DNA of 64,000 bases from Nitrospira sp. CG24A (GTDB lineage: Bacteria > Nitrospirota > Nitrospiria > Nitrospirales > Nitrospiraceae), in contig NEWT02000037.1 of the NCBI GenBank assembly GCA_002869925.2, positions 241,231 through 305,230 on the forward strand, in the 5' to 3' direction. A program made the position numbers and the translations under genes. The notes under the pieces were generated by a model, which had not been told where the DNA came from, did not search any database, and saw nothing but the letters and a program-made list of their open reading frames with translations. Position 1 is the stretch's first letter. The number at the start of each line of letters is the position of its first letter. Positions 1 through 64,000 of this stretch are shown piece by piece.

Positions 1-722
1 ATGACACAGCAAAGGTGTGGGTCTTTGCCGGGACGGGGCGCTACTACAGCGCGGCCGATAAGACGGATACGACGCGACAGTATTTCGTCGGTGTGAAAGA
101 CTCCGTTCTCAGTGTGACCTGTACGCAGGCGGACAAGACAAACTGTCTGGACAACGATTTGTTGAATGTCTCCGCTGCAACGGTGTGTATTGTCGGGCAG
201 GGACTCTGTGGCCAGTCAGGCGGTACGGACCAGGTCACCGGGGTGACGGGTGTTACGACCTTCACGGGATTGGTTGATAAAATCCAGGGCAATTCAGTCC
301 TGTCGATTCCGGCGAAGGACGGATGGTACACGGCCTTGCCTCAAAGCGGAACGGCGAATGGAGAGCGAGTGCTGGCCAGTCCCGTGGTGTTTGGGGGCAT
401 TGTCTACTTCCCCACCTTCATTCCGACAAATGATATCTGCGCGTCCTCAGGGACGAGTTATCTCTACGCGCTGTACTACAAGACAGGGACTGCCTATTCA
501 GACCCTATCCTCGGAACCGGCGCGACTCCCAAAGTCTCGCTTGGAGAAGGGTTGGCCTTCGGCGGTGTGACGCATATCGGCAGTGGGTCAGATGGAGGCA
601 AGCCCCTCAAGATCTGTAACAACACCAGTACGGGCGCCCTGCTCTGCACTGAAAGCGGGATGGCTGGAGGCCCCAGTGCTCCGAGCCCGCTTAGCCACTT
701 TATGTCGTGGATCTATCGATAG
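1..722 (+). CDS. PilY1-like pilus biogenesis protein, C-terminal fragment
   Basis: The reading frame is open from the left edge (first full codon at base 3) to the TAG at 720-722, so this is the last 239 or so residues of a longer protein. The segment WVFAGTGRYYSAADKT near the start resembles the conserved propeller strand of PilY1/PilC-type proteins, where a tryptophan-rich strand is followed by a GTGRY/GTGKY signature. The rest is rich in Gly, Ser and Thr with several cysteines, as expected for a secreted beta-rich domain. PilY1 proteins act at the tip of type IV pili in adhesion and in control of retraction. The calcium site and N-terminal von Willebrand domain would lie outside the window. 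The last G of the stop codon is the first base of a GTG start for the next gene, which suggests coupling. The family call is from pattern recognition. Confidence 0.6.
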   Translation, partial: DTAKVWVFAGTGRYYSAADKTDTTRQYFVGVKDSVLSVTCTQADKTNCLDNDLLNVSAATVCIVGQGLCGQSGGTDQVTGVTGVTTFTGLVDKIQGNSVLSIPAKDGWYTALPQSGTANGERVLASPVVFGGIVYFPTFIPTNDICASSGTSYLYALYYKTGTAYSDPILGTGATPKVSLGEGLAFGGVTHIGSGSDGGKPLKICNNTSTGALLCTESGMAGGPSAPSPLSHFMSWIYR

Positions 723-1735
723 TGCACAGCATACGTCTCCTGAGCCGGCTTAGAACACGGGGTGAGACACCCCGTGTTCTAAGCCGCACCAGCCCTGCAC
801 GCTGGTCCGTTGTCTTGCTTGCAACCCTCGTGGCCGGCTGTTTTTCAGAGCCTAACCAGTCAGGAGTGGCGCCAGGCACCGGTGTTTCGCAGAGCGGAAA
901 TCGTCCACCTGTCATTCAACAAGTCGTGGTTTTGCCTGCCCCTCTTACCCTGAGCGGTCCTCTTGGGGTCCAGATTGAGGCCGATGATCCAGATCGCAAT
1001 CCGCTGACATATGGCTATCAATGGTTTATCAACGGACATCGCGTCGAAGGGGAAACTCAGTCGACGTTGTCGCCGACCTTCCTCAAGCGCGGTGACAGAG
1101 TTGAGGCAGAGATCGTCGCCTCCGACGGTCACACTTCAGGGAAGCCCTACAAGTCCGAACCGGCAACCGTGGGGAATACTCTGCCGGAGGTCGTAAGCGT
1201 CGCGATTGAGCCGACGCGATCAGACCGAAGCGAGGTGCGGGCCATCGTAGAAGGGGTTGATGCCGACCGCGATGCAATTTCGTATGTATATCGGTGGCGG
1301 AGAAATGCCGCACTCGTCGTCGAAGGAGAAAATACGACACTTGACACGGCGGCCTTTCATCGGGGTGACTCGATCACGGTAGAAGTGATACCGCACGATG
1401 CGGGAGGGGTCGGCACAGCTAAATTATCGGTGCCCGTTGCGTTGGAAAACAACGCTCCCAAGATTACGTCTCATCCACCGAGCCAGTTCGAAAAAGGGCT
1501 TTTCGTCTACGGCGTTCAGGCCAGCGATGATGATAGGGACAGTTTGAAATACGTATTGGACACTGCTCCGTCCGGGATGACGATTGACTCAACCACAGGG
1601 ATGATTTCCTGGCAGGCTGCTCCAGATACGAAGGGAATACATCGAGTTCGCATTGTGGTACAAGATGGTTATGGTGGTTCCGCATTCCAAGACTTCGATC
1701 TCTCACCCGACTCCACCACCACTATCAAGGGCTAA
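722..1735 (+). CDS. Ig/cadherin-like repeat lipoprotein
   Basis: Predicted outer-membrane or periplasmic lipoprotein of about 337 residues. From the GTG at 722 the protein has an arginine-rich n-region, a hydrophobic stretch (WSVVLLATLVAGC) and a lipobox LVAGC, followed by a Ser/Gly/Pro linker. The rest shows two or three beta-sandwich repeats with aspartate signatures (EADDPDRNPLTYGYQW, EGVDADRDAISYVYRW) and a last module with the pattern PSGMTIDSTTGMISWQA. That last pattern is typical of dystroglycan-type or putative Ig (He_PIG) domains. An upstream GTG at 707 is also in frame, but 722 overlaps the PilY1 stop and is preferred. A long perfect hairpin lies inside the signal-peptide n-region (746-786). 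The position behind pilY1 suggests an accessory role in pilus or surface adhesion, which is inference. Confidence 0.7.
   Translation: MHSIRLLSRLRTRGETPRVLSRTSPARWSVVLLATLVAGCFSEPNQSGVAPGTGVSQSGNRPPVIQQVVVLPAPLTLSGPLGVQIEADDPDRNPLTYGYQWFINGHRVEGETQSTLSPTFLKRGDRVEAEIVASDGHTSGKPYKSEPATVGNTLPEVVSVAIEPTRSDRSEVRAIVEGVDADRDAISYVYRWRRNAALVVEGENTTLDTAAFHRGDSITVEVIPHDAGGVGTAKLSVPVALENNAPKITSHPPSQFEKGLFVYGVQASDDDRDSLKYVLDTAPSGMTIDSTTGMISWQAAPDTKGIHRVRIVVQDGYGGSAFQDFDLSPDSTTTIKG
746..786. repeat. Perfect 19-bp inverted repeat inside a coding region
   Basis: The arms 746-764 and 768-786 are exact reverse complements separated by three bases. The hairpin falls in the codons for the n-region of the lipoprotein signal peptide, soon after the PilY1 stop. 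It could attenuate translation or transcription between the two genes, or it could be a small repeat that was tolerated there. No T-tract follows it. Confidence 0.85.
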
Positions 1736-1778
1736 TTCATCCTCCGCGGCTTTTGGGGCGTATTTCCAGAACATCTAG

Positions 1779-1808
1779 TTGTCTCTCCTTTTTGCTCTTT
1801 GCTATAAT
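1779..1808 (+). promoter_or_regulatory. Likely sigma-70 promoter of phoH
   Basis: TTGTCT at 1779-1784 and a perfect TATAAT at 1803-1808 are separated by 18 bases, 40 bp before the preferred GTG start of phoH. The in-frame TTG at 1779 coincides with the -35 box, so it is unlikely to be the translation start. Confidence 0.6.
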
Positions 1809-1847
1809 GAGAAACACGAGACGAGGGAGGAATTCCTAACCCAACGC

Positions 1848-2912
1848 GTGCGTAGACTTAAACTCAGAGAAGGCACCAATACGGCCGTGTTGTTTGGTCA
1901 CCACGACCGGCACCTCAAGCTGATCGAAGCAGATCTGGGCGTGCGCCTTTCGGCGCGCGGAGAAGAGCTCACCCTCGATGGTACAGCCGATGCTACCCGC
2001 TACGCGGAACGAGTCCTCACGGAACTTGCCACCCTCGCCAACGATGGAATGGTCCTCCAGCCGGACGACATTACCCATGCGTTGAATGCCCTTCGACAAA
2101 GTCCCGAGACTCCGATCAAGGAACTCCTCTCCAATGCGGCGACGATCGTGACCAAGAAACGATTCGTCGCACCGAAAACGCCGACGCAAAAAGAGTATAT
2201 CGAAGCCATCGAGACGCACGATATCGTGATCGGCATCGGCCCCGCCGGCACAGGCAAGACCTATTTGGCAATGGCCATGGCGGTGAGCGCGTTGCTGAAG
2301 AAAGAAGTGAGCCGCATCATTCTCGCGCGGCCAGCTGTTGAGGCAGGCGAGAAACTCGGATTTCTGCCGGGCGATATGTACGCCAAGGTGAATCCCTATC
2401 TCCGTCCGTTGTATGACGCGCTGTTTGACATGATGGATATGGAGCGGGCCACGCGCGCAATTGAACGGGGCGACATCGAAATCGCGCCGCTTGGGTTTAT
2501 GCGAGGCCGCACGTTGAACGATTCGTTCGTTATTCTCGATGAAGCACAGAATGCCACGGCCGAACAAATGAAGATGTTTCTCACGCGGCTTGGGTTTCAC
2601 TCCAAGGTGGTGGTCACCGGAGATATTACGCAGGTCGATCTGCCGCCTGAACGGGTCTCCGGCCTGATCGAGGTGCGGGAAATTCTGCGAGACGTCGAAG
2701 GCATAGGATTCGTCTACTTCGACGAACGGGATGTGGTCCGTCACAAGCTGGTGCAGGACATTATTAAAGCCTACGATCATCATCAGAATCCTCCTCAGTC
2801 GTCCAATCCCCTGCCCGGCGTGTCCGGGCGTCGACCGTCGCCGCAAAATAAAGAGCCGAAGCCTGCCACCCCTCCATCTCCTCTCAGGGATTCTTGGGGC
2901 CAGTCACATTAA
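1848..2912 (+). CDS. phoH: PhoH family ATPase
   Basis: PhoH-like P-loop ATPase of about 354 residues, usually linked to RNA metabolism and found next to ybeY, as here. The N-terminal region (LKLREGTNTAVLFGHHDRHL) is the KH-like start seen in the family. Walker A is GPAGTGKT at about residues 131-138, Walker B is FVILDEAQNAT, and a sensor-like segment VVTGDITQVDLP follows. A proline-rich low-complexity tail closes the protein. The frame is open back to a TTG at 1779, but that codon lies in the promoter. The GTG at 1848 gives the N-terminus VRRLKLREG expected for the family. An AGGGAGG at 1824-1830 is rather far from it, so the exact start is not settled. The stop shares two bases with the ybeY start (TAATG). 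Confidence 0.93.
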   Translation: MRRLKLREGTNTAVLFGHHDRHLKLIEADLGVRLSARGEELTLDGTADATRYAERVLTELATLANDGMVLQPDDITHALNALRQSPETPIKELLSNAATIVTKKRFVAPKTPTQKEYIEAIETHDIVIGIGPAGTGKTYLAMAMAVSALLKKEVSRIILARPAVEAGEKLGFLPGDMYAKVNPYLRPLYDALFDMMDMERATRAIERGDIEIAPLGFMRGRTLNDSFVILDEAQNATAEQMKMFLTRLGFHSKVVVTGDITQVDLPPERVSGLIEVREILRDVEGIGFVYFDERDVVRHKLVQDIIKAYDHHQNPPQSSNPLPGVSGRRPSPQNKEPKPATPPSPLRDSWGQSH

Positions 2913-3361
2913 TGCCGGTCCACGTGCAGAGTCATGTTCGACGTTTCACGTTTGATCGGGCGCGCTTGGAACGATCGGCATGGGCGATTCTTGCCGCTGT
3001 TGGGGAACCGACGGCGGAGCTGAACATTCTGTTCGTGGGTGATCAGCGGATGCGGAGCTTGAATCGCCGGTATCGTGGCAAGGATCGCACGACCGACGTG
3101 CTGGCCTTTGCTTTGAGGGAAGCACCTCATTCTTTTTCAGGCATACTTGGTGACGTGGTCATTGCTGTGCCGATGGCAGTCCGCCAAGCGAAAGAGGGCC
3201 AGCGATCGTTAGATGAGGAACTCACAGTGTTGTTGGTCCATGGCATGCTGCATCTCTGCGGCTACGATCACGAGCGGAGCGAAAAAGAAGCGCGGCGAAT
3301 GCATCGTCGCGAACGGATGATTTTGCGGTCGCTTTCGCGGTTGCCCAACCGAGTCAATTGA
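2912..3361 (+). CDS. ybeY: Endoribonuclease YbeY (16S rRNA maturation)
   Basis: 149-residue single-domain metal-dependent endoribonuclease involved in 16S rRNA 3'-end maturation and ribosome quality control. The diagnostic zinc site HGMLHLCGYDHE is present, with histidines at about residues 110, 114 and 120. The segment RGKDRTTDVLAFAL upstream of it is also typical. The ATG at 2912 overlaps the phoH stop, so the two are almost certainly translated from one message. The phoH-ybeY order is conserved in many bacteria. Length is normal for the family. Confidence 0.96.
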   Translation: MPVHVQSHVRRFTFDRARLERSAWAILAAVGEPTAELNILFVGDQRMRSLNRRYRGKDRTTDVLAFALREAPHSFSGILGDVVIAVPMAVRQAKEGQRSLDEELTVLLVHGMLHLCGYDHERSEKEARRMHRRERMILRSLSRLPNRVN

Positions 3362-3411
3362 ACGAAGCAGGGGTTGACTCTCAATTCATATTCTGAGTCA
3401 CGGGTAGATCT

Positions 3412-4350
3412 ATGGGATGGTTGCAGCGACTGAGTGACGGGCTGACTAAAACACGCGATGCCGTGCGCGGATCCTTGGATCGGCTCCTTGGCCGCGCGGC
3501 AGATCCTGCCGTCTTGGAAGAGTTCGAAGCGGCCCTTATGGCCTCCGATCTCGGAGCCACTGTTGTGGAGCGTGTGATGGAACGGCTCAAGAAGCAGCTT
3601 CAAGGGACCGATGCCTCGCAGCCCGGTCGGGTGCAGACGGTCTTGCGGGATACATTGCTTGAGGCGTTGACGCCTGTGCAAGGACTGTCATTGGAGCCGC
3701 TACTCGCGAAAGGCCCTAAGCCCTTCGTGATCCTGGCGGTGGGAGTGAATGGTGTCGGAAAGACGACGACGATCGCCAAGATTGCTCAGCGGCTTTCCCA
3801 GGCAGGGAAAGTGCCGTTGCTGGTGGCCTGCGATACCTTTCGCGCGGCGGCGATCGAGCAACTGCAAGTCTGGGCCGACCGAATCGGCGTCGACGTGATC
3901 CGTCACCGCCATGGATCCGATCCCGCCGCCGTCGCGTTCGATGGGATCGCCGCCGCAAAAGCGAGGCAGGTAGATGTGGTCTTGATCGATACGGCAGGCC
4001 GGTTACACACGAAATCGAATCTCATGGACGAACTTCGCAAAATTACTCGAGTCATCGCGCAGGAATATCCCGGGGCGCCGCACGAAGTGCTCCTTGTGCT
4101 GGACGCGACGGTCGGGCAGAATGCACTATCTCAAGCTCGTCAATTTCATCAAACGGTCGGTGTCACCGGATTAGTCCTGACGAAGCTCGACGGCACCGCT
4201 CGCGGAGGGATCGTCATCGCAATTGCAGAGGAACTCAAGTTGCCCGTGAGACTCATCGGAGTCGGAGAATCGGTTGAAGATCTGCAAGATTTTCACAGCG
4301 ACGCATTCGTGGACGCGCTTATCGGGACGACCCCCTCACCCTCTGCCTAG
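3412..4350 (+). CDS. ftsY: Signal recognition particle receptor FtsY
   Basis: SRP receptor GTPase that docks the SRP-ribosome complex at the membrane. It has 312 residues with a short N-terminal helical N domain and no long acidic A domain. G1 is GVNGVGKTTT at 111-120, followed by DTFRAAAIEQL, then G3 DTAGR at about 193 and G4 TKLDG at about 257. The C-terminal GVGESVEDLQDF segment is the closing motif of FtsY, which separates it from Ffh (Ffh has a methionine-rich M domain). It lies 50 bp after ybeY on the same strand, probably in the same transcript. Confidence 0.96.
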   Translation: MGWLQRLSDGLTKTRDAVRGSLDRLLGRAADPAVLEEFEAALMASDLGATVVERVMERLKKQLQGTDASQPGRVQTVLRDTLLEALTPVQGLSLEPLLAKGPKPFVILAVGVNGVGKTTTIAKIAQRLSQAGKVPLLVACDTFRAAAIEQLQVWADRIGVDVIRHRHGSDPAAVAFDGIAAAKARQVDVVLIDTAGRLHTKSNLMDELRKITRVIAQEYPGAPHEVLLVLDATVGQNALSQARQFHQTVGVTGLVLTKLDGTARGGIVIAIAEELKLPVRLIGVGESVEDLQDFHSDAFVDALIGTTPSPSA

Positions 4351-4466
4351 CCCCTGTGAGATCCCGTCGTTTTCTTCCTCGCCGACATCGTCTGTGTTAG
4401 GCTGAGATTCCGTATATACCTGCATCCTGCTGGCGCGCAGTGTGTTCGTGACCACGAGGCTGAGCC

Positions 4467-5249
4467 ATGATCAAGATTCTGGTTATCGACGATGATCGTA
4501 TGAACTGCGAGCTGATCCAGTCGATATTTACCCGGCATGGATATCAGGTGCTGTCGTCGACGAGCGGGATCGAAGGTCTGACCCTCTTTCGCCAGGAGGC
4601 CCCGCGTGTCACCATTCTTGATCTTCGCATGCCTGAAATGGATGGGTTGACCGTCCTGAAAGAGATCCGTGCGTATGATCCTCACGCCCCAGTGATCATC
4701 CTGGGCGGCGGAGCCACTGAGGAGCAGGAAAATCAAGCGCGGGGATTACGCGTAACCGATTTTATCCGCAAGGGCTTATCGCTCGATGTATTGGTCGAAT
4801 GTGTGAATCGAGTGGTGCAGCTTCCGGCTAAATCCGTTCCTGCTCCGCCGGTGGCGGGTAGTGCAGCCGTGGCCGATACGGGGGAAACGGTCCTCGTCGT
4901 CGACGATGAGCCGTTGATCCGCGATCTGCTCGTTCAGTTTCTCAGCCTCCGTGGGTATCGGGCACTCGGCGTAAAAGACGGTTTCGAGGCCCTCTCGATG
5001 GTAGAACATGCGTCTCCCGATCTGATTCTTCTCGACCTGCTCATGCCCGGCATGGACGGAGTGGAGGTGCTCCGGCAGCTCCGGCAGCGCGAATATACCG
5101 GTGGGGTGATCATCATCACTGGCAGTCACGACGAAGAGCGTCTTGATGAAGCCTGGGCCTTGGGGCCCCAAGAAGTCCTCGGGAAGCCCATCGACTTGGA
5201 AAAATTACTGATGTCCATCCAGCTTGTGCTCGTCTGTCGCGAATGCTAA
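4467..5249 (+). CDS. Response regulator with two receiver domains
   Basis: 260-residue protein made of two CheY-like receivers joined by a Pro/Ala-rich linker (about residues 119-140) and no output domain. The first receiver has the acidic cluster at D8-D10, the phospho-acceptor D52 (LDLRMPEMDG) and a lysine near 102. The usual Thr/Ser at the end of its fourth strand is replaced by glycine (VIILGGG). The second has VVDDEP near 145, D190 (LDLLMPGMDG), a normal Thr in IIITGS and GKP near the end. Such proteins usually pass phosphate within a relay or act through protein contacts. The peptidase gene starts 11 bp later, so an operon is likely. Confidence 0.88.
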   Translation: MIKILVIDDDRMNCELIQSIFTRHGYQVLSSTSGIEGLTLFRQEAPRVTILDLRMPEMDGLTVLKEIRAYDPHAPVIILGGGATEEQENQARGLRVTDFIRKGLSLDVLVECVNRVVQLPAKSVPAPPVAGSAAVADTGETVLVVDDEPLIRDLLVQFLSLRGYRALGVKDGFEALSMVEHASPDLILLDLLMPGMDGVEVLRQLRQREYTGGVIIITGSHDEERLDEAWALGPQEVLGKPIDLEKLLMSIQLVLVCREC

Positions 5250-5259
5250 AACTCTTCCG

Positions 5260-7515
5260 ATGCCGATCGGAAGAAGGATAGTCTCTCTTTTCTGTCTTGT
5301 GTGTGCCGCGCTCCTCTGCCACGGAGCGCTTGGTATGGCCTGCGCCGCCGATTCAGTCCTGCCACGAGTGGTGATTCGGCATCACGATCTATTCGTCCAG
5401 ATTGTTCCCGAGCAGCATCTGCTTATTGCAAAGGACCGCCTGACGATCGAGGTGCTACCGCAGAAGAGCCCGATTCGTTTCTCCCTCGCCCCCACACTCC
5501 AGGTCGACCGCATTGTCCTCGTGCAAGAATCGGCTGGGGTGGAATCTCCGCATGATGTGCCGTTTGAACTTGAGCGTGGCTCCATGCCGGAATCGGCGCA
5601 ACAGGTCACAATTTCCTCGAAGGTCGTGGCCGCCGGGCTAGTGATGTTGGATGTGCACTACCATGGCGCGATCAACGATCCGCCTCGAGATCCGCGCCAT
5701 CTTCGATTTGTGACACCCAGCGAGACTGCCGGACATATCGGGCCGGAGGGCGTCTATATCAGCAGCGAAAGCTCCTGGTATCCCGATGTTCCCGAGTCGC
5801 TCAGTACCTATGGGTTGCTGGTTGCCGTGCCGACAGGGTGGACCGTTGTCACTCAAGGGAGGGTCAGTGAATCGCGCGCTTGTCCCGCCGACCTCTGCCG
5901 CGACAAGAACATGATGATGACGGAATGGGTTGTGATGCAACCGAGCGAAGCCCTCACGCTGGTGGCAAATACATTTGTCTCGACATTTCGAGATTGGACG
6001 GCCAAGACCGGTCAGAAGATTCGTCTCTCGACCTACCTTTTCCCCGACGATGCGCAGCTGGCTGAGGAATATCTCGATGCGACTGCGCGCTATCTGGACG
6101 CCTATATCCCTCTGCTTGGCCCCTATCCGTTCGAAAAGTTCGCTGTGGTGGAGAATTTCTTTGCGAGCGGGCTTGGTATGCCCTCGTTTACCCTGTTGGG
6201 GAGCGGCATCATCAAACGACATTATGTGCAGCCCTATGCGCTTGGCCACGAGATTGTGCATTCATGGATTGGCAATGATGTCTTCAATCGCGCCGAACGT
6301 GGGAATTGGGTGGAGGGCCTGACGACCTATCTGGCCAATTATTACTGGCACGAACTGGTGGGAGATCGCACGCAGGCACAGGACCAGCGCCGTCTGATGG
6401 TGCAGGGGTACAATCTCCACGTGCCGCCGGAGCGGGACTATCCGGTTGCGCAATTCACGCAGAAACTGGATGAGCATGATAATGCGATTGGCTATCACAA
6501 GGCTGCCATGCTGTTTCACCTCCTACGCCAGGAGCTGGGAGAGGAGATATTTTGGCGGGCCGTGAAGGCCTTGGTGGCGGAATATCATGGCAGGCACGCA
6601 GAATGGCGCGACCTTGAGCGGGTCTTTGCCGGAGAGAGCCGCCAGGACCTCCGATGGTTTTTCGCACAATGGTTGGAACGGGATGGGGCGCCGGCGCTGT
6701 CGTTGTTGGAGGCTGTCGCTCGTCCGGTGTCCGGGGCTCCGACGGAGACGTTTCAGCTTGAGACCACAATCGTCCAATCGAACAAGCCGTTCCGATTTCC
6801 CCTCCAGCTTCGGGTTCAGATGGAGGGGGATCGCACGCAGATGCTGATGGTGCCGTTGCGCTCTCAGCGCGAGACGATCTCCGTCACATTGCCCGCCCGC
6901 CCGATCGCGATCGATCTCGATCCCGAGTTCATGGCGTTCCGGCGAATCGACCGGCAATCGTTGTCACCGGTGCTCAACCATTATGTGACCGATCGACGGA
7001 GATCGGTGCTGACCGCGTTCACAGATGAGCCGGGTCATCCCTCTCCGTTTCGGGATACTATCGCGCGCATCGAATCCCAGGAGCAGCGGAAACCGGTCAG
7101 CGAACGAACGGCGATCACCCCCCTCGATAAGGATGGACTGTTGCCTCAGGAAGGTTCGGTGTTAGTATTGGGCGATCAAGAGTCCCGTCTCGAGATTCGA
7201 TCGATCATGGCCAAGCATTGCGGTGAGCGAGCGGTCTTGAACGACAGTGGGGTCACTGTGATGGGGACGTCGTCTGAAGGGCCTGGACTCGCTCTGCTGG
7301 TGAGTTGTCACAGGGTGGACCGTCCAGGCAGTGTCGTCACGGTGTTGTATGCGGCTTCGCAACAAGCGGTGGCGAAGGTGGCGCGGCTGCTCTTTTTTTA
7401 CGGATGGAATAGTTTCGTGTTGTTCAAAGATGGCGCAGTGGTTTCCCGCGGGGAATGGCCGCTCGCACACGAGCGTATGGAGGTGCGTCTCAATGCAAGC
7501 AGTCCCATTCGGTAA
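5260..7515 (+). CDS. Exported M1-like (gluzincin) metallopeptidase
   Basis: About 751 residues, with a signal peptide after the ATG at 5260 (two Arg, then a hydrophobic core ending near ACAADS). The zinc site is HEIVH at residues 330-334, with a third ligand E352 in NWVEGLTTYL. ENFFASGLGMPSFTLLG sits where M1 peptidases have their substrate-binding segment. The spacing between the second histidine and the glutamate is 17 residues, one fewer than the classical X18. The C-terminal half after the catalytic domain is beta-rich and does not match anything I can name. It probably acts in the periplasm on peptides. An in-frame TTG at 5224 lies inside the upstream gene and is not favoured. The 3' end overlaps the next gene by 23 bp. 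Confidence 0.8.
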   Translation: MPIGRRIVSLFCLVCAALLCHGALGMACAADSVLPRVVIRHHDLFVQIVPEQHLLIAKDRLTIEVLPQKSPIRFSLAPTLQVDRIVLVQESAGVESPHDVPFELERGSMPESAQQVTISSKVVAAGLVMLDVHYHGAINDPPRDPRHLRFVTPSETAGHIGPEGVYISSESSWYPDVPESLSTYGLLVAVPTGWTVVTQGRVSESRACPADLCRDKNMMMTEWVVMQPSEALTLVANTFVSTFRDWTAKTGQKIRLSTYLFPDDAQLAEEYLDATARYLDAYIPLLGPYPFEKFAVVENFFASGLGMPSFTLLGSGIIKRHYVQPYALGHEIVHSWIGNDVFNRAERGNWVEGLTTYLANYYWHELVGDRTQAQDQRRLMVQGYNLHVPPERDYPVAQFTQKLDEHDNAIGYHKAAMLFHLLRQELGEEIFWRAVKALVAEYHGRHAEWRDLERVFAGESRQDLRWFFAQWLERDGAPALSLLEAVARPVSGAPTETFQLETTIVQSNKPFRFPLQLRVQMEGDRTQMLMVPLRSQRETISVTLPARPIAIDLDPEFMAFRRIDRQSLSPVLNHYVTDRRRSVLTAFTDEPGHPSPFRDTIARIESQEQRKPVSERTAITPLDKDGLLPQEGSVLVLGDQESRLEIRSIMAKHCGERAVLNDSGVTVMGTSSEGPGLALLVSCHRVDRPGSVVTVLYAASQQAVAKVARLLFFYGWNSFVLFKDGAVVSRGEWPLAHERMEVRLNASSPIR

Positions 7516-8620
7516 GTGGTGCATGATCGGGCTCGTTTGTCTCTTGCTGGGTGAGCAGACGGGGCAGGCGGAGGGCCTTGCGTCCAAGGCTCCGGCGGTT
7601 CCCGCTCACCAGGCTGAGCGGCATCTGAAGAATATTCGCCAGCTGACGGTAGGCCGGCAGAATGCGGAAGCCTACTTTTCCTTCAGCGGGACCCAATTGA
7701 TTTTCCAATCCACAAACGATTGGATGAACAATACCGATGCGACCCCGCTCAAACCAGCCGACGCCGGGTTGGGCTGTTATCAGATGTACGTGATGGACTT
7801 AGGGAGCGACCGCGTTCACATGGTGAGCACCGGAAAGGGCGCCACGACATGCGGATACTTTTTCCCGGGCGATCAACGAGTGTTGTATTCATCGACTCAT
7901 GCGTCGGGACCGAGCTGTCCGCCGAAGCCGAAGCGGGAGGGAGCCTATCGCTGGGCTCTGGACGATTATGACATCTATGCTGTAGGCATCGATGGACAAG
8001 ATCTGCAGCGGCTGACTTCCACGCCCGGCTACGATGCGGAAGCGACCCTATCCCCGGACGGCAAAACAATCGTCTGGACCTCCGTCAAAGATGGGGATTT
8101 GGATCTGTATGCGATGAACGTCGACGGCTCGAAACCTCGGCGGTTGACCAGCGAGGTCGGTTATGACGGTGGAGCATTCTTTTCGCCGGACAGTACACGC
8201 ATTGTCTATCGGGCAGCGCATCCCACCGATCAGGCGGAGATCGACAAGTACAAGGACTTGCTCAAACAGAGTCTGGTGGAGCCGGGGCAACTTGAAATTT
8301 TCGTGATCAATGCGGATGGAAGCGGGCAACGGGCGGTGACATCGAACGGGGCGTCGAATTTCTCGCCGTTCTATTTTCCCGACGGCAAGAGGATCATCTT
8401 CTCATCGAATATTGAAACCAAGGGCGAGGGAGGGCGACCGAGCTTTCATCTCTACGCGATCGGTGAGGATGGTCAGGGTCTCGAACGGCTCACATTCGAT
8501 GGGAAATTCAACAGTTTCCCCATGTTCTCCCCGGATGGCAAGAGCCTGGTCTGGGTCTCGGATCGCCAGGCCAAAAATCCTGGCGAATTCAATGTGTTTC
8601 TCGCCGATTGGGTTCCATGA
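7493..8620 (+). CDS. Exported TolB-like PD40 beta-propeller protein
   Basis: 375 residues, starting at the ATG at 7493, which has a good ribosome-binding site (GGAGGT, 8 bases upstream) inside the end of the peptidase gene. A signal peptide (hydrophobic CMIGLVCLLLG) is followed by WD40/PD40 repeats. Several copies of the strand signature are visible, such as ATLSPDGKTIVWTS, AFFSPDSTRIVYRA, FYFPDGKRIIFSS and PMFSPDGKSLVWVS. This is the TolB/Tricorn propeller type, but there is no N-terminal TolB domain and no Tol-Pal neighbours. The overlap with the peptidase suggests the two work together, for example the propeller presenting peptides or binding the enzyme. That link is inference. Confidence 0.82.
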   Translation: MQAVPFGKWCMIGLVCLLLGEQTGQAEGLASKAPAVPAHQAERHLKNIRQLTVGRQNAEAYFSFSGTQLIFQSTNDWMNNTDATPLKPADAGLGCYQMYVMDLGSDRVHMVSTGKGATTCGYFFPGDQRVLYSSTHASGPSCPPKPKREGAYRWALDDYDIYAVGIDGQDLQRLTSTPGYDAEATLSPDGKTIVWTSVKDGDLDLYAMNVDGSKPRRLTSEVGYDGGAFFSPDSTRIVYRAAHPTDQAEIDKYKDLLKQSLVEPGQLEIFVINADGSGQRAVTSNGASNFSPFYFPDGKRIIFSSNIETKGEGGRPSFHLYAIGEDGQGLERLTFDGKFNSFPMFSPDGKSLVWVSDRQAKNPGEFNVFLADWVP

Positions 8621-8668
8621 CGCTGCTACTCGATGCATGTGAGTTGATACACGCGTAGACCGATTTTC

Positions 8669-9739
8669 ATGGCGCTCTCGCGATTCACGCCTGCTGCAGC
8701 CTTCCTCCTCTCCATCTGTGGACTCATCCTCGCATTTGTCGGGTTGTTCGAATGGGATGTGCCGCTGACCCGGTTCATCCGCTCTCTCAACGATGTTCAC
8801 AGAGACCACCTTGCCAATCCCTGGCTGGCTCAGCTCAGCGATGTCGGAGACCGCCTCGGCAAGGGCGAGTCTCTCGTGATCCTGAGCCTTGTTCTGCTGG
8901 CCGTCGGGTATGGGTTGAAACATCCGCAGTGGAAAGATGCAGGTTGGCAGAGTCTCATCGCACATGGTCTTGCTGCGTTGTGCGCCAATATTTTGAAACA
9001 TGCGATTGGCCGCCCACGTCCCAAGTTCATGCATGCGGGAAAACTAGATCTCTCTCCGGTCAGCGGTAGTGGCTGGGACTCGTTTCCGTCCGGGCATGCG
9101 GCGGCCGCATTTGCGGTCGCGACCGTGCTGGCCGCAAGGTTCCCGCGAGTGAGATGGCCTATTCTCGCGCTGGCAGTGGCGATAGCGATGAGTCGGATCA
9201 TTCGCGGGTCTCACTATCTGACCGATGTGGCTGGAGGAGCGGCTCTCGGCTGTGTCATGGGGGTGATTGCAGCCCATCCTTGGCGTGAATGGCGTTCTTC
9301 GATTGCCGTTGCTGTGTGTCGGATGACGCCATTGTTTGTGGCGACGCTCGCGCTCGTCTGGACGATCGTGCATCTTCCTTCCGAAACCTGGCCGTCTCAA
9401 CAGCTCTTGTGGGGCGGCCTGGTGCTGACTCTGGCCGGGCTCGTAGGCCATGTGTTATGGACCGTGCAGTCGCCACGGTGTCCTGGCTGGCTGTCCGGAT
9501 CACTGGCTCGAGGCATCGTGGGACTGGGGTTAGGGATGACGGCCGGTTCTCTGTTTGTCACGACTGCGGTGTTACTTGTCTGTGTGGCTCATTGGTTGGA
9601 CGGGCTGCCTGGCCAGTCTGAATCTATGGCGAATGGCCATGTGGGGGTATGGGGAGCCATGGCAGAGGGTCTGTTTGTTGCGGCTATGCTGTTGGTGCTG
9701 GGGGCCAGTTATGCTCTGAAAGGTATCGTGCCGATGTAA
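8669..9739 (+). CDS. PAP2 family lipid phosphatase, membrane protein
   Basis: 356-residue polytopic membrane protein. The three phosphatidic-acid-phosphatase motifs are complete: KHAIGRPRP at 110-118, PSGH at 140-143 and SRIIRGSHYLTDV at 175-187. They provide the active-site Arg, His and Asp residues. About half the protein after the third motif is extra transmembrane segments of unknown role. Likely substrates are undecaprenyl pyrophosphate or phosphatidic acid, but the sequence does not tell which. It starts 48 bp after the propeller gene and ends next to a convergent gene. Confidence 0.87.
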   Translation: MALSRFTPAAAFLLSICGLILAFVGLFEWDVPLTRFIRSLNDVHRDHLANPWLAQLSDVGDRLGKGESLVILSLVLLAVGYGLKHPQWKDAGWQSLIAHGLAALCANILKHAIGRPRPKFMHAGKLDLSPVSGSGWDSFPSGHAAAAFAVATVLAARFPRVRWPILALAVAIAMSRIIRGSHYLTDVAGGAALGCVMGVIAAHPWREWRSSIAVAVCRMTPLFVATLALVWTIVHLPSETWPSQQLLWGGLVLTLAGLVGHVLWTVQSPRCPGWLSGSLARGIVGLGLGMTAGSLFVTTAVLLVCVAHWLDGLPGQSESMANGHVGVWGAMAEGLFVAAMLLVLGASYALKGIVPM

Positions 9740-9740
9740 T

Positions 9741-9836
9741 CTGGTTTCTCTGGTTTGTTTTGTCTGTCTGGTTCATCTGGTTAGTCTATTTCAAGCAAAC
9801 AAACCAATTAAACAAGAAAAACCAGATCGACCGTTT
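9741..9836. terminator. Imperfect palindromic region between convergent genes
   Basis: Runs of TCTGGTTT and TGGTTTG on the left face CAAACAAACC and AAAACCAGA on the right, so the strand can fold back on itself as an A/T-rich stem. It lies between the PAP2 gene and the convergent glycosyltransferase remnant and could stop transcription from both sides. Confidence 0.4.
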
Positions 9837-9838
9837 AT

Positions 9839-10759
9839 TTAATGGCCCAGAATGGTGGGTGGTGGCGGAGGTGGGGTTGTGTTTTGTGGAATCGTCACCA
9901 TCGGCTGGTTGGCCAGTAGTACATAGCCGTAGCGCTTTAGAATGGGGACCAACCCGGCCGCTTCCGCTGGCAATTTCGGTTGTGCACTTTCCGGCAAAAG
10001 GATGATGACTCTCTTGGTCTCTTTCAATGCCGTCCGTATCTTATCCTCTTCCCCGATGGGGACGAAAAGGGTCTGACGTTTTGCGTAAAATACGGAGGAC
10101 GGTCTCAGCGTGCCATAGGCAATGAATTGATCTTGGCGATCCAGGTTCAATCCTGCGGCATAGGCTAGTTCCTGGGGGGGCGCGACCACATACCGATTGA
10201 TGTGCGGGAACGAGATCACGATGACGATCAGCACGAGGCCGGCGAGGGTTCCCCCAGCGGCCCAGAATGCTCTTCCACGTCGTTCATCGTTCAATCCGAA
10301 ATATCCCACCAGCGTCATACCGATTAATAGCAAGGCTGCAATCAGATAGGGGCCGATGCCCAGATCCACCTGTCCGGCTAGCGGGAACTCCTTGACCATC
10401 TTGGGCGCATAGGTTGTGTAGAGCGTGGGGAGAGAGGCAAAGCCGATTGCCAGGAGATATCCCACGCCCATCATAAGATGAATGGACCCTCGAATCCCTT
10501 TCGTCGCCGGATCTTGCAGGCATCGGGACCAGTATGAGGCGGTCAACAGGGCGGCAGCAGGAAACAGTGGACCAATGTAGTGAGGGAGGCGGGTCGCAGA
10601 AGCCGTGAAGAACACAAAGGTCCCCACGATCCATAGAGCGGCGAAGAGGTCAAGTTCGGATGCGCCGGTGGGATCCGGATGAGTGCGTGCACGGCGTATG
10701 CGGTACCACTCTTTGAGCGTGCGATAAAGCGGGACAGGAAGGAGCGCGCAGCCGCTCAT
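9839..10759 (-). pseudogene. ArnT/PMT-like glycosyltransferase, C-terminal remnant
   Basis: The frame encodes the C-terminal part (306 residues from the first ATG) of a polytopic GT83/PMT-type glycosyltransferase. RLPHYIGPLFPAAALL is the conserved segment after the catalytic loops, and several hydrophobic helices and a soluble C-terminal domain follow. Full ArnT-like enzymes have about 500-600 residues with an N-terminal catalytic DE motif, which is absent here. Upstream of about 10750 the sequence changes to the beginning of an unrelated GIY-YIG gene in another frame. So the 5' half has been lost by deletion or rearrangement (or by an assembly join), and the product is probably not functional. 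It ends with a proline-rich tail. Confidence 0.7.
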
Positions 10760-10832
10760 CGAGGTTGGCGGTGATGCCGATATAGCGTTGACTTGGAACT
10801 GTGAGACTTTGGATGAGATAGACGTACTTCAT
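10743..10832 (-). pseudogene. GIY-YIG nuclease, N-terminal remnant
   Basis: The first 29 or so codons encode MKYVYLIQSL followed by RYIGITANLDERLR, which matches the start of small GIY-YIG endonuclease-domain proteins (UPF0213/YhbQ-like). The catalytic Arg and Glu of the rest of the domain are missing. The similarity ends at about 10745, where glycosyltransferase sequence begins in a different frame. The ATG at 10832 is intact. Confidence 0.65.
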
Positions 10833-10838
10833 GAAGCC

Positions 10839-10878
10839 GTCCCCCTTCGCACGCGTGCAACACGGTGCTTCGGGGGAC
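10839..10878. terminator. Hairpin downstream of the tRNA gene
   Basis: Bases 10839-10852 and 10865-10878 form an inverted repeat (GTCCCCC with GGGGGAC, GCAC with GTGC). It lies after the tRNA in the direction of tRNA transcription, next to a second hairpin. There is no T-tract. Confidence 0.5.
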
Positions 10879-10926
10879 AGCCTTCGCCTAAAGCTGGCTT
10901 GCCAGCCGAAGCTTTAGCGAAGGCTG
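10878..10926. repeat. Hairpin reaching the tRNA CCA end
   Basis: CAGCCTTCGC-C-TAAAGCT on the left faces AGCTTTAGCGAAGGCTG on the right, an almost perfect stem. The right end overlaps the encoded CCA of tRNA-Ala by two bases. It may act as terminator or processing signal, or be a repeat that came to rest at the tRNA end. Confidence 0.6.
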
Positions 10927-11000
10927 GTGGAGGGCAGGGGAGTTGAACCCCCGACCCCTACGTTGCGAACGTAGTGCTCTCCCAACTGAGCTAGCCCCCC
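10925..11000 (-). tRNA. tRNA-Ala (anticodon CGC)
   Basis: On the minus strand the sequence folds as a full cloverleaf: acceptor GGGGGGC with GCCCTCC, anticodon stem CTACG/CGTAG with loop TTCGCAA (anticodon CGC, reading GCG), and T-loop TTCAACT. The acceptor has the G3:U70 pair that is the identity element for alanyl-tRNA synthetase. The 3' CCA is encoded in the DNA. Confidence 0.97.
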
Positions 11001-11155
11001 ACTCGACCGAATCGTGATCAGTGAAACGAATGTCTCACCATCGGCTACATTATACACAACCGCTTTCAGAGTCTCCATCCGAAAGGGCTGAAGTTCAGGT
11101 CGAAATTAAGAAACTGAGAGGTTCTTGCGTAATCTCAGGCCTGCCTCTCATCCTG

Positions 11156-11842
11156 TCAAATGTAGCACGATGACGGGCTGATCACTGCCTCACCTTCCGG
11201 CTTTCCATCCTCGATCAATACGCGTCGGCCTTCAACCCGCAGACGTCCCTCGGCGAACAGCTGGACCGCACGAGGGTAAATCTTGTGTTCTTGTACAAGA
11301 ATCCGAGCGGCGAGTATGTCAGACGTATCGTCATCGAGAATCGGCACCGCCGCTTGTAGAATGATCGGTCCTTCATCCACACCTTCCGTCACAAAATGGA
11401 CTGTGCATCCGGCGAGTTTGCAGCCCCACTCGATCGCTTTCTTCTGCACATCCAGTCCTGGAAATGACGGCAACAGGGACGGATGAATATTCATCATGCG
11501 ATTGGCAAAGGCCTCCACGAGGACGTTGGTCACAATCTTCATGTACCCCGCCAGCAATACCAATTCCACATCATGCTGCCGAAGCACGTCGAGGAGCTTG
11601 CGATCGTAGGCTTCGCGACTATCGGGTCTTCCTGCATAGGGTTTGGGATCGACGAAGAGGTCGGAGAGTCCATGCCGGCGGGCACGCTCTAATGCCGAGG
11701 CGTCTTTCTTGTTGCTGATGACGGCGACGATCTTTGCCTGCACCGTTCCTGCTTCGACCGCGTCGATGACGGCCTGTAGATTCGACCCGCGTCCGGATGC
11801 CAACACCGCGACTCGCAGTGCATCCACCCGTTTAATCGACAT
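11156..11842 (-). CDS. purN: Phosphoribosylglycinamide formyltransferase PurN
   Basis: 228-residue enzyme that transfers the formyl group from 10-formyl-THF to GAR in purine synthesis. Visible motifs are SGRGSNLQA (phosphate loop), the catalytic [12 protein letters not shown] with Asn and His, and [15 protein letters not shown] with the conserved Asp. The frame is open further upstream, but the ATG at 11842 is chosen because it gives the usual N-terminus and overlaps the end of purM (11 bp). That fits translational coupling. Length is normal for the family. Confidence 0.95.
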
Positions 11843-12869
11843 ACTCCACCAACGGTTCTCCACCGGTCGATGGCACGATGGTTCCGATCTGGCAAGCTGG
11901 ATCACCCAATGCCGTGGCGCGTGCGATAACAGACTGGGCGGCTGACGCCGGCACGACGAGAATCAACCCAATCCCCATATTGAAGACGCGGTACATTTCC
12001 TCGCGTTCAACTTGCCCAAGTCGGGCAATCGCTTGGAAAATAGGCGGCACAGACCAGGCGCTCCGCCGCACCTGTGCGCGTACGCCGGCTGGAAACACTC
12101 GTGGGAGATTCTCGGTAATGCCGCCGCCGGTGATATGGGCGATGCCGTTGATGGGATATTCCTGGATCAAGGTGAGCATCTGTTTAGCATAGATCCTGGT
12201 GGGCGTCAGCAACACGTCCCCAAGCGGCTGATCGAGCTCAGGCAGGCGACTGGTCACGGTGAGTTGCGCCTGATCTAACAAGACGCGGCGCGCGAGCGAA
12301 TAGCCGTTGCTATGAAGACCGGTCGAAGCCAATCCAATCAGGGCATCGCCCGGTGCGATGTTGCGGCCATCGATGATCTTGGGCCGATCCACCACTCCGA
12401 CTGCGAACCCTGCCAGGTCATACTCACCCTCCGCATAGAAGGAAGGCATCTCGGCGGTTTCTCCACCGATCAAGGCGCAGCCGGCCTGGCGGCAGCCTTC
12501 GGCAATCCCCTTGAGCACGGATTCAGCCTTGGGGACGGCAAGCTTGCCCGTTGCGAAATAATCCAAGAAGAACAGCGGTTCGGCCCCGCTGACGACGATG
12601 TCATTGACACACATGGCTACTAGATCAATGCCGACGGTATCGTGGCGATCCGTGAGGAAGGCGATTTTCAGTTTCGTGCCGACTCCATCGGTGCCGGAGA
12701 CCAGGACCGGTTCGGCATAGCGATGGGCCTGAAGTTTAAACAATCCGCCGAATCCGCCAAGGTCCGTGAGGACTTCCGGACGGAACGTGGATCGCACCAG
12801 CGGTGAAATACGGTCGACGAACTCGTCGCCCGCATCGATATCGACCCCGGCATCTCGATAGGTGGTCAT
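11832..12869 (-). CDS. purM: Phosphoribosylformylglycinamidine cyclo-ligase PurM
   Basis: 345-residue AIR synthetase, the fifth step of purine synthesis. Recognisable segments are [14 protein letters not shown], the [20 protein letters not shown] stretch, [12 protein letters not shown] and [16 protein letters not shown], covering the N-terminal ATP-binding and C-terminal AIRS domains. It is first in a purM-purN pair, and the two other purine genes in the window (purL fragment and purF) are 20 kb away. Nothing unusual in length or motifs. Confidence 0.96.
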
Positions 12870-12933
12870 TGGGAAGGCATCTTAGCGGAGCGCTGGCAGA
12901 TCGGTCAACGAAGAGAAACAAAATAACTTTTTC

Positions 12934-12960
12934 TTGCAAACTCGTAGTTGTTGCGTATCA
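12934..12960 (+). promoter_or_regulatory. Possible promoter for the response regulator gene
   Basis: TTGCAA at 12934-12939 and TATCAT about 16 bases later resemble sigma-70 boxes with few mismatches, in the region between the divergent purM and response regulator genes. There is no other support. Confidence 0.3.
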
Positions 12961-13086
12961 TTCAGTAATGGCACCCCACGGCGATATCCCTCCTTCATAG
13001 CAGACGACTCTGGAGGGCAGGTGCGTGGCTTCTTGGCAGGCACATGAGCTGTACCGCACTGATCGAGATCTCGTCATGGCAATCGT

Positions 13087-13710
13087 ATGAACATCCTCCT
13101 GGTTGATGATTCTCCCGACGCACGGCTGCTTCTCCATAAGATTTTGAGGGAAGCAGGGTATCGCGATACCTTTTCTGCGTCTACAGCCTACGACGTGTTC
13201 AAAAAGCTAGATGTGGAACATGGGGGAGCTGGCGCGAGCGAGATCGACTTGATCGTGATGGATGTCAGGATGCCGGAAATCGACGGAATCGAGGCGTGCC
13301 GTCGAATCAAGGAGGTGGAGGCCCTGCGGGATATCCCGATCATCATGATGACCGCGCGCAGCCAACCGGAGGTCTTGCGTGCCGCATTCGAAGCCGGCGC
13401 CATGGACTACATCAAGAAACCGTTCGAGGACGTGGAACTGCTCGCCCGGATTAAAGCGGCATTGAAGCTAAAAAAAGAAATTGATGCGAGAAAGAATTGG
13501 GAGCAGGAGTTAAATAAAACCATTCAAGATTTGGACGCGGCCTTGCAAGAGATGGGCGTTCTGCAGCAGCTTATTCCAGTCTGTCCCGTTTGCAAGAAGT
13601 CGTCGGGAGACCAGACCGTCGTGTCCGCGCTCGAATCGTATATTCAGGCTCATCCCAACGCCAAGTTCCATGACGCGGTCTGTCTCAGCTGCTCGACCCT
13701 TAAAGGGTAG
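13087..13710 (+). CDS. Response regulator with C-terminal cysteine-pair module
   Basis: 207 residues. The N-terminal receiver has VDDS near residue 7, phospho-acceptor D59 (VMDVRMPEIDG), Thr in MMTA and KKPF, so it looks active. A helical, probably coiled-coil linker (about 125-160) follows. The C-terminal module has CPVCKK and, about 38 residues later, CLSC, around ALESYIQAHPNAKF. This resembles the short module with the pattern PICxxCKKIRDD...SHGICPxC found at the C-terminus of many PAS/GAF signalling proteins. Two CxxC pairs suggest zinc binding. No DNA-binding or enzyme output is visible. It is divergent from purM and followed by repeat element B1. Confidence 0.82.
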   Translation: MNILLVDDSPDARLLLHKILREAGYRDTFSASTAYDVFKKLDVEHGGAGASEIDLIVMDVRMPEIDGIEACRRIKEVEALRDIPIIMMTARSQPEVLRAAFEAGAMDYIKKPFEDVELLARIKAALKLKKEIDARKNWEQELNKTIQDLDAALQEMGVLQQLIPVCPVCKKSSGDQTVVSALESYIQAHPNAKFHDAVCLSCSTLKG

Positions 13711-13788
13711 GCCTGCATAGTTCAGAGTCGAAACGCTGCCCGTGCCGTCTTTTCCTGCGTACATCTTCTCAATTCCCATTACATTTTC

Positions 13789-13882
13789 AAGGGTAGCCTG
13801 GTCGATCCTCGATTGCGCGCGTCGAACGAGCACATTCTTATCGTGCGCGTTCCGCGAGCAGGAGGACGGCCAGGCTACCCTT
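13789..13882. repeat. Repeat element B1 (constant core, paired arms)
   Basis: Arms AAGGGTAGCCTGG (13789-13801) and CCAGGCTACCCTT (13870-13882) are exact complements. The core between them carries the GCGCGCGTCGAACGAGCACA and TCGTGCGCGTTCCGCGAGCA stretches shared with four other places in the window. Relative to the other copies it is in the reverse orientation. It lies between a response regulator gene and the convergent ntrX-like gene. Confidence 0.85.
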
Positions 13883-13945
13883 CCCATCCTTCTTAGGGCG
13901 CGCGTTCCGGGAGCACAGGGCCAACGTGAGTGTCATTCCATCTCC

Positions 13946-15346
13946 CTATCCTTCTGGCCGCATCTCCACATCCAAGAGTTTGATCTTTCGATGGAGGTGG
14001 CTCCGTTCGACTTTCAAGTCTTCAGACGTGCGAGAGATATTCCAGTGATGCTCACGTAACTTTCGCGCGATGTAGTCCTTTTCGAATGCATTGCGGGCGT
14101 CCCTGAGCGAGTCATACGATTGCGTGAAGAGTGGATTGATCGTCGGAGTAGGAGTCGTCGTCTGGGATGTGGACCCAATAGGACGCGCCTGCAGCGAAAG
14201 ACCCGCTTGTGCCGCCTCGATGACGGGCCCCGGCGCCATGATCATGAGTCGTTCGATGAGGTTCCGCAATTCTCGAATATTCCCGGGCCAGTCGTATTGT
14301 TGAAACACAATCATCGCGTCCGGTGAGATCTCTTTCATCCGCAGGCCCTGCTCCTCCGCGTGGACTTTCATGAAGTGTCGAATGAGCAGCGGGACGTCTT
14401 CGCGGCGTTCCCTGAGCGGTGGTACGATGATCGGCACCACGTTCAGCCGATAGAAGAGGTCTTCGCGAAACAGACCTTTTTCGATTTCCTTGATCAAATC
14501 CTTATTGGACGCGGCTAAGACCCGGACATCCACTTTGAGCAGCTTGGTGCCACCGACACGAGTGAATTGTTGTTCCTGTAACGCCCGCAAGACTTTGGCT
14601 TGGGTGTTCAGGCTCATGTCTGCGATTTCGTCAAGAAACAGCGTGCCTCCGTCCGCTTGCTCGAACTGACCGCGTTTCATAGAGGTGGCGCCAGTGAAGG
14701 AACCCTTTTCGTGACCGAATAGCTCACTCTCAATCAAGGTCTCCGGGATGGCCGCACAGTTCACCGCCACAAACGTCCGACCGGCCCTGGCGCTGTGCTG
14801 GTGGATGGCCCGCGCGACCAGTTCTTTCCCCGTTCCATTTTCTCCACCGATCAGCACGCGACTGTTGGTTGGGCCGGCCGTCTCGATGAGTTGCCGTAAC
14901 TGTTGCATCGCAGGCGCCTGCCCCACCAACTCGAACTTCCGCTGGACCGTGGTCCGGAGTGTCCGGTTCTCTTGTTCCAACCGGTGTTGGTCCAACGCAT
15001 GTTTGACACGCAGCGTGACATTCTCGAGTGACAAGGGTTTTTCAATATAGTCATAGGCCCCCAGCTTGATCGCCTTGACCGCTGTTTCGATCGAGCCGTG
15101 CCCGGACATCATCATGATTTGTGCCGTCGGCGACACCTCGCGAACCCGGCGCAGCGTTTCCATGCCGTCCATTTCCGGCATCCAGATATCGAGGAGCATA
15201 AGATCTGGCGGATCCATGGTGTAGACGCGCAACGCCTCCAAGCCGTTCTTGACCACCGCCACGTCATACCCCTCGTCTCGCAGAATGCTGCTCAAGGATG
15301 TGAGAATTGACTCTTCGTCATCTACGACTAAAATCGATGCAGACAT
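13946..15346 (-). CDS. NtrX/NtrC-type sigma-54-dependent response regulator
   Basis: 466 residues in the order receiver, AAA+ activator domain, Fis-type helix-turn-helix. The receiver has D53 (LDIWMPEMDG), and the lysine in YIEKP. The ATPase has Walker A GENGTGKE at 168-175, Walker B GTLFLDEIADM, and the arginine-finger region FREDLFYRL. The sigma-54 contact loop reads GSFTGA (215-220) instead of GAFTGA. A Thr/Pro-rich linker leads to the C-terminal recognition helix (VERSHLHRKIKLL). It sits just downstream of an NtrY-like kinase on the same strand, so they form a cognate pair. NtrYX systems control nitrogen or redox and envelope genes, but the target here is not visible. Confidence 0.9.
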   Translation of the reverse strand: MSASILVVDDEESILTSLSSILRDEGYDVAVVKNGLEALRVYTMDPPDLMLLDIWMPEMDGMETLRRVREVSPTAQIMMMSGHGSIETAVKAIKLGAYDYIEKPLSLENVTLRVKHALDQHRLEQENRTLRTTVQRKFELVGQAPAMQQLRQLIETAGPTNSRVLIGGENGTGKELVARAIHQHSARAGRTFVAVNCAAIPETLIESELFGHEKGSFTGATSMKRGQFEQADGGTLFLDEIADMSLNTQAKVLRALQEQQFTRVGGTKLLKVDVRVLAASNKDLIKEIEKGLFREDLFYRLNVVPIIVPPLRERREDVPLLIRHFMKVHAEEQGLRMKEISPDAMIVFQQYDWPGNIRELRNLIERLMIMAPGPVIEAAQAGLSLQARPIGSTSQTTTPTPTINPLFTQSYDSLRDARNAFEKDYIARKLREHHWNISRTSEDLKVERSHLHRKIKLLDVEMRPEG

Positions 15347-15359
15347 AGCGCTCCATAGG

Positions 15360-15436
15360 CGTTAAACGTAAGGTGTCAGGTGTCTCGGAGTCGCAACAGT
15401 ATTTGCCGCTGCACCCTGAACCCCTTACGGGTTTAG
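15360..15436. repeat. Imperfect inverted repeat between kinase and regulator
   Basis: TAAACGTAAGGTGTCAGGTG on the left faces CACCCTGAACCCCTTACGGG and TTTA on the right. The right end contains the stop codon of the kinase gene. It resembles the GTGAAA-type arrays found at 26.2, 28.2, 30.5 and 33.1 kb, but with diverged units. Confidence 0.5.
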
Positions 15437-17784
15437 ACCGGTAATTCAAACGTGAATACGGCCCCTTTCGGCTGATTCTGACCGGCCTGAATCTGGCCCT
15501 CATGATCGGTAATAATGCGCCGTACGATCGCCAATCCCAGCCCTGTTCCCGTTTTCTTTCGCGTAAAGTACGGCACGAACAGCTTTTCGCGGTCTTCGAG
15601 TGCGATGCCCATACCTTCATCCGCGACACTCACCACGGCCCGTCGTCGCTTCGTATCATACTTCGTCGATACCCACACTCGCCCCTTTTGTTGCATCGCC
15701 TGAATCGCGTTATCCAGCAGGTTGACCATCACCCGCTTGAGTTGCTCCCGGTCGAAATTGAGCGACGGGAGATCTTGGTCCAGTTCCACCTTCAGCTCAA
15801 TATCCTTGTGGGCCCCTCGATAGAGCGCCGTGACTTCGCTGATCACGTCGTGGAGCGACTGATGCGCCATCTGTGGGGTCGGCAGCCGGGCGAACTTCGA
15901 AAACTCATCGACCATGTGCTTCAGGCTCGTCACTTCGTTGACGATCACGTTGGTCGCCTCGTCGAAGATCGTGTCGAAGTCCGGTGACTTTTCGAAGAAC
16001 TTCTTCCGCAACCGTTGTGCAGATAATTGGATGGGCGTCAACGGGTTCTTGATTTCGTGGGCCACTCGCCGCGCCACCTCCTGCCATGCCGCCACTTTTT
16101 GCGCCTTGATCAACTCCGTGAGATCTTCGAACACCAGCACAATACCGAGATCCTTATTTGCCTCATCCTTCATCCGCGACCCGTGCAACCCTACGGTCAG
16201 GAATCTGCCATCGATCTCCATCGGACCCTCGATCGTCAGCGTATCGCGCTGATCCGCCAGCATCCGATCGTAGACCGTCTGGAACAGATCAAGCCGAAAC
16301 TCTTTAAAGACCTCATTGGCCTGTCTGTCGTGAAACCGATCCGCCGTCAGGCCGAGGATGCGTTCGCCGGACGGATTGAAATTCGTGATCAGTCCGTTCT
16401 TGTCGATGGAGAGCAAGCCGGCGGCGATCGTCTCGACCACCGTTTCAATGTAGGCGCGGCGGCGATCGAGTTCAAGGTTGCTGTGGCGCAATGAAATATT
16501 GGCGGCTTCGATCTCGGACTTACTGCCCTGCAGATCCGCGGTCATACGGTTGAACGAATCGATGAGCGTGCCGATTTCATCGGTGGCTTTGGCTTCGATA
16601 CGGACAGAGAGATCCCCTTGGGCGATGGCTTCGGTGGCTTCCGCCAACCGTTGAATGGGTACCGTGATGCTGCGCGCGACATAAAATCCAAACCAGGTGG
16701 CTCCGAACAAAATGAGCACGGTGATGACGGCGACGAAGAGATAGGCGCCGACTTTAATGGGATTTTTCATGGCCTTGGTCTGCTTGTACTCGTCGTATTG
16801 ATGGCCGATCCCTTCCATTTTCGCCAGCAATGATTCCGGCACATAGGCCTCTACCACGACCACGCCGCCGATCTCGCCGTTCCGTCCGCTGGCAGCGATC
16901 GGGGCAGCAGCTCGAACCAAGCGCCCAGTTTGAGCCTCCTGGACCGCATTCACTTCCTGCTTCCCGGTGATCACTTGGAGGACCAGTTGCCCGATGGGTA
17001 GATCGAGTGCTGTGGAAGGGATGTCGAGATCCAACGCCTTGGTGAGCGTTTCCATTTTAGCCGAAAAGACTTCAATCCCTGCCACGCCGAACTCCGTTCG
17101 CTTGCGCGCCATCGCCGCGACCAACAGATCGCGATGCTCTGTCAGCAGCATGTCCTCTCGATAGATTTCATGGCTGATGGCTCGGGCACTGTTTACCGCG
17201 AGGGTAATGTGGCCGGCATGTTGCATCTTGGCCACGTCGTAGGAGTCACGCATGACCTGTTCAATCTGATCGCTGAACCACACGTCTACGGCCTTATTGA
17301 CCAGCCCGCTTGCGACCAGCGCGAGGAGTACCGTTGGAATGAGCGAAAAACCGATGAAGGCCGCCACTAACTTCGTCCTGAATCCCGACCCGAACAGCCG
17401 ATGTCGCCGCTCGAAATACGCTTTAATGAGGTTGCGGGAGAGCAGCAACAATAAAACGACAAACCCGATCAGATCGAGATTGAGCAGCAGGAGGACGAAC
17501 GCATAGCTGGTCGTCGGGAGAAAGGAGTCCGTTTCTTCGCCGCTAGGAGCCAAGAAATGTGAATAGTAAAAGGTCAGTGCCAGACAGGGGATCAGTAGAA
17601 TCAGGACGATCCAGACCGGCCGCAAATGCATGGTCTTACGTTCCGGCTCCGGGGTACGCTCGGGTCGTAGGGAAGACTGGTCAGCATGAGGAAGCGGCGG
17701 CGCGATCCCGGTCATAGCACGACGGTCCGGTTTTGCCCCGGATAGGGAGCGTGAGTTCTTTTGAGTATCATTCACATCCGGCAT
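15433..17784 (-). CDS. NtrY-like membrane sensor histidine kinase
   Basis: 783 residues. An N-terminal Pro/Arg-rich cytoplasmic stretch is followed by about three membrane helices in the first 170 residues, a periplasmic region, and a further helix near 350. Then come HAMP (VARSITVPIQRLAEAT), PAS, HisKA with the phospho-accepting histidine H576 in RRVAHEIKNPLTP, and the ATPase domain with NLLDNAIQAM, DEGMGI and TGTGLGLAIV. This order matches the NtrY family. A Met at about residue 52 could be the real start, because the first 50 residues look unlike a conserved domain. The ntrX-like gene follows 86 bp downstream. Confidence 0.9.
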   Translation of the reverse strand: MPDVNDTQKNSRSLSGAKPDRRAMTGIAPPLPHADQSSLRPERTPEPERKTMHLRPVWIVLILLIPCLALTFYYSHFLAPSGEETDSFLPTTSYAFVLLLLNLDLIGFVVLLLLLSRNLIKAYFERRHRLFGSGFRTKLVAAFIGFSLIPTVLLALVASGLVNKAVDVWFSDQIEQVMRDSYDVAKMQHAGHITLAVNSARAISHEIYREDMLLTEHRDLLVAAMARKRTEFGVAGIEVFSAKMETLTKALDLDIPSTALDLPIGQLVLQVITGKQEVNAVQEAQTGRLVRAAAPIAASGRNGEIGGVVVVEAYVPESLLAKMEGIGHQYDEYKQTKAMKNPIKVGAYLFVAVITVLILFGATWFGFYVARSITVPIQRLAEATEAIAQGDLSVRIEAKATDEIGTLIDSFNRMTADLQGSKSEIEAANISLRHSNLELDRRRAYIETVVETIAAGLLSIDKNGLITNFNPSGERILGLTADRFHDRQANEVFKEFRLDLFQTVYDRMLADQRDTLTIEGPMEIDGRFLTVGLHGSRMKDEANKDLGIVLVFEDLTELIKAQKVAAWQEVARRVAHEIKNPLTPIQLSAQRLRKKFFEKSPDFDTIFDEATNVIVNEVTSLKHMVDEFSKFARLPTPQMAHQSLHDVISEVTALYRGAHKDIELKVELDQDLPSLNFDREQLKRVMVNLLDNAIQAMQQKGRVWVSTKYDTKRRRAVVSVADEGMGIALEDREKLFVPYFTRKKTGTGLGLAIVRRIITDHEGQIQAGQNQPKGAVFTFELPV

Positions 17785-17918
17785 CCCCGGTTGTCGGCGC
17801 TAAGAATGTGGAAGACAGCATACGCACGTTCATCGAATCAGGGGAGTCTTCCCCTCGTCGCATCGAATGTGGTGGCTGACAGACATGTTTGGGGTCGGCA
17901 GGCGGCAAGGGAGTACGA

Positions 17919-18317
17919 CTACTTGGCAGCCAAACTTACGTACTTCATCCGAAGGGCGTAGAGCATATCCCGCAGCACCGCCTGTTCTTCCGTTGTGAGA
18001 TTGCCTTGGGTTTTCTCTTCCAAGACCGAGAGTAAGTCGATAATGTCTTTCGCTTGCGGTAGATTCGGCGGCATCGGAGGCTGTTGGGGATCCAGCTGTT
18101 CCCCCATCAACATCATGGAAGAGCTGCCTAGCGAAATGACGAAGGAGGAAAAGGTAACGGGAATTCCCGAACTCTGGTGCGGATCGGAGGGCGCCGCTTC
18201 CTGGTGGGGCTGTACTTCCGACGCGGCAGACGAAGCGGTAGAAGGACGGTCGGGTCCACTCCCGCCCCGCCGATCCCGAACGACAAATCCTTCTTCCTGT
18301 TCTGCGGCCACAGGCAT
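17919..18317 (-). CDS. DUF1844 domain protein
   Basis: 132 residues. The C-terminal 80 residues match the DUF1844 pattern: TFSSFVISLGSSSMMLMGE, then NLPQAKDIIDLLSVLEEKTQGNLT and a final LRDMLYALRMKYV. The N-terminal 45 residues are Ser/Pro/Gln-rich and of low complexity. The function is unknown. It lies 134 bp upstream of the sensor kinase on the same strand and may be cotranscribed. Confidence 0.8.
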   Translation of the reverse strand: MPVAAEQEEGFVVRDRRGGSGPDRPSTASSAASEVQPHQEAAPSDPHQSSGIPVTFSSFVISLGSSSMMLMGEQLDPQQPPMPPNLPQAKDIIDLLSVLEEKTQGNLTTEEQAVLRDMLYALRMKYVSLAAK

Positions 18318-18380
18318 TTCCCCCGCGCTAGATGCAGCGATGGTACCCTATCATAGGCTCTAAAGCGGCGCAAGCCGCAC

Positions 18381-18607
18381 GCAGGATGCTGAAAAATGGG
18401 CGGGATAGCCTGGCCGTCCTCCTGCTCGCGGAACGCGCACGATCAGAATGTGCTCGTTCGACGCGCGCAATCGAGGATCGACCAGACTACCCTTGAAAGT
18501 GAAAGAGAGGATTGGGAAGCCGCGCGCAGTTGGGATCGTCCCAGCCACCCCTTAATAGAGTGATAGTGCGCTGCGGCCTTGCTGGACGGACCTTTTGAGC
18601 ATCCTGC
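18381..18607. repeat. Composite repeat A1 with element B2 nested inside
   Basis: The outer ends GCAGGATGCTGAAAAA and CTTTTGAGCATCCTGC belong to family A. In place of the usual middle, 18402-18492 holds a family B element (arms GGGATAGCCTGG and CCAGACTACCC around the constant core), followed by a Gly/Pro-like stretch with GCGCGCAGTTGGGATC. The same composite recurs at 55870-56137. It lies between the divergent DUF1844 and mazG genes. Confidence 0.85.
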
Positions 18608-18752
18608 GAGGCGTTCTTCTATTGTGCGATACGTGCGGGCAAGTGATTTTCCAGCGTGCCACAATAGTTTTCCCACAGCCAGCTAGCCGATTGAAGCCTG
18701 TCGAGAACCAGGTATAATGCACGGCTCAATCTGTGTGACCACGAGGGAAGCA

Positions 18753-19634
18753 ATGTCGGAACGATTTCATACATTGGTCGAATTGATGGCCGCGTTACGC
18801 GCGCCGGACGGCTGTCCCTGGGACCGCAAGCAAACACATGACTCATTGAAGCCCTATCTGCTCGAAGAAACCTATGAGGTGCTAGAAATTCTGGACCGGG
18901 AGGATCGGACGAAACTGCCGGAAGAGCTGGGTGATGTGCTGCTGCAAGTGCTCTTTCATAGCCAGATCGCCTCGGAGGAGGGTCGCTTTACCATTGAGGA
19001 TGTGTTGGAACAACTGGCCGACAAACTGATTCGACGGCATCCCCACGTATTTGAACAGGGGGCGTCAGATCTGACCCCCAAGAATGCAGATCAAGTGGTC
19101 GCGCGGTGGGAAGAGATTAAACGGACGGAGCGCCAGGCTTCTGGACGACCGGACTCGGTGCTCGACGGTGTGCCGCAGACCTTGCCGGCTCTTCTGAGAG
19201 CCTATCAACTTCAAGCCCGTGCGTCGCGCGTCGGTTTCGATTGGACCCACGATGCAAAAGGCTTCGATCAGGTCCTTGGCAAGATTGAAGAAGAAATCCA
19301 GGAACTTCGTGTCGCGATCCGAGCCCCTGCGTCGAATCCGACAGAGCCAGACGCCGGCGCTGCAACGGCCCGGCAGGCGCAGATTGTCGCAGAATTCGGC
19401 GACGTGCTGTTTTCGCTTGTCAACCTTGCCCGCTTTATCAAGGTGAATCCGGAAGACGCGCTGCGCCAATCCGCCAATCGATTCGGCAAACGATTTCAAT
19501 TCATCGAAGCCGAGGCGGCCTCATCCGGCCGCGCGGTTGGAGACCTCTCATTCGATGAAATGAATCGACTGTGGGACCAAGCCAAGAAGCAGAATTCTGC
19601 CATCGTCACCGAGGAACCTCGTCATGAGCGATGA
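18753..19634 (+). CDS. mazG: Nucleoside triphosphate pyrophosphohydrolase MazG
   Basis: 293-residue two-domain MazG that hydrolyses NTPs to NMPs and pyrophosphate. The N-terminal domain has CPWDRKQTHDSL, EETYE at 38-42 and EELGDVLLQVLFH at about 57-69, which carry the metal-binding acidic residues. A second MazG repeat is seen in the C-terminal part (GKIEEEIQEL and EFGDVLFSLVNLARF). The ATG at 18753 has a purine-rich GAGGGAAG just upstream and gives the usual start. An ATG at 18717 is in frame but less likely. It overlaps the next gene by 11 bp. Confidence 0.93.
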   Translation: MSERFHTLVELMAALRAPDGCPWDRKQTHDSLKPYLLEETYEVLEILDREDRTKLPEELGDVLLQVLFHSQIASEEGRFTIEDVLEQLADKLIRRHPHVFEQGASDLTPKNADQVVARWEEIKRTERQASGRPDSVLDGVPQTLPALLRAYQLQARASRVGFDWTHDAKGFDQVLGKIEEEIQELRVAIRAPASNPTEPDAGAATARQAQIVAEFGDVLFSLVNLARFIKVNPEDALRQSANRFGKRFQFIEAEAASSGRAVGDLSFDEMNRLWDQAKKQNSAIVTEEPRHER

Positions 19635-20241
19635 GCCCAATCCCTACCAGGAAGGCAAGCGCGCAGGAATTCACCCCCTCATCGTGGTGTTCGTTGTGTT
19701 GATCGGGCTCTGGTTATTTGTGTTTCTCATTGTGCCCAGCTCGAAGAACAAGCAAGCCACCGGGACGGAGGGGCCAGCCGGACCAATCACCGAAGATCCT
19801 GAAGCGGCGGCGCTACTTTTCAAAGTCCAGGCCGTCGTCTCAGACATGAATGCCATCAGCCTGTCGGTTCCTCCGGAAGCAACCGATAGCCAAGTCGCCG
19901 GACTCTTGAAGCGGTTTAAAAGTGATCGGCTTGCCGGCACCTTGGTCGATCTCCTGCCCCCGACAACGCCTGGCCACAAACTAGGGGACCACGCCGTTGC
20001 GGACATCTACATCGTGTCCGATGTCCAGTACGCGCAGGCTGAGGTCATTCGCACCCTGACCCGCGGCGCGCATGCGCCAGGCAACCTCTACCCCCAGGCC
20101 GTTCCCTTCGAAACGGCGATGGAAGCCATCCGCGGACACTACCGAATCGATCTCAACGACACCGGCAATCCCGACAGTGCCTCTCTCGGTTTTTCCGATG
20201 AGTCGGGGGTGCATTCGCGTCAGTATCGAAAAATCTTTTAG
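19624..20241 (+). CDS. Single-pass membrane protein of unknown function
   Basis: 205 residues with a short cytoplasmic N-terminus, one transmembrane helix (IVVFVVLIGLWLFVFLIV, about residues 20-37) and an extracytoplasmic domain. I do not recognise the domain. The start overlaps the mazG stop by 11 bp, so translation is probably coupled. The stop codon TAG shares its G with the first base of repeat A2. Confidence 0.72.
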   Translation: MSDEPNPYQEGKRAGIHPLIVVFVVLIGLWLFVFLIVPSSKNKQATGTEGPAGPITEDPEAAALLFKVQAVVSDMNAISLSVPPEATDSQVAGLLKRFKSDRLAGTLVDLLPPTTPGHKLGDHAVADIYIVSDVQYAQAEVIRTLTRGAHAPGNLYPQAVPFETAMEAIRGHYRIDLNDTGNPDSASLGFSDESGVHSRQYRKIF

Positions 20242-20367
20242 CAGGCTGCCCCAAAAGGCCGCCAGCGGCGTTCTCCCCTCGAAAGCATCCTCAACGTAGC
20301 CCAGGGGCTACGCTTCCGGTGCTTCCATCGGCTGCGGCCTTGCTGACGGCCTTTTTGAGCAGCCTGC
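20241..20367. repeat. Repeat element A2 at a stop codon
   Basis: Runs from the G of the preceding TAG to AGCCTGC. The outer ends are complementary. An inner hairpin GTAGCCC...GGGCTAC lies in the middle, and CTTTTTGAGCAGCCTGC closes the right side. It may serve as terminator for the mazG pair. Confidence 0.85.
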
Positions 20368-20574
20368 CGCGACAATAGTCCAGCTGCCGTCTATCCAAGT
20401 TTTAATTTCTGCCCACAACGATCATTCTGAATGATTAATGCGGCATTCTCGTTGCCTCTGGTACGGAAACCTGTAAGATCGATCATCAGGCTGCTCTGGT
20501 TTATCAGCGCAAAGGCACATGTGTGACTGCAAGACTTGGTACTCATTACTTCTCATTGAAGTGAGTGAGGAAAA

Positions 20575-21048
20575 ATGAATCCGAGAATCCTTCTCTTGCT
20601 CTCGCTGATGCCATTTGTTTTCCCGCTTATCATTAGCATTGGAGCGGTCTTCGGCATTATTCCGCTTAGTCCTGGAACTAGCCCAAGACTTCCGATCATC
20701 TCTTCGTGCGCATTCGCGTTTATACTTAGTGTTGTGATTTGGAAGTGGCGTTCCCCTGAAATCCAAGCCAAGCTTAGCGCATTGAGTGCCACCCATAAGG
20801 ATGAGAAAACCCGTGCAGGCAAGCTCATACTTGCTCAGAGCGTCATGATTGTTCTCTTCACTTTCTTGGGTGTCGGTGCGGGCTTATTTGTTTTGAATTC
20901 AGGCCAGATCGACATGTCGGTCGGACTACTTGTGGCGCTAGGTATATTGGCGGCACTCATATCGATGGCAGCATTCTTTTATACGAAGAAGGTTCAAAAC
21001 ATGGCAACAAAGTCCAAAATAGGAAAAGGGGATAGTAACTGTCATTGA
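20575..21048 (+). CDS. Four-helix membrane protein of unknown function
   Basis: 157 residues with about four transmembrane segments (near 5-28, 42-57, 85-105 and 112-132) and a short basic C-terminus. The ATG at 20575 follows GTGAGGAAAA, a fair ribosome-binding site. No family is recognised. The A+T content is a little higher than in the neighbours, and the gene stands alone between repeat A2 and a decayed toxin-antitoxin pair, so it could be acquired. Confidence 0.65.
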   Translation: MNPRILLLLSLMPFVFPLIISIGAVFGIIPLSPGTSPRLPIISSCAFAFILSVVIWKWRSPEIQAKLSALSATHKDEKTRAGKLILAQSVMIVLFTFLGVGAGLFVLNSGQIDMSVGLLVALGILAALISMAAFFYTKKVQNMATKSKIGKGDSNCH

Positions 21049-21185
21049 GGAACTCTCCATGGTCGGTGCTTGACTTGACACTTCGATACGGAAGCATTGT
21101 CCCATCCGCCCGTCCAGTAGAGCCATTAGGCTCGAATGGACGTCAATTTATGCTGTGACCGAGCCGATTTCTTTGTCCTTGGCCG

Positions 21186-21323
21186 CTACCAATCTGACTT
21201 CGACTTATTATTTCTATGGTAGGCGGCGCTGCTGATCACCACGGCGGGGCGGCGTTTGACGGTGGACTGATCCGTGAAGGGAAAGGGAACGAGGACGAGA
21301 TCCCCGAACTCATAGCCGGTCAT
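21186..21323 (-). pseudogene. PemK/MazF-type toxin, truncated
   Basis: The frame from the ATG at 21323 encodes YEFGDLVLVPFPFTDQ, then KRRPAVVISSAAYHR, the N-terminal signature of PemK/MazF RNA-cleaving toxins. It ends at a TAG after 45 codons, where full proteins have about 110. The start overlaps the antitoxin gene by 14 bp, the normal arrangement for such pairs. No continuation of the domain is convincing in other frames downstream, so the toxin is probably dead. Confidence 0.7.
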
Positions 21324-21516
21324 AGTCGGCGTCGGCCGGGTTGTCCCAGACACGTGTGAAGGCGGCGGTGGCGAGTTGGCTAGCAGCCTGGGTCAGACCG
21401 CGCTCGCCAGCCTGCCGGTGTGCCAGAAAGTCGACAAAGTCTTCGACCTCAGCCAGCCGTTCCGGGGGGAGGCCTCGGAGCTTCTCTAACAGTGTCTGTT
21501 CATGGACTTTGGTCAT
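21310..21516 (-). CDS. Antitoxin-like protein
   Basis: 68 residues from the ATG at 21516. KLRGLPPERLAEVEDFVDFLAHRQ is the usual start of DUF2281-type or Phd-like antitoxins, and the acidic tail ends just inside the toxin remnant. The frame extends further upstream to 21573, but the ATG at 21516 gives the standard N-terminus. It would neutralise the PemK/MazF toxin, which is truncated here, so the antitoxin may be an orphan or protect against relatives. Confidence 0.68.
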   Translation of the reverse strand: MTKVHEQTLLEKLRGLPPERLAEVEDFVDFLAHRQAGERGLTQAASQLATAAFTRVWDNPADADYDRL

Positions 21517-21705
21517 TGCAGCCTCTCGACTTTGAGATGATTCAAGCCTACACGCGTCTGCGCTAAAGATCAATTGCTTCTCCGCAATTACCTATGATGA
21601 GGTGTCCATTCCGCCTGTCCGGTAGGGATCTCCAGTTCCACTCGCAGGTTGCTTTGACACTCAACCTTGACCTGAGCCGCAACCTTCTCGGAACGCCTTG
21701 TCCGA

Positions 21706-22113
21706 CTATAGTCCCACCAGCTTTTTGATCTCTGCCCGCAACGTGTCTCGTTGTTCACCCGCCCAGGCATCGAGTCGTGCGAATAAATGAGACAGGGGGC
21801 CGGTGAAGGGAGGTATGACGGTATCTCGGCGTTCCGATAACATGCCGTCGGCCTCGGCGATGCGGATTTTTTCGTCTGCGATATGCCGAGACAGGCATTT
21901 CGAAATCATGAGTTGCTGGCCTGGGGTTCCGACGACGTCCCCTAAAATCTTGCTCCGGACTACGTCCAACTCCTCTGGAATGGCCACCTTCACTCGCACA
22001 GCCTGGGCAGTCGGCCAGGATGCCCGCTGGACCGAATAGTCGTAGGAAAACACCTGTTCGCGGGGTTCGCGGTACGGTCCGCTCACATCCAAAATCTTCA
22101 TCCGGGCATCCAT
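21706..22113 (-). CDS. Hypothetical protein
   Basis: 135 residues from the ATG at 22113, which has CTGGAG seven to ten bases upstream. An earlier ATG at 22140 is in frame but lacks a ribosome-binding site. The N-terminal half is likely beta-rich and contains SYDYSVQRASWPTAQAVRVK. The C-terminal half is helical and charged. I recognise no family. Confidence 0.6.
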   Translation of the reverse strand: MDARMKILDVSGPYREPREQVFSYDYSVQRASWPTAQAVRVKVAIPEELDVVRSKILGDVVGTPGQQLMISKCLSRHIADEKIRIAEADGMLSERRDTVIPPFTGPLSHLFARLDAWAGEQRDTLRAEIKKLVGL

Positions 22114-22168
22114 GACAATCTCCAGTAGGTTGCGAAACACTCAATTTACACGCAAACACCGTATGCCC

Positions 22169-22296
22169 GCAGGATGCTCAAAAAGTCCGTTCAGCAAGGC
22201 CGCAGCCGATGAAAGCACCGGAGGCGTAGCCTCTGGGCTACGTTGAGGATGCTTTCGAGGTGAGAACGCCGCTGGCGGACTTTTTCAGCATCCTGC
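22169..22296. repeat. Repeat element A3 at the hemG stop codon
   Basis: Reverse-orientation copy of family A. Its CAGGATGCTGAAAAAG end touches the TAG of hemG on the minus strand, sharing one base with it. The other end (GCAGGATGCTCAAAAAG on the plus strand) points away. Confidence 0.88.
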
Positions 22297-23744
22297 TAGG
22301 CTCGCTCGCCAGACAGATAGCGTACAACCCGTTCGGCTGCAAGCGCTCCGTCACGGATACAGTCAGGAATCCCAACGCCTCGATAGCCGGCGCCGGTGAG
22401 AACCAACCCCCCATATCGACTGAGTGCCGCCTCGATCTGGTTCAGCCTATCGAGATGTCCGAGCGTATACTGCGGCATCGCTTTCATCCAACGATTCACT
22501 TCGACATATCCGGGCTCCGCCGTCACGCCACATATGCTGGCCAATTCTTCCCTGACCCGCGCTACCAGGGCTTTGTCATCTAATTGTAGAATGGCTTCTC
22601 GCCCCACCCCGCCGACGTAACAACGCACCAACAGTTGATCCGGGGGAGCGCGGTGCGGCCATTTGAGCGATGTCCATGTTGCGGCAATGAGATCGCGCCC
22701 TTCAGCGCGCGGGACGATAAACCCGAAGCCCTCGGCCACGCCTGACACCGCTGCACGTGGATAGGCCATGGCGATGGTGGCCGTCGAAGCATAGGGAATG
22801 AGTTCCAACAATCCACCGGCGATGGGCGTGAGCGGGCGGACCAGCTCCGCCGACACATAGGCGGGGGTGGCCAGTACAAGACTGTCTACGGACAGGGCCG
22901 AGCCGTCATGAAGAATGACATCGTACCTCCAGCGACCAAGCTGATGGGATCGTACGCGTAATGCATCGACGGTGCAGTGTCCCTTGAGCGTGACGCCTTG
23001 TTCTGTCAATCGGCGGACGAGAGCGGCAACCAGGTCCGACAGCCCGTTCTTCAAACTGATGAACATCGTACGCTTCGGACCAGAGTGTGAGGTGGGGGGG
23101 GCCTCCTTCCGGGACGCCATCATGCCCCGAATCACGCTGCCGTATTGCTGCTCCAGCTCCACAAACCTCGGGAAGGTCGCCTGCACGCTCATCTGCTCCG
23201 CGTTTCCGGCATAGATGCCGGCCATTAAGGGCTCTAGCATTCGGTCGAACGCCTGCCGACCCACGCGCCGCCGGAAGAATGAAGCCAACGATTCATCCTC
23301 TCGCGACCGTTTCACCGGCACGGCCAAGTCCATCCCCATTCGCGCAAGTCCTGTCCAACTCAACAGACCGCTTCGGAGAAAAGGACCGAGCTGATTGGGG
23401 GTAATGACGACGAGTCCCTCTGGCAGTTCATGCAGGCGTCCGCGCGAGTAGACAGAGGCTCTCTTACTGGTCTCGTTGGTGTTGATGAGCTGATCGGTCA
23501 GCCCTAGTTTAGCGCAGAGTTCGATGCCGGCTGATTTCTGGGACAGAAAGGAATCGGGTCCCGCCTCCGTAACAAGATCGCCGACTCGATGGGTGACAAT
23601 CTTACCTCCCCATTCGGGAGCGGCGTCGATTACCGTGCAGTGGATCGGGATGCCGGCAGCAGCAGCCCTTTCTTGCAGCGCAAAGGCAGTTGAGAGACCG
23701 GAGATCCCTCCACCGATGACGGCGACTGTGCGGAGACTGTTCAC
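22296..23744 (-). CDS. hemG: Protoporphyrinogen oxidase
   Basis: 482-residue oxygen-dependent, FAD-binding oxidase (HemY/HemG family) that converts protoporphyrinogen IX or coproporphyrinogen III. The dinucleotide-binding motif VAVIGGGISGLSTAF is at the N-terminus, the segment GPDSFLSQKSAGIELCAKLGL is typical, and the C-terminus has LTGAGYRGVGIPDCIRDGALAAE, the FAD-closing motif. It follows hemE on the same strand with 99 bp between. A hemH, often placed between them, is not in the window. The family also includes coproporphyrin-specific enzymes, so the substrate is not settled. Confidence 0.93.
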   Translation of the reverse strand: MNSLRTVAVIGGGISGLSTAFALQERAAAAGIPIHCTVIDAAPEWGGKIVTHRVGDLVTEAGPDSFLSQKSAGIELCAKLGLTDQLINTNETSKRASVYSRGRLHELPEGLVVITPNQLGPFLRSGLLSWTGLARMGMDLAVPVKRSREDESLASFFRRRVGRQAFDRMLEPLMAGIYAGNAEQMSVQATFPRFVELEQQYGSVIRGMMASRKEAPPTSHSGPKRTMFISLKNGLSDLVAALVRRLTEQGVTLKGHCTVDALRVRSHQLGRWRYDVILHDGSALSVDSLVLATPAYVSAELVRPLTPIAGGLLELIPYASTATIAMAYPRAAVSGVAEGFGFIVPRAEGRDLIAATWTSLKWPHRAPPDQLLVRCYVGGVGREAILQLDDKALVARVREELASICGVTAEPGYVEVNRWMKAMPQYTLGHLDRLNQIEAALSRYGGLVLTGAGYRGVGIPDCIRDGALAAERVVRYLSGERA

Positions 23745-23843
23745 GACGTAGGACAGAGAGAGGATTCGTGTGCATTCAGCACAGAAAACAATCGGTCGGC
23801 GCGTGAAGCAGAATGATTCAACATACGCGGTACGCTGTCGGCA

Positions 23844-24881
23844 CTAGCGTTGACTCAACTTATGCACCATATCGATAGTCGCGGCCACGTGTTCGATCGG
23901 CGTTGTGGGCAAGATCCCATGGCCCAAATTAAAGATATGTCCCGGGCGTCCACCGGCTCTGCGCAGAATATCTTCTACGCGCCGTTCGATTTCATGCAGC
24001 GGGGCAAACAACGCGAGGGGATCGAGATTTCCCTGCACCGCCACGTCATGTCCCACTGTTGCCCAGGCTTCATCGAGATGGATGCGCCAATCGACGCCGA
24101 TGACATCCCCGCCTGCTTCCCGCATCTGAGGCAACATCGCCGACGTGCCGGTTCCGAAATGAATCATCGGCACGCCTTCGTGCTTCAGCCCCTCAAAAAT
24201 CAGCTGGACGTGCGGCATCACATATTCGACATAGTCACCAATCGAGAGGCAGCCCACCCAACTGTCGAATAATTGAACGGCTTGCGCGCCGGCCTTGATT
24301 TGTCGCCGGAGATAGCCGGTGATCACCCGCGCGAACTTGTCCATGAGTTGGTGCCAGGCCTTCGGCTCGCAATACATCAGTTGTTTGGTCAGGAGATAGT
24401 TTCGTGAGCTTCCACCCTCAATCGCATAACTGGCGAGTGTAAACGGCGCCCCGGCGAATCCAATCAGCGGCACCCGTCCATTCAGGGCACGTCGAGCTTG
24501 ACGGATGGCGTCAGCCACGTAGTCGAGTTCCCCGCCGTCGACGATGTTGAGCCGGTCCACAGCGGCCTGGTCCCGGATCGGGTTATGGATGACCGGCCCC
24601 TCGCCTGCCGCGAACTCCAGGCTCAGCCCCATCGGTTCTAACGGCAACAGGATGTCGGCAAAAATAATAGCCGCATCAAGCGGAAAACGATCGATCGGTT
24701 GGAGTGTGACCTGTGCCGCCAGTTCGGGTGTCTTGCACAATTCGAGGATCGAATGTTTCGCGCGGAGGGCACGATATTCTGCCATATACCGGCCTGCCTG
24801 ACGCATGAACCAGACTGGCGTGCAATCGACCGGCTCACGCCGACAAGCTTTGAGAAAGCGATCATTGACCATGTTCGGCAT
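23844..24881 (-). CDS. hemE: Uroporphyrinogen decarboxylase HemE
   Basis: 345-residue enzyme that removes four carboxyl groups from uroporphyrinogen III. The N-terminal signature TPVWFMRQAGRYMAEYR is complete. The catalytic Asp in IIFADILLPLEPMG, GFAGAPFTLASYAIEGG, and the closing FNLGHGILPTTPIEHV are present. It is first in a hemE-hemG transcript and divergent from a small basic protein gene. Length is normal. Confidence 0.96.
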   Translation of the reverse strand: MPNMVNDRFLKACRREPVDCTPVWFMRQAGRYMAEYRALRAKHSILELCKTPELAAQVTLQPIDRFPLDAAIIFADILLPLEPMGLSLEFAAGEGPVIHNPIRDQAAVDRLNIVDGGELDYVADAIRQARRALNGRVPLIGFAGAPFTLASYAIEGGSSRNYLLTKQLMYCEPKAWHQLMDKFARVITGYLRRQIKAGAQAVQLFDSWVGCLSIGDYVEYVMPHVQLIFEGLKHEGVPMIHFGTGTSAMLPQMREAGGDVIGVDWRIHLDEAWATVGHDVAVQGNLDPLALFAPLHEIERRVEDILRRAGGRPGHIFNLGHGILPTTPIEHVAATIDMVHKLSQR

Positions 24882-25033
24882 TCTAGAGACGAGGGGGCGA
24901 AGGTGTCAATTCGCAATGAGGTGGGCGCATGTCGATGGGTAATTGTGAAGGAGGTCTGTGCGAACCGTCGTCAGCCCCTTTGAGTTTCGCGAGTAGGATA
25001 AACCAAAGGATCCACATATGGAAATAGTCGAGG

Positions 25034-25063
25034 TTGACAGGGTGGGAAGCTCTCTACTAGACT
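25034..25063 (+). promoter_or_regulatory. Likely sigma-70 promoter
   Basis: A perfect TTGACA at 25034-25039 is followed after 18 bases by TAGACT. It lies about 65 bp upstream of the small basic protein gene in the divergent region with hemE. Confidence 0.5.
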
Positions 25064-25127
25064 GCCAAATCCCGCTGGGAGTCAGCAGTCAACGCATCAA
25101 CAGGTAGACAGGGAGGCCCGAATCCGG

Positions 25128-25346
25128 ATGGCGAAGAAAACGGAAAAAACGGCAAGTGAGTCGGACGAAACCAGATTGAAAAAGAAGGTGGCGGTGAAAC
25201 TGGCTGAGAACAAGAGTCCCAAAGGGGATGAAGCCCTTCGATCGTTACAGAAGCGCCTGCGCCGGGCTCAACGGAAACGGCGTGCGTTAGCGCTGCGCAA
25301 GAAAAACTCTACGAGCAAGAAGACGGCCGCTCCTGCCACAAAGTAG
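25128..25346 (+). CDS. Small Lys/Arg-rich protein
   Basis: 72 residues, of which well over a third are Lys or Arg, with Ala/Ser/Thr at both ends and a helical central part (RSLQKRLRRAQRKRRALALRK). The ATG at 25128 is preceded by GGGAGG at a slightly long distance. The composition fits a nucleic-acid-binding protein such as a histone-like or ribosome-associated factor. No family is recognised. Confidence 0.65.
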   Translation: MAKKTEKTASESDETRLKKKVAVKLAENKSPKGDEALRSLQKRLRRAQRKRRALALRKKNSTSKKTAAPATK

Positions 25347-25424
25347 ATTTCCTGCCTGGCAGTTGACGGACTAATGAATCGTTACCTGGATTATTCATGA
25401 ATAGTTCGGGGTAAGGTAGGCCTA

Positions 25425-26264
25425 ATGGAACCATCACAACCTACAGAAGCAGGTGTGACCCCTGCCGTGGCAGACACGGTGACCGATGCCTTGACCGATC
25501 AGGTGGCGGCAGAGTTCACAGGAGAACAGCCGGTACCGGTTGAGTCAACAGCGGAATCGACCGAGCAAGTCGTCCTTGAAGAAGAGAAGGTCAAGGACGA
25601 GATCGAGATCCAGATCGATCTGCTCAAGGATTCTGACTGGGTGGTCCGTCGCGAGGCCGCCATCACGCTCGGGGAAATGGGCGATGAGCGTTGTGTGGAG
25701 CCGCTGGGTCTGGCGTTACGCGACGGCGACTGGCAAGTCCGGGAAGTGGCAATCGAGGGATTGGGGCAGATCGGCTCTCCAGCCGTCGAACTGTTGGTCA
25801 AGTTGCTTCGCGATTGGGACGTGCGGAAGTATGCGATTGCCGCCTTAGGGAAGATTCGCGACGAGCGTGTGCTGGACCCGCTCATGCTGCAGCTGCGGAA
25901 CGACGAATTTAAAGATGATGCGCTCAACGCGTTGGTTGACCTGGGCCAACCGGCGTTGCCGCGATTGGTCGCCGCGTTGAAAGACAAAGATGAGAATGTT
26001 CGGAAGCAAGCGGTGTTGGCCTTAGGGCGGATCAAACATGCTGAGGCGATCGACCCGCTGATCGACATGCTCGCCGACAGCGATTGGTTTACCCGCTTGA
26101 CCTCTGCGGCGGCACTTGAGGCGATCGGCGATGACCGGGGCCGCGAGGCGATTAAGCCGTTGATGAAGGATCCGGACATGGTCGTTCGGATGCGGGTGGA
26201 ACGGATTCTTGCCAAGTGGAAGAAACAACCCACCACCACAGAGGCCGTGAAAAGTAAGATGTGA
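25425..26264 (+). CDS. HEAT-repeat protein
   Basis: 279 residues. An acidic, Thr/Val/Glu-rich N-terminus of about 60 residues is followed by six or so HEAT repeats of roughly 31 residues. Typical strands are [37 protein letters not shown] and [18 protein letters not shown]. This is the PBS-lyase/HEAT type, which acts as a protein-binding scaffold. No catalytic residues are seen. The TGA stop is part of the first GTGAAA unit of array C1. Confidence 0.85.
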
Positions 26265-26326
26265 AAGGTGAAACGTGAACTGTCCGGAGCCCTCCTCCGA
26301 AACCTTTCACTTTTCACCTTTCACGT
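26261..26326. repeat. GTGAAA/TTTCAC inverted array C1
   Basis: Units GTGAAAGGTGAAACGTGAA on the left face TTTCACTTTTCACCTTTCAC on the right around a 30-base spacer. It lies between two convergent genes and includes the stop of the first, so it probably also works as a terminator. Confidence 0.8.
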
Positions 26327-26329
26327 CCG

Positions 26330-26785
26330 TTACTTGTTCAGCTGCCGGTCCACCTCCCTCTGAATCTCGTCGAGCTTCTTGATCGACACCGGTTTTCCCA
26401 TCGACAAATCCAGCCGCACTTCCCGAAGCGTTCCAGTCAGCGCTCGTATGGCAAGGATCGATTCGTCCTGCTTCGCGCCCTTTGTGGCATTATCCAGTCG
26501 GTCAGCCGCCTCACCGAGTTGCTTGGCCGCCTCCCCAAGATTCTTATCGAACAGTTCTGACTTCGCCTGCAGCATGTGTGATTTGGCGTCCAGCAGCCCT
26601 TGCCGCCTACGCAGGTCTTTCTCGATTCCCATCGTGGTGTCGATGATATTGCGTGAGGTGTCTTTGAGCGACTGTTGCAGGCTCGAAACTGTTTCTTGCA
26701 ATGTGCCGATGGGACGTTGTCCGAAGTAAAATCCGAGACCGAACGATCCGGCGGTCAAGATCAGAACGGCGATAAATTTCCACAT
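26330..26785 (-). CDS. Membrane-anchored coiled-coil protein
   Basis: 151 residues from the ATG at 26785. An N-terminal transmembrane helix (FIAVLILTAGSFGLGFYFG) is followed by a long helical region with heptad-like spacing (LQETVSSLQQSLKDTSRNI and later LGEAAKQLGEAADRLDNATK). It begins 4 bp after the stop of the upstream HEAT gene, so the two are cotranscribed. No known family. Confidence 0.75.
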   Translation of the reverse strand: MWKFIAVLILTAGSFGLGFYFGQRPIGTLQETVSSLQQSLKDTSRNIIDTTMGIEKDLRRRQGLLDAKSHMLQAKSELFDKNLGEAAKQLGEAADRLDNATKGAKQDESILAIRALTGTLREVRLDLSMGKPVSIKKLDEIQREVDRQLNK

Positions 26786-26789
26786 GACA

Positions 26790-28193
26790 TTATCTCTTTG
26801 GCTGACGCACTTTGGGGACGGGTGTGGAATGGCGGAGTTGTTGGAGTAGACTTCCTGCTGCAGCAAGTCTGACGGCGATATCCGAGTCTTGCAAGGCTAT
26901 TTTGAGTAACGGCAGCACTGGAGCGCCGGTTGCACCTAGAGCCTTCGCTGCAAAAAGACGTGGTTGAGGCTGTTTGTCTTGCAGAAGGGCTTGCAAGATT
27001 GTTACGGCTTCTTTGTCAGCGGTTGCCCCCAGTGCATGGGCGGCCGCTGTTCGGATCGAGGGGTCCGGGTGTTTGGCCAAGTCTGCGACGAGCGCAATGG
27101 CCGATGTATCGCCCAACCTCAGCAATCCCTCTACCGCGCTGGCCCGTACCTGCATGCTGGCATCGCGCGTGAGCGCCTGCAGTAACGGGTGATTCTCTCG
27201 AATACCCAGCCGTCCGAGACTCTGGGCTGCAACGGCACGCACGCGCGCAATTTCGTCTCCGAGCGCATGGGTGAGCGGAGCCACACCACCGGCTTGTCCA
27301 TAGTCTCCCAAGGCGCCGGCGGCGAACGCGCGAACCGATGGTTCCGGATCGTACACGCCTTGGCTCAGGACCGACAGACTCGACGGGCGTTTCAACCGCC
27401 CTAAGACTCCCAAGGCTGCCATGCGGACATCGGGTTCGGGAAGTGTCGCTGCTCCGGTAATGTCGGTCAGCATGTCTTGTTTGCCGAGTCTGTACAGTGC
27501 CGCAGAGGCGAAGATGCCCTCTGGCCCGTCGTCTCTTCTTGCGACTTCGATGAGGTAGGGCATGATGTCGGTGACGTTGGCTTCACTGAGCGCGTTCATG
27601 GCAGCAATTCGCACAGGTGGCGTGGCATCGCTCAGCGCGCGTCGCAAAGGGCCAGACTTCCCCGCGAGTCCGGCTTTACCGATGGCGTCCGCGGCACGAG
27701 CCCGTACGAGGACCGACGCATCGAGGAGGCCATCTTCCAGGACGGCCTGTATGTCTGAGAGGCCGAGTTCCGCCAGGATCGTATAGGCCTCGATCCGCAC
27801 ATGTTCTTGCGGATCACGGACATGGCTGGTGAGAAAGCTGAGTGCCAAGGGGCCTAGCAGGGCCGGATCGTCCGGCTGACCCGTAGGAATAAGCCGCTGA
27901 TAGAGCGTAAAGGCTTCTTCTGGCCGCCCCAGCTTGAGTGCGCTCTGGAAGGCGAGGCGGATAAGCGGCTTGGATGCTGTGGTTTCTGGAGGAATCGAAT
28001 ACCAGAGTTGTAAGACGTGGTCGTATTCGGCGCGGTTGAATGCGGCTGTGGCCTCCTGTTCGAGAGCTGAGCCGGTCGGCGCCGTTGGTGCGGCTGCCAT
28101 AGCCGGTGGCAGGGTGACGACGATCGCTCCGAGGATGAGCAGTAGGAGGAGCAGCAGACGTGTGGTGGTGTCGCGACGAGCTCTCTCACACAC
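26790..28193 (-). CDS. Exported HEAT-repeat protein
   Basis: 467 residues from the GTG at 28193. The signal peptide has RARR, a leucine run and IVVTLPPAMAAAP. A helical N-terminal part (TPR-like, about 40-110) precedes at least ten HEAT repeats such as DPEPSVRAFAAGALGDYG and DASMQVRASAVEGLLRLG. The reading frame is open to an ATG at 28328, but that would overlap glgP and translate the repeat array C2 into an unlikely N-terminus, so the later GTG is preferred. The start is uncertain. It is probably a periplasmic scaffold, encoded with the coiled-coil membrane protein downstream. Confidence 0.8.
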   Translation of the reverse strand: MCERARRDTTTRLLLLLLLILGAIVVTLPPAMAAAPTAPTGSALEQEATAAFNRAEYDHVLQLWYSIPPETTASKPLIRLAFQSALKLGRPEEAFTLYQRLIPTGQPDDPALLGPLALSFLTSHVRDPQEHVRIEAYTILAELGLSDIQAVLEDGLLDASVLVRARAADAIGKAGLAGKSGPLRRALSDATPPVRIAAMNALSEANVTDIMPYLIEVARRDDGPEGIFASAALYRLGKQDMLTDITGAATLPEPDVRMAALGVLGRLKRPSSLSVLSQGVYDPEPSVRAFAAGALGDYGQAGGVAPLTHALGDEIARVRAVAAQSLGRLGIRENHPLLQALTRDASMQVRASAVEGLLRLGDTSAIALVADLAKHPDPSIRTAAAHALGATADKEAVTILQALLQDKQPQPRLFAAKALGATGAPVLPLLKIALQDSDIAVRLAAAGSLLQQLRHSTPVPKVRQPKR

Positions 28194-28280
28194 GTGAAAG
28201 GTGAAACGTGAAAGGTGAAATGTATAACGACTGCGTCCATTCCCGCTGTCACGTTTCACGTCTAACGTTTCACGTCTCAC
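28193..28280. repeat. GTGAAA/TTTCAC inverted array C2
   Basis: Left units (GTGAAAGGTGAAACGTGAAA and so on) and right units (TCACGTTTCACG, ACGTTTCACGTCTCACG) can pair across a short spacer. It lies between glgP and the HEAT gene downstream and abuts the GTG start of the latter. Confidence 0.8.
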
Positions 28281-28290
28281 GAATCGCTGG

Positions 28291-30450
28291 TTACCATGTC
28301 GAGGGCGCGATGACCATGGCGGGCGCATACATTGTATCCACGTACTCCTTGACCATCCGTTTGGTGCAGAAGCGGGGGGCGTTGGTCCGAAGACTTTCCT
28401 TCATGAGCTGTAACCAGCCACGAGGGATTCCGTCGAGGTCTCGCTGATAGTAGAGGGGAACGGCTTCTTGCTCCAACATGCGGTAGAGCTGTTGGGCGTC
28501 GTGCTCGTCCTGGGCCTGAGTATCCTGGTTTCCGACCAAGGGGTCAATGCCCCACCCGTTGGCCCCGTTGTAGCCTTCTTTCCACCATCCATCAAGGACG
28601 CTCAGGTTCATGACGCCGTTGAGCGCGGCTTTTTGTCCGCTCGTTCCGCTCGCCTCCAAGGGAAAACGCGGGGTGTTGAGCCAAATGTCGACGCCTTGGA
28701 CGAGAAACTTCGCCATGTGCATATCGTAATTTTCCAGGAACGCAACATGGCCACCCAACTTGTGATCGTCGCAAAAGCTCAACACTTCATGAATGAAATA
28801 GCGGCCTGGTTCATCTGCCGGGTGGGCCTTGCCGGCAAAAATCAATTGGACGGGGCGCCATTGGTTATGGAGCAACCGTTTAACCCGTTCGAGATCGCGG
28901 AACAGCAAGGTCGCCCTCTTGTAGGTGGCAAAGCGCCTGGCGAAGCCGATGGTGAGCGCTTCGGGATCGAGCAGTGTGCCTCGCGTGATGACCTGCGAGG
29001 CTTGGAGATGCCCCTGCATCCAGCCGCTCCTGGCACGTTCTCGGATAAAGCTCATGAGCTTGCGTTTCATGGTTTGGCGCACGGCCCAGAGTTCCTGGTC
29101 GGGAATATCCGAAACTCGTTGCCACATGGCCGTTTCGTCGCACTTCTCCGCCCATTCGGGGCCGAGATATTTGCCATATAATTGGTTGAGTTCCGGTGCA
29201 ATCCATGTCGGTGCGTGGATACCGTTGGTGACGCTCCGGATTGGGATTTGCTCAATCGGGAGACCTGGCCATAGATGGCGCCACATCTCTCGCGAGACCT
29301 GCCCATGTTCGCGACTGACCCCGTTCACATGGGCGGCCAGCCGGATGGCGAGTGCCGTCATATTGAAGCCGTGCCCCTGGGATTCGGGGGTATCTCCCAG
29401 GCGAAGAAAATCTTCACGCGAGAGGCTCAACTGCTCCCAATAGCCGGCAAAGTAGCGATCCATGAGGTGATGGGGAAATACATCGTGGCCAGCCGGCACC
29501 GGTGTATGGGTGGTAAACACCGTGCGTTGCCGGACCATTTCACAGGCGTCTGCGTGCGTCGATCCCTTCTGGATCAATTCGCGAATGCGCTCCAATGTGA
29601 GGAAGGCGGAGTGGCCCTCATTCGCATGCCAGACCGTTGGGGCAATGCCCAAGGCACGAAGCATACGGACACCGCCGATACCCAACAAATATTCCTGACA
29701 GAGGCGCATCTCCTGGTCGCCGCCATAGAGTCGGGCTGACAGTGCTCGATTTTCAGGACTGTTCTCGGGGACGTCTGTATCGATGAGATAGAGGGTCACC
29801 CGCCCGACGAGGACTTTCCAGACCGCTGCCGCCACGATCCGGCTGCCGATTTCGACCGTCAGCCTGCACGGGTCACCTGATGGGGTGAGGGCCGGATGAA
29901 TCGGCGACTCTGCTTGATTGAAGGGGGCGTAGGCTGCTTCCTGCCAGCCCTCTGGCGTGATCCGTTGCCGGAAATATCCTTGCGGGTACATGAATCCCAC
30001 TCCCACGAGGGGCACACCGAGATCGCTGGCTTCCTTGCAATGGTCTCCGGCGAGAATACCCAGACCCCCGCTATAGATGGGAATGGACCGATGCAGACCA
30101 AATTCAGCAGAAAAATAGGCGATGATGGGAGATTTCAAATCGCTGTGCTGTGTTTTAAACCAACTGTGTCCGTTCTGACGATACTCGTCGAACATCTTGA
30201 GGGCGGCAGAATAGAGCCGCACATACGAGGGGTCTTCGGCAAGATGCGTGAGTCGGTCCGGCCTGACTTTGGCCAGTAGTTCGACAGGGTTGTGATGGGT
30301 TAATACCCAGAGGGTCGGATCGATGTGTTCGAACAGCCGGCGAGCCTCCGGAGTCCAACTCCACCAAAGATTCATTGCTAATTCCTTGAGACGTGAGAGC
30401 CCGGATGGAATAGCTTGTGGCCATGTATCTGCTGTCTGAGGGATATCCAC
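28291..30450 (-). CDS. glgP: Glycogen/alpha-glucan phosphorylase
   Basis: 719 residues, the short alpha-glucan phosphorylase type (Thermotoga-like) rather than the 800-plus residue classical form. It releases glucose 1-phosphate from glycogen or maltodextrin. The pyridoxal-phosphate lysine is K607 in EASGTSGQKAALNGVMN, with DGWWKEGYNGANGW after it. The N-terminal region has PIIAYFSAEFGLHRSIPIYSGGLGILAGDH and VFTTHTPVPAGHDVFP. Upstream is array C3, and the gene before it is a hypothetical on the same strand. No other glycogen genes are in the window. Confidence 0.93.
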   Translation of the reverse strand: MDIPQTADTWPQAIPSGLSRLKELAMNLWWSWTPEARRLFEHIDPTLWVLTHHNPVELLAKVRPDRLTHLAEDPSYVRLYSAALKMFDEYRQNGHSWFKTQHSDLKSPIIAYFSAEFGLHRSIPIYSGGLGILAGDHCKEASDLGVPLVGVGFMYPQGYFRQRITPEGWQEAAYAPFNQAESPIHPALTPSGDPCRLTVEIGSRIVAAAVWKVLVGRVTLYLIDTDVPENSPENRALSARLYGGDQEMRLCQEYLLGIGGVRMLRALGIAPTVWHANEGHSAFLTLERIRELIQKGSTHADACEMVRQRTVFTTHTPVPAGHDVFPHHLMDRYFAGYWEQLSLSREDFLRLGDTPESQGHGFNMTALAIRLAAHVNGVSREHGQVSREMWRHLWPGLPIEQIPIRSVTNGIHAPTWIAPELNQLYGKYLGPEWAEKCDETAMWQRVSDIPDQELWAVRQTMKRKLMSFIRERARSGWMQGHLQASQVITRGTLLDPEALTIGFARRFATYKRATLLFRDLERVKRLLHNQWRPVQLIFAGKAHPADEPGRYFIHEVLSFCDDHKLGGHVAFLENYDMHMAKFLVQGVDIWLNTPRFPLEASGTSGQKAALNGVMNLSVLDGWWKEGYNGANGWGIDPLVGNQDTQAQDEHDAQQLYRMLEQEAVPLYYQRDLDGIPRGWLQLMKESLRTNAPRFCTKRMVKEYVDTMYAPAMVIAPSTW

Positions 30451-30467
30451 TTAACCTCCTCTAATGC

Positions 30468-30555
30468 GTTAAACGTGAAACGGTAGACGTAAAATGTTTC
30501 AGAGGACGAGGACTCGGTGGTCCTACGTTTCACCTTTCACGTCTTACCTTTTACG
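30468..30555. repeat. GTGAAA/TTTCAC inverted array C3
   Basis: Left GTTAAACGTGAAACGGTAGA and right CCTACGTTTCACCTTTCACG stretches pair across a short GC-rich centre (GAGGACGAGGACTCGGTGGTCC region). It lies between the hypothetical gene and glgP. Confidence 0.75.
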
Positions 30556-30569
30556 ATTGTTGAGAGCGA

Positions 30570-31433
30570 TTAGGCGTGACCGGCCTTATGCCAGGTTGTC
30601 CATTCGTCCGAGAATGCCACGGAAGCATATCGTTCGCCAAGTATTTTCGCCACTCGGTTCATCAGTTTGGCGATTCGTTGGATATCTTCTGGAGGAAGAT
30701 CTTGTCGAAATCGAGGGTGTAGCCCCCACCTGGTTTCCACTTCTTCATCGGCGACAGTCGACATCACGCTCACCAATGTAATCTCAGCCCCCGTCGGACC
30801 TTGAGGCTCTGGTACCGGGGTGAGTTGTGGCGGCGCGGACGGCAGGTGGGTTGCCACGGATGTGGCGGCCCCGACTGCGGCAACCGGAGGGGGATCTCCG
30901 GCCAGAATGGCCTTGATGGCCGGGATCACGGCGCTCGCACAGAGCGATGCGGCGGAGGACACCTGCGCATTTCCTGCGATTCCCATCGAGTCGGCGACGC
31001 GTCCACCAAAGTCTTTCAACATTTCGTCCCTCACGGGATTCTGCTCGGTGACGAGGAACCGGTACCGCTCATAGGTTTGCCGACTCTCCGCCACCGCTGC
31101 ACCGACGGTGAGCATTACTTCTGTTTGGTCGGCGCCTGAACCGAATGCCGGCTCCAGGACGTTTTTCAATTGCACGGTGACCGCGTCTTCGAGACTATCC
31201 ATGAATTGAGGCTGTGTTTTGATCGGCAGGTACAACGCGGAGAGTCGGTCGGTCAAATTAAACATGACCTTGAGAAACTCAAGGTAGATATCCCACTCAT
31301 CGTGTCGTTTCAATTTCAGCGCCCGCTCCGGGGCGTTCCGTTTCATGACGGTCACGGATTCGCCTGCGACGGCCAGTAAGAGTTCGGCGAGTTGGCGAAG
31401 TCGCAGTTGGTGTTGCTGGTTGGTAGTTGCCAT
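30570..31433 (-). CDS. Conserved hypothetical protein
   Basis: 287 residues, mostly helical. The N-terminal 180 residues are rich in charged helices. A Pro/Ala/Val-rich linker (about 180-215) precedes a C-terminal helical part. No motif is recognised. The gene is probably cotranscribed with glgP, 120 bp downstream, but the link is unproven. Repeat A4 begins 14 bp upstream of its start. Confidence 0.65.
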   Translation of the reverse strand: MATTNQQHQLRLRQLAELLLAVAGESVTVMKRNAPERALKLKRHDEWDIYLEFLKVMFNLTDRLSALYLPIKTQPQFMDSLEDAVTVQLKNVLEPAFGSGADQTEVMLTVGAAVAESRQTYERYRFLVTEQNPVRDEMLKDFGGRVADSMGIAGNAQVSSAASLCASAVIPAIKAILAGDPPPVAAVGAATSVATHLPSAPPQLTPVPEPQGPTGAEITLVSVMSTVADEEVETRWGLHPRFRQDLPPEDIQRIAKLMNRVAKILGERYASVAFSDEWTTWHKAGHA

Positions 31434-31446
31434 AGAGTTCTCCTAT

Positions 31447-31568
31447 CAGGATGCTGAAAAAGACCGCCAGCATCGTTCTCGCATCGTTCAGAGGCTCAAC
31501 GTACCGAAGCGTACGCCTCGCCTCCTCGCTCGCTGCGGCCTTGCGGAACGGCCATTTTGAGCATCCTG
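31447..31568. repeat. Repeat element A4
   Basis: CAGGATGCTGAAAAAGACCG on the left and GGCCATTTTGAGCATCCTG on the right, with the inner ACGTACCGAAGCGTACG segment. It lies upstream of the minus-strand hypothetical gene and not at a stop codon. Confidence 0.85.
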
Positions 31569-31748
31569 AAGCGATTGGAACATCAGCGCCATTCTGGAAA
31601 ATCCCACGGTGCTTTGGTAAATGCACCGAGTTTTTCCGGCGTATGTTGGTTCGTCCGGGATTATAACGGAGATGCGCTCGGCGATCAAAGAAACAGTTTC
31701 ATCAATTGCTTGTCGGGATGGCACCTCGCAGGTACGATTGCAATAAGC
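31569..31748. other. Spacer between two A elements, no recognised gene
   Basis: About 180 bases between A4 and the truncated A5. A short minus-strand frame (from about 31730) reads PSRQAIDETVSLIAERIS but runs straight into A4 and matches nothing I know. It may be the remnant of a displaced gene. This is where the N-terminal half of purL should be. Confidence 0.4.
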
Positions 31749-31827
31749 GGAATACTGAAAAAGACCGCCAGCATCGTTCTCGCCTCGAAAGCATCCTCAA
31801 CGTAGCCCAGAGGCTACGCCTCCGGTG
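31749..31827. repeat. Truncated repeat element A5 at the purL break
   Basis: Matches the left half of family A (GGAATACTGAAAAAGACCG to GTAGCCCAGAGGCTACGCC and TCCGGTG) and then stops. The right half is missing and purL coding sequence follows at once. The GTG used as the first possible start of the purL fragment (31825) is made of element bases. Confidence 0.8.
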
Positions 31828-33051
31828 GGGCGAGTTACGGGCGATGGAATTCTCAGGGTGAAAGATCAGGGCCAGGTGGTGGCAGAGATTCCGGCGAAGT
31901 CGCTGGCCGATGATGGCCCACGCTACGAGCGGCCCTACTCGCCGCCGGGTTATCAGGACATGCTGACCAACTTGAACTACGATGCGCTACCCGATGTGAA
32001 GGATGCGAGTGCGGCGCTGTTGTCCCTGTTGGAGTCGCCAACCATTGCGAGCAAGCGCTGGGTCTATGAGCAGTACGACCATATGGTGCGGACTAACACG
32101 ATGGTCCGGCCAGGTTCCGATGCTGCGGTGGTTCGGATCAAGGGGACGAATAAAGCCCTTGCGATGACGGTGGATTGTAATAGCCGCTATTGCCTGCTGC
32201 ATCCGTATGAAGGGGCTCGTCTTGCTGTGGCCGAGGCGGCGAGGAATCTGATCTGCTCCGGTGCAGAGCCGATCGGGCTGACGGACTGCTTGAACTTCGG
32301 CAACCCTGAGCGTCCTGAAATCATGTGGCAGTTTGTCTTAGCGATCGAGGGGATGAAAGATGCCTGTGAGTATTTCAAGATTCCCATCGTCAGCGGTAAC
32401 GTAAGTTTCTACAATGAGACGAACGGTCTCTCGATTTATCCCACTCCGATGTTGGGGATGGTCGGGCTGATCGATTCGGCTGATAAGACGATGACGCAGT
32501 GGTTCAAGCAGGACGGCGACGTGATTCTGCTCTTAGGTAAGACGAAAGAAGACCTAGGTGGTAGCGAGTACCTGAAAGTGCACCACCATCGAGAACAGGG
32601 ATCACCACCGTTTCTGAGTGTAGAGGCAGAGAAGGTGCTCCATAATTTTATACTGAAAGTAGTACATGATGGATCTGTGCAATCAGCGCATGATTGCTCG
32701 GATGGTGGGCTCTCTATTGCGTTGGCTGAATGTTGTATTTCTGCCCCGGACACTAGGCGAGGGGCTGTGGTAAAGTTGACTCTCGATACCTTGCGGCTGG
32801 ATGCCCTCCTGTTCGGCGAAAGCCAATCGCGGGTCATTCTTTCGGTAAAGCCAGGGATGGTGGACAGGGTATTAAATAGTGCTTGGGACTCAGGTATTCC
32901 AGCGATGAAAATTGGGACCGTGGGCGGAGACCGTTTCGTTATTGATGTGGAGGAGGGGCAATGGAGCGAAGGTTGCCATATCGATCTCCCTATCGGTCAA
33001 CTGTACGACCGGTGGGCCTTTTCGATTGAACGCACGCTGAGCCAAACGTAA
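31825..33051 (+). pseudogene. purL: PurL, C-terminal half only
   Basis: The frame encodes 408 residues matching the second half of phosphoribosylformylglycinamidine synthase II (usual length about 740). It starts at DGILRVKDQGQVVAEIPAKS, which lies in the middle of the family, and continues with QYDHMVRTNTMVRPGSDAAV, TVDCNSRYC, NLICSGAEPIGLTDCLNFGNP, SGNVSFYNE and AHDCSDGGLS. The first ATP/FGAR-binding AIRS half is absent, and element A5 sits exactly at the break. Without the N-terminal half the enzyme cannot be active on its own. Either a deletion between repeats occurred and purL is supplied elsewhere, or the assembly was joined wrongly at the repeat. purF follows directly. Confidence 0.88.
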
Positions 33052-33146
33052 AACGTGAGACGTCAAAAGTGAAACGTGAAACCATAAATAAGAAAACTGC
33101 GAAAGAACTTCCCATCGTTTCACCGTTCACCGTTCACCTTTCACAT
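33044..33146. repeat. GTGAAA/TTTCAC inverted array C4 covering the purF start
   Basis: Left AAACGTGAGACGTCAAAAGT and GAAACGTGAAACC, right CGTTTCACCGTTCACCGTTC and ACCTTTCACAT. It overlaps the last codons of the purL fragment and the first 26 codons of purF. Confidence 0.8.
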
Positions 33147-34556
33147 AAGAGCCCAGACAAGTTCCACGACGAGTGTGCCGTCTTCGGCATATACGGCCAT
33201 AAGGAAGCGGCAAACCTCACCTATCTTGGGTTGTATGCCCTACAGCATCGCGGGCAAGAAGCCTCCGGTATCGTTTCGGGCGATGGCTCACAGTTTTACG
33301 TTCATAAGGGGAAGGGGCTTGTTGCGGATATTTATAATCCCCAGGCGCTCGATCAATTAATCGGTTCAATGGCGATCGGTCACAATCGTTACTCCACCGC
33401 CGGAGGGAACGATCTGAAGAACGTCCAGCCGTTCTCGGTCAACTTTGCGTTCGGAAATCTGGCGCTCGCTCATAATGGCAATCTCATCAATGCTCAAGTG
33501 TTGCGTCATGAGCTTGAAGCGTACGGCGCTATCTTTCAATCCACCTCAGACAGCGAAGTCGTCATCCATCTGATCGCTCATTCGCGGGCCGATACGTTAT
33601 TGGCACGCATCATCGATGCGTTGAGCCAAGTCCGAGGGGCATTTTCGATTGTTTTACAGACAGATGATGGGATCATTGCAGTTCGTGACCCCCATGGGTT
33701 CCGGCCCCTCTGTCTCGGCCGGTTGGGCGACACCTACTTGGTAGCCTCAGAAACTTGCGCCTTCGATCTGCTCGGTGCCGAAGTGGTGCGTGAAATCGAG
33801 CCAGGGGAGTTGGTTCTACTGAATGACAAGGGTGTGACGAGTTATAAGCCGTTTGCTCCGGTCAATCCCGCTATGTGTGTGTTCGAGTATGTCTACTTTT
33901 CGAGACCGGACAGCAAGATCTTCGGCGCCAACGCGGTGTATGGCACGCGCAAGGCCTTGGGTCGGCAACTAGCGAAGGAATCGTCGGTGCCGGCGGATAT
34001 CGTCATTCCTGTACCGGACTCTGGGGTGCCTGCTTCGCTTGGCTATGCCGAAGGAGCGGGGATTCCATTTGAACTTGGGCTGATTCGAAATCACTATGTC
34101 GGCCGCACCTTCATTGAACCGGAACAATCGATCCGCCACTTTGGCGTAAAAGTGAAGCTCAATGCTGTGCCTGAGGTGTTGGAGGGAAAGCGTGTTGTCG
34201 TAGTCGATGATTCGCTAGTGCGGGGTACGACGAGCCGTAAAATTGTGAAGATGCTTCGTAATGCCGGAGCCAAAGAAGTGCATATGCGCATCAGTTCGCC
34301 GCCGATTATCTCACCCTGTTTCTACGGCATCGATACGCCTACCAAGAAGGAACTTATCGCTTCCAACCACACGACCGAAGAGATTAGGAAGTACATCACG
34401 GCTGATAGCCTTGCCTACTTGAGTCTCGATGGCATGCTGAACGCCTCTCCTGGTAGACCTGACCAGTATTGCAACGCCTGCTTTACGGAACGCTACCCCA
34501 TCCCCTTGACTCGCGCTGAGGAGTGGCAGCTTGGCCTCTTCGAACCATCCGTCTAG
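33069..34556 (+). CDS. purF: Amidophosphoribosyltransferase PurF
   Basis: 495-residue first enzyme of purine synthesis, forming phosphoribosylamine from PRPP and glutamine. The N-terminal nucleophile is C36 in the segment [19 protein letters not shown], so a propeptide of 35 residues must be cleaved. The glutaminase part has [11 protein letters not shown] and AHNGNLIN, and the PRTase part has [21 protein letters not shown]. The C-terminus includes the cysteines that bind an iron-sulfur cluster in the long PurF type ([15 protein letters not shown]). No ATG, GTG or TTG occurs in frame between the GTG at 33069 and C36, so the start codon lies in repeat array C4. The TAG stop joins element A6. 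Confidence 0.95.
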
Positions 34557-34682
34557 CAGGCTGCTGAAAAAGTCCGCCAGCTTCGTTCTCAGCTCGCAAG
34601 AATCCTCAACGTACCCCTGAGGGTACGCCTGCGGTTCTTGCTCCGCCTGCGGCCTCGCTGGACTAACTTTTTGAGCAGCCTG
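34556..34682. repeat. Repeat element A6 at the purF stop codon
   Basis: Begins with the G of the purF TAG (GCAGGCTGCTGAAAAAGTCC) and ends with CTTTTTGAGCAGCCTG. The centre has GTACCCCTGAGGGTAC. It is a strong A-tract/T-tract hairpin in terminator position. Confidence 0.88.
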
Positions 34683-34865
34683 TTTCCATTCTCGCCATCT
34701 CATTGTGACTCACTCGGGTACTGTGGCGACTGAGAGGGGTTGTGCTGCCATTGCCCCTGAAAAAAACTGCATGGTAGGATAGCGCGTCAGGAAGTGCTAA
34801 GTGATGAGTATTGAGCTGGATTGATAGGTTCTTCACTCAGGACTTTTTAAGCAATAGAGACTGCG

Positions 34866-35399
34866 ATGAAACGAATAATCTTTGCTCTTGGCGCGTTGCT
34901 GATTCCTGTTCTTGCAGCCCACATGGTCCTTGCTGCAGGGCTATTCAAGGTGGGCGAGAAGGCACCGTCGTTTGCGTTGACTGCCATCACCGGTGAGCCT
35001 ATCGGGCTGGATACCTATAAAGGGAAGGTCGTGGTACTCGGACTGTTTCACATCTGCGACCCTTGTATGGTACAGGGATCGGCACTCCAAAAAGTTTCTG
35101 AAATGACGAAAGGAAAAGACGTGGCAGTGGTCGGCGTTAATTCTTCCGGCGATTCCAAGAAGAATGTCAGCGAGTTTTTGTCGGCCTTTCCAGTGGAGGT
35201 CACCTATCCATACCTGCTCGATCCAAGCAAGGTGACGGACAAATTATACGGCGGAGGGAAGTTTATTCCCAACGTGTATGTGATTGATCAGCAGGGTGTG
35301 ATTAGGTGGCAGCGTGTCGGCAATATGGACCTGGCCGGTGAGGAGGCAATTGTGGCAGAAGTTGAGAAACTGTTGGCTGGTGGACATAGTAAGATGTAG
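34866..35399 (+). CDS. Exported thioredoxin-like (TlpA/ResA type) protein
   Basis: 177 residues with an N-terminal signal peptide (KRIIFALGALLIPVLAAHMVLAAG). The domain starts GEKAPSFALTAITGE, and the active site is CDPC (C64, C67) in LGLFHICDPCMVQ. A cis-proline segment KFIPNVYVIDQQGVIRW follows. The family reduces or exchanges disulphides in the periplasm, often for cytochrome c or as peroxiredoxin-like AhpC/TSA relatives. The CDPC variant instead of WCxPC suggests a somewhat different redox potential, which is inference. Followed by element B3. Confidence 0.85.
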   Translation: MKRIIFALGALLIPVLAAHMVLAAGLFKVGEKAPSFALTAITGEPIGLDTYKGKVVVLGLFHICDPCMVQGSALQKVSEMTKGKDVAVVGVNSSGDSKKNVSEFLSAFPVEVTYPYLLDPSKVTDKLYGGGKFIPNVYVIDQQGVIRWQRVGNMDLAGEEAIVAEVEKLLAGGHSKM

Positions 35400-35402
35400 G
35401 AA

Positions 35403-35495
35403 GCGGGGAGGCAGGGCCTCTCCCTGCTCGCAGACTGCGCACGATTAGCATGTGCTCGGTTGATGCGCGCAATCGGAGAAACCCCGCCTCCCCGC
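35403..35495. repeat. Repeat element B3 (divergent arms)
   Basis: Arms GCGGGGAGGC and GCCTCCCCGC are exact complements and unlike those of the other B copies. The core (CTGCTCGCAGACTGCGCACG and TGTGCTCGGTTGATGCGCGC) is clearly the same. It begins 4 bp after the TlpA-like stop. Confidence 0.8.
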
Positions 35496-35535
35496 TTAGA
35501 AGCCAACCGACTCCGTGAGAGAGGGGAAAAAGACG

Positions 35536-35775
35536 ATGGATGAAATGGAAGAGGGGAAGCAAAAGTTTTTGGAAGTGGTGAAGGGGACTGATGCGGCTGT
35601 GCAGGTTGTTATCCCTGTGACGCCGTCTAATAGCATGTTTCTGATTTCGCTCACGAAGGGACCGAATCGAAAATTTATTACAGTCTCGGAAGACGACATC
35701 ATCGACTTGCCCAACGAAGCCAGCATTCTGGCTAAAGTGACAAAAACCGTCAAAGATGCCGTCTCCGCACTGTGA
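35536..35775 (+). CDS. Small hypothetical protein
   Basis: 79 residues from the ATG at 35536, which follows GAGGGGAAAA. An earlier in-frame start at 35515 would overlap the ribosome-binding site. Central strand pattern VQVVIPVTPSNSMFLISLTKG, then a helical end (ASILAKVTKTVKDAVSAL). I recognise no family. Confidence 0.65.
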   Translation: MDEMEEGKQKFLEVVKGTDAAVQVVIPVTPSNSMFLISLTKGPNRKFITVSEDDIIDLPNEASILAKVTKTVKDAVSAL

Positions 35776-35819
35776 TCCACCCGTGCCATACGCTATCAGC
35801 TATAACCATCGGCTCTATT

Positions 35820-36422
35820 ATGAAGAATCTGCTTCCCGGCATCTGGCAATGGTCCTGGTTCTCTGAGGAGAAACAGCTTGATTTCAACGGGCTTTTCTTG
35901 ACGGTCGGCGAACATAAGATTCTGATTGACCCTCCGCCGATGACTGGTGACGCGAGTTCGCTGATTCTCCGCAACGGTCCAGTCGATTACATCATCGTGA
36001 CGAATCGGGACCATCTGCGCGAGTCAGCCAGGTACCAACGCGAGTTTCACTGTCAACTGCATGTGCCGGAAGCAGATGCAGCACACATAGATCTTATCCC
36101 CGCCAAGACATTCAAAGACGGAGAATTGCTGCCGGGCGGGATTTGGGTGATCCAGTTGAAAGACCAAAAGTCTTCCGGTGAATCGGCTCTGTTCATTCAG
36201 CAGGGGAAGGGCGTGCTGATTGTCGGCGATGCCTTGATCGGAAAACCTGCCGGATTCGTGCGTATGCTACCTAGTGAAAAATACGCTGATGCGGAGAAGG
36301 CTCAAGAGGGATTACGCCGGCTCCTCAAGTACAACTTCGATAGTCTGTTGGTCGGCGACGGCGTCTCAATTCTGACCAGCGCCAAGCAGGCGGTCGAACG
36401 ATTACTCCAGCCCACATCATGA
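35820..36422 (+). CDS. Metallo-beta-lactamase-fold-like protein without metal site
   Basis: 200 residues from the ATG at 35820 (a start at 35772 is also in frame; no clear ribosome-binding site for either). The layout resembles MBL-fold proteins: LTVGEHKILIDPPP, then VDYIIVTNRDHLRES in the place of the usual HxHxDH loop, and GKGVLIVGDALIG in the place of a later ligand strand. The first histidines are replaced by Thr/Asn/Arg, so zinc binding is unlikely. It may be a structural or ligand-sensing relative. Its ATGA overlaps the TPR gene. Confidence 0.65.
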   Translation: MKNLLPGIWQWSWFSEEKQLDFNGLFLTVGEHKILIDPPPMTGDASSLILRNGPVDYIIVTNRDHLRESARYQREFHCQLHVPEADAAHIDLIPAKTFKDGELLPGGIWVIQLKDQKSSGESALFIQQGKGVLIVGDALIGKPAGFVRMLPSEKYADAEKAQEGLRRLLKYNFDSLLVGDGVSILTSAKQAVERLLQPTS

Positions 36423-37243
36423 CACTGCGCAACGGACTATCAGAGGAACTGAATCGCCAAGGAAACGAACACTTTTCACGCGGGCTCTATACCGATGCCT
36501 ATACCTGTTATGCGAAGGCGTTAGAATGCGACCGGCTGACCGGAGATCAACGGGCGTTGGCTGCCACGCTGGGGAATCTCGGGAACATTTGTGCGGTCAG
36601 TGGAAGGCGTGAGTCAGCTCAGACTTATTACCAAGAAGTATTGGAACTCCAGAAAATTCTTGGGGATGAAAAGGGAATTGGCACGACGCTAGGCAATTTA
36701 GGGAACTTGAGAGCCGATGCGGGTGAATGGGATCGTGCCAAGGCCTATTATCTCGAAGCGCTGGATCTGATGTGCAAGACGCAGGACGATGCAGGCAAGG
36801 CGGTGCTGTTTTCCGATCTTGGCTTGGTTGCGCGCGAGACCAAAGAGTTTGAGCAGGCGATTGGATACTATGAACAATCATTGGTCTTAATGCGACGGTT
36901 GGGGAATGAAGGCGGCGTCGCCGATGCCTGGCGCATGATCGGTCGAACGTTTTTACTCCAACAGCGTTACGACGACGCCATTGCCTGCTGTCAGACGAGC
37001 CAATCCATTGCCGAACGGGCGCGCGATGAGCTACGGACAGGCGGTGCTCGATATGTGCTGGTCCAATGTTATGAAGAGACCGGCAAATTGCGTGAGGCGG
37101 CAGATCTTCTTGAACTGGTGGTGCATATGGATCGAAAATATCAGCTGCCTAAACTTCAAGAGAATATTCAACGGTTGGCGGTCTTGCATGCCAGTCTTAC
37201 CGGGCAAAGTGGGGTTCCGCTTCCGAGAAAGGCGCACCAATGA
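36419..37243 (+). CDS. Tetratricopeptide-repeat protein
   Basis: 274 residues made of about six TPR units of the 40-residue Rapsyn/LGN-like kind, for example ALAATLGNLGNICAVSGRRE, GIGTTLGNLGNLRADAGEWD and AVLFSDLGLVARETKEFEQA. No signal peptide, so it is cytoplasmic. It overlaps both neighbours by 4 bp (ATGA), implying tightly coupled translation and perhaps a complex with the MBL-like protein. Confidence 0.82.
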   Translation: MTLRNGLSEELNRQGNEHFSRGLYTDAYTCYAKALECDRLTGDQRALAATLGNLGNICAVSGRRESAQTYYQEVLELQKILGDEKGIGTTLGNLGNLRADAGEWDRAKAYYLEALDLMCKTQDDAGKAVLFSDLGLVARETKEFEQAIGYYEQSLVLMRRLGNEGGVADAWRMIGRTFLLQQRYDDAIACCQTSQSIAERARDELRTGGARYVLVQCYEETGKLREAADLLELVVHMDRKYQLPKLQENIQRLAVLHASLTGQSGVPLPRKAHQ

Positions 37244-37674
37244 GTGACGAAGTCTCGCCGGCCTGGACCTCTCTCAAGGCCTCGCTGAAGCCGACATTCC
37301 CTCAACTACAAGAACTCGAGGTGGGCGGCGCGCTGACGATGGATCTTGGTTCCGATGGTTGGTTGCTGGAGGTCACGCCGGACGGACGATTGCTTTGCCA
37401 GTACGGTATGGCATTGGACGATGTGATGACCCTTCTATCCGATGGAACGCCGGAAGATCTTGGCATGGACGAGATTGCGAAACAGGCCAAGTATTACATC
37501 CAACCGGAGGTCTCCAAGTATCGTGCGATTCTGCTGAAGTCAGGTTTTTCTGAACAGACCGACATGACCGATGAGTATGTGGCTGCTCGATTCGAACGGA
37601 ATGTAGACCTCACAAACCCGATAGCCGTTCAAGATTTGATGCGTTGGTGTGTGCGGACGATCGGTGTAGGCTAA
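37240..37674 (+). CDS. Hypothetical protein
   Basis: 144 residues, acidic, with a mixed alpha/beta pattern. ATGA overlap with the TPR gene and a one-base overlap (TAATG) with the methyltransferase. I do not recognise the family. The coupling on both sides suggests a small partner protein. Confidence 0.7.
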   Translation: MSDEVSPAWTSLKASLKPTFPQLQELEVGGALTMDLGSDGWLLEVTPDGRLLCQYGMALDDVMTLLSDGTPEDLGMDEIAKQAKYYIQPEVSKYRAILLKSGFSEQTDMTDEYVAARFERNVDLTNPIAVQDLMRWCVRTIGVG

Positions 37675-38750
37675 TGAGCAAGCATATCGCCACGTTCGAC
37701 GAGTTTCGCGACGCGATTACCGCATACCGGTTGCCGCGAGTCTTAATCGCTGCGATTGAGCTGGACATCTTCACGGCCATCGGGGCGGATTCCTGGACCC
37801 TTGCCGATCTGGCTCGTGAAATGAAGGTCAGTGAGCGAGGGCTGACCATTCTTTGCAGGAATCTCGCAATGGCCGGCCTGCTGAAAAAACGGGGCGAGAT
37901 CTATAGAAACAGCCGGTTGGGTGCCACGGCATTGAACGCCCATCATCCGGCTTATCGGGGGGCCTATCTCCGGTTGATCACAAGCCATTGGACCGATTGG
38001 GGACGATTACCGGAATCGGTGAAAAGTGGATTGCCGCTCGATCACGATGAGCTGGAGGGTCCGGACTATCGTCGTCGGTTCACCTGGGCGATGCATCACC
38101 GGACCGTGGAGATCGCTCCGAAGATTGTGGCTCAGATCGACTTGCGTGGTGCGCGGACGCTGCTCGATCTTGGCGGCGGCCCCGGCACCTATGCCATGGC
38201 TTTTCTCACAAAGAATCCTGCGCTCCGGGCCGCAGTATGCGACCGTCCCGCAGCTCTCGAAGTGGCGAAGGAGATTGCCTCGACTCACAAGGCAGGTCCG
38301 CGACTCTCCTACCTGCCGCTGGACTTGCTGACAGAATCTATTCCCGGCGCCTACGATGTCATCTGGTATTCGAACGTGCTCCACATCTATTCACCTCAAG
38401 ACAATCAAGCGCTGTTCCTCCGAGCGTTGGCTGCATTGAATCCCGGAGGCCGCCTACTAATTCAGGATGCCTTTCTCCACGATAGGGAGGGGCTGCTTCC
38501 CGAGGAGGCAGGTCTTTTCTCGGTCTCGATGTTGCTGTTCACTGAACAAGGCGATACCTATAAAGTAGCCGAGACGAGGACCTGGTTGACGGATGCAGGA
38601 TTCGAACGGATTAAGATCTTGCGGATGAAGAAGGGGACGGAGGATTGGGAGGGCGGGATAATGGAAGCGCGGTCTCCTGGAATGAATGTAAAAACGCGCG
38701 AGCGCCGAACACGATCAATAAGAAATTCACGATCCCGCTTATCACACTGA
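37674..38750 (+). CDS. SAM-dependent O-methyltransferase-like protein
   Basis: 358 residues in the layout of family-2 (COMT/hydroxyneurosporene-type) methyltransferases. An N-terminal winged-helix dimerisation domain (IAAIELDIFTAIG, DLAREMKVSERGLTILCRNL) precedes the SAM site TLLDLGGGPGTYAMAF and the motif DVIWYSNVLHIY. ALNPGGRLLIQDAFL follows. The substrate is unknown. The last 40 residues look atypical, and the gene runs 140 bp into a convergent gene, so the natural stop may have been lost. The start overlaps the stop of the previous gene by one base. Confidence 0.85.
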   Translation: MSKHIATFDEFRDAITAYRLPRVLIAAIELDIFTAIGADSWTLADLAREMKVSERGLTILCRNLAMAGLLKKRGEIYRNSRLGATALNAHHPAYRGAYLRLITSHWTDWGRLPESVKSGLPLDHDELEGPDYRRRFTWAMHHRTVEIAPKIVAQIDLRGARTLLDLGGGPGTYAMAFLTKNPALRAAVCDRPAALEVAKEIASTHKAGPRLSYLPLDLLTESIPGAYDVIWYSNVLHIYSPQDNQALFLRALAALNPGGRLLIQDAFLHDREGLLPEEAGLFSVSMLLFTEQGDTYKVAETRTWLTDAGFERIKILRMKKGTEDWEGGIMEARSPGMNVKTRERRTRSIRNSRSRLSH

Positions 38751-39027
38751 AGAAGAATAGAGTGTCGGTTTCGCCTTTCCCGCCAAGAATGCTCGTAACT
38801 GTCGAGAGATCTAAGGCCAATCCCACGGTGCTATAGATGACGCAAGCCATGGCTGTCCAGGTCCATCCCGTCCACACGAAGCCTGCGAGAATGAGAGGAA
38901 AACCGAGGAGGTAGAGCATCCACCCTATTCGGCTGGTCTCTGTCGCAGTCGGCACAAGTTGGGTGGTGGTGGCTCCGATGAGGCAGAGGCCCCCAAGCAA
39001 ACCGATCAACGTCCAGCTGTATCGCAT
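38611..39027 (-). CDS. Four-helix membrane protein
   Basis: 138 residues from the ATG at 39027. Four hydrophobic helices (starting SWTLIGLLGGLCLIGA, IGWMLYLLGFPLILAGFVW, MACVIYSTVGLAL and LFFFSVISGIVNFLLIVF) end in a low-complexity Pro/Ser tail that overlaps the 3' end of the methyltransferase on the other strand. No family recognised. Confidence 0.62.
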   Translation of the reverse strand: MRYSWTLIGLLGGLCLIGATTTQLVPTATETSRIGWMLYLLGFPLILAGFVWTGWTWTAMACVIYSTVGLALDLSTVTSILGGKGETDTLFFFSVISGIVNFLLIVFGARAFLHSFQETALPLSRPPNPPSPSSSARS

Positions 39028-39579
39028 GGACGGGATGATAGTCTTGTTCGGCTGCGTACAGCAAGAGCAGGATGTATTCCTCGTCTCCCATGTGTGTAGA
39101 CCATCAAAGTCTTGCCATGCGCAAGGGGTTTCGCATAGCCTTGGTGGGAAACATCGGCCAGATCGCTCCGACGCCTTTCTGGTCCATCCTGGCGGGGAGA
39201 TCCTCTGTGCGCCGGTTGGTTTTCTGGCCCCTCTGCCTGGGCTCAAGGGTGGCGGTGTTCTCTCTCCTCTTGAGCGCTCAACCGGGTAAGCTCTTCAGCT
39301 ATCTGCTGTACTCATGCATGGCACCACATCACTCTTCCGTCTCCTACCAAGTTCCACTTGTGAGGGTATCCGAAAATCCCTATATCTCGAATCGAGAGGT
39401 ATTGCCCAAGTAGCGGAGCACGGGCAAACCCAACTCCACCCATCTTGCTCTTCATGTTTCCCCTGACTATCCAGTCGGCTGATATCCCCCTCTTTCGAGG
39501 GGATTTCTCCCCATAGTGAAGGATTTACGCCAAGAACCGTCGGTGCGAGACTCCGGTATGAGCAAAAGGAGAACTGCAT
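39028..39579. other. Intergenic region with one hairpin
   Basis: No convincing gene. Short frames on both strands lack a ribosome-binding site and familiar motifs. A hairpin CCCCTC-TTTC-GAGGGG lies at 39487-39502. The end holds AAAGGAG, the ribosome-binding site of the next gene. Confidence 0.5.
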
Positions 39580-40500
39580 ATGACGATCAGCCAACGATTG
39601 CCTCAGACTGTAGCTCAATTGCGTATGTGGGTTAAGCCGATTTCGCGCAAGTTTGTGGCGCTACTTACTGAACAGAAGATTGACGAGCGAGGGAAGAGAG
39701 TGTTCTGTAGCGCTTTGATGGTGGGTGCTGTAGTCGGTCTCAGTTCTCCAATAACAGCGTGGACTGCAGATCTGTCGTCTCACGAACAGGCGAAAACTCG
39801 GACGATTGTGGCAGCTGGCATCGGATATGAAAATGCCGAGACATCGAAGCTTACAGTAAAAACGTATGATGCTGAAAGTGGCGCAGTCCTCACTGATGAA
39901 ACGTTCGATCTGGATGTGAGAGAGGATGCAGTATCAATGGACAGTGCGCCTCGTGAACGGATTTTTGCAGGTGGAGTTGGTCCGGGTGGTGATGGACTTT
40001 CATCGTTTACGCTACGCGCCTATGATGCAGCAACAGGAAAGTTTCTTTGGGAAGGTGAATTGAATCTCACTGCTGGAAACCAAGGTGCTGGTTCCTCGTA
40101 CCCTGTAGCCGCCTACTTTGCTAGGCCTCAAGCTAAGGTAACTCACATCCGCAACCAGGTGACTTTTGACGGTCAACCACAGTTTTATCTTTGTGCCGTT
40201 GATCCGGCAACAGGACAGCTTGCATGGACTGATGATTTCTTAGCCGGAGTCGGCACCTTCTCGCGTGCAGAACGTGTAAACAGGGCTGTAGTGGGTCAGA
40301 CAGAAGGGTTGGCAGCCCCCTCTCGACAGATTCAATTTCGCATTCGAATGATGGATGATCAGGGTCGGCAGGTAATATGGGAAGATACAATCGAGCAGGA
40401 GGCGGAGGAGACGAACATGACAGTCAGGCGAGATGCTGCGGCCGAGGCTCTTCCGGCTTGGACTGGCGAGGGAACGGAGGTGGAAAGGGAATCGATCTGA
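39580..40500 (+). CDS. Exported PQQ/propeller-like protein of unknown function
   Basis: 306 residues with AAAGGAG eight bases before the ATG. After about 40 residues comes a hydrophobic stretch (FCSALMVGAVVGLSSPITAW) ending in a likely signal-peptidase site, so the n-region is unusually long. The mature part has strands such as TLRAYDAATGKFLWEGELN and LCAVDPATGQLAWTDDFL, which resemble PQQ-type propeller repeats, but too few for a full propeller. Its role is unknown. It is convergent with the peptidase gene that follows. Confidence 0.62.
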   Translation: MTISQRLPQTVAQLRMWVKPISRKFVALLTEQKIDERGKRVFCSALMVGAVVGLSSPITAWTADLSSHEQAKTRTIVAAGIGYENAETSKLTVKTYDAESGAVLTDETFDLDVREDAVSMDSAPRERIFAGGVGPGGDGLSSFTLRAYDAATGKFLWEGELNLTAGNQGAGSSYPVAAYFARPQAKVTHIRNQVTFDGQPQFYLCAVDPATGQLAWTDDFLAGVGTFSRAERVNRAVVGQTEGLAAPSRQIQFRIRMMDDQGRQVIWEDTIEQEAEETNMTVRRDAAAEALPAWTGEGTEVERESI

Positions 40501-40552
40501 TCAAGAATGAGGGTCGGTAATCTATTAACGGACATTATAAGACCCCTGCGAA

Positions 40553-41983
40553 TCAGCCTTTCTGTTCGTGATGCGGTAACTGATCCTCCCACCTGGACTG
40601 GAACTGTTCGTAAGACAGCGAGAGCTGCGATTGCATTGCTGCAGAGAGTGCCTGTCTTGCTTTGAGATGCACGAGTAGTTCTCGCACTCGAGACATGCCG
40701 AAGCGGTCAATGAGATAATGCACCGCCGAGTTTGCTTCTAGATAAGCCACGGTCGCAGCATCGCTAGACAGTCCTCCCCAGTCCCCTTCTAAAGCAGGCA
40801 GAGGGATTAGCGTAAACTCCTGCTTCATAATCTGATCGAGATCCGACCAACGATCCCCGGATAATTCCATCGCCAAGCCTTCATTGAGCCAGGTTGGAAT
40901 GGCGCTGCCGGCGGAGCCGAGTTCGTCGTGTAGGAGGGCGTGTACGAACTCGTGTCTCAGCACGCGTTTAAGCCAGGCATGGTCTGCTAAGGCGTCCTGT
41001 GCAGGAACGTGGATGCGCCCGAGCACGGGATCGAATAGCCCATCGGCCCACACCGGACTGCCCGTGGCGCTCTGAAACAGAGATTTGGCGTGCAAAACTA
41101 CGACAATGGTCTTTGATGGGAAGTGCCCGATTTTTTGTCCGATCTCTCGATAGGCCTCTTCAAGGATCTCCAACACTGCCACCGAAGTTGTTTGATCGGC
41201 ATCCCCATCGAACTTCACGGTAAAGTGCGTGCTGCCTCGGCTGGTAAGGCGTGTTTCGCTTTTCTCTGTTCCTCGGACTTTGGCCGTAACGGTCTGTAGA
41301 TACGATTGCACGGCTAAATCATTGCCTGCACGAGCGATAGCGTGATCGAGATGGTGAGCCGCTTCTCCGAGCTGATCCCGTTCTTGAAAAAGATTGGCCA
41401 ACGCCAAATGAGGGAATGGTTCCTCCGGGGCCAGGACGGTCAGATGTTCAAGAAAGTCCTGTGTCATAGCTGGATCGCGCAATTCCCAGTAGGCATGGGC
41501 GAGGTTCAGTTGGATGACAGAATTCTTGGCATCGAGTGAGGCGGCTTTCTTAAAGGTCTTAATCGAAACAGCGGTTCCCCCTGTTTTTTCCTGTTGAATC
41601 CCCAGGTTATTCCAGAGGATGGCGACGTAGCGACGTGTAGTATCGTTGTGTGTGATGGCGATCGGTAAGTCTGCGAGTTTTGCTTCCGTGGTATCGATGT
41701 GCCCTTTTTCGATCTCATCGCGAATCACTTCTAACAGTTCATGATGCGACGTCTTTGGGATGACGCTGGGGTCGATCAGGCGAGTGTGTTTCTGCTCTGG
41801 TTCCAGTGGGCCTTCATGAAGCGGTTTGTGCGCCTCGCTCTGAAAGTCTTCTACAACAGTATTGGGCTGATCTAATGGCGATGTAGGTAAGTAGGTCGGC
41901 TTGAACCAGGCTTGATAGACGACGAACAGTCCGATGAGGCAGGCGACGGGATAGAGAATATGAAAAATGTTGCGACGATACAT
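40553..41983 (-). CDS. Membrane-anchored TPR protein with MA-type metallopeptidase domain
   Basis: 476 residues. An N-terminal transmembrane helix (ILYPVACLIGLFVVYQAW) precedes a Pro/Glu linker, TPR repeats (about 80-230, for example WNNLGIQQEKTGGTAVSIKT and HLALANLFQERDQLGEAAHH), and a peptidase domain. The zinc site is HEFVH at 344-348, with the third ligand E368 in TWLNEGLAMEL, the gluzincin (peptidase MA) pattern. It faces the periplasm. The natural substrate is unknown. It is divergent from recG. Confidence 0.83.
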   Translation of the reverse strand: MYRRNIFHILYPVACLIGLFVVYQAWFKPTYLPTSPLDQPNTVVEDFQSEAHKPLHEGPLEPEQKHTRLIDPSVIPKTSHHELLEVIRDEIEKGHIDTTEAKLADLPIAITHNDTTRRYVAILWNNLGIQQEKTGGTAVSIKTFKKAASLDAKNSVIQLNLAHAYWELRDPAMTQDFLEHLTVLAPEEPFPHLALANLFQERDQLGEAAHHLDHAIARAGNDLAVQSYLQTVTAKVRGTEKSETRLTSRGSTHFTVKFDGDADQTTSVAVLEILEEAYREIGQKIGHFPSKTIVVVLHAKSLFQSATGSPVWADGLFDPVLGRIHVPAQDALADHAWLKRVLRHEFVHALLHDELGSAGSAIPTWLNEGLAMELSGDRWSDLDQIMKQEFTLIPLPALEGDWGGLSSDAATVAYLEANSAVHYLIDRFGMSRVRELLVHLKARQALSAAMQSQLSLSYEQFQSRWEDQLPHHEQKG

Positions 41984-42151
41984 ACGGGCTCCATGCGATT
42001 GATACTCAATGTACCACCCTAGGCAAGTGCGACATAGGATTGTTGGAAAATGAGCACGTCAATAATAATGGAGGTTGGCATCTCGGTTGTAACGGCCACT
42101 AGCGACTGCCCTCTTTCCCCGCATCCAACGCGTTGAGGCGGAGAAGAGGCT

Positions 42152-44704
42152 GTGATACGATCCGCCACTGTGATACGGCGCTCTTCCGAGCCCAATCCCT
42201 CTGAACAGTTTCAGCAATGGCTGGACCGTGTCGCGCGTCCGATTGAATTCGCGACACGCGATGCCTTCACGCATCTTCCGACCGTGAAAAACCTGAGTCA
42301 TTTTGTCTCTTCACAGGTAATGCAGGCCCTATCAAGCAGTACGTATCCACGTGCCATTGAAGCGGCGTTGTTCCGGTTGCGTGAACTGTTTCTTGAAGAC
42401 CAGCAGCGACTCCCGGTAGAAAGCCAGCAGCGTCGGTTGCAGGAAGCCATGGTCATTCTTAGAGTCTTACGGAAAGCCGTTCACAATCCGACCCCTACTC
42501 GGCAGGAGCCTGAGCCTATTGTGGTGCGTAAACCGGTCATCACTGATACCCCATTGAAGCCTTGGTGGGCACAGCCCATCCGTTTCGCAAGGGGGGTCGG
42601 TCCGAAGCGCACATCGATGCTCCAACGATTCGGAATCGAGACGGTTGAGGATGCCTTCTGGACCTTGCCTTGGCGCTATGAGGACCGTTCGGTCATGACC
42701 CCGATCGGGCAACTCGTGCCGGGTGTGCAGTCTTCAATCTGCGGCACAATCGTCCGAAGCGAGGCGAAGCGCGCCCGCAGTCGTCGTCTCACGATTCTCG
42801 ACATTGTGGTGGAGGATTCAACCGGACGTCTCCAGGCGGTGTTCTTTAACCAGCCGTTTCTCGAAGCACTTTTCACCGTCGGGACGAGCGTCATGCTGAC
42901 TGGACGGATGGTGACCGGTGCGCAGGGATGGGTGGCGATGAGAATGGAGGTTGCGCAGTACGAAGTGATGGGTGCGGAATCCGAGGCGCTGCTGCACGTA
43001 GGGCGTATCGTTCCGGTGTACCACGAAACCAAGGGGTGGACCTCCCGGCAGATGCGTGCGTTGATGAAAGGCCTGCTGGATGTGCATGCCGCCGAGGCGC
43101 AGGAGGTGTTGCCGTTTCAGCTTCGCGCCCGCTATCGATTGCTGCCCATTCAACAAGCCATTCAGGATGTGCATTTCCCTCAGCCTGGGACGGATGGAGG
43201 ACAGCTCGATCGAGGCCTCACGCCGGCGCATCGCCGCTTGGCGTTCGAAGAACTGTTCGTGCTCCAACTCGCCTTGGCCTCGCGGCACCGCGTCATGAAG
43301 GAGGAGGTTAAGCAGGTGTCGTTCAATCCGAAGACGCCACTCCTCGGCAAGTTGGATCGTGCGCTATCCTTTCAGTTGACCGAGGCGCAAGCACGGGTGA
43401 TCCGTGAGATTCTGTCGGACATGACGTCGAGCAAACCGATGAACCGTCTAGTGCAGGGCGATGTGGGGTCCGGAAAAACTATCGTGGCAGTGCAGGCGAT
43501 GGTGCTAGCCTGTGGATCGGGCTACCAGGCGGCATTGATGGCGCCGACGGAAATTCTTGCTGAGCAACACTATCGGACGATGAAAAGTCTGTTGGAACCG
43601 CTCGGGCTTTCCGTAGTGCTCGTGAGCGGTGGTGGCCGCGCGGTAGCGCGTAAAGCCATTCGCGGGCAGGTGGCTTCAGGGACCGCACAAGTTGTGATCG
43701 GGACCCATGCGGTTATCCAGCAAGGTATCACCTTCGCGAAGCTTGGACTCGCAGTGGTGGATGAGCAACATCGATTCGGCGTCCTCCAACGGAAGACGCT
43801 CATCGAGAAGGGGTATAAGCCCGATGTGCTGGTGTTGACTGCGACACCGATTCCACGCACGCTGGCCATGACGGTGTACGGGGATCTGGACGTCTCGGTG
43901 ATCGACGAGATGCCGCCTGGCCGAAAGCCTGTGCGGACGTTTCTTCTCAACGATGGCCAGCGGGGGCGTGCCTATCAGATTCTACGCGACGAACTGCGGA
44001 GCGGCCGCCAGGCCTATATCGTCTATCCACTGGTTGAAGAATCGGAGAAGACCGACCTGCAAGCGGCCATGCAAGGCGCTGAACAGTTGAAATCTGAGGA
44101 GTTGGCCGAGTTTCGCGTCGGGCTTCTGCATGGCCGGATGAAGTCGGATGAAAAAGAACAGGTCATGGCATCGTATAAGAAGGGGGCAATACAGGTTCTA
44201 GTTTCGACGACGGTGGTGGAGGTCGGGGTCGATGTGCCGAATGCCACGGTCATGATGATCGAGCATGCCGAGCGGTTTGGGCTGGCGCAATTGCATCAAT
44301 TACGAGGACGAGTTGGACGAAGCGGCTACCAGTCCTATTGTCTACTGATGGCATCGGGTGGAGTGTTGTCTCGATCCGCGAAGCCCAAAGCGGCCGGTGA
44401 ACCGCCATCGGCGGCTCGGGAACGGTTAGAGGCGCTCGTGCGATCGACCGATGGATTTGTGATCGCCGAGGAAGATCTTCGTATTCGGGGACCAGGCGAG
44501 TTTTTCGGATTCCGGCAGTGGGGTTTGCCGGAGTTTCGTGTGGCGAGCCTAGTACGGGATGTCGATATACTTCAGCAGGCGCGACAGGAAGCATTTGCCC
44601 TGCTGAAGCAGGACCCACAGTTGAAGGCGCCGGTGCACCGCGTTCTGCGAGAAGCCATGTTGCGCCGGTGGGAGTCGAAGTTGGATCTCGGGTCGGTGAG
44701 CTAA
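42152..44704 (+). CDS. recG: ATP-dependent DNA helicase RecG
   Basis: 850 residues, longer than the usual 690 because of an extra N-terminal helical stretch of about 140 residues. The wedge/OB domain starts near ARGVGPKRTSMLQRFGIETVEDAFWTLPWRYED. Helicase motifs are Walker A GDVGSGKT at 436-443, DEQHR at about 537-541, LTATPIPRTLAMTVYGDLD, VVEVGVDVPNATVM and QLRGRVGRSGYQSYC. It regresses stalled forks and processes Holliday junctions. The start is GTG, without a clear ribosome-binding site. A coiled-coil gene follows after 48 bp. Confidence 0.95.
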   Translation: MIRSATVIRRSSEPNPSEQFQQWLDRVARPIEFATRDAFTHLPTVKNLSHFVSSQVMQALSSSTYPRAIEAALFRLRELFLEDQQRLPVESQQRRLQEAMVILRVLRKAVHNPTPTRQEPEPIVVRKPVITDTPLKPWWAQPIRFARGVGPKRTSMLQRFGIETVEDAFWTLPWRYEDRSVMTPIGQLVPGVQSSICGTIVRSEAKRARSRRLTILDIVVEDSTGRLQAVFFNQPFLEALFTVGTSVMLTGRMVTGAQGWVAMRMEVAQYEVMGAESEALLHVGRIVPVYHETKGWTSRQMRALMKGLLDVHAAEAQEVLPFQLRARYRLLPIQQAIQDVHFPQPGTDGGQLDRGLTPAHRRLAFEELFVLQLALASRHRVMKEEVKQVSFNPKTPLLGKLDRALSFQLTEAQARVIREILSDMTSSKPMNRLVQGDVGSGKTIVAVQAMVLACGSGYQAALMAPTEILAEQHYRTMKSLLEPLGLSVVLVSGGGRAVARKAIRGQVASGTAQVVIGTHAVIQQGITFAKLGLAVVDEQHRFGVLQRKTLIEKGYKPDVLVLTATPIPRTLAMTVYGDLDVSVIDEMPPGRKPVRTFLLNDGQRGRAYQILRDELRSGRQAYIVYPLVEESEKTDLQAAMQGAEQLKSEELAEFRVGLLHGRMKSDEKEQVMASYKKGAIQVLVSTTVVEVGVDVPNATVMMIEHAERFGLAQLHQLRGRVGRSGYQSYCLLMASGGVLSRSAKPKAAGEPPSAARERLEALVRSTDGFVIAEEDLRIRGPGEFFGFRQWGLPEFRVASLVRDVDILQQARQEAFALLKQDPQLKAPVHRVLREAMLRRWESKLDLGSVS

Positions 44705-44752
44705 TAGGACGGGGAGAAGCGCGAGATTAGCGGGTAAGAGGTTGAGAGAGGA

Positions 44753-45076
44753 ATGGGCATATTCCAGCGACTTAAACATGACGTGAAGGCGGGATTGGCG
44801 ACATTGCGCCATGGTACGGCGCAGGCGGCGATCCGTGCATTGGAAGAAACGGAACTGCTGCGAATCCGGCTCGATATACGCAAGTTCGACCAGCAATTAG
44901 AAGAACTCTATCGGGATGTCGGCGAGCGAGCGATCCATCTTCGCGAGGCAGGCGAACCGGTTGAACGGGTTTTGTACGATACCGAAATTGATCGACTCGT
45001 CAAAGAGATCCAAGCCCTCAAAGACGCACGCGAAAAGCTTGAGTCGGAGATCACGGAGATTCGGAGCGAGCGATGA
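44753..45076 (+). CDS. Small coiled-coil protein
   Basis: 107 residues, nearly all helix, with heptad-like spacing throughout (LEETELLRIRLDIRKFDQQL and IDRLVKEIQALKDAREKLES). No cysteine, no membrane segment. The end overlaps the start of the Ppx/GppA gene by 4 bp (ATGA). The function is unknown; it may be a partner of that phosphatase. Confidence 0.75.
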   Translation: MGIFQRLKHDVKAGLATLRHGTAQAAIRALEETELLRIRLDIRKFDQQLEELYRDVGERAIHLREAGEPVERVLYDTEIDRLVKEIQALKDAREKLESEITEIRSER

Positions 45077-46023
45077 CTGACCCATCGCGCACGAAGCGTC
45101 TTGCCGGCGTGGATATCGGCACGCTCACCTGCCGGTTACTGATCGCCGATCTGCAGCATGAGGGACGACTAATCGAAGTACGATCCGAGCGACGAATCCT
45201 CCGTCTGGGAGAGGGCGTCGATCAGACCAAGCAGTTGAGTGTTACTGCCATGAAACGGGTGTTGCAGTGCCTCAAGGAGTGGCGTGAACTGATCGATACT
45301 ACCCAGGTCGATGCTGTGGTGGTCGTCGCGACAAGTGCTGTGCGTGATGCAACAAACCGCGATGAATTTCTCGATCGCGTGAAGCATGAAGCAGGCTTCG
45401 AAGTCGAACTGATCTCAGGAGAAGAAGAAGCCAGGCGAACGATGCTGGGCATCCGCTCCGGCTTGCCCCAGGGTGTGACCGACGTGCTGGCCCTCGACAT
45501 CGGCGGCGGCAGCACCGAGTTCATCCTAGACCGGCCTGGCCAGAATCCGGTCGTACGATCGATCGATATCGGTGTCGTACGCCTTTGTGAACGCCTCCTC
45601 CAACACGACCCTCCGACCGACGGAGAAGTGAGCCAGGCACGCGAGTGGATCGCAAGGGAAACAAAAGCAGCAGTCGCCGGCATGGGCAGCTATCAGGCTG
45701 CCACCTTCGTCGGTACAGCCGGAACCGTTACCAGCCTAGCGGCGATGGCCCAGAAACTCCCAACCTACGAGCCAGCCAGAATTCACAACTACATACTGCA
45801 GCTCGACACCATTCAAGAACTCGAACAAACGCTCCTGAGCCGCAAGAGAACAGACCGAGCCGGTCTGCCAGGCTTAGAAAAAGGCCGCGAAGACGTCATC
45901 GCAGCCGGCGCAATCATCATTCGGACAATCATGGTGACACTGGGGATATCAGTCGTACTCGTCAGCGATTTGGGGTTACGGGAAGGGGTGGTGCTTCATC
46001 TAGCTTCCCAAGGCTATGCGTAG
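45073..46023 (+). CDS. Ppx/GppA-family phosphatase
   Basis: 316 residues, the short form (no C-terminal HD domain) of exopolyphosphatase or guanosine pentaphosphate phosphohydrolase. The ASKHA phosphate motifs are AGVDIGTLTCRLLIAD and LALDIGGGSTEFIL, with the catalytic Glu in LISGEEEARRTMLGI and a last FVGTAGTVTSLAAM. Whether polyphosphate or pppGpp is the substrate cannot be told. From about 45600 the codon choice shifts (many CCA, AAC and AGA codons), though the protein stays normal. Confidence 0.92.
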   Translation: MTDPSRTKRLAGVDIGTLTCRLLIADLQHEGRLIEVRSERRILRLGEGVDQTKQLSVTAMKRVLQCLKEWRELIDTTQVDAVVVVATSAVRDATNRDEFLDRVKHEAGFEVELISGEEEARRTMLGIRSGLPQGVTDVLALDIGGGSTEFILDRPGQNPVVRSIDIGVVRLCERLLQHDPPTDGEVSQAREWIARETKAAVAGMGSYQAATFVGTAGTVTSLAAMAQKLPTYEPARIHNYILQLDTIQELEQTLLSRKRTDRAGLPGLEKGREDVIAAGAIIIRTIMVTLGISVVLVSDLGLREGVVLHLASQGYA

Positions 46024-46156
46024 TGCCGAGGTATGAATGTGAACGTTGAATTGTTGGAGTACCTACTTGTCGGTGGGGTTGCCGCGTATCAGTTGTATGT
46101 GACGATTAGGGTTGTAAGATCACCTGTCCCCTAACCATCTCTCTCTGAGACGAACC

Positions 46157-46350
46157 TAGCCCGCATTATTCATGACAGTTCATCGCGAAATCGCGCAGTC
46201 GCGTGGCGAGACGGGCATGCGGAGCCGTGAGCTCCCGAGGCGTACTTGAACAGTACGTCGAGGGAGTAAGCGGCGAGCCTGCCAGCCGAAGGCGCGTCGC
46301 AGCAGCGAATCCGCGATTGCAGCAGAAGTGTTCATGAATAAGGCGGGCTA
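46157..46350. repeat. Long inverted-end element D
   Basis: The ends TAGCCCGCATTATTCATGA and TCATGAATAAGGCGGGCTA are complementary apart from one base. Inside are a second pair (TCGCGAAATCGCG side and CGCGATTGC side) and a hairpin CGTACT-TGAAC-AGTACG. About 194 bp in total, between the Ppx/GppA and recQ genes. Looks like a non-coding mobile or terminator element. Confidence 0.75.
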
Positions 46351-46389
46351 AGGGTCGAGAGTTGATCTTCCCATCTCGGCTCGTTCGAC

Positions 46390-48327
46390 TTGCCCACAGT
46401 GAGTCGGTCCTCTATACTCCCCTCGCGTCCATGCTCTCCAACCGTCCATCGTTTCTATGATCTCACCGTGGATGATCTGACTCGACATCTCAGCGACCAG
46501 TTCGGCTTCGAAAAGTTTCGACCTGGCCAGGAGGAGGTCGTGCGGGCCGTGTTGGCTGGGCGCGATGCGATGGCGGTCATGCCGACCGGGCAGGGTAAAT
46601 CGCTCTGCTATCAATTGCCTGCGACTCTCCTACCCGGGTTGACCCTGGTCATCTCTCCGCTCATCGCGCTCATGCAGGATCAGGTGGCAAGCTTAAAGCA
46701 GCGAAAGATCGCGGCAGCGGCGTTTCACTCAGGGCTCTCGGGCACTGAGAAGCACCGCGTGATCCAAGATCTCAATCAGAAACGGCTTCAGTTGCTCTAT
46801 CTAGCTCCGGAACGGATGCAGCATGAGGGATTTCTCCAACTCTTGCGTTCACTCTGGGTGTCGTTGTTGGTGGTCGATGAGGCGCATTGCATTTCCCAGT
46901 GGGGCCACGATTTCAGGCCGGACTATCTCAAAATTGGCCGCCTCCGTCAGGAACTCACGAACCCTCCCTGCCTGGCCTTGACTGCCACTGCCACATCCCG
47001 TGTTCAAACGGATCTGTGCAGTCGGTTGTCGCTCCGTGATCCATTCAAGCTGGTTGCAGGATTTCGTCGGGCTAACCTCGCCCTGTCTGTTCGTCTCTGC
47101 CAGTCCCGCCAGGAAAAACTGGCAGTGTTGGAGCGGCTGGTCGGTGACACGGAGAAGGGTACAATTCTGATCTATTGCGCCACCCGCCGGGCAGTGGAAG
47201 AAGCCGCCGAATGGTTGGGACAGTCTCACACGTCGGTTGGTTACTACCATGCCGGTCTCTCGGATGAAGAGCGGCAACTCGTGCACGACGATTTTCGCCG
47301 CGGGACCGTGAGGATTCTGGCGGCGACGAATGCGTTCGGTATGGGTATCGATAAATCGGATGTCCGGCTGGTGGTTCATTTCGATATTCCAGGAAGCGTG
47401 GAGGCCTATTATCAAGAAGTCGGGCGGGCGGGCCGCGACGGACGACCAGCGGCCTGCTGCTTGCTGTTTCATGAACGGGATCTGGCTACGCAGGAATATT
47501 TCATTCAGCAGGCATCACAAGATCTCGAAGGTGTCGAACGCGCCAAGCGGATGAAGACGCTTTTACAAGAAATGTTGGGCTATGTCTCGGTATCGACCTG
47601 CCGACAACTTGCGATTCTTGACTATTTTAGCGACGAAGCGGAGCGGGCTTTGGGCCCCTGTGGTCTCTGTGACCGTTGTGTCGTGCCTGCGCCGCAGCTG
47701 AGTCGAGAGGTCTCCCACGACGATGCCGCATCCACGAAGGCTATTTTGGAGACTGTGTCCTGGTGTCGAGGTCGGTTCGGTGTGAGTCGAATTGTCGACA
47801 TTCTCCGCGGAAGCCGTTCGAAAGCGATGCAGGCGTATGGCGCAGAAGAGTGCCCGACATACGGGATGTGTCGTGCACCCTCGAAAGCGTCTATGACGAG
47901 TCTTGTGAAAGGCCTGATCGACTCAGGATATCTTCAGGTCGAAGGCACGGAGTATCCCACGCTCGATGTGACAGGCAAGGGGCGGGAGATCTTGCAAGGA
48001 GTCAGCGTAGTTGCGTTGAAGCAGGCGGAAGAGCCACAGTCCAATTCATCGGCAATGGAGTCGTCCCATGGAAGGGCCTCCTCTGTTGTTGCTATCCGAG
48101 CGTCGCCGGCGGACCCACAGCTCTTTGAACGGCTCCGGCAGCTTCGCACAGAGCTTGCCGAGGAAGAGGGCGTCTCAGCCTTTTTGATTTTTCACGACAA
48201 AACATTGAAGGCCATTGCCGGCCACAAGCCCGTGACGCCCGCCGCCCTGATGGAGATTCCCGGCATCGGCCCGCTGAAGGCAGAACGATATGGCCGGCGT
48301 GTGCTGGAAGTGGTGAATGGGGAATAG
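46390..48327 (+). CDS. recQ: ATP-dependent DNA helicase RecQ
   Basis: 645 residues from the TTG at 46390; a GTG at 46468 is the likelier real start because the conserved region begins at DDLTRHLSDQFGFEKFRPGQEE. Helicase motifs are MPTGQGKSLCYQLPA, VVDEAHCISQWGHDFRPDY, TATATSRVQTD, and NAFGMGIDKSDVRLVVHFD with QEVGRAGRDG. The RQC zinc cluster is seen in STCRQLAILDYFSDE and CGLCDRC. A winged helix and a C-terminal HRDC domain (ELAEEEGVSAFLIFHDKTLK, MEIPGIGPLKAERYG) complete the classic domain set. The protein unwinds DNA in recombination and repair. Confidence 0.95.
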   Translation: MPTVSRSSILPSRPCSPTVHRFYDLTVDDLTRHLSDQFGFEKFRPGQEEVVRAVLAGRDAMAVMPTGQGKSLCYQLPATLLPGLTLVISPLIALMQDQVASLKQRKIAAAAFHSGLSGTEKHRVIQDLNQKRLQLLYLAPERMQHEGFLQLLRSLWVSLLVVDEAHCISQWGHDFRPDYLKIGRLRQELTNPPCLALTATATSRVQTDLCSRLSLRDPFKLVAGFRRANLALSVRLCQSRQEKLAVLERLVGDTEKGTILIYCATRRAVEEAAEWLGQSHTSVGYYHAGLSDEERQLVHDDFRRGTVRILAATNAFGMGIDKSDVRLVVHFDIPGSVEAYYQEVGRAGRDGRPAACCLLFHERDLATQEYFIQQASQDLEGVERAKRMKTLLQEMLGYVSVSTCRQLAILDYFSDEAERALGPCGLCDRCVVPAPQLSREVSHDDAASTKAILETVSWCRGRFGVSRIVDILRGSRSKAMQAYGAEECPTYGMCRAPSKASMTSLVKGLIDSGYLQVEGTEYPTLDVTGKGREILQGVSVVALKQAEEPQSNSSAMESSHGRASSVVAIRASPADPQLFERLRQLRTELAEEEGVSAFLIFHDKTLKAIAGHKPVTPAALMEIPGIGPLKAERYGRRVLEVVNGE

Positions 48328-48328
48328 T

Positions 48329-48360
48329 AGCTGTCAGCGATCAGCTCTCAGCCATCAGCT
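48329..48360. repeat. Repeat F1 (GCTGTCAGCGATCAGCT type)
   Basis: AGCTGTCAGCGATCAGCTCT then CAGCCATCAGCT, immediately after the recQ stop. Related copies follow at 48723-48748 and 49399-49424. Confidence 0.75.
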
Positions 48361-48382
48361 TGAAATGTTGACCAGATAACAG

Positions 48383-48742
48383 ATGCGTGATTTTAGGGAT
48401 CTTAAAGTATGGGAGAAGGCCCATCGACTAACTTTGGCAGCATACAAAGCTACTTCTACTTTCCCGCAACATGAATTATTTGGGCTCACGAGCCAGCTTA
48501 GGCGTGCTTCAGTTTCGATCCCGGCGAACATTGCCGAAGGTTGCGGCAGAAGTGGCTCACCTGAGTTGGCCCGGTTCTTGAGGATTGCATTTGGATCAGC
48601 CAGTGAACTGGAATACCATATTATTCTTTCGGCAGATCTCTGTTACTTGAGTAAATCCAACAGCGAACATCTTATTAAACAGGTAACGGAGGTGAAGCGG
48701 ATGCTTACCTCTCTTATTCAGAAGCTGACAGCTGATCGCTGA
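48383..48742 (+). CDS. Four-helix bundle protein (23S rRNA IVP family)
   Basis: 119 residues of the family first seen as a 23S rRNA intervening-sequence protein. The signature is DLKVWEKAHRLTLAAYKAT, ELFGLTSQLRRASVSIPANIAEG and RFLRIAFGSASELEYHI. Family members are small pentameric helical bundles with unproven function, related in fold to the diversity-generating-retroelement accessory Avd. The stop codon and last residues (LTADR) are encoded by repeat F2. This suggests the gene and its flanks moved together. Confidence 0.88.
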   Translation: MRDFRDLKVWEKAHRLTLAAYKATSTFPQHELFGLTSQLRRASVSIPANIAEGCGRSGSPELARFLRIAFGSASELEYHIILSADLCYLSKSNSEHLIKQVTEVKRMLTSLIQKLTADR

Positions 48743-48748
48743 CAGCTA
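48723..48748. repeat. Repeat F2 with two stop codons
   Basis: AGCTGACAGCTGATCGCTGA followed by CAGCTA. It holds the TGA of the four-helix bundle gene (48740-48742) and, on the other strand, the TAG of thrH (48746-48748). Confidence 0.8.
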
Positions 48749-49363
48749 TTTGAAATTCCCTGCCTGTGCGAAATGCGTTTTCAGTTCCTCATACGTCTTT
48801 GTCACCGGAAACTGAGGGAATTCCTTGGGGAGGTGAGCCGGCGGACAGAAGAAGAATCCCGCATGGGCTTCTCCTAGCATGGCGGTGTCGTTGTAGGCAT
48901 CGCCGGCGGCCAGGACATGAAAGTTGAGTGATTTCAGCGCTGCCACCGAGTGTTTTTTTTGATTGGGCATCCGCATGTGGTAGCTCACGATGCGGCCGGC
49001 TTCATCGATCTCCAGCTGATTGCAGAAGAGCGTCGGGAATCCTAGTTGGCGCATCAGCGGGTGAGCGAACTGGTAGAACGTATCGGATAAGATAATTGTT
49101 TGGCATCGTTCCCGGAGCCAGGCGACAAAATCCGTGGCTCCTTCCAGCGGACCCATCTGATCGATGACGCTCTGGATATCATGAATGGTGAGGTTGTGCT
49201 GATCCAGTATATTCAAGCGCCTGGTCATCAAGGCATCGTAATCCGGCATCTCGCGGGTGGTGATTTTCAATTCCTCGATGCCGGTCTTGAGCGCGACGTT
49301 GATCCAGATCTCCGGCACCAACACCCCTTCGAGATCTAAGCAGACGATGACGGGTTTTTGCAT
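48746..49363 (-). CDS. thrH: Phosphoserine phosphatase/homoserine phosphotransferase ThrH
   Basis: 205-residue HAD-superfamily enzyme. The nucleophile loop reads CLDLEGVLVPE, with Glu in the place of the second Asp, which is the hallmark of ThrH against SerB. Later motifs are ILSDTFYQFA and AAGDAYNDTAMLGEA, with the lysine in MRMPNQKKHSV. ThrH dephosphorylates phosphoserine and can pass phosphate to homoserine. Start at the ATG at 49363. The stop lies in repeat F2. Confidence 0.9.
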   Translation of the reverse strand: MQKPVIVCLDLEGVLVPEIWINVALKTGIEELKITTREMPDYDALMTRRLNILDQHNLTIHDIQSVIDQMGPLEGATDFVAWLRERCQTIILSDTFYQFAHPLMRQLGFPTLFCNQLEIDEAGRIVSYHMRMPNQKKHSVAALKSLNFHVLAAGDAYNDTAMLGEAHAGFFFCPPAHLPKEFPQFPVTKTYEELKTHFAQAGNFK

Positions 49364-49398
49364 TCGCGTTTCTCCTCTTACTCACTGTCGTACGATCT

Positions 49399-49424
49399 CG
49401 CTGATCGCTGTCAGCTATTAGCTT
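49399..49424. repeat. Repeat F3
   Basis: CGCTGATCGCTGTCAGCTAT then TAGCTT. It contains the stop (TGA on the minus strand, 49411-49413) of the YkgJ-like gene. Confidence 0.7.
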
Positions 49425-50217
49425 CTTTGCCGCGTTTCTGAAACGCCTGGCTGAGAAATCGCCACATGTTGTCGAGGACTTGGTCTAAGAGGGATGAGCC
49501 GGGCCACGTCCGTTGAGACTCACTTTCATGTCGCTCTGCCCACTCTAAGGCCATCGGGAGCGGGATGAGTCGAGGGGGAGAGCTGGTTAAGGCGCCCCAG
49601 GCCAGTCCAAGGATGGAACTCATTCGCATCGAGACCGGCAGAGGCATGACCGGGTTCTGCACCAGATTCTGACACAGTTCCGCTGGTGAGGTGACGAGGA
49701 GCTCCCGGCAAGCGGCCGGCCGTGCCTCGTATATCGAACACAGCTCGTTCTCTAAATAGGGGCAGGGGATTCTCAAGGCATAGTACGACTGATTGATCGG
49801 ATCGAGTTCTTCATCCGATACCTGCTTGGAGGCCTCCGCAACGTCGCTCATCCGATCCCACAGACCTGCTCGTGTCAGGTGATCTTTCGTGTCATGGAGG
49901 CGGTTTAGCAGGTGGGTTTGTCGATCTATCGGCAGGTGCCCCACATGCTCTCGCAACGCGAACGCTTCTGGTACAGAAAGCGGAACCAGCATGCGGCAAC
50001 AAGCAGCACAGCCCTTTCGGCAGGAGATAGATTGGCCGGTTTCGGTGGCTTGCTGGATCTCCAACTCTGCGGCCTCATCTCCCAGTCGGCGTGTGAGTGG
50101 GACGATCGCAGTAATGGGGATAAGCCCTGTCGGCACGTCGATGGCCGTGGTCAGCCGCCCGGCGGGTGTATTCAGTGCGACCTCAAATCGTTCAACCGTC
50201 ACAGTCCTGTGCCTCAT
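49411..50217 (-). CDS. YkgJ-family cysteine-cluster protein
   Basis: 268 residues. The cluster is CRKGCAACCR at about 66-75 and IPCPYLENELCSIYEARPAACR at about 150, eight or so conserved cysteines that probably bind zinc or an iron-sulfur centre (CxxCxxxCC-type family). The N-terminal 60 residues and the helical C-terminus are not recognised. The family is loosely described and its function unknown. It precedes thrH on the same strand. Confidence 0.8.
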   Translation of the reverse strand: MRHRTVTVERFEVALNTPAGRLTTAIDVPTGLIPITAIVPLTRRLGDEAAELEIQQATETGQSISCRKGCAACCRMLVPLSVPEAFALREHVGHLPIDRQTHLLNRLHDTKDHLTRAGLWDRMSDVAEASKQVSDEELDPINQSYYALRIPCPYLENELCSIYEARPAACRELLVTSPAELCQNLVQNPVMPLPVSMRMSSILGLAWGALTSSPPRLIPLPMALEWAERHESESQRTWPGSSLLDQVLDNMWRFLSQAFQKRGKEANS

Positions 50218-50321
50218 GCTGCAGTTTTGTCGGCATCATAGAGAACCGTACGAACCAGAGCAACCAGAGGTTCTTGCCCCCTCTCCCGCACATCCTCATA
50301 ATGAGGGCAAAGGAGAACAGC

Positions 50322-50684
50322 ATGGCATTGTCCGGTCATGTGGTGGGCTTGCTCAAAGAATACATGCGGGACTTGGTCGAACAGGCGAAGCAGGACGCGG
50401 CAACTCATGCCTCTTTTGGTTTTGCCACTACGCCCTATGGGTCGGATCAGGCGCTGTCCGATTTATTGGCGCTACTAGACGATCGTATCGAATCTGAAGG
50501 GATGCAAGTTGGATTGCCGGACGGGTTTCTCCATCAAATGTGGGGGCTGTGTAACGATGCCCGCACCCAGGTGGCAGAACGTGTGTGGATGGAAATCAAC
50601 AGCAGTGACCAGGCACCGTCGAAGGATACAGTTCGAGAATTGACGTATCGTGCGTTGATTGCCGTTCTCGAAACCTCAGACTAG
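50322..50684 (+). CDS. Hypothetical protein
   Basis: 120 residues from the ATG at 50322 with AAAGGAG upstream. Mostly helical, acidic, with two tryptophans (MWGLCND, VWMEINSS). An in-frame start further upstream (50166) lies inside the divergent gene and is rejected. No family recognised. The TAG stop shares its G with repeat A7. Confidence 0.7.
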   Translation: MALSGHVVGLLKEYMRDLVEQAKQDAATHASFGFATTPYGSDQALSDLLALLDDRIESEGMQVGLPDGFLHQMWGLCNDARTQVAERVWMEINSSDQAPSKDTVRELTYRALIAVLETSD

Positions 50685-50810
50685 CAGGATGCTGAAAAAA
50701 TCCGCCAGCGGCGTTCTCAGTCGCTCGTCTCCCTGCAACGTACCCCAAGGGTACGCTTCGGTCGCCGAACTCCCTGCGGCCTTGCTGGACGGACTTTTTG
50801 AGCATCCTGC
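50684..50810. repeat. Repeat element A7 at a stop codon
   Basis: GCAGGATGCTGAAAAAATCC at the left touches the preceding TAG. The centre holds GTACCCCAAGGGTAC. The right end GGACTTTTTGAGCATCCTGC closes the hairpin. It separates two convergent genes. Confidence 0.9.
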
Positions 50811-50831
50811 AGGCGATTCTGGTGCCACCAA

Positions 50832-51644
50832 TTAGAGTTTTCCTGCTACCCAATAAATCACGATACCGGCCACTTCAGTCACGACTTCCCGTGTTCGTTG
50901 TAATGAGGTATCGTTCGGCAAGACATCGAAAGGGTCGATGTTATCCCAGTTCTCTCTCGGTAGGTCCTGCGAAGCATAATCGCAGGGAGCGGGCGTCACG
51001 CGGAAGCCTTGCTTCGTGAACACCGGGACGGCGCGTGGCAGATGGCTGGCGGAACTGACAAGGAGAATCGAGGCGGGTCCGATCAGACGCTTGGTCCCGG
51101 TCGCGTTCTCATATGTGTTTCGGGCTTCGGTATCGATCCTTGTGGCGGACTCGGGAATGCCGAGGCGAACCGCCCATCGTTGCATTTCCACCGCTTCTTG
51201 GGGGCCGGTGCCGAAGATTCGGGCATCGCCTCCTGTCAGCACTAGGGTGGGGGCATAGCCTTGCTGGTAGAGATCTACACCGCAAGTGGTTCGGTTTCTG
51301 GAATAGGAAGAAGGTTCGGTGGTTGGTCGAAGCGAGCCTTTCTCTTCGATGCCACCCCCCAACACAACGATCGCATCGAAGTGATCGGACGATGTCAGCT
51401 GTGGCGGGTGATACCAAGATTCGAGTAACCCAATTAGTGGGGTAGCGACCAGTGGGCTGGATAGTGCCACAAGGAGAAGGAGAGCGGACAAGAGAAGTTT
51501 GCGCACCCACCGCAGGCGTGTCGGTGAGAACGGGAAGAGGGCCAAGACCGTTGCCATTCCAAGGAGCAGCACCACCCACGTGAGCGGGTAGAGGCCGTAC
51601 TTGACGAATTTATACAGACCGAAGAAGAATGGCGTCAGTTCCAT
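50832..51644 (-). CDS. DUF218 (YdcF/ElyC/SanA) envelope protein
   Basis: 270 residues. Two transmembrane helices in the first 70 residues are followed by a DUF218 domain: HFDAIVVLGGGIEE, LVLTGGDARIFG, EAVEMQRWAVRLGIPE and the TEARNTYENA motif, then ILLVSSASHLPRAVPVFTKQG. Members such as ElyC act in peptidoglycan and enterobacterial-common-antigen precursor metabolism. The exact reaction is not known. The 3' end lies next to repeat A7. Confidence 0.85.
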   Translation of the reverse strand: MELTPFFFGLYKFVKYGLYPLTWVVLLLGMATVLALFPFSPTRLRWVRKLLLSALLLLVALSSPLVATPLIGLLESWYHPPQLTSSDHFDAIVVLGGGIEEKGSLRPTTEPSSYSRNRTTCGVDLYQQGYAPTLVLTGGDARIFGTGPQEAVEMQRWAVRLGIPESATRIDTEARNTYENATGTKRLIGPASILLVSSASHLPRAVPVFTKQGFRVTPAPCDYASQDLPRENWDNIDPFDVLPNDTSLQRTREVVTEVAGIVIYWVAGKL

Positions 51645-51725
51645 TGGCAGACCTCAATCGAATAGGGGGCCTCGCCGACAGCATACATGGAGTGTGGCAA
51701 ATGACCAAGCAGAAGAGGTGATGTG

Positions 51726-52202
51726 ATGGCACAAGGGCGTCGTTATTGGTTGATGAAGTCAGAACCACGTGTGTTTTCGATCGAGGATCTTGCGCGGTCC
51801 CCCAAACAGACAACCTGTTGGGACGGCGTGCGGAACTATCAGGCGCGCAACTTCATGCGTGCAATGGCCGCCGGCGACCGGGTACTTTTTTATCACAGTA
51901 ACGCCGAGCCGCCTGCTGTGGTGGGAGTTGCGGAAGTCGTGCGGACCACTTATCCCGATGCGACGCAGTTCGACAAGACGAGTCACCACTATGATCCAGG
52001 TAGCGTTCCCTCCGCTCCACGGTGGGACATGGTGGACATTCAGTATCGGCAAACCTTCAAGACGAGCCTCTCGCTCGACCGACTGAGGCAGGAATCGAAA
52101 CTCAAGGGCATGGTCTTGTTGCAAAAAGGCTCCCGTCTCTCGGTCCAGCCGGTGACAGAAGCCGAATGGGCTGTAGTGCTGAAGTTAGCCGGGGCCAAGT
52201 AG
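51726..52202 (+). CDS. EVE-domain protein
   Basis: 158-residue PUA-like EVE domain: RRYWLMKSEPRVFSIEDLAR, CWDGVRNYQARNFMRAM, AGDRVLFYHSN and PAVVGVAEVVRTTYPD are all typical. The domain reads modified bases (such as methylcytosine or hydroxymethylcytosine) or modified RNA. ATG at 51726 with AAGAGGTG upstream; a GTG at 51723 is also possible. Confidence 0.9.
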   Translation: MAQGRRYWLMKSEPRVFSIEDLARSPKQTTCWDGVRNYQARNFMRAMAAGDRVLFYHSNAEPPAVVGVAEVVRTTYPDATQFDKTSHHYDPGSVPSAPRWDMVDIQYRQTFKTSLSLDRLRQESKLKGMVLLQKGSRLSVQPVTEAEWAVVLKLAGAK

Positions 52203-52275
52203 GTTGAGGCAAAACTATGTTGGTACGTGGGGAACTACACGGCTTGTAAGTTTTGGACAAGAGGAAAGCATTGTT

Positions 52276-52400
52276 GCAGGCTGCTCAAAAAGGTCGTCCA
52301 GCAAGGCCAAGGCGAGTTGAAACCGGAGGCGTACCCTTCTGGGGTACGTTGAGGATTTCAATGAGCTGAGAACGCCGCTGGCGGCATTTTTCAGCAGCCG
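52276..52400. repeat. Repeat element A8 after a minus-strand stop
   Basis: Reverse-orientation family A copy. Its CTGCTGAAAAATGCCGCC end (minus strand) begins one base after the TAA of the metallopeptidase gene. Confidence 0.87.
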
Positions 52401-52401
52401 A

Positions 52402-52650
52402 TTAGGTTTTGGCTTTGCCGTTGTCTAAGTGCCGATGCTGCCAGTCGAGCCAGGCATGGCCAAGTTCATGGGCTAGGATGTAGCGTCGCCTGGTCATGGG
52501 CAAGCGCTTACGAAGATAAATAGTTTTTGTGTCGTCGTCCCAGATACCATCAGCATTCGGGTCCCGACGGTCCATGTCGGTATCTGACAGCTGACGCACT
52601 GAGATCCGGTACCCGAAAGGGAGGATGACTCGAGAGGGCATGCGTAACAT
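52402..52650 (-). CDS. Short ImmA/IrrE-like metallopeptidase
   Basis: 82 residues from the ATG at 52650, with AGGAG eight bases upstream. The HExxH motif is in RRRYILAHELGHAWLDWQHRH, with a Trp/His-rich end. ImmA/IrrE proteases are usually longer and cleave repressors. The short size and lack of a clear third ligand make the protease activity uncertain. The stop adjoins A8. Confidence 0.6.
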   Translation of the reverse strand: MLRMPSRVILPFGYRISVRQLSDTDMDRRDPNADGIWDDDTKTIYLRKRLPMTRRRYILAHELGHAWLDWQHRHLDNGKAKT

Positions 52651-52956
52651 CAACGGTGCTCCTAATTGTGAATTAGGATAACACAAAGACCGTGTCTGCT
52701 TCACGGCAGATATGTGCAGTAAAAACAATAAGTTAAACAGTTTTTCATTATACAGTCAGGTGCCGTTGTTCGCCTGCTCTTGTCAAAATGCCTAGCCTAT
52801 TTCCAGCGGGGGCAGGTCTTAACCCGGCTCAGCGATGCCGGTATCTTATAAATGACAGAGCGACTTTCGTCGGCCATCGGCGTGCGCGACCGCACCACTT
52901 TTGGTACTGGTAATAAGATACCCATGGTTCTGCCACACATGTGAACCATCGAAGTG
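52651..52956. other. Intergenic region without recognised gene
   Basis: About 300 bases with A+T-rich beginning and no convincing frame. Nothing further seen. Confidence 0.45.
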
Positions 52957-53124
52957 TTCACCAGCCTACGCAGGAAGCCACAGCTGCCCGTTCTCCGCAG
53001 TAGACGGCTACGGAGGGTGGATACAGCTGTGGAGGAATGCGCAGCGGGTGTCCTCGGAAGCCTTGGCGAAGGAGGACCCGCTTCCAGCCTTCGTAGCCTT
53101 GTCGGCTACTACGGCGGAGTAGGC
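52957..53124. repeat. Repeat element E1
   Basis: Begins TTCACCAGCCTACGCAGGAA and ends CCAGCCTTCGTAGCCTTGTC. It matches 61941-62060 (E2) in order, with about 36 extra bases between two CAGCTG sites. Inner hairpin arms are visible around CGAAGCCTTGGCGAAGG-type sequence. It lies upstream of the saccharopine-dehydrogenase-like gene. Confidence 0.8.
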
Positions 53125-53254
53125 TCGGCGGGTTCCGCCGAATATACAAAAGGGACCACGGCTGTAAAGCCTGGGGCTCCACGAGGTACAATTATCTATT
53201 GTCTAGCCGCATCCTGCCAGGACAGGAGTATAATAATGGCACAAGAGGCCTGCC

Positions 53255-54343
53255 ATGCACCGTGTACTCGTCTTGGGAGCTGGAAAGATCGGATCTTTGG
53301 TTGCCTGCCTCTTAGCAGAGAGCGGCGACTACGAGGTCTGTCTCGGTGACATCAGCCTCGATGCCTCCAAGCGGCTTGTCGAGGACCTTGGTCTCTCGCG
53401 AGTCACGCCCCTGCTCCTTGATGTCCGACATCCCGACACCATCAGCGCATATGTGAAGGCGCATCGATTCGATGCGGTCCTATCGAGCCTCCCGTACTTC
53501 TGCAACCCCGTTGTCGCCGGATTGGCTCGGGAACACCGGCTTCATTATTTTGACCTGACGGAGGATGTTGAAGTCACCAATCAGGTCAAAGTCCTGAGTG
53601 CCGATTCGCCTCAAGCTTTTGTGCCGCAATGTGGTTTGGCTCCTGGGTTCATCAGTATCGCAGCGCACGATTTGATCACCCATTTCGATACAGTGGATAC
53701 GGTCAAAATGCGAGTCGGTGCCTTGCCGGTTCATCCGAGTAATGCCCTCAAGTATTCACTGACGTGGTCCACCGATGGGTTAATCAACGAGTACGGTAAC
53801 ATCTGTTACGGAATTGAAGGGGGAGAGAAAGTGCCTCTCCTACCCCTCGAAGGGTATGAGACGATCGAGGTGGATGGACTTTTGTACGAAGCGTTCAACA
53901 CGTCAGGCGGATTGGGGACGTTGGCAGATACCTATGCGGGGGAAGTCCGGACCATGAACTACAAGACGCTGCGGTATCCTGGCCATTGCGAGAAAATTCA
54001 CCTCTTGATGAACGATCTCAAGTTAAATGAGGACCGTGAGACACTCAAGCGAATCCTGGAACGGGCAGTTCCCCAAACACTGCAGGATGTCGTGCTGATC
54101 TATACCTCCGTCATGGGAATGCGGGGGGGCGCCTTGTTCGAAGAGAACTACGTAAAGAAGATCTATCCTCAATGTGTGAAAGGGAAGCTGTGGTCTGCCA
54201 TTCAAATGACGACCGCCTCGAGCCTCTGCGCCGTGGCTGACCTCGTGCTTGCGGCGCCGAACCAGTACAAGGGATTCGTGACCCAGGAGTCGTTTCCGTT
54301 ACAAGACGTCCTAAAGAATCGGTTTGGAGCCTGTTACCGATGA
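53255..54343 (+). CDS. Saccharopine dehydrogenase-like protein
   Basis: 362 residues. The NAD(P)-binding start [20 protein letters not shown] is followed by the saccharopine dehydrogenase pattern ([48 protein letters not shown]). It probably oxidises saccharopine or a related lysine-derived imine. The next gene, overlapping by 4 bp (ATGA), is an ALDH7-type semialdehyde dehydrogenase, the natural next step. GAGG precedes the ATG. Confidence 0.85.
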
Positions 54344-55869
54344 TGCCCATCGCGGGAATTCTCAAGGGACTGGGCTTGAGCGCCATCAACAGCGGTGGCA
54401 GTACCGGGACCCATTGGTGGGCCTCCGGCGAGAACACATCGCTGCTGGAATCCGTGAATCCGGCGACCGGCGAGACGATTGCGCATATTCGCACCTGTTC
54501 AGCTGATGACTATGAGCACATCGCGCGGGAGTCTGCGGTGGCATTCCAGCAATGGCGGCTTGTTCCGGCTCCCAGGCGGGGAGAACTCATCCGGTTGCTT
54601 GGCGCATCGTTGCGGGAACATAAAGATTCGCTTGGTTCGTTGGTGTCGCTCGAAGTCGGCAAGATCAAAGCGGAGGGGGACGGCGAAGTTCAGGAAATGA
54701 TCGATATGGCGGACTTTGCCGTGGGCCAGTCCCGCATGTTGTATGGATCGACGATGCAGTCCGAACGGGCTCAGCATCGGATGGCGGAGCAATGGCATCC
54801 GCTCGGGCCGGTCGGGGTGATTACCGCCTTCAATTTCCCCGTTGCGGTGTGGGCCTGGAATGCGTTCCTGGCTGCAATTGCTGGAGACACGGTGGTCTGG
54901 AAGCCTTCGCCGAAAGCACCGCTCTGTGCGATCGCGGTGCAGCACCTCTGTAACCGCGTGATGGAGCAACAGGGTTATCGGGGAATCTTCTCGCTAATCG
55001 TGACGGCAGAAAAGACCGTCGCTGAGACGTTAGTCCAGGATGGTCGATTGCCGTTGATTTCGTTCACGGGGTCCGTACCGGTCGGTCGAGCAGTGGCCAC
55101 GACTGTTGCGCAACGGTTGGGGCGGACGCTCTTGGAACTGAGCGGGAATAACGCGATTATCGTGGATCAGACGGCGGACCTCTCCTTGGCGATTCGCGCG
55201 ATCGTGTTCGGTGCAGTCGGCACTGCCGGTCAACGTTGCACGACGACCAGACGGCTGTTCGTCCACGAGTCTCGTTACGATGAGGTGGTGACGAAATTAA
55301 TCTCGGCATACAAACAGATCCGCATCGGCGATCCATTGGAGCCGGGCGTGCTCTTGGGTCCGTTGATCGATCGAGCTGCGGTTGAGACCTATCGAAAAGC
55401 GATCGAAGAGGTGAAACAGGCGGGAGGGGCAGTCCTCTACGGGGGGCAGGTGCTGGATCGGCCCGGCTGTTTCGTGGAGCCGACGATTGTGAAAGCGGAA
55501 AATCATTGGCCCATCGTCCAGCGTGAGACGTTTGCGCCGATTCTCTATGTTATGCCCTTCAAGGCACTCGACGACGCCATCGCCTTGCAGAATGCCGTAC
55601 CCCAAGGCCTGTCTTCTGCGATTTTTACGTCCGACGTACGGAGCAGCGAGCGGTTCACCTCCACTGCTGGCAGCGACTGCGGGATCGCCAATGTGAACAT
55701 CGGGACGTCAGGAGCAGAAATCGGCGGCGCTTTTGGCGGTGAAAAGGAAACCGGCGGAGGACGCGAAGCCGGCTCGGATGCATGGAAAGCCTATATGCGG
55801 CGGCAGACGAATACGATCAACTGGGGTCATGATTTGCCATTAGCCCAGGGCATTCAATTCGGCTCCTAA
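54340..55869 (+). CDS. Alpha-aminoadipic semialdehyde dehydrogenase-like ALDH
   Basis: 509-residue aldehyde dehydrogenase of the ALDH7/antiquitin type. The NAD region has [20 protein letters not shown], the catalytic Glu is E266 in LLELSGNNA and the catalytic Cys is C300 in [14 protein letters not shown]. The C-terminus ([31 protein letters not shown]) is typical of ALDH7. The likely reaction is oxidation of alpha-aminoadipate semialdehyde/piperideine-6-carboxylate to aminoadipate. Element A9 begins directly after its TAA. Confidence 0.9.
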
Positions 55870-56137
55870 CCGGATGCTGAAAAAGGAGGGATGGGGTAGC
55901 CTAGCCGTCCTCCTGCTCGCGGAACGCGCACGATAGGAATGTGCTCGTTCGACGCGCGCATTCGAGGATCGACTAGGCTACCCTTGAATAAGAAACGAGG
56001 AATTGGGAAGACGCGCGCAGTTGGGATCATCCCACCCACCCCTTATAGAGTGATAGTTCGCTGCGGCTTGGTACCAGGCGCGTCTTGGCGCGCCAGGGTT
56101 GGGCGAGTGAGACGTCTGGCATTTTTGAGCATCCTGC
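55870..56137. repeat. Composite repeat A9 with element B4 nested inside
   Basis: Outer ends CGGATGCTGAAAAAGGAGG and CATTTTTGAGCATCCTGCG. B4 at 55894-55983 has arms GGGTAGCCTAG and CTAGGCTACCC and the constant core. The following stretch (CGCGCGCAGTTGGGATCATC, ATAGAGTGATAG) is shared with A1. It adjoins the ALDH stop. Confidence 0.87.
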
Positions 56138-56211
56138 GCAGTTTCTCCTGTTATCCTTGATCTGATCTGTGAGTGACCGATGATTCACACTCGCTGGGAA
56201 GGAGCCACACC

Positions 56212-56808
56212 ATGGAACCAAGTGTAGAGTTGGATGCGCTGATTGCCGGAATGATCGACAACTATGTGTCGCGCAATCGGGCAGCGACATTGTTGCGCGA
56301 CTTGCTCAATGCAGCAGGAGTCGGCTTCTCCCCAGTGGCAGACCATCTCACGCTGCGGACGCAGGATATCGACCAGCGTGCGGAGGAATTCACGAGGCTC
56401 GGGTATGTGTACAGCGAAACGATCGAGTATGAAGACTGGTATGCGAAGGTCTATCGGAAGGTCGGGTACCCGGCGCTTTTCGTGGATCAAGCCTATCCCG
56501 ACGATCGGGGCCGGACCAGCATCATCCCCGGTTGGGTGAAGAAATTTGGCGATAACGTGTTTCATCATGTAGCGGTGCGCGTGGAAGACATCGAGCAGGC
56601 GATTGAACGGCTGAAGGCACAGGGGGTGGTCTTTACCGGTCAGATCGTCGGGGTTCGGGGTGGCCAGTTACGACAAATCTTCACATCGCCGGAAATGGTG
56701 GATGGCCAGCCTTTTTCCGTATTGGAACTCGCCGAGCGCCACAGAGGATACCAGGGTTTCTCACCTCCACAGGCAGACAGCTTGATGAAATCCACCGTCG
56801 GCCGCTAG
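56212..56808 (+). CDS. VOC-fold protein, possibly DUF1338-like
   Basis: 198 residues from the ATG at 56212 with GGAAGGAG upstream. VOC/glyoxalase fold with likely metal ligands: His in VADHLTLRT, His in FHHVAVRVED and Glu in FSVLELAERHRG. The region FVDQAYPDDRG is of the kind seen in DUF1338 proteins such as the 2-oxoadipate dioxygenase/decarboxylase of lysine catabolism, but it is much shorter than that enzyme (about 460 residues). The position behind lysine-catabolic genes makes a role there attractive but unproven. Confidence 0.65.
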   Translation: MEPSVELDALIAGMIDNYVSRNRAATLLRDLLNAAGVGFSPVADHLTLRTQDIDQRAEEFTRLGYVYSETIEYEDWYAKVYRKVGYPALFVDQAYPDDRGRTSIIPGWVKKFGDNVFHHVAVRVEDIEQAIERLKAQGVVFTGQIVGVRGGQLRQIFTSPEMVDGQPFSVLELAERHRGYQGFSPPQADSLMKSTVGR

Positions 56809-56973
56809 TTCCTGATCTGCTTCTGCCTACCACACAAGAAGATAGCTTCGTCCACGTGTCCGAGTTACTATTACGAATCCTTTTTCTATCCCATGTCTCA
56901 CATGGCAAAGAAATATTTCGTAGGTTCCATGGGTGGAACCTAGATCGGGCCATTACAATTAAAGGAGCATCTT

Positions 56974-57507
56974 ATGAAATCAAGTACCTATGCAATCGTT
57001 GGGGCCTTGGGCCTTGCCTTGTTGACCGGCTGTGCGGAAATGCAGGGAGGAGGCTCCAGTCCGGCGATAGCTGCGCCGAAGCCGGGACCGGCCCAGGGGT
57101 ACAATATTCACGTGATGGCACCGCATAAGTTCGAAGACGGGACGGTCCATGGCCCGTATCACCACTATTGCAAACCGGTCTCTTCGGAAATTATCCAGTG
57201 CCTGCTCTTTGAATCCACCGATCCCAACGCTACCCTGACAGATGTAGAATATTTCGTCGCCAAGTCCGTGTCCCGCACCCAGGTGCCCCTTGAGACCTGG
57301 AACAAGTACTATCATGACCACGAAGTCGAAATTGCTACCGGTCGTGTGCAAGTATTGGATATGCCAGAGGCTCAGGCCAAGGAAATTGCTGCGATCGCTG
57401 CGAAGACTGACGGCATTATCTTCCATCTCTGGCCGGATGGGGCCAAGGCGCCCAATGGCATAGTCGGGCACCCGCAATCAGTCGGTCACAAGTTTAGAAC
57501 AGAGTAA
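56974..57507 (+). CDS. DUF1264 lipoprotein
   Basis: 177 residues. Signal peptide with lipobox (LGLALLTGC), then a Ser/Gly/Pro linker and a DUF1264 (oil-body-associated-protein-like) domain: HHYCKPVSSEIIQCLLFESTDPNATLTDVEYFVAK and WNKYYHDHEVEIATGRVQV. The histidine and cysteine pattern is conserved in the family, whose function is not known. ATTAAAGGAG precedes the ATG. Confidence 0.83.
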   Translation: MKSSTYAIVGALGLALLTGCAEMQGGGSSPAIAAPKPGPAQGYNIHVMAPHKFEDGTVHGPYHHYCKPVSSEIIQCLLFESTDPNATLTDVEYFVAKSVSRTQVPLETWNKYYHDHEVEIATGRVQVLDMPEAQAKEIAAIAAKTDGIIFHLWPDGAKAPNGIVGHPQSVGHKFRTE

Positions 57508-57525
57508 TCGCTGTAGAAAGGCGTG

Positions 57526-57554
57526 CCGGCAGAGCGGGTAACCCGCTCTGCCGG
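57526..57554. terminator. Perfect 14-bp stem between lipoprotein and cytochrome genes
   Basis: CCGGCAGAGCGGGT (57526-57539) and ACCCGCTCTGCCGG (57541-57554) are exact complements. There is no T-tract, so it may act as an attenuator or processing site rather than a classic terminator. Confidence 0.6.
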
Positions 57555-57566
57555 TGGTCTCATCCC

Positions 57567-58016
57567 ATGAAACAATCTCTTCTCTTTGCCGTTGTTTTCT
57601 CATTGGGTGCGGTGTGGATTTCCCCTGTCTGGAGCGCCGACCAGGAGATACTCAGGTCTCGTGTCCCGGCTGATCAATTCGATGCTGCGAGGGCAATGAG
57701 CAATCCTTTGCCCGCTACGCCGAGCACTGTGGAGAATGGAAAAAAGATGTATGAGGGGAAAGGATTCTGCCGTGCCTGCCACGGGGTGGACGGCAAAGGA
57801 TTATTGGGAAGCGACATCGACCCTGGCAGCCTGAAAGGCCCGTTGCCGCGCGACTTCACCGACCGTGACTGGCAAGCCGCGCGAACCGATGGGGAACTGT
57901 TCTGGATTCTGAAAAATGGCAGCAAGGGCACGGCCATGGCTTCCTTTATTCCGCTCATACTCACGGAAGATGAAGCCTGGCAGGTGCTGCGATACGTCCG
58001 GTCATTCGGTCAATAA
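57567..58016 (+). CDS. Periplasmic monohaem c-type cytochrome
   Basis: 149 residues with an N-terminal signal peptide (SLLFAVVFSLGAVWISPVWSA). The haem motif is CRACH at 68-72. A Met in KGTAMASFIP is the likely sixth ligand, and RYVRSFGQ is the usual C-terminal helix. It would carry electrons in the periplasm. The adjacent DUF1264 lipoprotein gene is only 60 bp upstream, so they may be coexpressed. Confidence 0.92.
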   Translation: MKQSLLFAVVFSLGAVWISPVWSADQEILRSRVPADQFDAARAMSNPLPATPSTVENGKKMYEGKGFCRACHGVDGKGLLGSDIDPGSLKGPLPRDFTDRDWQAARTDGELFWILKNGSKGTAMASFIPLILTEDEAWQVLRYVRSFGQ

Positions 58017-58075
58017 TGAGGAAAGCACTGCGTAGGGTAGCTTCTCCCGCCTTTCTTATCCGTTTCGCATCCTGG

Positions 58076-59578
58076 TCAGTCTTTTTCCCACGCTTTCTCG
58101 CCTCGCTTTAATAGGCTACGGAAAAGCCGCTGCATTTTTTTTCTGGCCTTCTCACGACGACGTCGTTGGCGTTCGACCATGCGTCCCGCAACAAAGGCGG
58201 CCCGCGCACTGGTCGAATGCTTGAGGAATGTTCGGATATATGTTTCAGCTTGAAGGGCGTCCTGGTGCATACCGAGGACGTCCTGCACAGCGCGGGCTTT
58301 GTTGATAAAGCGTGAGGCCGACTTGCCGACAGTGGGTTCCGCGAGTTCTGCGGCATAGCGGGCCCGTTTTGTTTTGATTCTGACCCCGTGGATTGTGGCG
58401 TTGGTGGGTGTGGGGCCGGTCTGGAGAATCGCATTTCTCAGCTTGGTGAATTCATCCTTGGCGAGGTCGCGTAGCGTCACGGCGGATTCGACAGCGGTTG
58501 GATCCTGCGCCGCTTGCTGGAGCCGCCTGACGAGATCAAGATATCGTGCGCTCTTCAGCTCGTTCAATAGGATTTCCTGGGCATTGATTCGCTGTGCTTC
58601 CAGATGGGAGATGAACGATGACAATGGCCGGCGGTCTCGGGCATCCAACGAGGTAGATTCCTCACGGAAATAGGCGAGTTGCACGTCAAGGTCTCGGGCC
58701 GGTCCTAGCAGTTGCCCGAGCCAGCGCAACTCATCCCGCAACGAGTCGGCCCATTCAGGAACCAGCAGGGGCTTGGCGGCGCGTAGAACGGCGCGCAATT
58801 GTCTCGTGGCCACGCGCATTTGATGCAGGCTTTCCGATTCCCTTCCGAGCCTGGTGCCCGGGTCGTGCGCAAGCAGCCATCGGACGTGACATGCGAGGGC
58901 CCACTGTACATGAGCCACTACCGGTGCATCCGATGCGGGAGGCGGCTCAGAACCAGGAGCGACCAGAGAAAGCGCACGAAAGAGCTTGGGGTGTCCGTCA
59001 TGATCGGACGCTCCTGCTCGACGGAGTTGCCGTTCGATGTCAGACAGCGCGCGGTCCTTCCCGTCGATCTGTTCGATTTCGAGTTCTCGAAAACGCTGAA
59101 AGACCGCTCCGTCTTTTATGACGGACACCTGGTCGAGCGTGACGTCTGCGACAGGGGTATGGTCCATGCGCACACGGACGCCGGCTCTCCAGACTCGCAA
59201 GGTCGCGACTGGTACGAGCTCCCGCTCTCCAAGAGAGAGAAAGAGCAGATCGCGGAACATCGTTGGTGGAAGAGGCTGGCGATTGACCAGCTCAACTTCC
59301 TGCCGGTCCCTCATCAGGGGAAGCTTTAGTTGCCAGGCCTGTTTCCCGCGCTCGACTCGATGGCGAAGTGTCATCCCTGCGCGGGCCAGATCGTACTGTG
59401 AGGTGTCGTAGTAGGTCGAGGTGAGTCGACGTCGCGGAAGCGGGGTGCCGGGCAGCTCGGGAAGACGAAAATGGTCATCAATCGCCAGTTTGATTTCACG
59501 CTCGACCGTTGATTTGACTGTGGGGCTGATTACAAGGGGATCTGACGGTTTTGAGGGAATCTTGTCGGCACGAACCAT
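58076..59578 (-). CDS. CYTH-CHAD domain protein
   Basis: 500 residues. The CYTH domain starts with the ExExK pattern EREIKLAI and YYDTSQYDLARAGMTLRHR, and is related to triphosphatases. The C-terminal CHAD domain is helical and rich in Arg/His (LHQMRVATRQLRAVLRAAKP, HGVRIKTKRARYAAEL) and binds polyphosphate. The two together suggest polyphosphate binding or tripolyphosphatase activity. The C-terminus is very basic. The Ppx/GppA phosphatase elsewhere in the window would use related substrates. Confidence 0.9.
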   Translation of the reverse strand: MVRADKIPSKPSDPLVISPTVKSTVEREIKLAIDDHFRLPELPGTPLPRRRLTSTYYDTSQYDLARAGMTLRHRVERGKQAWQLKLPLMRDRQEVELVNRQPLPPTMFRDLLFLSLGERELVPVATLRVWRAGVRVRMDHTPVADVTLDQVSVIKDGAVFQRFRELEIEQIDGKDRALSDIERQLRRAGASDHDGHPKLFRALSLVAPGSEPPPASDAPVVAHVQWALACHVRWLLAHDPGTRLGRESESLHQMRVATRQLRAVLRAAKPLLVPEWADSLRDELRWLGQLLGPARDLDVQLAYFREESTSLDARDRRPLSSFISHLEAQRINAQEILLNELKSARYLDLVRRLQQAAQDPTAVESAVTLRDLAKDEFTKLRNAILQTGPTPTNATIHGVRIKTKRARYAAELAEPTVGKSASRFINKARAVQDVLGMHQDALQAETYIRTFLKHSTSARAAFVAGRMVERQRRRREKARKKMQRLFRSLLKRGEKAWEKD

Positions 59579-60037
59579 CGCGGTCTCCTTACGGGATCTT
59601 TACAAGCGAATAATATCACAGGTGAAATGAGAGGGAAGCAATCCCTTAGGAAGGGGTATGAACCAGTCGTCCTGAGCGGTTAACCGGCTGTGAAAAGGTT
59701 TGTCGCGCTCCACCCCGGAAAATCCTCATATATTCAATCGAATATGCGCAGTGTTTTTCCTGGCCCGTGGCCTCGCATCTGTGGTGCCGCATTCGCCTCA
59801 TCGCCAAGGCACTGTCAGCCAAGCCCTAGATCTCTGGCGCAGCAATCCGTAGCGCTATCAGGCTTCTCCTACTTGCCGACCAGGATTTCGTTGTCGGGAG
59901 ACGTTGAATTGTTATCTCGGCGTTAATTCCAACCAAATCGATTAGGTGAAGGAACTAGTTCGTCGGCTTAGACTTAACAGAGAATTAATTCTGTCGTAAC
60001 GATATGGTGTGTGACCCGATCCTATTATTGCTACGCA
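59579..60037. other. Divergent intergenic region
   Basis: About 460 bases between the CYTH-CHAD gene and the OmpR-like regulator. A perfect 12-bp palindrome AGAATTAATTCT lies at 59981-59992, close to the regulator start, and could be an operator. Otherwise nothing recognised. Confidence 0.45.
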
Positions 60038-60745
60038 ATGTCAATCGGTAACTCATCCATGGCAGACGTAGGCGGCTTCGTACTCATTTTTCTGAAATCC
60101 GAGTCATTGGCGAAGTCGTTAAAGAAGGCCCTTGAAACGAGCGGGTATCGTGGTGCAGTGGTAACCATGGAATCCCTTGCCCTCACAGAGGCAGAAATGA
60201 ACGTCCCATCCTTAATTATTCTCGACCGTCGCTCCGACTCCGTTCACAAATTCCGTCGGATGAGAATGCTGAACAGGGTTTCGATCGTCGCGGTGCAGGA
60301 GGGAGCCATATCCTGTTACGACGAAGAATGTCTTGAAGAATATGATCAGGATATCGATTTGATTATGTGCTGCCAGAGTGTCCGTGAGATTGTCGCACGG
60401 GTGCGTGCCATCCTTCGACGCCGAGAGGACGGCGTCAAGCCGAGAACCCAGTATAGAGTGGGGAATCTTCTGATGGACCTTACTTGTCATGAAGTCTTGG
60501 TCAACGGCCAAGCCGTCGATCTGACCCCTAAGGAATTCGAGATTCTTAGGCAGTTCCTCGAATCGCCCAGCTGCGTGCTCTCTCGCCAGGAGATGCTCAA
60601 CCGTGTCTGGGGAGAAGGGTATGCTCTCGAAGAACACGCGCTCGATGTTCACATCTGTTCGCTGCGGCAGAAGATTGAACAGAACCCGGCCAGTCCGGCA
60701 TTGCTCCTGACCGTCAGGGGCGTGGGATACAAGCTGCGAACCTAA
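60038..60745 (+). CDS. Atypical OmpR-type response regulator
   Basis: 235 residues from the ATG at 60038; GTG at 60011 and ATG at 60059 are also in frame and none has a good ribosome-binding site. The C-terminal winged helix is complete (LTPKEFEILRQFLESPSCVL, SRQEMLNRVWGE, EHALDVHICSLRQKIE, TVRGVGYKLRT). The receiver is degenerate: the acidic pair is missing (VLIFLKSES), an Asp survives in LIILDRRS, and the lysine-proline segment reads IMCCQS. So it probably binds DNA without classical phosphorylation. The cysteines CC near residue 117 (counting from 60038) might sense redox, which is speculation. No kinase gene is next to it. Confidence 0.82.
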   Translation: MSIGNSSMADVGGFVLIFLKSESLAKSLKKALETSGYRGAVVTMESLALTEAEMNVPSLIILDRRSDSVHKFRRMRMLNRVSIVAVQEGAISCYDEECLEEYDQDIDLIMCCQSVREIVARVRAILRRREDGVKPRTQYRVGNLLMDLTCHEVLVNGQAVDLTPKEFEILRQFLESPSCVLSRQEMLNRVWGEGYALEEHALDVHICSLRQKIEQNPASPALLLTVRGVGYKLRT

Positions 60746-60853
60746 GTGGCTGAGGAAAACCATTTCTGCACAACTGAACTTTGATGGTCTGCCCGGTAAG
60801 TCAATAGATCGTGATGCAGTAATTGTGGTGGATGTGCCAATAAAGGAGGCATC

Positions 60854-61267
60854 ATGACACGAGGATGGATCGGAGTTGACTTAGACGGCACGCTTGCCAG
60901 GCACGACGGAAAACAATCAAAACGCATCGGAGAACCGATCCCTGCCATGGTGGAGCGGGTTAAGATGTGGCTGAGAGACGGTCGTGAGGTCAGAATTGTG
61001 ACGGCCAGGGCTGCGAGGACATCATTTCATATATTCCCTTACCGAGCCGAGAAAACTCAGATAGAGCAGTGGTGTTTTGAGCATATTGGGCAGGTTCTCC
61101 AAATCCAAGCGCATAAGGATTATTCCATGATTGAATTGTGGGATGATCGGGCGGTTCAGGTTCAAATGAATACCGGGAAACAAGTCGGTGTGTCCCGATT
61201 AGACATTGGCTCCATCGCCGTTGAGACAATGGCAGACCAAGCCAGGCCGATGCTGGAGGTCGTATGA
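60854..61267 (+). CDS. HAD-like hydrolase domain protein
   Basis: 137 residues. AAAGGAGG precedes the ATG. Motif 1 is GWIGVDLDGTLA, with both Asp residues, then DGREVRIVTARA (motif 2) and IELWDDRAVQV (motif 4). The domain is small and has a positively charged middle. The substrate is unknown; small proteins of this type also occur in phages and plasmids. Confidence 0.75.
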   Translation: MTRGWIGVDLDGTLARHDGKQSKRIGEPIPAMVERVKMWLRDGREVRIVTARAARTSFHIFPYRAEKTQIEQWCFEHIGQVLQIQAHKDYSMIELWDDRAVQVQMNTGKQVGVSRLDIGSIAVETMADQARPMLEVV

Positions 61268-61389
61268 ACTTGAACTCTGAACTCCGCAATTAATCCACAC
61301 CGAGTAGGCCGCGGTTGCCAACACGCTTGTTTCCCCCTGCCAATGGCCACTAAAGGGACGGTCATTGAGCAAGACAAGCAAGCAGAGGA

Positions 61390-61426
61390 CCCCGTCTTTC
61401 CCGCATCTGGTGCGGGTGCGACGGGG
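61390..61426. terminator. Hairpin between convergent genes
   Basis: CCCCGTC...GACGGGG with an inner CCCGCA...TGCGGG stem, between the HAD-like and CBS genes. It could stop transcription from either side. Confidence 0.55.
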
Positions 61427-61457
61427 CATGGAGAGAGTTGGTAGGGAGAGTTGGCGG

Positions 61458-61844
61458 CTAGAATTCGTCGATGGCGACCGGACGAAGCAGATCGCGGACG
61501 GAGAGGGTGCCCACCACCGTTCCACCATTGGTGACGACGCCTAAGTGGTGGGTCTGGTGTCTATTCATGAGGTCCGCCGCTTCGGTGAGCGGGCGGCGCT
61601 CTTCGATCCCAATGATTGGGCAGCTCATGATGTCTTCGACGGGGATAAAGTAGGACGCCTTGTCGGATCCCACGAATTTCCTTACGACATCCGATTCCGT
61701 AACGATGCCGATGATCTGGTGATCGTGAGACACCAACACGCTTCCTACATTGCAGGCCTTCATCAACTTGGCGGCCTCGATGACCGAGGTGCCCGAATCT
61801 ACCGTCACGAGGTCCCGCTTCATGAGTTGACTGACTGTAACCAT
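61458..61844 (-). CDS. CBS-domain protein
   Basis: 128 residues from the ATG at 61844 with GGGAGGGG upstream. Two CBS motifs: LVTVDSGTSVIEAAKLMKAC with GIVTESDVVRKFV, and LTEAADLMNRHQTHHLGVV with GTLSVRDLLRPVA. It binds adenosyl ligands such as AMP, ATP or SAM and acts as a regulatory module. It stands alone, so its partner is unknown. Confidence 0.88.
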   Translation of the reverse strand: MVTVSQLMKRDLVTVDSGTSVIEAAKLMKACNVGSVLVSHDHQIIGIVTESDVVRKFVGSDKASYFIPVEDIMSCPIIGIEERRPLTEAADLMNRHQTHHLGVVTNGGTVVGTLSVRDLLRPVAIDEF

Positions 61845-61940
61845 GTGTTCCCCTCCCGTGATATTGGTTATTATGTATTGGCGTAATTTTACCAAGCCGG
61901 CATTGCGCCGAGGTTAGCACCCTGTTACTGCTGCGTAAAT

Positions 61941-62060
61941 TTCACCCGCCTACGCAGGAAGCTACAGCTGTAAAGCTGTGGAGGAATGCACAGCGGGTGT
62001 CCTCCGAAGCCTTGGCGAAGGGGGACACGCTTCCAGCCTTCGTAGCTTTGTCGGGTGCTG
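61941..62060. repeat. Repeat element E2
   Basis: Begins TTCACCCGCCTACGCAGGAA and ends AGCCTTCGTAGCTTTGTCGG. It is the shorter copy of E1 in the same orientation. The inner segment GTGTCC...GGACAC and the outer GCCTACG/CGTAGC pair into a long stem. Confidence 0.8.
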
Positions 62061-62310
62061 CATTCCTCATAGCACATCACCAACGGGGAATAAATCAGAC
62101 CTTCCCTAGGTAAATAGAGCGGGTGGAAGAGTATAGCCGGTGTTCGGTCATCGGCGCAGCAGGGATAGGCCTAGGCTGACCCTTGAGGAGAACGTGCGTT
62201 TGTCCATTGTGTTAACGTGAGTAAGAAAGGGTCGATCCCACACAGGTGTGTGCCGATGGCCCGGGCCGAGTGCCACGCCTGACTTGGGATTGAGGTGATG
62301 GGAGTATAGC
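62061..62310. other. Intergenic region without recognised gene
   Basis: About 250 bases upstream of the membrane zinc protease. No clear frame or promoter seen. Confidence 0.4.
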
Positions 62311-62994
62311 GTGCGTATAGCCCTGCTGTTGATCATTGTCGCTATCGTCGTATTCGGTCCGCAACTATGGACCAGGCGGGTGTTTGCCCGGCATAGTGTG
62401 CCCCATTCTGACTATCCGGGAACGGGGGCGGAGTTGGCGCGGCACCTGCTCGATCGACTCGACATGCAGCACATCAAGGTGGAGATGACCGAGCAGGGCG
62501 ATCATTACGACCCTGAGGCCAAGGCTGTCCGTCTGACGCCCGATAAATTCGATGGGAAGTCCCTTACCGCTATCACCGTGGCTGCTCATGAGGTCGGGCA
62601 TGCCATTCAACACCATACGGGCTACCAGCCGTTTGCGGAACGCACGCGACTTGTGCGGGTCGCGCAGGGGGCGGAAAAGCTTGGAGGGGTCGTGATGATG
62701 GGCATTCCAATTGCCGCGGCGCTGGCGCAGACTCCTGTGGCGGGTGTGGTCGTCCTGGTTGCCGGGATGGCGACGATGGGGATTTCCACACTCGTGCATC
62801 TTGTCACGCTTCCAGTCGAGTGGGACGCCAGCTTCCGGCGTGCACTGCCGATGCTCCAGCAAAGGAACTACCTGTCGCCTCAAGACGAGCAGGGGGCCCG
62901 CCGCATCCTCACCGCGGCTGCCCTGACATACGTGGCCGCCTCCCTCGCGAGTCTGCTGAACCTATGGCGGTGGATCGCTTTCCTACGGCGATAG
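62311..62994 (+). CDS. Membrane zinc metallopeptidase (YugP type)
   Basis: 227 residues from the GTG at 62311. N-terminal transmembrane helix (RIALLLIIVAIVVFGPQLW), then a cytosolic part with GTGAELARHLLDRL, the zinc site AAHEVGHAIQHHTGY and, after two further helices, a region with PVEWDASFRRAL. It belongs to the neutral zinc peptidase (Peptidase_M membrane, YugP) family. The substrate is unknown. Confidence 0.85.
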   Translation: MRIALLLIIVAIVVFGPQLWTRRVFARHSVPHSDYPGTGAELARHLLDRLDMQHIKVEMTEQGDHYDPEAKAVRLTPDKFDGKSLTAITVAAHEVGHAIQHHTGYQPFAERTRLVRVAQGAEKLGGVVMMGIPIAAALAQTPVAGVVVLVAGMATMGISTLVHLVTLPVEWDASFRRALPMLQQRNYLSPQDEQGARRILTAAALTYVAASLASLLNLWRWIAFLRR

Positions 62995-63202
62995 GCGCCG
63001 TCACTGTCGCGGAATGTTTTCAGAAAAGTTCTGTGCAGGGCTAACCAACCCCCAGGGCTTTGCGCCATTGAAATTCACAATCCAGGACTGGTTGGTCTTG
63101 GGTGCCAGAAAGTCTTTGAAAGCCATGCGCCCGGCTGATGTGTTCGCTCAGTGAGCCAGGATTTCTGATCCTGAAGACGTAGGGATGATGGGTTGGCCAG
63201 GG

Positions 63203-63385
63203 TCAGATGACTTGAAAGGGATCACGGGTATTCGCGGCAACCAACTCACCGCAGGCAGTACAGTGATAGTTATCCGTCAAATAATCGTTGTTATTGTGTT
63301 CCAATTCCAGGTGCAGATGCCGACAAGGTGCATTGTCCCCCTCTGCCCACTTCTCGCGTAACGCAGCAGCTTGTGATTTGGTCAT
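63203..63385 (-). CDS. Small zinc-ribbon-like protein
   Basis: 60 residues from the ATG at 63385, which has GGAGGT upstream. A helical N-terminus is followed by CRHLHLELE and YHCTACGEL, so a Cys/His and a CxxC pair could bind one zinc. No family recognised. Confidence 0.68.
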   Translation of the reverse strand: MTKSQAAALREKWAEGDNAPCRHLHLELEHNNNDYLTDNYHCTACGELVAANTRDPFQVI

Positions 63386-63676
63386 GATATCCACCTCCAT
63401 AGCCTGACATCATTGTTCAACCAATTATCATCTAACAAACTGGTCAACGAGATCAACAGAAGACTGTCCCTGCCCCAATTAATTTCTTGGCTGTGTGTTA
63501 AATATTGTACACCATCCTTGCCGTGTCGAGTGACTTCAGAGTCTCTCGTTGTCGGGGCTGTCGGATAAATAATGATCATGAGATAGGGTTGAGAATGGCA
63601 TCTGCGTTGATTCTATGCTCCTGGAGCAGAGCGTTGGAGGGGAGCGGCGTGCCCTTCTTACTCGCAGAATAGAGGA
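63386..63676. other. Intergenic region without recognised gene
   Basis: No convincing frame. The A+T-rich stretch upstream of the zinc-ribbon gene probably contains its promoter. Nothing else seen. Confidence 0.45.
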
Positions 63677-63774
63677 GGGGATGGAGGCTGATGATTTTCT
63701 GTGCTCGCGCAACGCGCGGTCGATGACTCCCCTCGTTGAACGCGCGCAGTGGAAGATCAATCAGCCCCCATCCC
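63677..63774. repeat. Repeat element B5 (divergent arms)
   Basis: Arms GGGGATGGAGGCTGAT and ATCAGCCCCCATCCC pair with a small bulge. Core segments TGTGCTCGCGCAACGCGCGG and CTCGTTGAACGCGCGCAG match the other B copies. Confidence 0.7.
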
Positions 63775-63906
63775 TGAAGAGATAACGAGCTAGCTCGGAG
63801 GGAGCGTTTATATCGTTCGACGCGCGCAGTAAAGGGCAGCCTCGGTCGCTCCTTTGGTTAAGATGCTCCCATTTCTTAGAGAGGCGAAAAGCGAACACGG
63901 AGAGAT
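63775..63906. other. Intergenic region with a further core-like segment
   Basis: TCGTTCGACGCGCGCAGTAA near 63816 repeats half of the B core without arms. Otherwise nothing seen. Confidence 0.4.
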
Positions 63907-64000
63907 CTATCCAGGCCCCTCCTGGGGCTCAACTTTGCCGGAACCAGAAGCCTGTATAGCTGGGAATACTGGGCCTTCAACACCTGAACGCGATGCCAAT
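63907..64000 (-). CDS. Possible C-terminal end of a gene entering the window
   Basis: On the minus strand, a frame open from the right edge ends at TAG (63907-63909) after 30 codons with a Gly/Pro/Glu-rich tail (VEGPVFPAIQASGSGKVEPQ). It could be the last residues of a gene that begins outside. Too short to identify. Confidence 0.25.
   Translation of the reverse strand, partial: LASRSGVEGPVFPAIQASGSGKVEPQEGPG

Follow-up and report, generated by a model that had tools for sequence, protein, structure and literature searches.

MITEs related to insertion sequences of the IS5 family are a class of bacterial elements, and insertion by the IS5 family is accompanied by a 4-bp target-site duplication of the form YTAR. 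BIME/REP elements, like the elements described here, often adjoin stop codons, and ERIC/RU and Correia elements are imperfect palindromes of approximately 100–200 bp that occur in many copies and are MITE-like. MITEs and mosaic palindromes (BIMEs) are already known kinds of element. Nitrospira moscoviensis is tabulated among the genomes scanned for REPs in PMC12306157. The window analysed here is a stretch of 64,000 nucleotides from Nitrospira sp. CG24A, the source assembly being a 3.36-Mb draft in 40 contigs, and it carries seven copies of a short hairpin element, A, together with two composites in which A-type ends surround other hairpins. A literature search of limited coverage found no description of the A family, nor any of fixed-site exchange of nested hairpin interiors. 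The A copies are probably old IS5-type MITEs at fixed sites, with middles that have been overwritten by recombination with other copies.

Hairpin modules of the elements

The elements have a modular anatomy, with IS5-like terminal repeats, stop-codon junctions and arms that pair within a copy. The ordinary A element, GCAGGMTGCTGAAAAAG ... CTTTTTGAGCAKCCTGC, is an imperfect hairpin of approximately 128 nt, the end stem of which contains a G-G mismatch. On the plus strand of the window, single copies lie directly 3' of the stop codon of ORF 19624–20241 (20239–20367; site S1), 3' of the stop of ORF 33069–34556 (34554–34683), 3' of a further stop codon (50682–50810), at 31444–31569 and, in 3'-truncated form, at 31744–31859; on the minus strand, single copies are found directly 3' of the stop of ORF 22296–23744 (22168–22298; site S2) and at 52275–52404. 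Folded as single-stranded DNA, the S2 copy has a z of −8.0. Some A copies carry a tail of 50–75 nt beyond their right end (R1), and this tail ends in a second inverted left end (R2, GAGTTTTTCCGCAGCCTGCTA), which 11 of the 56 sense copies examined carry in recognisable form; some copies span approximately 200 nt with terminal repeats.

Pairing was assessed in 36 A copies from the source genome. At 11 of the 24 consensus pairs, at least one copy was changed on both sides with pairing kept, and the RNAalifold covariation term was small (−1.2 of −26.5 kcal/mol). The mean longest run between the inner arms was 5.33 within a copy versus 3.81 when arms were dealt between copies (0 of 10,000 deals), a statistic that is inflated because arms are common by descent within one arm type.

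Two further hairpins, B and C, take part in these elements. The stem of B reads GGGTAGCCTGG ... CCAGGCTACCC, and a B hairpin without surrounding A ends is also found at 13779–13892 on the minus strand (90–92% identity; z −6.6 as single-stranded DNA); hairpin C reads GGGGTAGCTGGGACGATCCCC ... GGGATCATCCCAGCCACCCC. The combinations A, A+C, A+C+B and A+B were all seen. Judged by eye, C stands between A ends without B at L025, L027, L028, L029 and L030, as well as at L182 and L183 (Nitrospira sp.), and at L003 the order is A(C(B)), such that the tip of C, itself inside A, holds B. L182 and the source-genome locus L056 have DNA in common at 81–86% identity. B cores had A ends on both sides in 7 of 26 cases, one of which (C33:78267) is a C-type hairpin by eye, and this fraction is biased upwards because the 26 cores were drawn from 30 loci picked with a composite query. 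The single Rfam match at gathering score in the whole window was a tRNA, and the A and B elements matched no known structured RNA.

A fourth recurrent hairpin-rich module (GGCGCGTCTTGGCGCGCC ... GGGCGGGTGAGAAGTCTGGCC) was observed by eye within A ends at 56068–56117 of the window, and also by eye in L142, L182, L224, L230 and L233. Elsewhere in the window, short direct repeats of the CGTGAAAGGTGAAACGTGAA type lie at 26246–26279, 28179–28226 and 33047–33094, and a two-copy repeat (52957–53110 and 61941–62059; 91–93% identity) was matched to neither A nor B.

Two composites in the window

The first-pass annotation described two composites, at 18381–18607 and 55870–56137, as family-A ends around a B hairpin and a shared stretch, and both places were found to be built in this way. 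A-type left ends (GGATGCTGAAAAA) lie at 18384 and 55872, and A-type right ends (TTTTGAGCATCCTGC) at 18593–18607 and 56123–56137; with up to two mismatches, these left and right motifs gave 19 and 13 matches over the whole window versus 1.6 and 0.15 expected, numbers that were reached by no shuffle. Composite 1 (18381–18607, plus strand) consists of the A left end, the B hairpin (about 18403–18493), a spacer, the 3' arm of C (CGCGCGCAGTTGGGATCGTCCCAGCCACCCC), a linker with ATAGAGTGATAG and the A right end R1, and is followed by a 3' tail (18608–18686, plus strand), at the end of which an inverted left end in degenerate form (AATAGTTTTCCCACAGCCAGCTAG) was seen by eye. Composite 2 (55868–56139, plus strand) lies directly 3' of the stop codon of ORF 54340–55869 and has approximately 50 extra nt before its right A end, a module that also occurs in other loci. 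The fold of composite 1 as single-stranded DNA has a z of −4.2, with 0 of 200 shuffles equally stable, and that of composite 2 a z of −3.1, with 2 of 200 equally stable.

The two composites are 88% identical between 18402–18554 and 55893–56045, and the shared stretches CGCGCGCAGTTGGGATC and ATAGAGTGATAG are found in the composites. The shared stretch is the 3' (right) arm of the third hairpin, C, the left arm of which is absent from both window composites, as is the interior of an ordinary A. The description of a full B inside A therefore holds for the A ends and the B hairpin, but the loss of the A interior and the involvement of a third module mean that this is not a complete B within a complete A. 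The annotation had also suggested that B inserted into A before spreading; a single insertion of this kind was rejected, since C lies between the A ends, with B optional, at L003, L025, L027, L028, L029 and L030. Furthermore, the 1-kb flanks of the two composites gave no mutual blastn match at E ≤ 0.01 and are thus unrelated, which rules out a segmental duplication.

The comparison of eight composites covered B together with the right C arm. Composites 1 and 2 were 90.5% identical to each other, whereas composite 1 was 96.0% identical to the composite at S1 of G047, and composite 2 was closest, among the seven others, to the nested A(C(B)) element of G000:C11 (L003; G000 is the source genome), with 96.6% identity. 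A match of 96.7% with the G044 composite at 31744 spans just 91 nt. The lower mutual identity indicates two lineages and not sister copies; judged by these values, the window composites are members of different composite lineages, neither copied from the other.

Terminal repeats and insertion targets

An intact insertion sequence with TAGCAGGCTGCGGAAAAAC repeats, flanked by CTAG on both sides, was found at L234 in G015, one of the 30 loci listed with an R2-type end. Its product is a 366-aa transposase with the Pfam domains DUF772 and DDE_Tnp_1, and scored 280.6 bits against the IS5-family model NF033581 (NCBIfam), for which the cut-off is 140. G008 encodes an 86% homologue with the same ends; beyond G015 and G008, no relative of this transposase above 51% identity was found in 32 genomes at E ≤ 1e-30, and the closest relative in the source genome reached 39% and has different ends. 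The left end and R2 of A resemble the repeats of the insertion sequences in L234/L246 and L247, the A left end differing from the insertion-sequence end by one or two bases (GCTGAAAAA versus GCGGAAAAA). As a 21-mer with at most one mismatch, the R2-type end was present in 28 of 32 genomes of the genus, while a reversed-pattern control was present in 0. The window elements, at approximately 115–272 nt measured to R1, are too short for a transposase gene, and none is present inside them. By its ends, A looks like a MITE-like element with termini as in an IS5-family insertion sequence.

Two other elements were observed during this comparison. At 1320–2703 of L249 (source genome, C22) lies an IS5/IS1182-like element that terminates in TAGCAGNNTGTTGACAAA, divergently related to the ends of A. 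The other, at 1501–1640 of L236, is 140 nt long; it lacks the A hairpin, has two ends of the R2 type and is flanked by CTAG on either side.

Of 36 A copies, 15 have YTAR as the 4-mer at their left flank, versus 0.33% of nearby positions. In addition, 22 of the 36 source-genome copies start 0–4 nt 3' of a sense-frame stop (frame of at least 100 codons), versus 3 of 36 with an opposite-strand stop of this kind at the other A end. Since TAG and TAA stops supply much of YTAR, the YTAR excess and the stop-codon junctions overlap as evidence, and a target containing TAG would itself cause A copies to fall at stop codons. Identical 4-bp flanks around the left end and R2 were seen in 2 of 11 copies (TTAA and CTAC), both in L032 with R2 well kept; when flanks were dealt at random, 70 of 2000 trials reached at least this number, and the support for a target duplication around A is therefore weak and suggestive only.

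Another origin considered for A was a REP/BIME relative, a hairpin element mobilised as single-stranded DNA by a Y1 (RAYT/IS200-type) transposase. The hairpins with compensatory changes, the position near stops, the mosaic modules, the apparent absence of a duplication at 18381 and three Y1_Tnp matches in the source genome would all be consistent with such an element. However, Y1_Tnp (PF01797) is absent from 13 of 32 genomes of the genus, including 7 of 19 good ones, such as G001, which is 99% complete and has at least 84 A matches; a Y1 transposase is thus not needed for the upkeep of A. The Y1 genes of the source genome (L089, L090 and L091) are not flanked by A or B, the best blastn match of A, B or composite 1 to these loci being 16 nt at E 0.037. 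With these absences and the IS5-type ends, Y1 transposition was rejected and is very unlikely. Near the intact RAYT-like Y1 gene (263–934 of L090) and the broken one (L091), another repeat was seen by eye, with GGGGTCGGGAGTC and of AAAAGGGGTCGGGAGTCTTTT-like type, and this is perhaps the REP of those Y1 genes themselves.

Copies across relatives

The A model matched all 41 of 41 genomes in a sample of relatives, with 48 to at least 84 matches per genome in 25 congeneric genomes (source genome included) and 1–80 in the other 16; the palindromic A may match on both strands, which affects these counts. Copy numbers from the DNA searches, which took the best 40 candidates in the source genome and the best nine in each other genome, are lower bounds, and the density of seven A copies and two composites per 64 kb would correspond to a few hundred copies per genome. 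Among the matches listed, those that reach from B to the beginning of the right arm of A occupy no fewer than 26 places besides the query, in at least 10 genomes (source genome included), although one of these places, in G041, has 73% identity and may be C-type.

Interiors at orthologous sites

At orthologous sites, the interiors of the elements differ and their junctions are kept. Site S1 was recovered from 27 genomes of the genus and typed in 24, the source genome included; G011 and G042 (contig ends) and G014 were dropped, the last because its contig ends after 88 nt, although it is A type 2 as far as readable. An A-like left end stands at the S1 junction in all 24 typed genomes, followed by many different interiors: A arm types 1–4 in 7, 4, 2 and 2 genomes, respectively, A+B in three, another hairpin in two, an inverted A in three, and one other. 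On a tree of the 24 species built on the single 618-nt adjacent gene, the interior states required 15 changes versus 15.8 ± 0.97 when shuffled (15 or fewer in 70 of 200 shuffles), indicating that phylogenetic signal is not detectable in the S1 interior type, and the A+B state required three changes on the same tree. A right stem of GCAGCC type, by contrast, was carried by 17 of the 21 S1 copies in which the stem could be read, versus 8 of 36 source-genome copies (p 2e-5). The 17 were counted by eye, with two inverted copies among the 21, an unreadable right stem in G008, G016 and G041, and the S1 copy of the source genome in both sets. On these counts, the S1 end stem tends to stay site-specific whatever the interior.

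Of 20 genomes from which S2 was recovered, four contain A and G046 contains another hairpin; G044 carries A+B at the same base, the G042 sequence ends, and 13 are without an element. At 55870, an A-type interior in G019 and another interior in G005 follow the same stop codon, while an element is missing from 20 other loci and a further locus is unanchored. At 18381, both the element and its 3' tail are missing in G047, where a clear duplication is absent (by eye).

Selection of the elements as RNA structures, such as a 3' end or terminator of the preceding gene, with interiors varying under a pairing constraint, would account for the stop-codon junction, the sense orientation, the pairing of the arms and the A-like left end at S1 in every typed genome. 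This explanation is improbable, however: the position of the junction is already expected from a TAG-containing target, most S2 and 55870 loci (13 of 20 and 20 of 23, respectively, two of the latter having an element) do without one, and the interiors are swapped for other modules, beyond point mutation.

A site-by-site comparison was made with G044, in which the flanks are about 85–95% identical to those of the window. Over nine window A sites, G044 has an element at six, none at 55870 and a tail-like remnant at 50684, and does not cover 34556. The interiors differ at six of the six sites with an element in both genomes, and three of these are swaps between A and A+B; at 18381, A+B in the window corresponds to A in G044, and at 31744, the truncated A of the window corresponds to A+B. 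The arm types differ at 20240 and 52276, and at 31446 the arms of the G044 element are of the same type as in the window, with an extra insert in the central loop. G007 shares the A arm type of the window at three of four comparable sites (20240, 22297 and 31446, N-interrupted) and differs at 52276, so exchange is not uniformly fast; the element at 34554 is absent from G007, and at 50682 both G044 and G007 have an apparent R2 tail end alone beside the stop (by eye). As a separate observation, G007:C46 is 97% identical to window positions 53180–55853 and elsewhere mostly 86–95%, a difference that may reflect recombination between species.

The congeneric genomes compared are all draft assemblies, and some elements contain N runs (L130, L165), so the differences between interiors could have been produced as assembly chimeras among many short repeats. 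Nevertheless, the left switch to a foreign interior occurs across approximately 10 shared bases (TGCTGAAAAA), presumably below the usual assembly words, and identical classes of interior are found again in separate assemblies; chimeras are therefore a highly improbable source of the pattern.

The first-pass annotation had further proposed that A carrying B moves or is copied as a unit, in which case A and A+B at one site would be the products of successive insertions. The arrangement does recur, since among the matches listed the A left end continues through B to the A right arm at 15 or more places in at least eight genomes (source genome included, query excluded), and the IS5-type ends and the 4-bp flank identity of some A copies would be consistent with mobility. 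However, A and A+B share their junction at three G000/G044 sites, and the S1 end stem is mostly one type regardless of interior, such that a mobile composite would need repeated insertion at one base. Where middles differ between relatives at a shared A-end junction, movement of the whole unit is not needed. Among the few sites compared, no fresh composite was found that had a clean target duplication and for which the corresponding site of a relative was empty. Recurrence of the arrangement is thus retained, and mobility of the composite as a whole is unlikely.

Proposed exchange of middles at fixed sites

The preferred reading remains overwriting of the middles of old MITEs. In this model, A would be a non-autonomous, hairpin-forming MITE, kin to an IS5-family insertion sequence, which in the past integrated into targets resembling CTAG/YTAR, in many cases a TAG stop codon, and which would at first have been moved by an IS5-type transposase. 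The copies would now mostly remain at fixed sites, and recombination with other copies, by gene conversion or template switching, may overwrite their interiors with alternative modules, namely A arm types, C, or a B-bearing C. Middles would be exchanged via short shared blocks, TGCTGAAAAA on the left and GCTGCGGCCTTGCTGG on the right, and gene conversion would suffice for this, as would hairpin strands that anneal at replication forks. The two window composites would then be separate outcomes, from two composite lineages. No interior donor was identified among the copies compared, and we infer conversion from the pattern.

A more far-reaching proposal is that stop-codon slots across the genus serve as docking sites, and that the hairpin middle is a cassette exchanged via a specific single-strand process and not by ordinary transposition. 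Nested hairpins would in that case insert into hairpin tips, by template switching or annealing at hairpins. This proposal is tentative and doubtful. With interiors that differ between related species, and ends and flanks that are constant, these sites are a natural data set that could serve to measure how fast, and by which route, bacteria exchange DNA through short homologies. Moreover, a transposon target containing TAG may place many hairpins at the 3' ends of genes, with possible effects on transcript ends.

Comparison with known systems

By description, A is like ERIC/RU and Correia elements in being an imperfect palindrome of approximately 100–200 bp with many copies and MITE-like character, and we know of no fixed-site interior swapping for ERIC/RU or Correia elements. 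BIMEs and REPs with RAYT transposases are the subject of PMC2817692 and PMC3733652. Mosaic palindromic modules and high copy number are common to A and such elements. A differs from them in that the Y1 transposase is missing from 13 of the 32 A-bearing genomes of the genus, in its inverted-repeat ends of insertion-sequence type, and in modules that nest at hairpin tips. The likeness to IS5-related bacterial MITEs includes short length, lack of coding capacity, IS5-like terminal inverted repeats and a CTAG/YTAR-like left flank; unlike them, A forms a strong hairpin internally, contains an additional inverted copy of its end (R1) and varies in its interior from species to species at one site.
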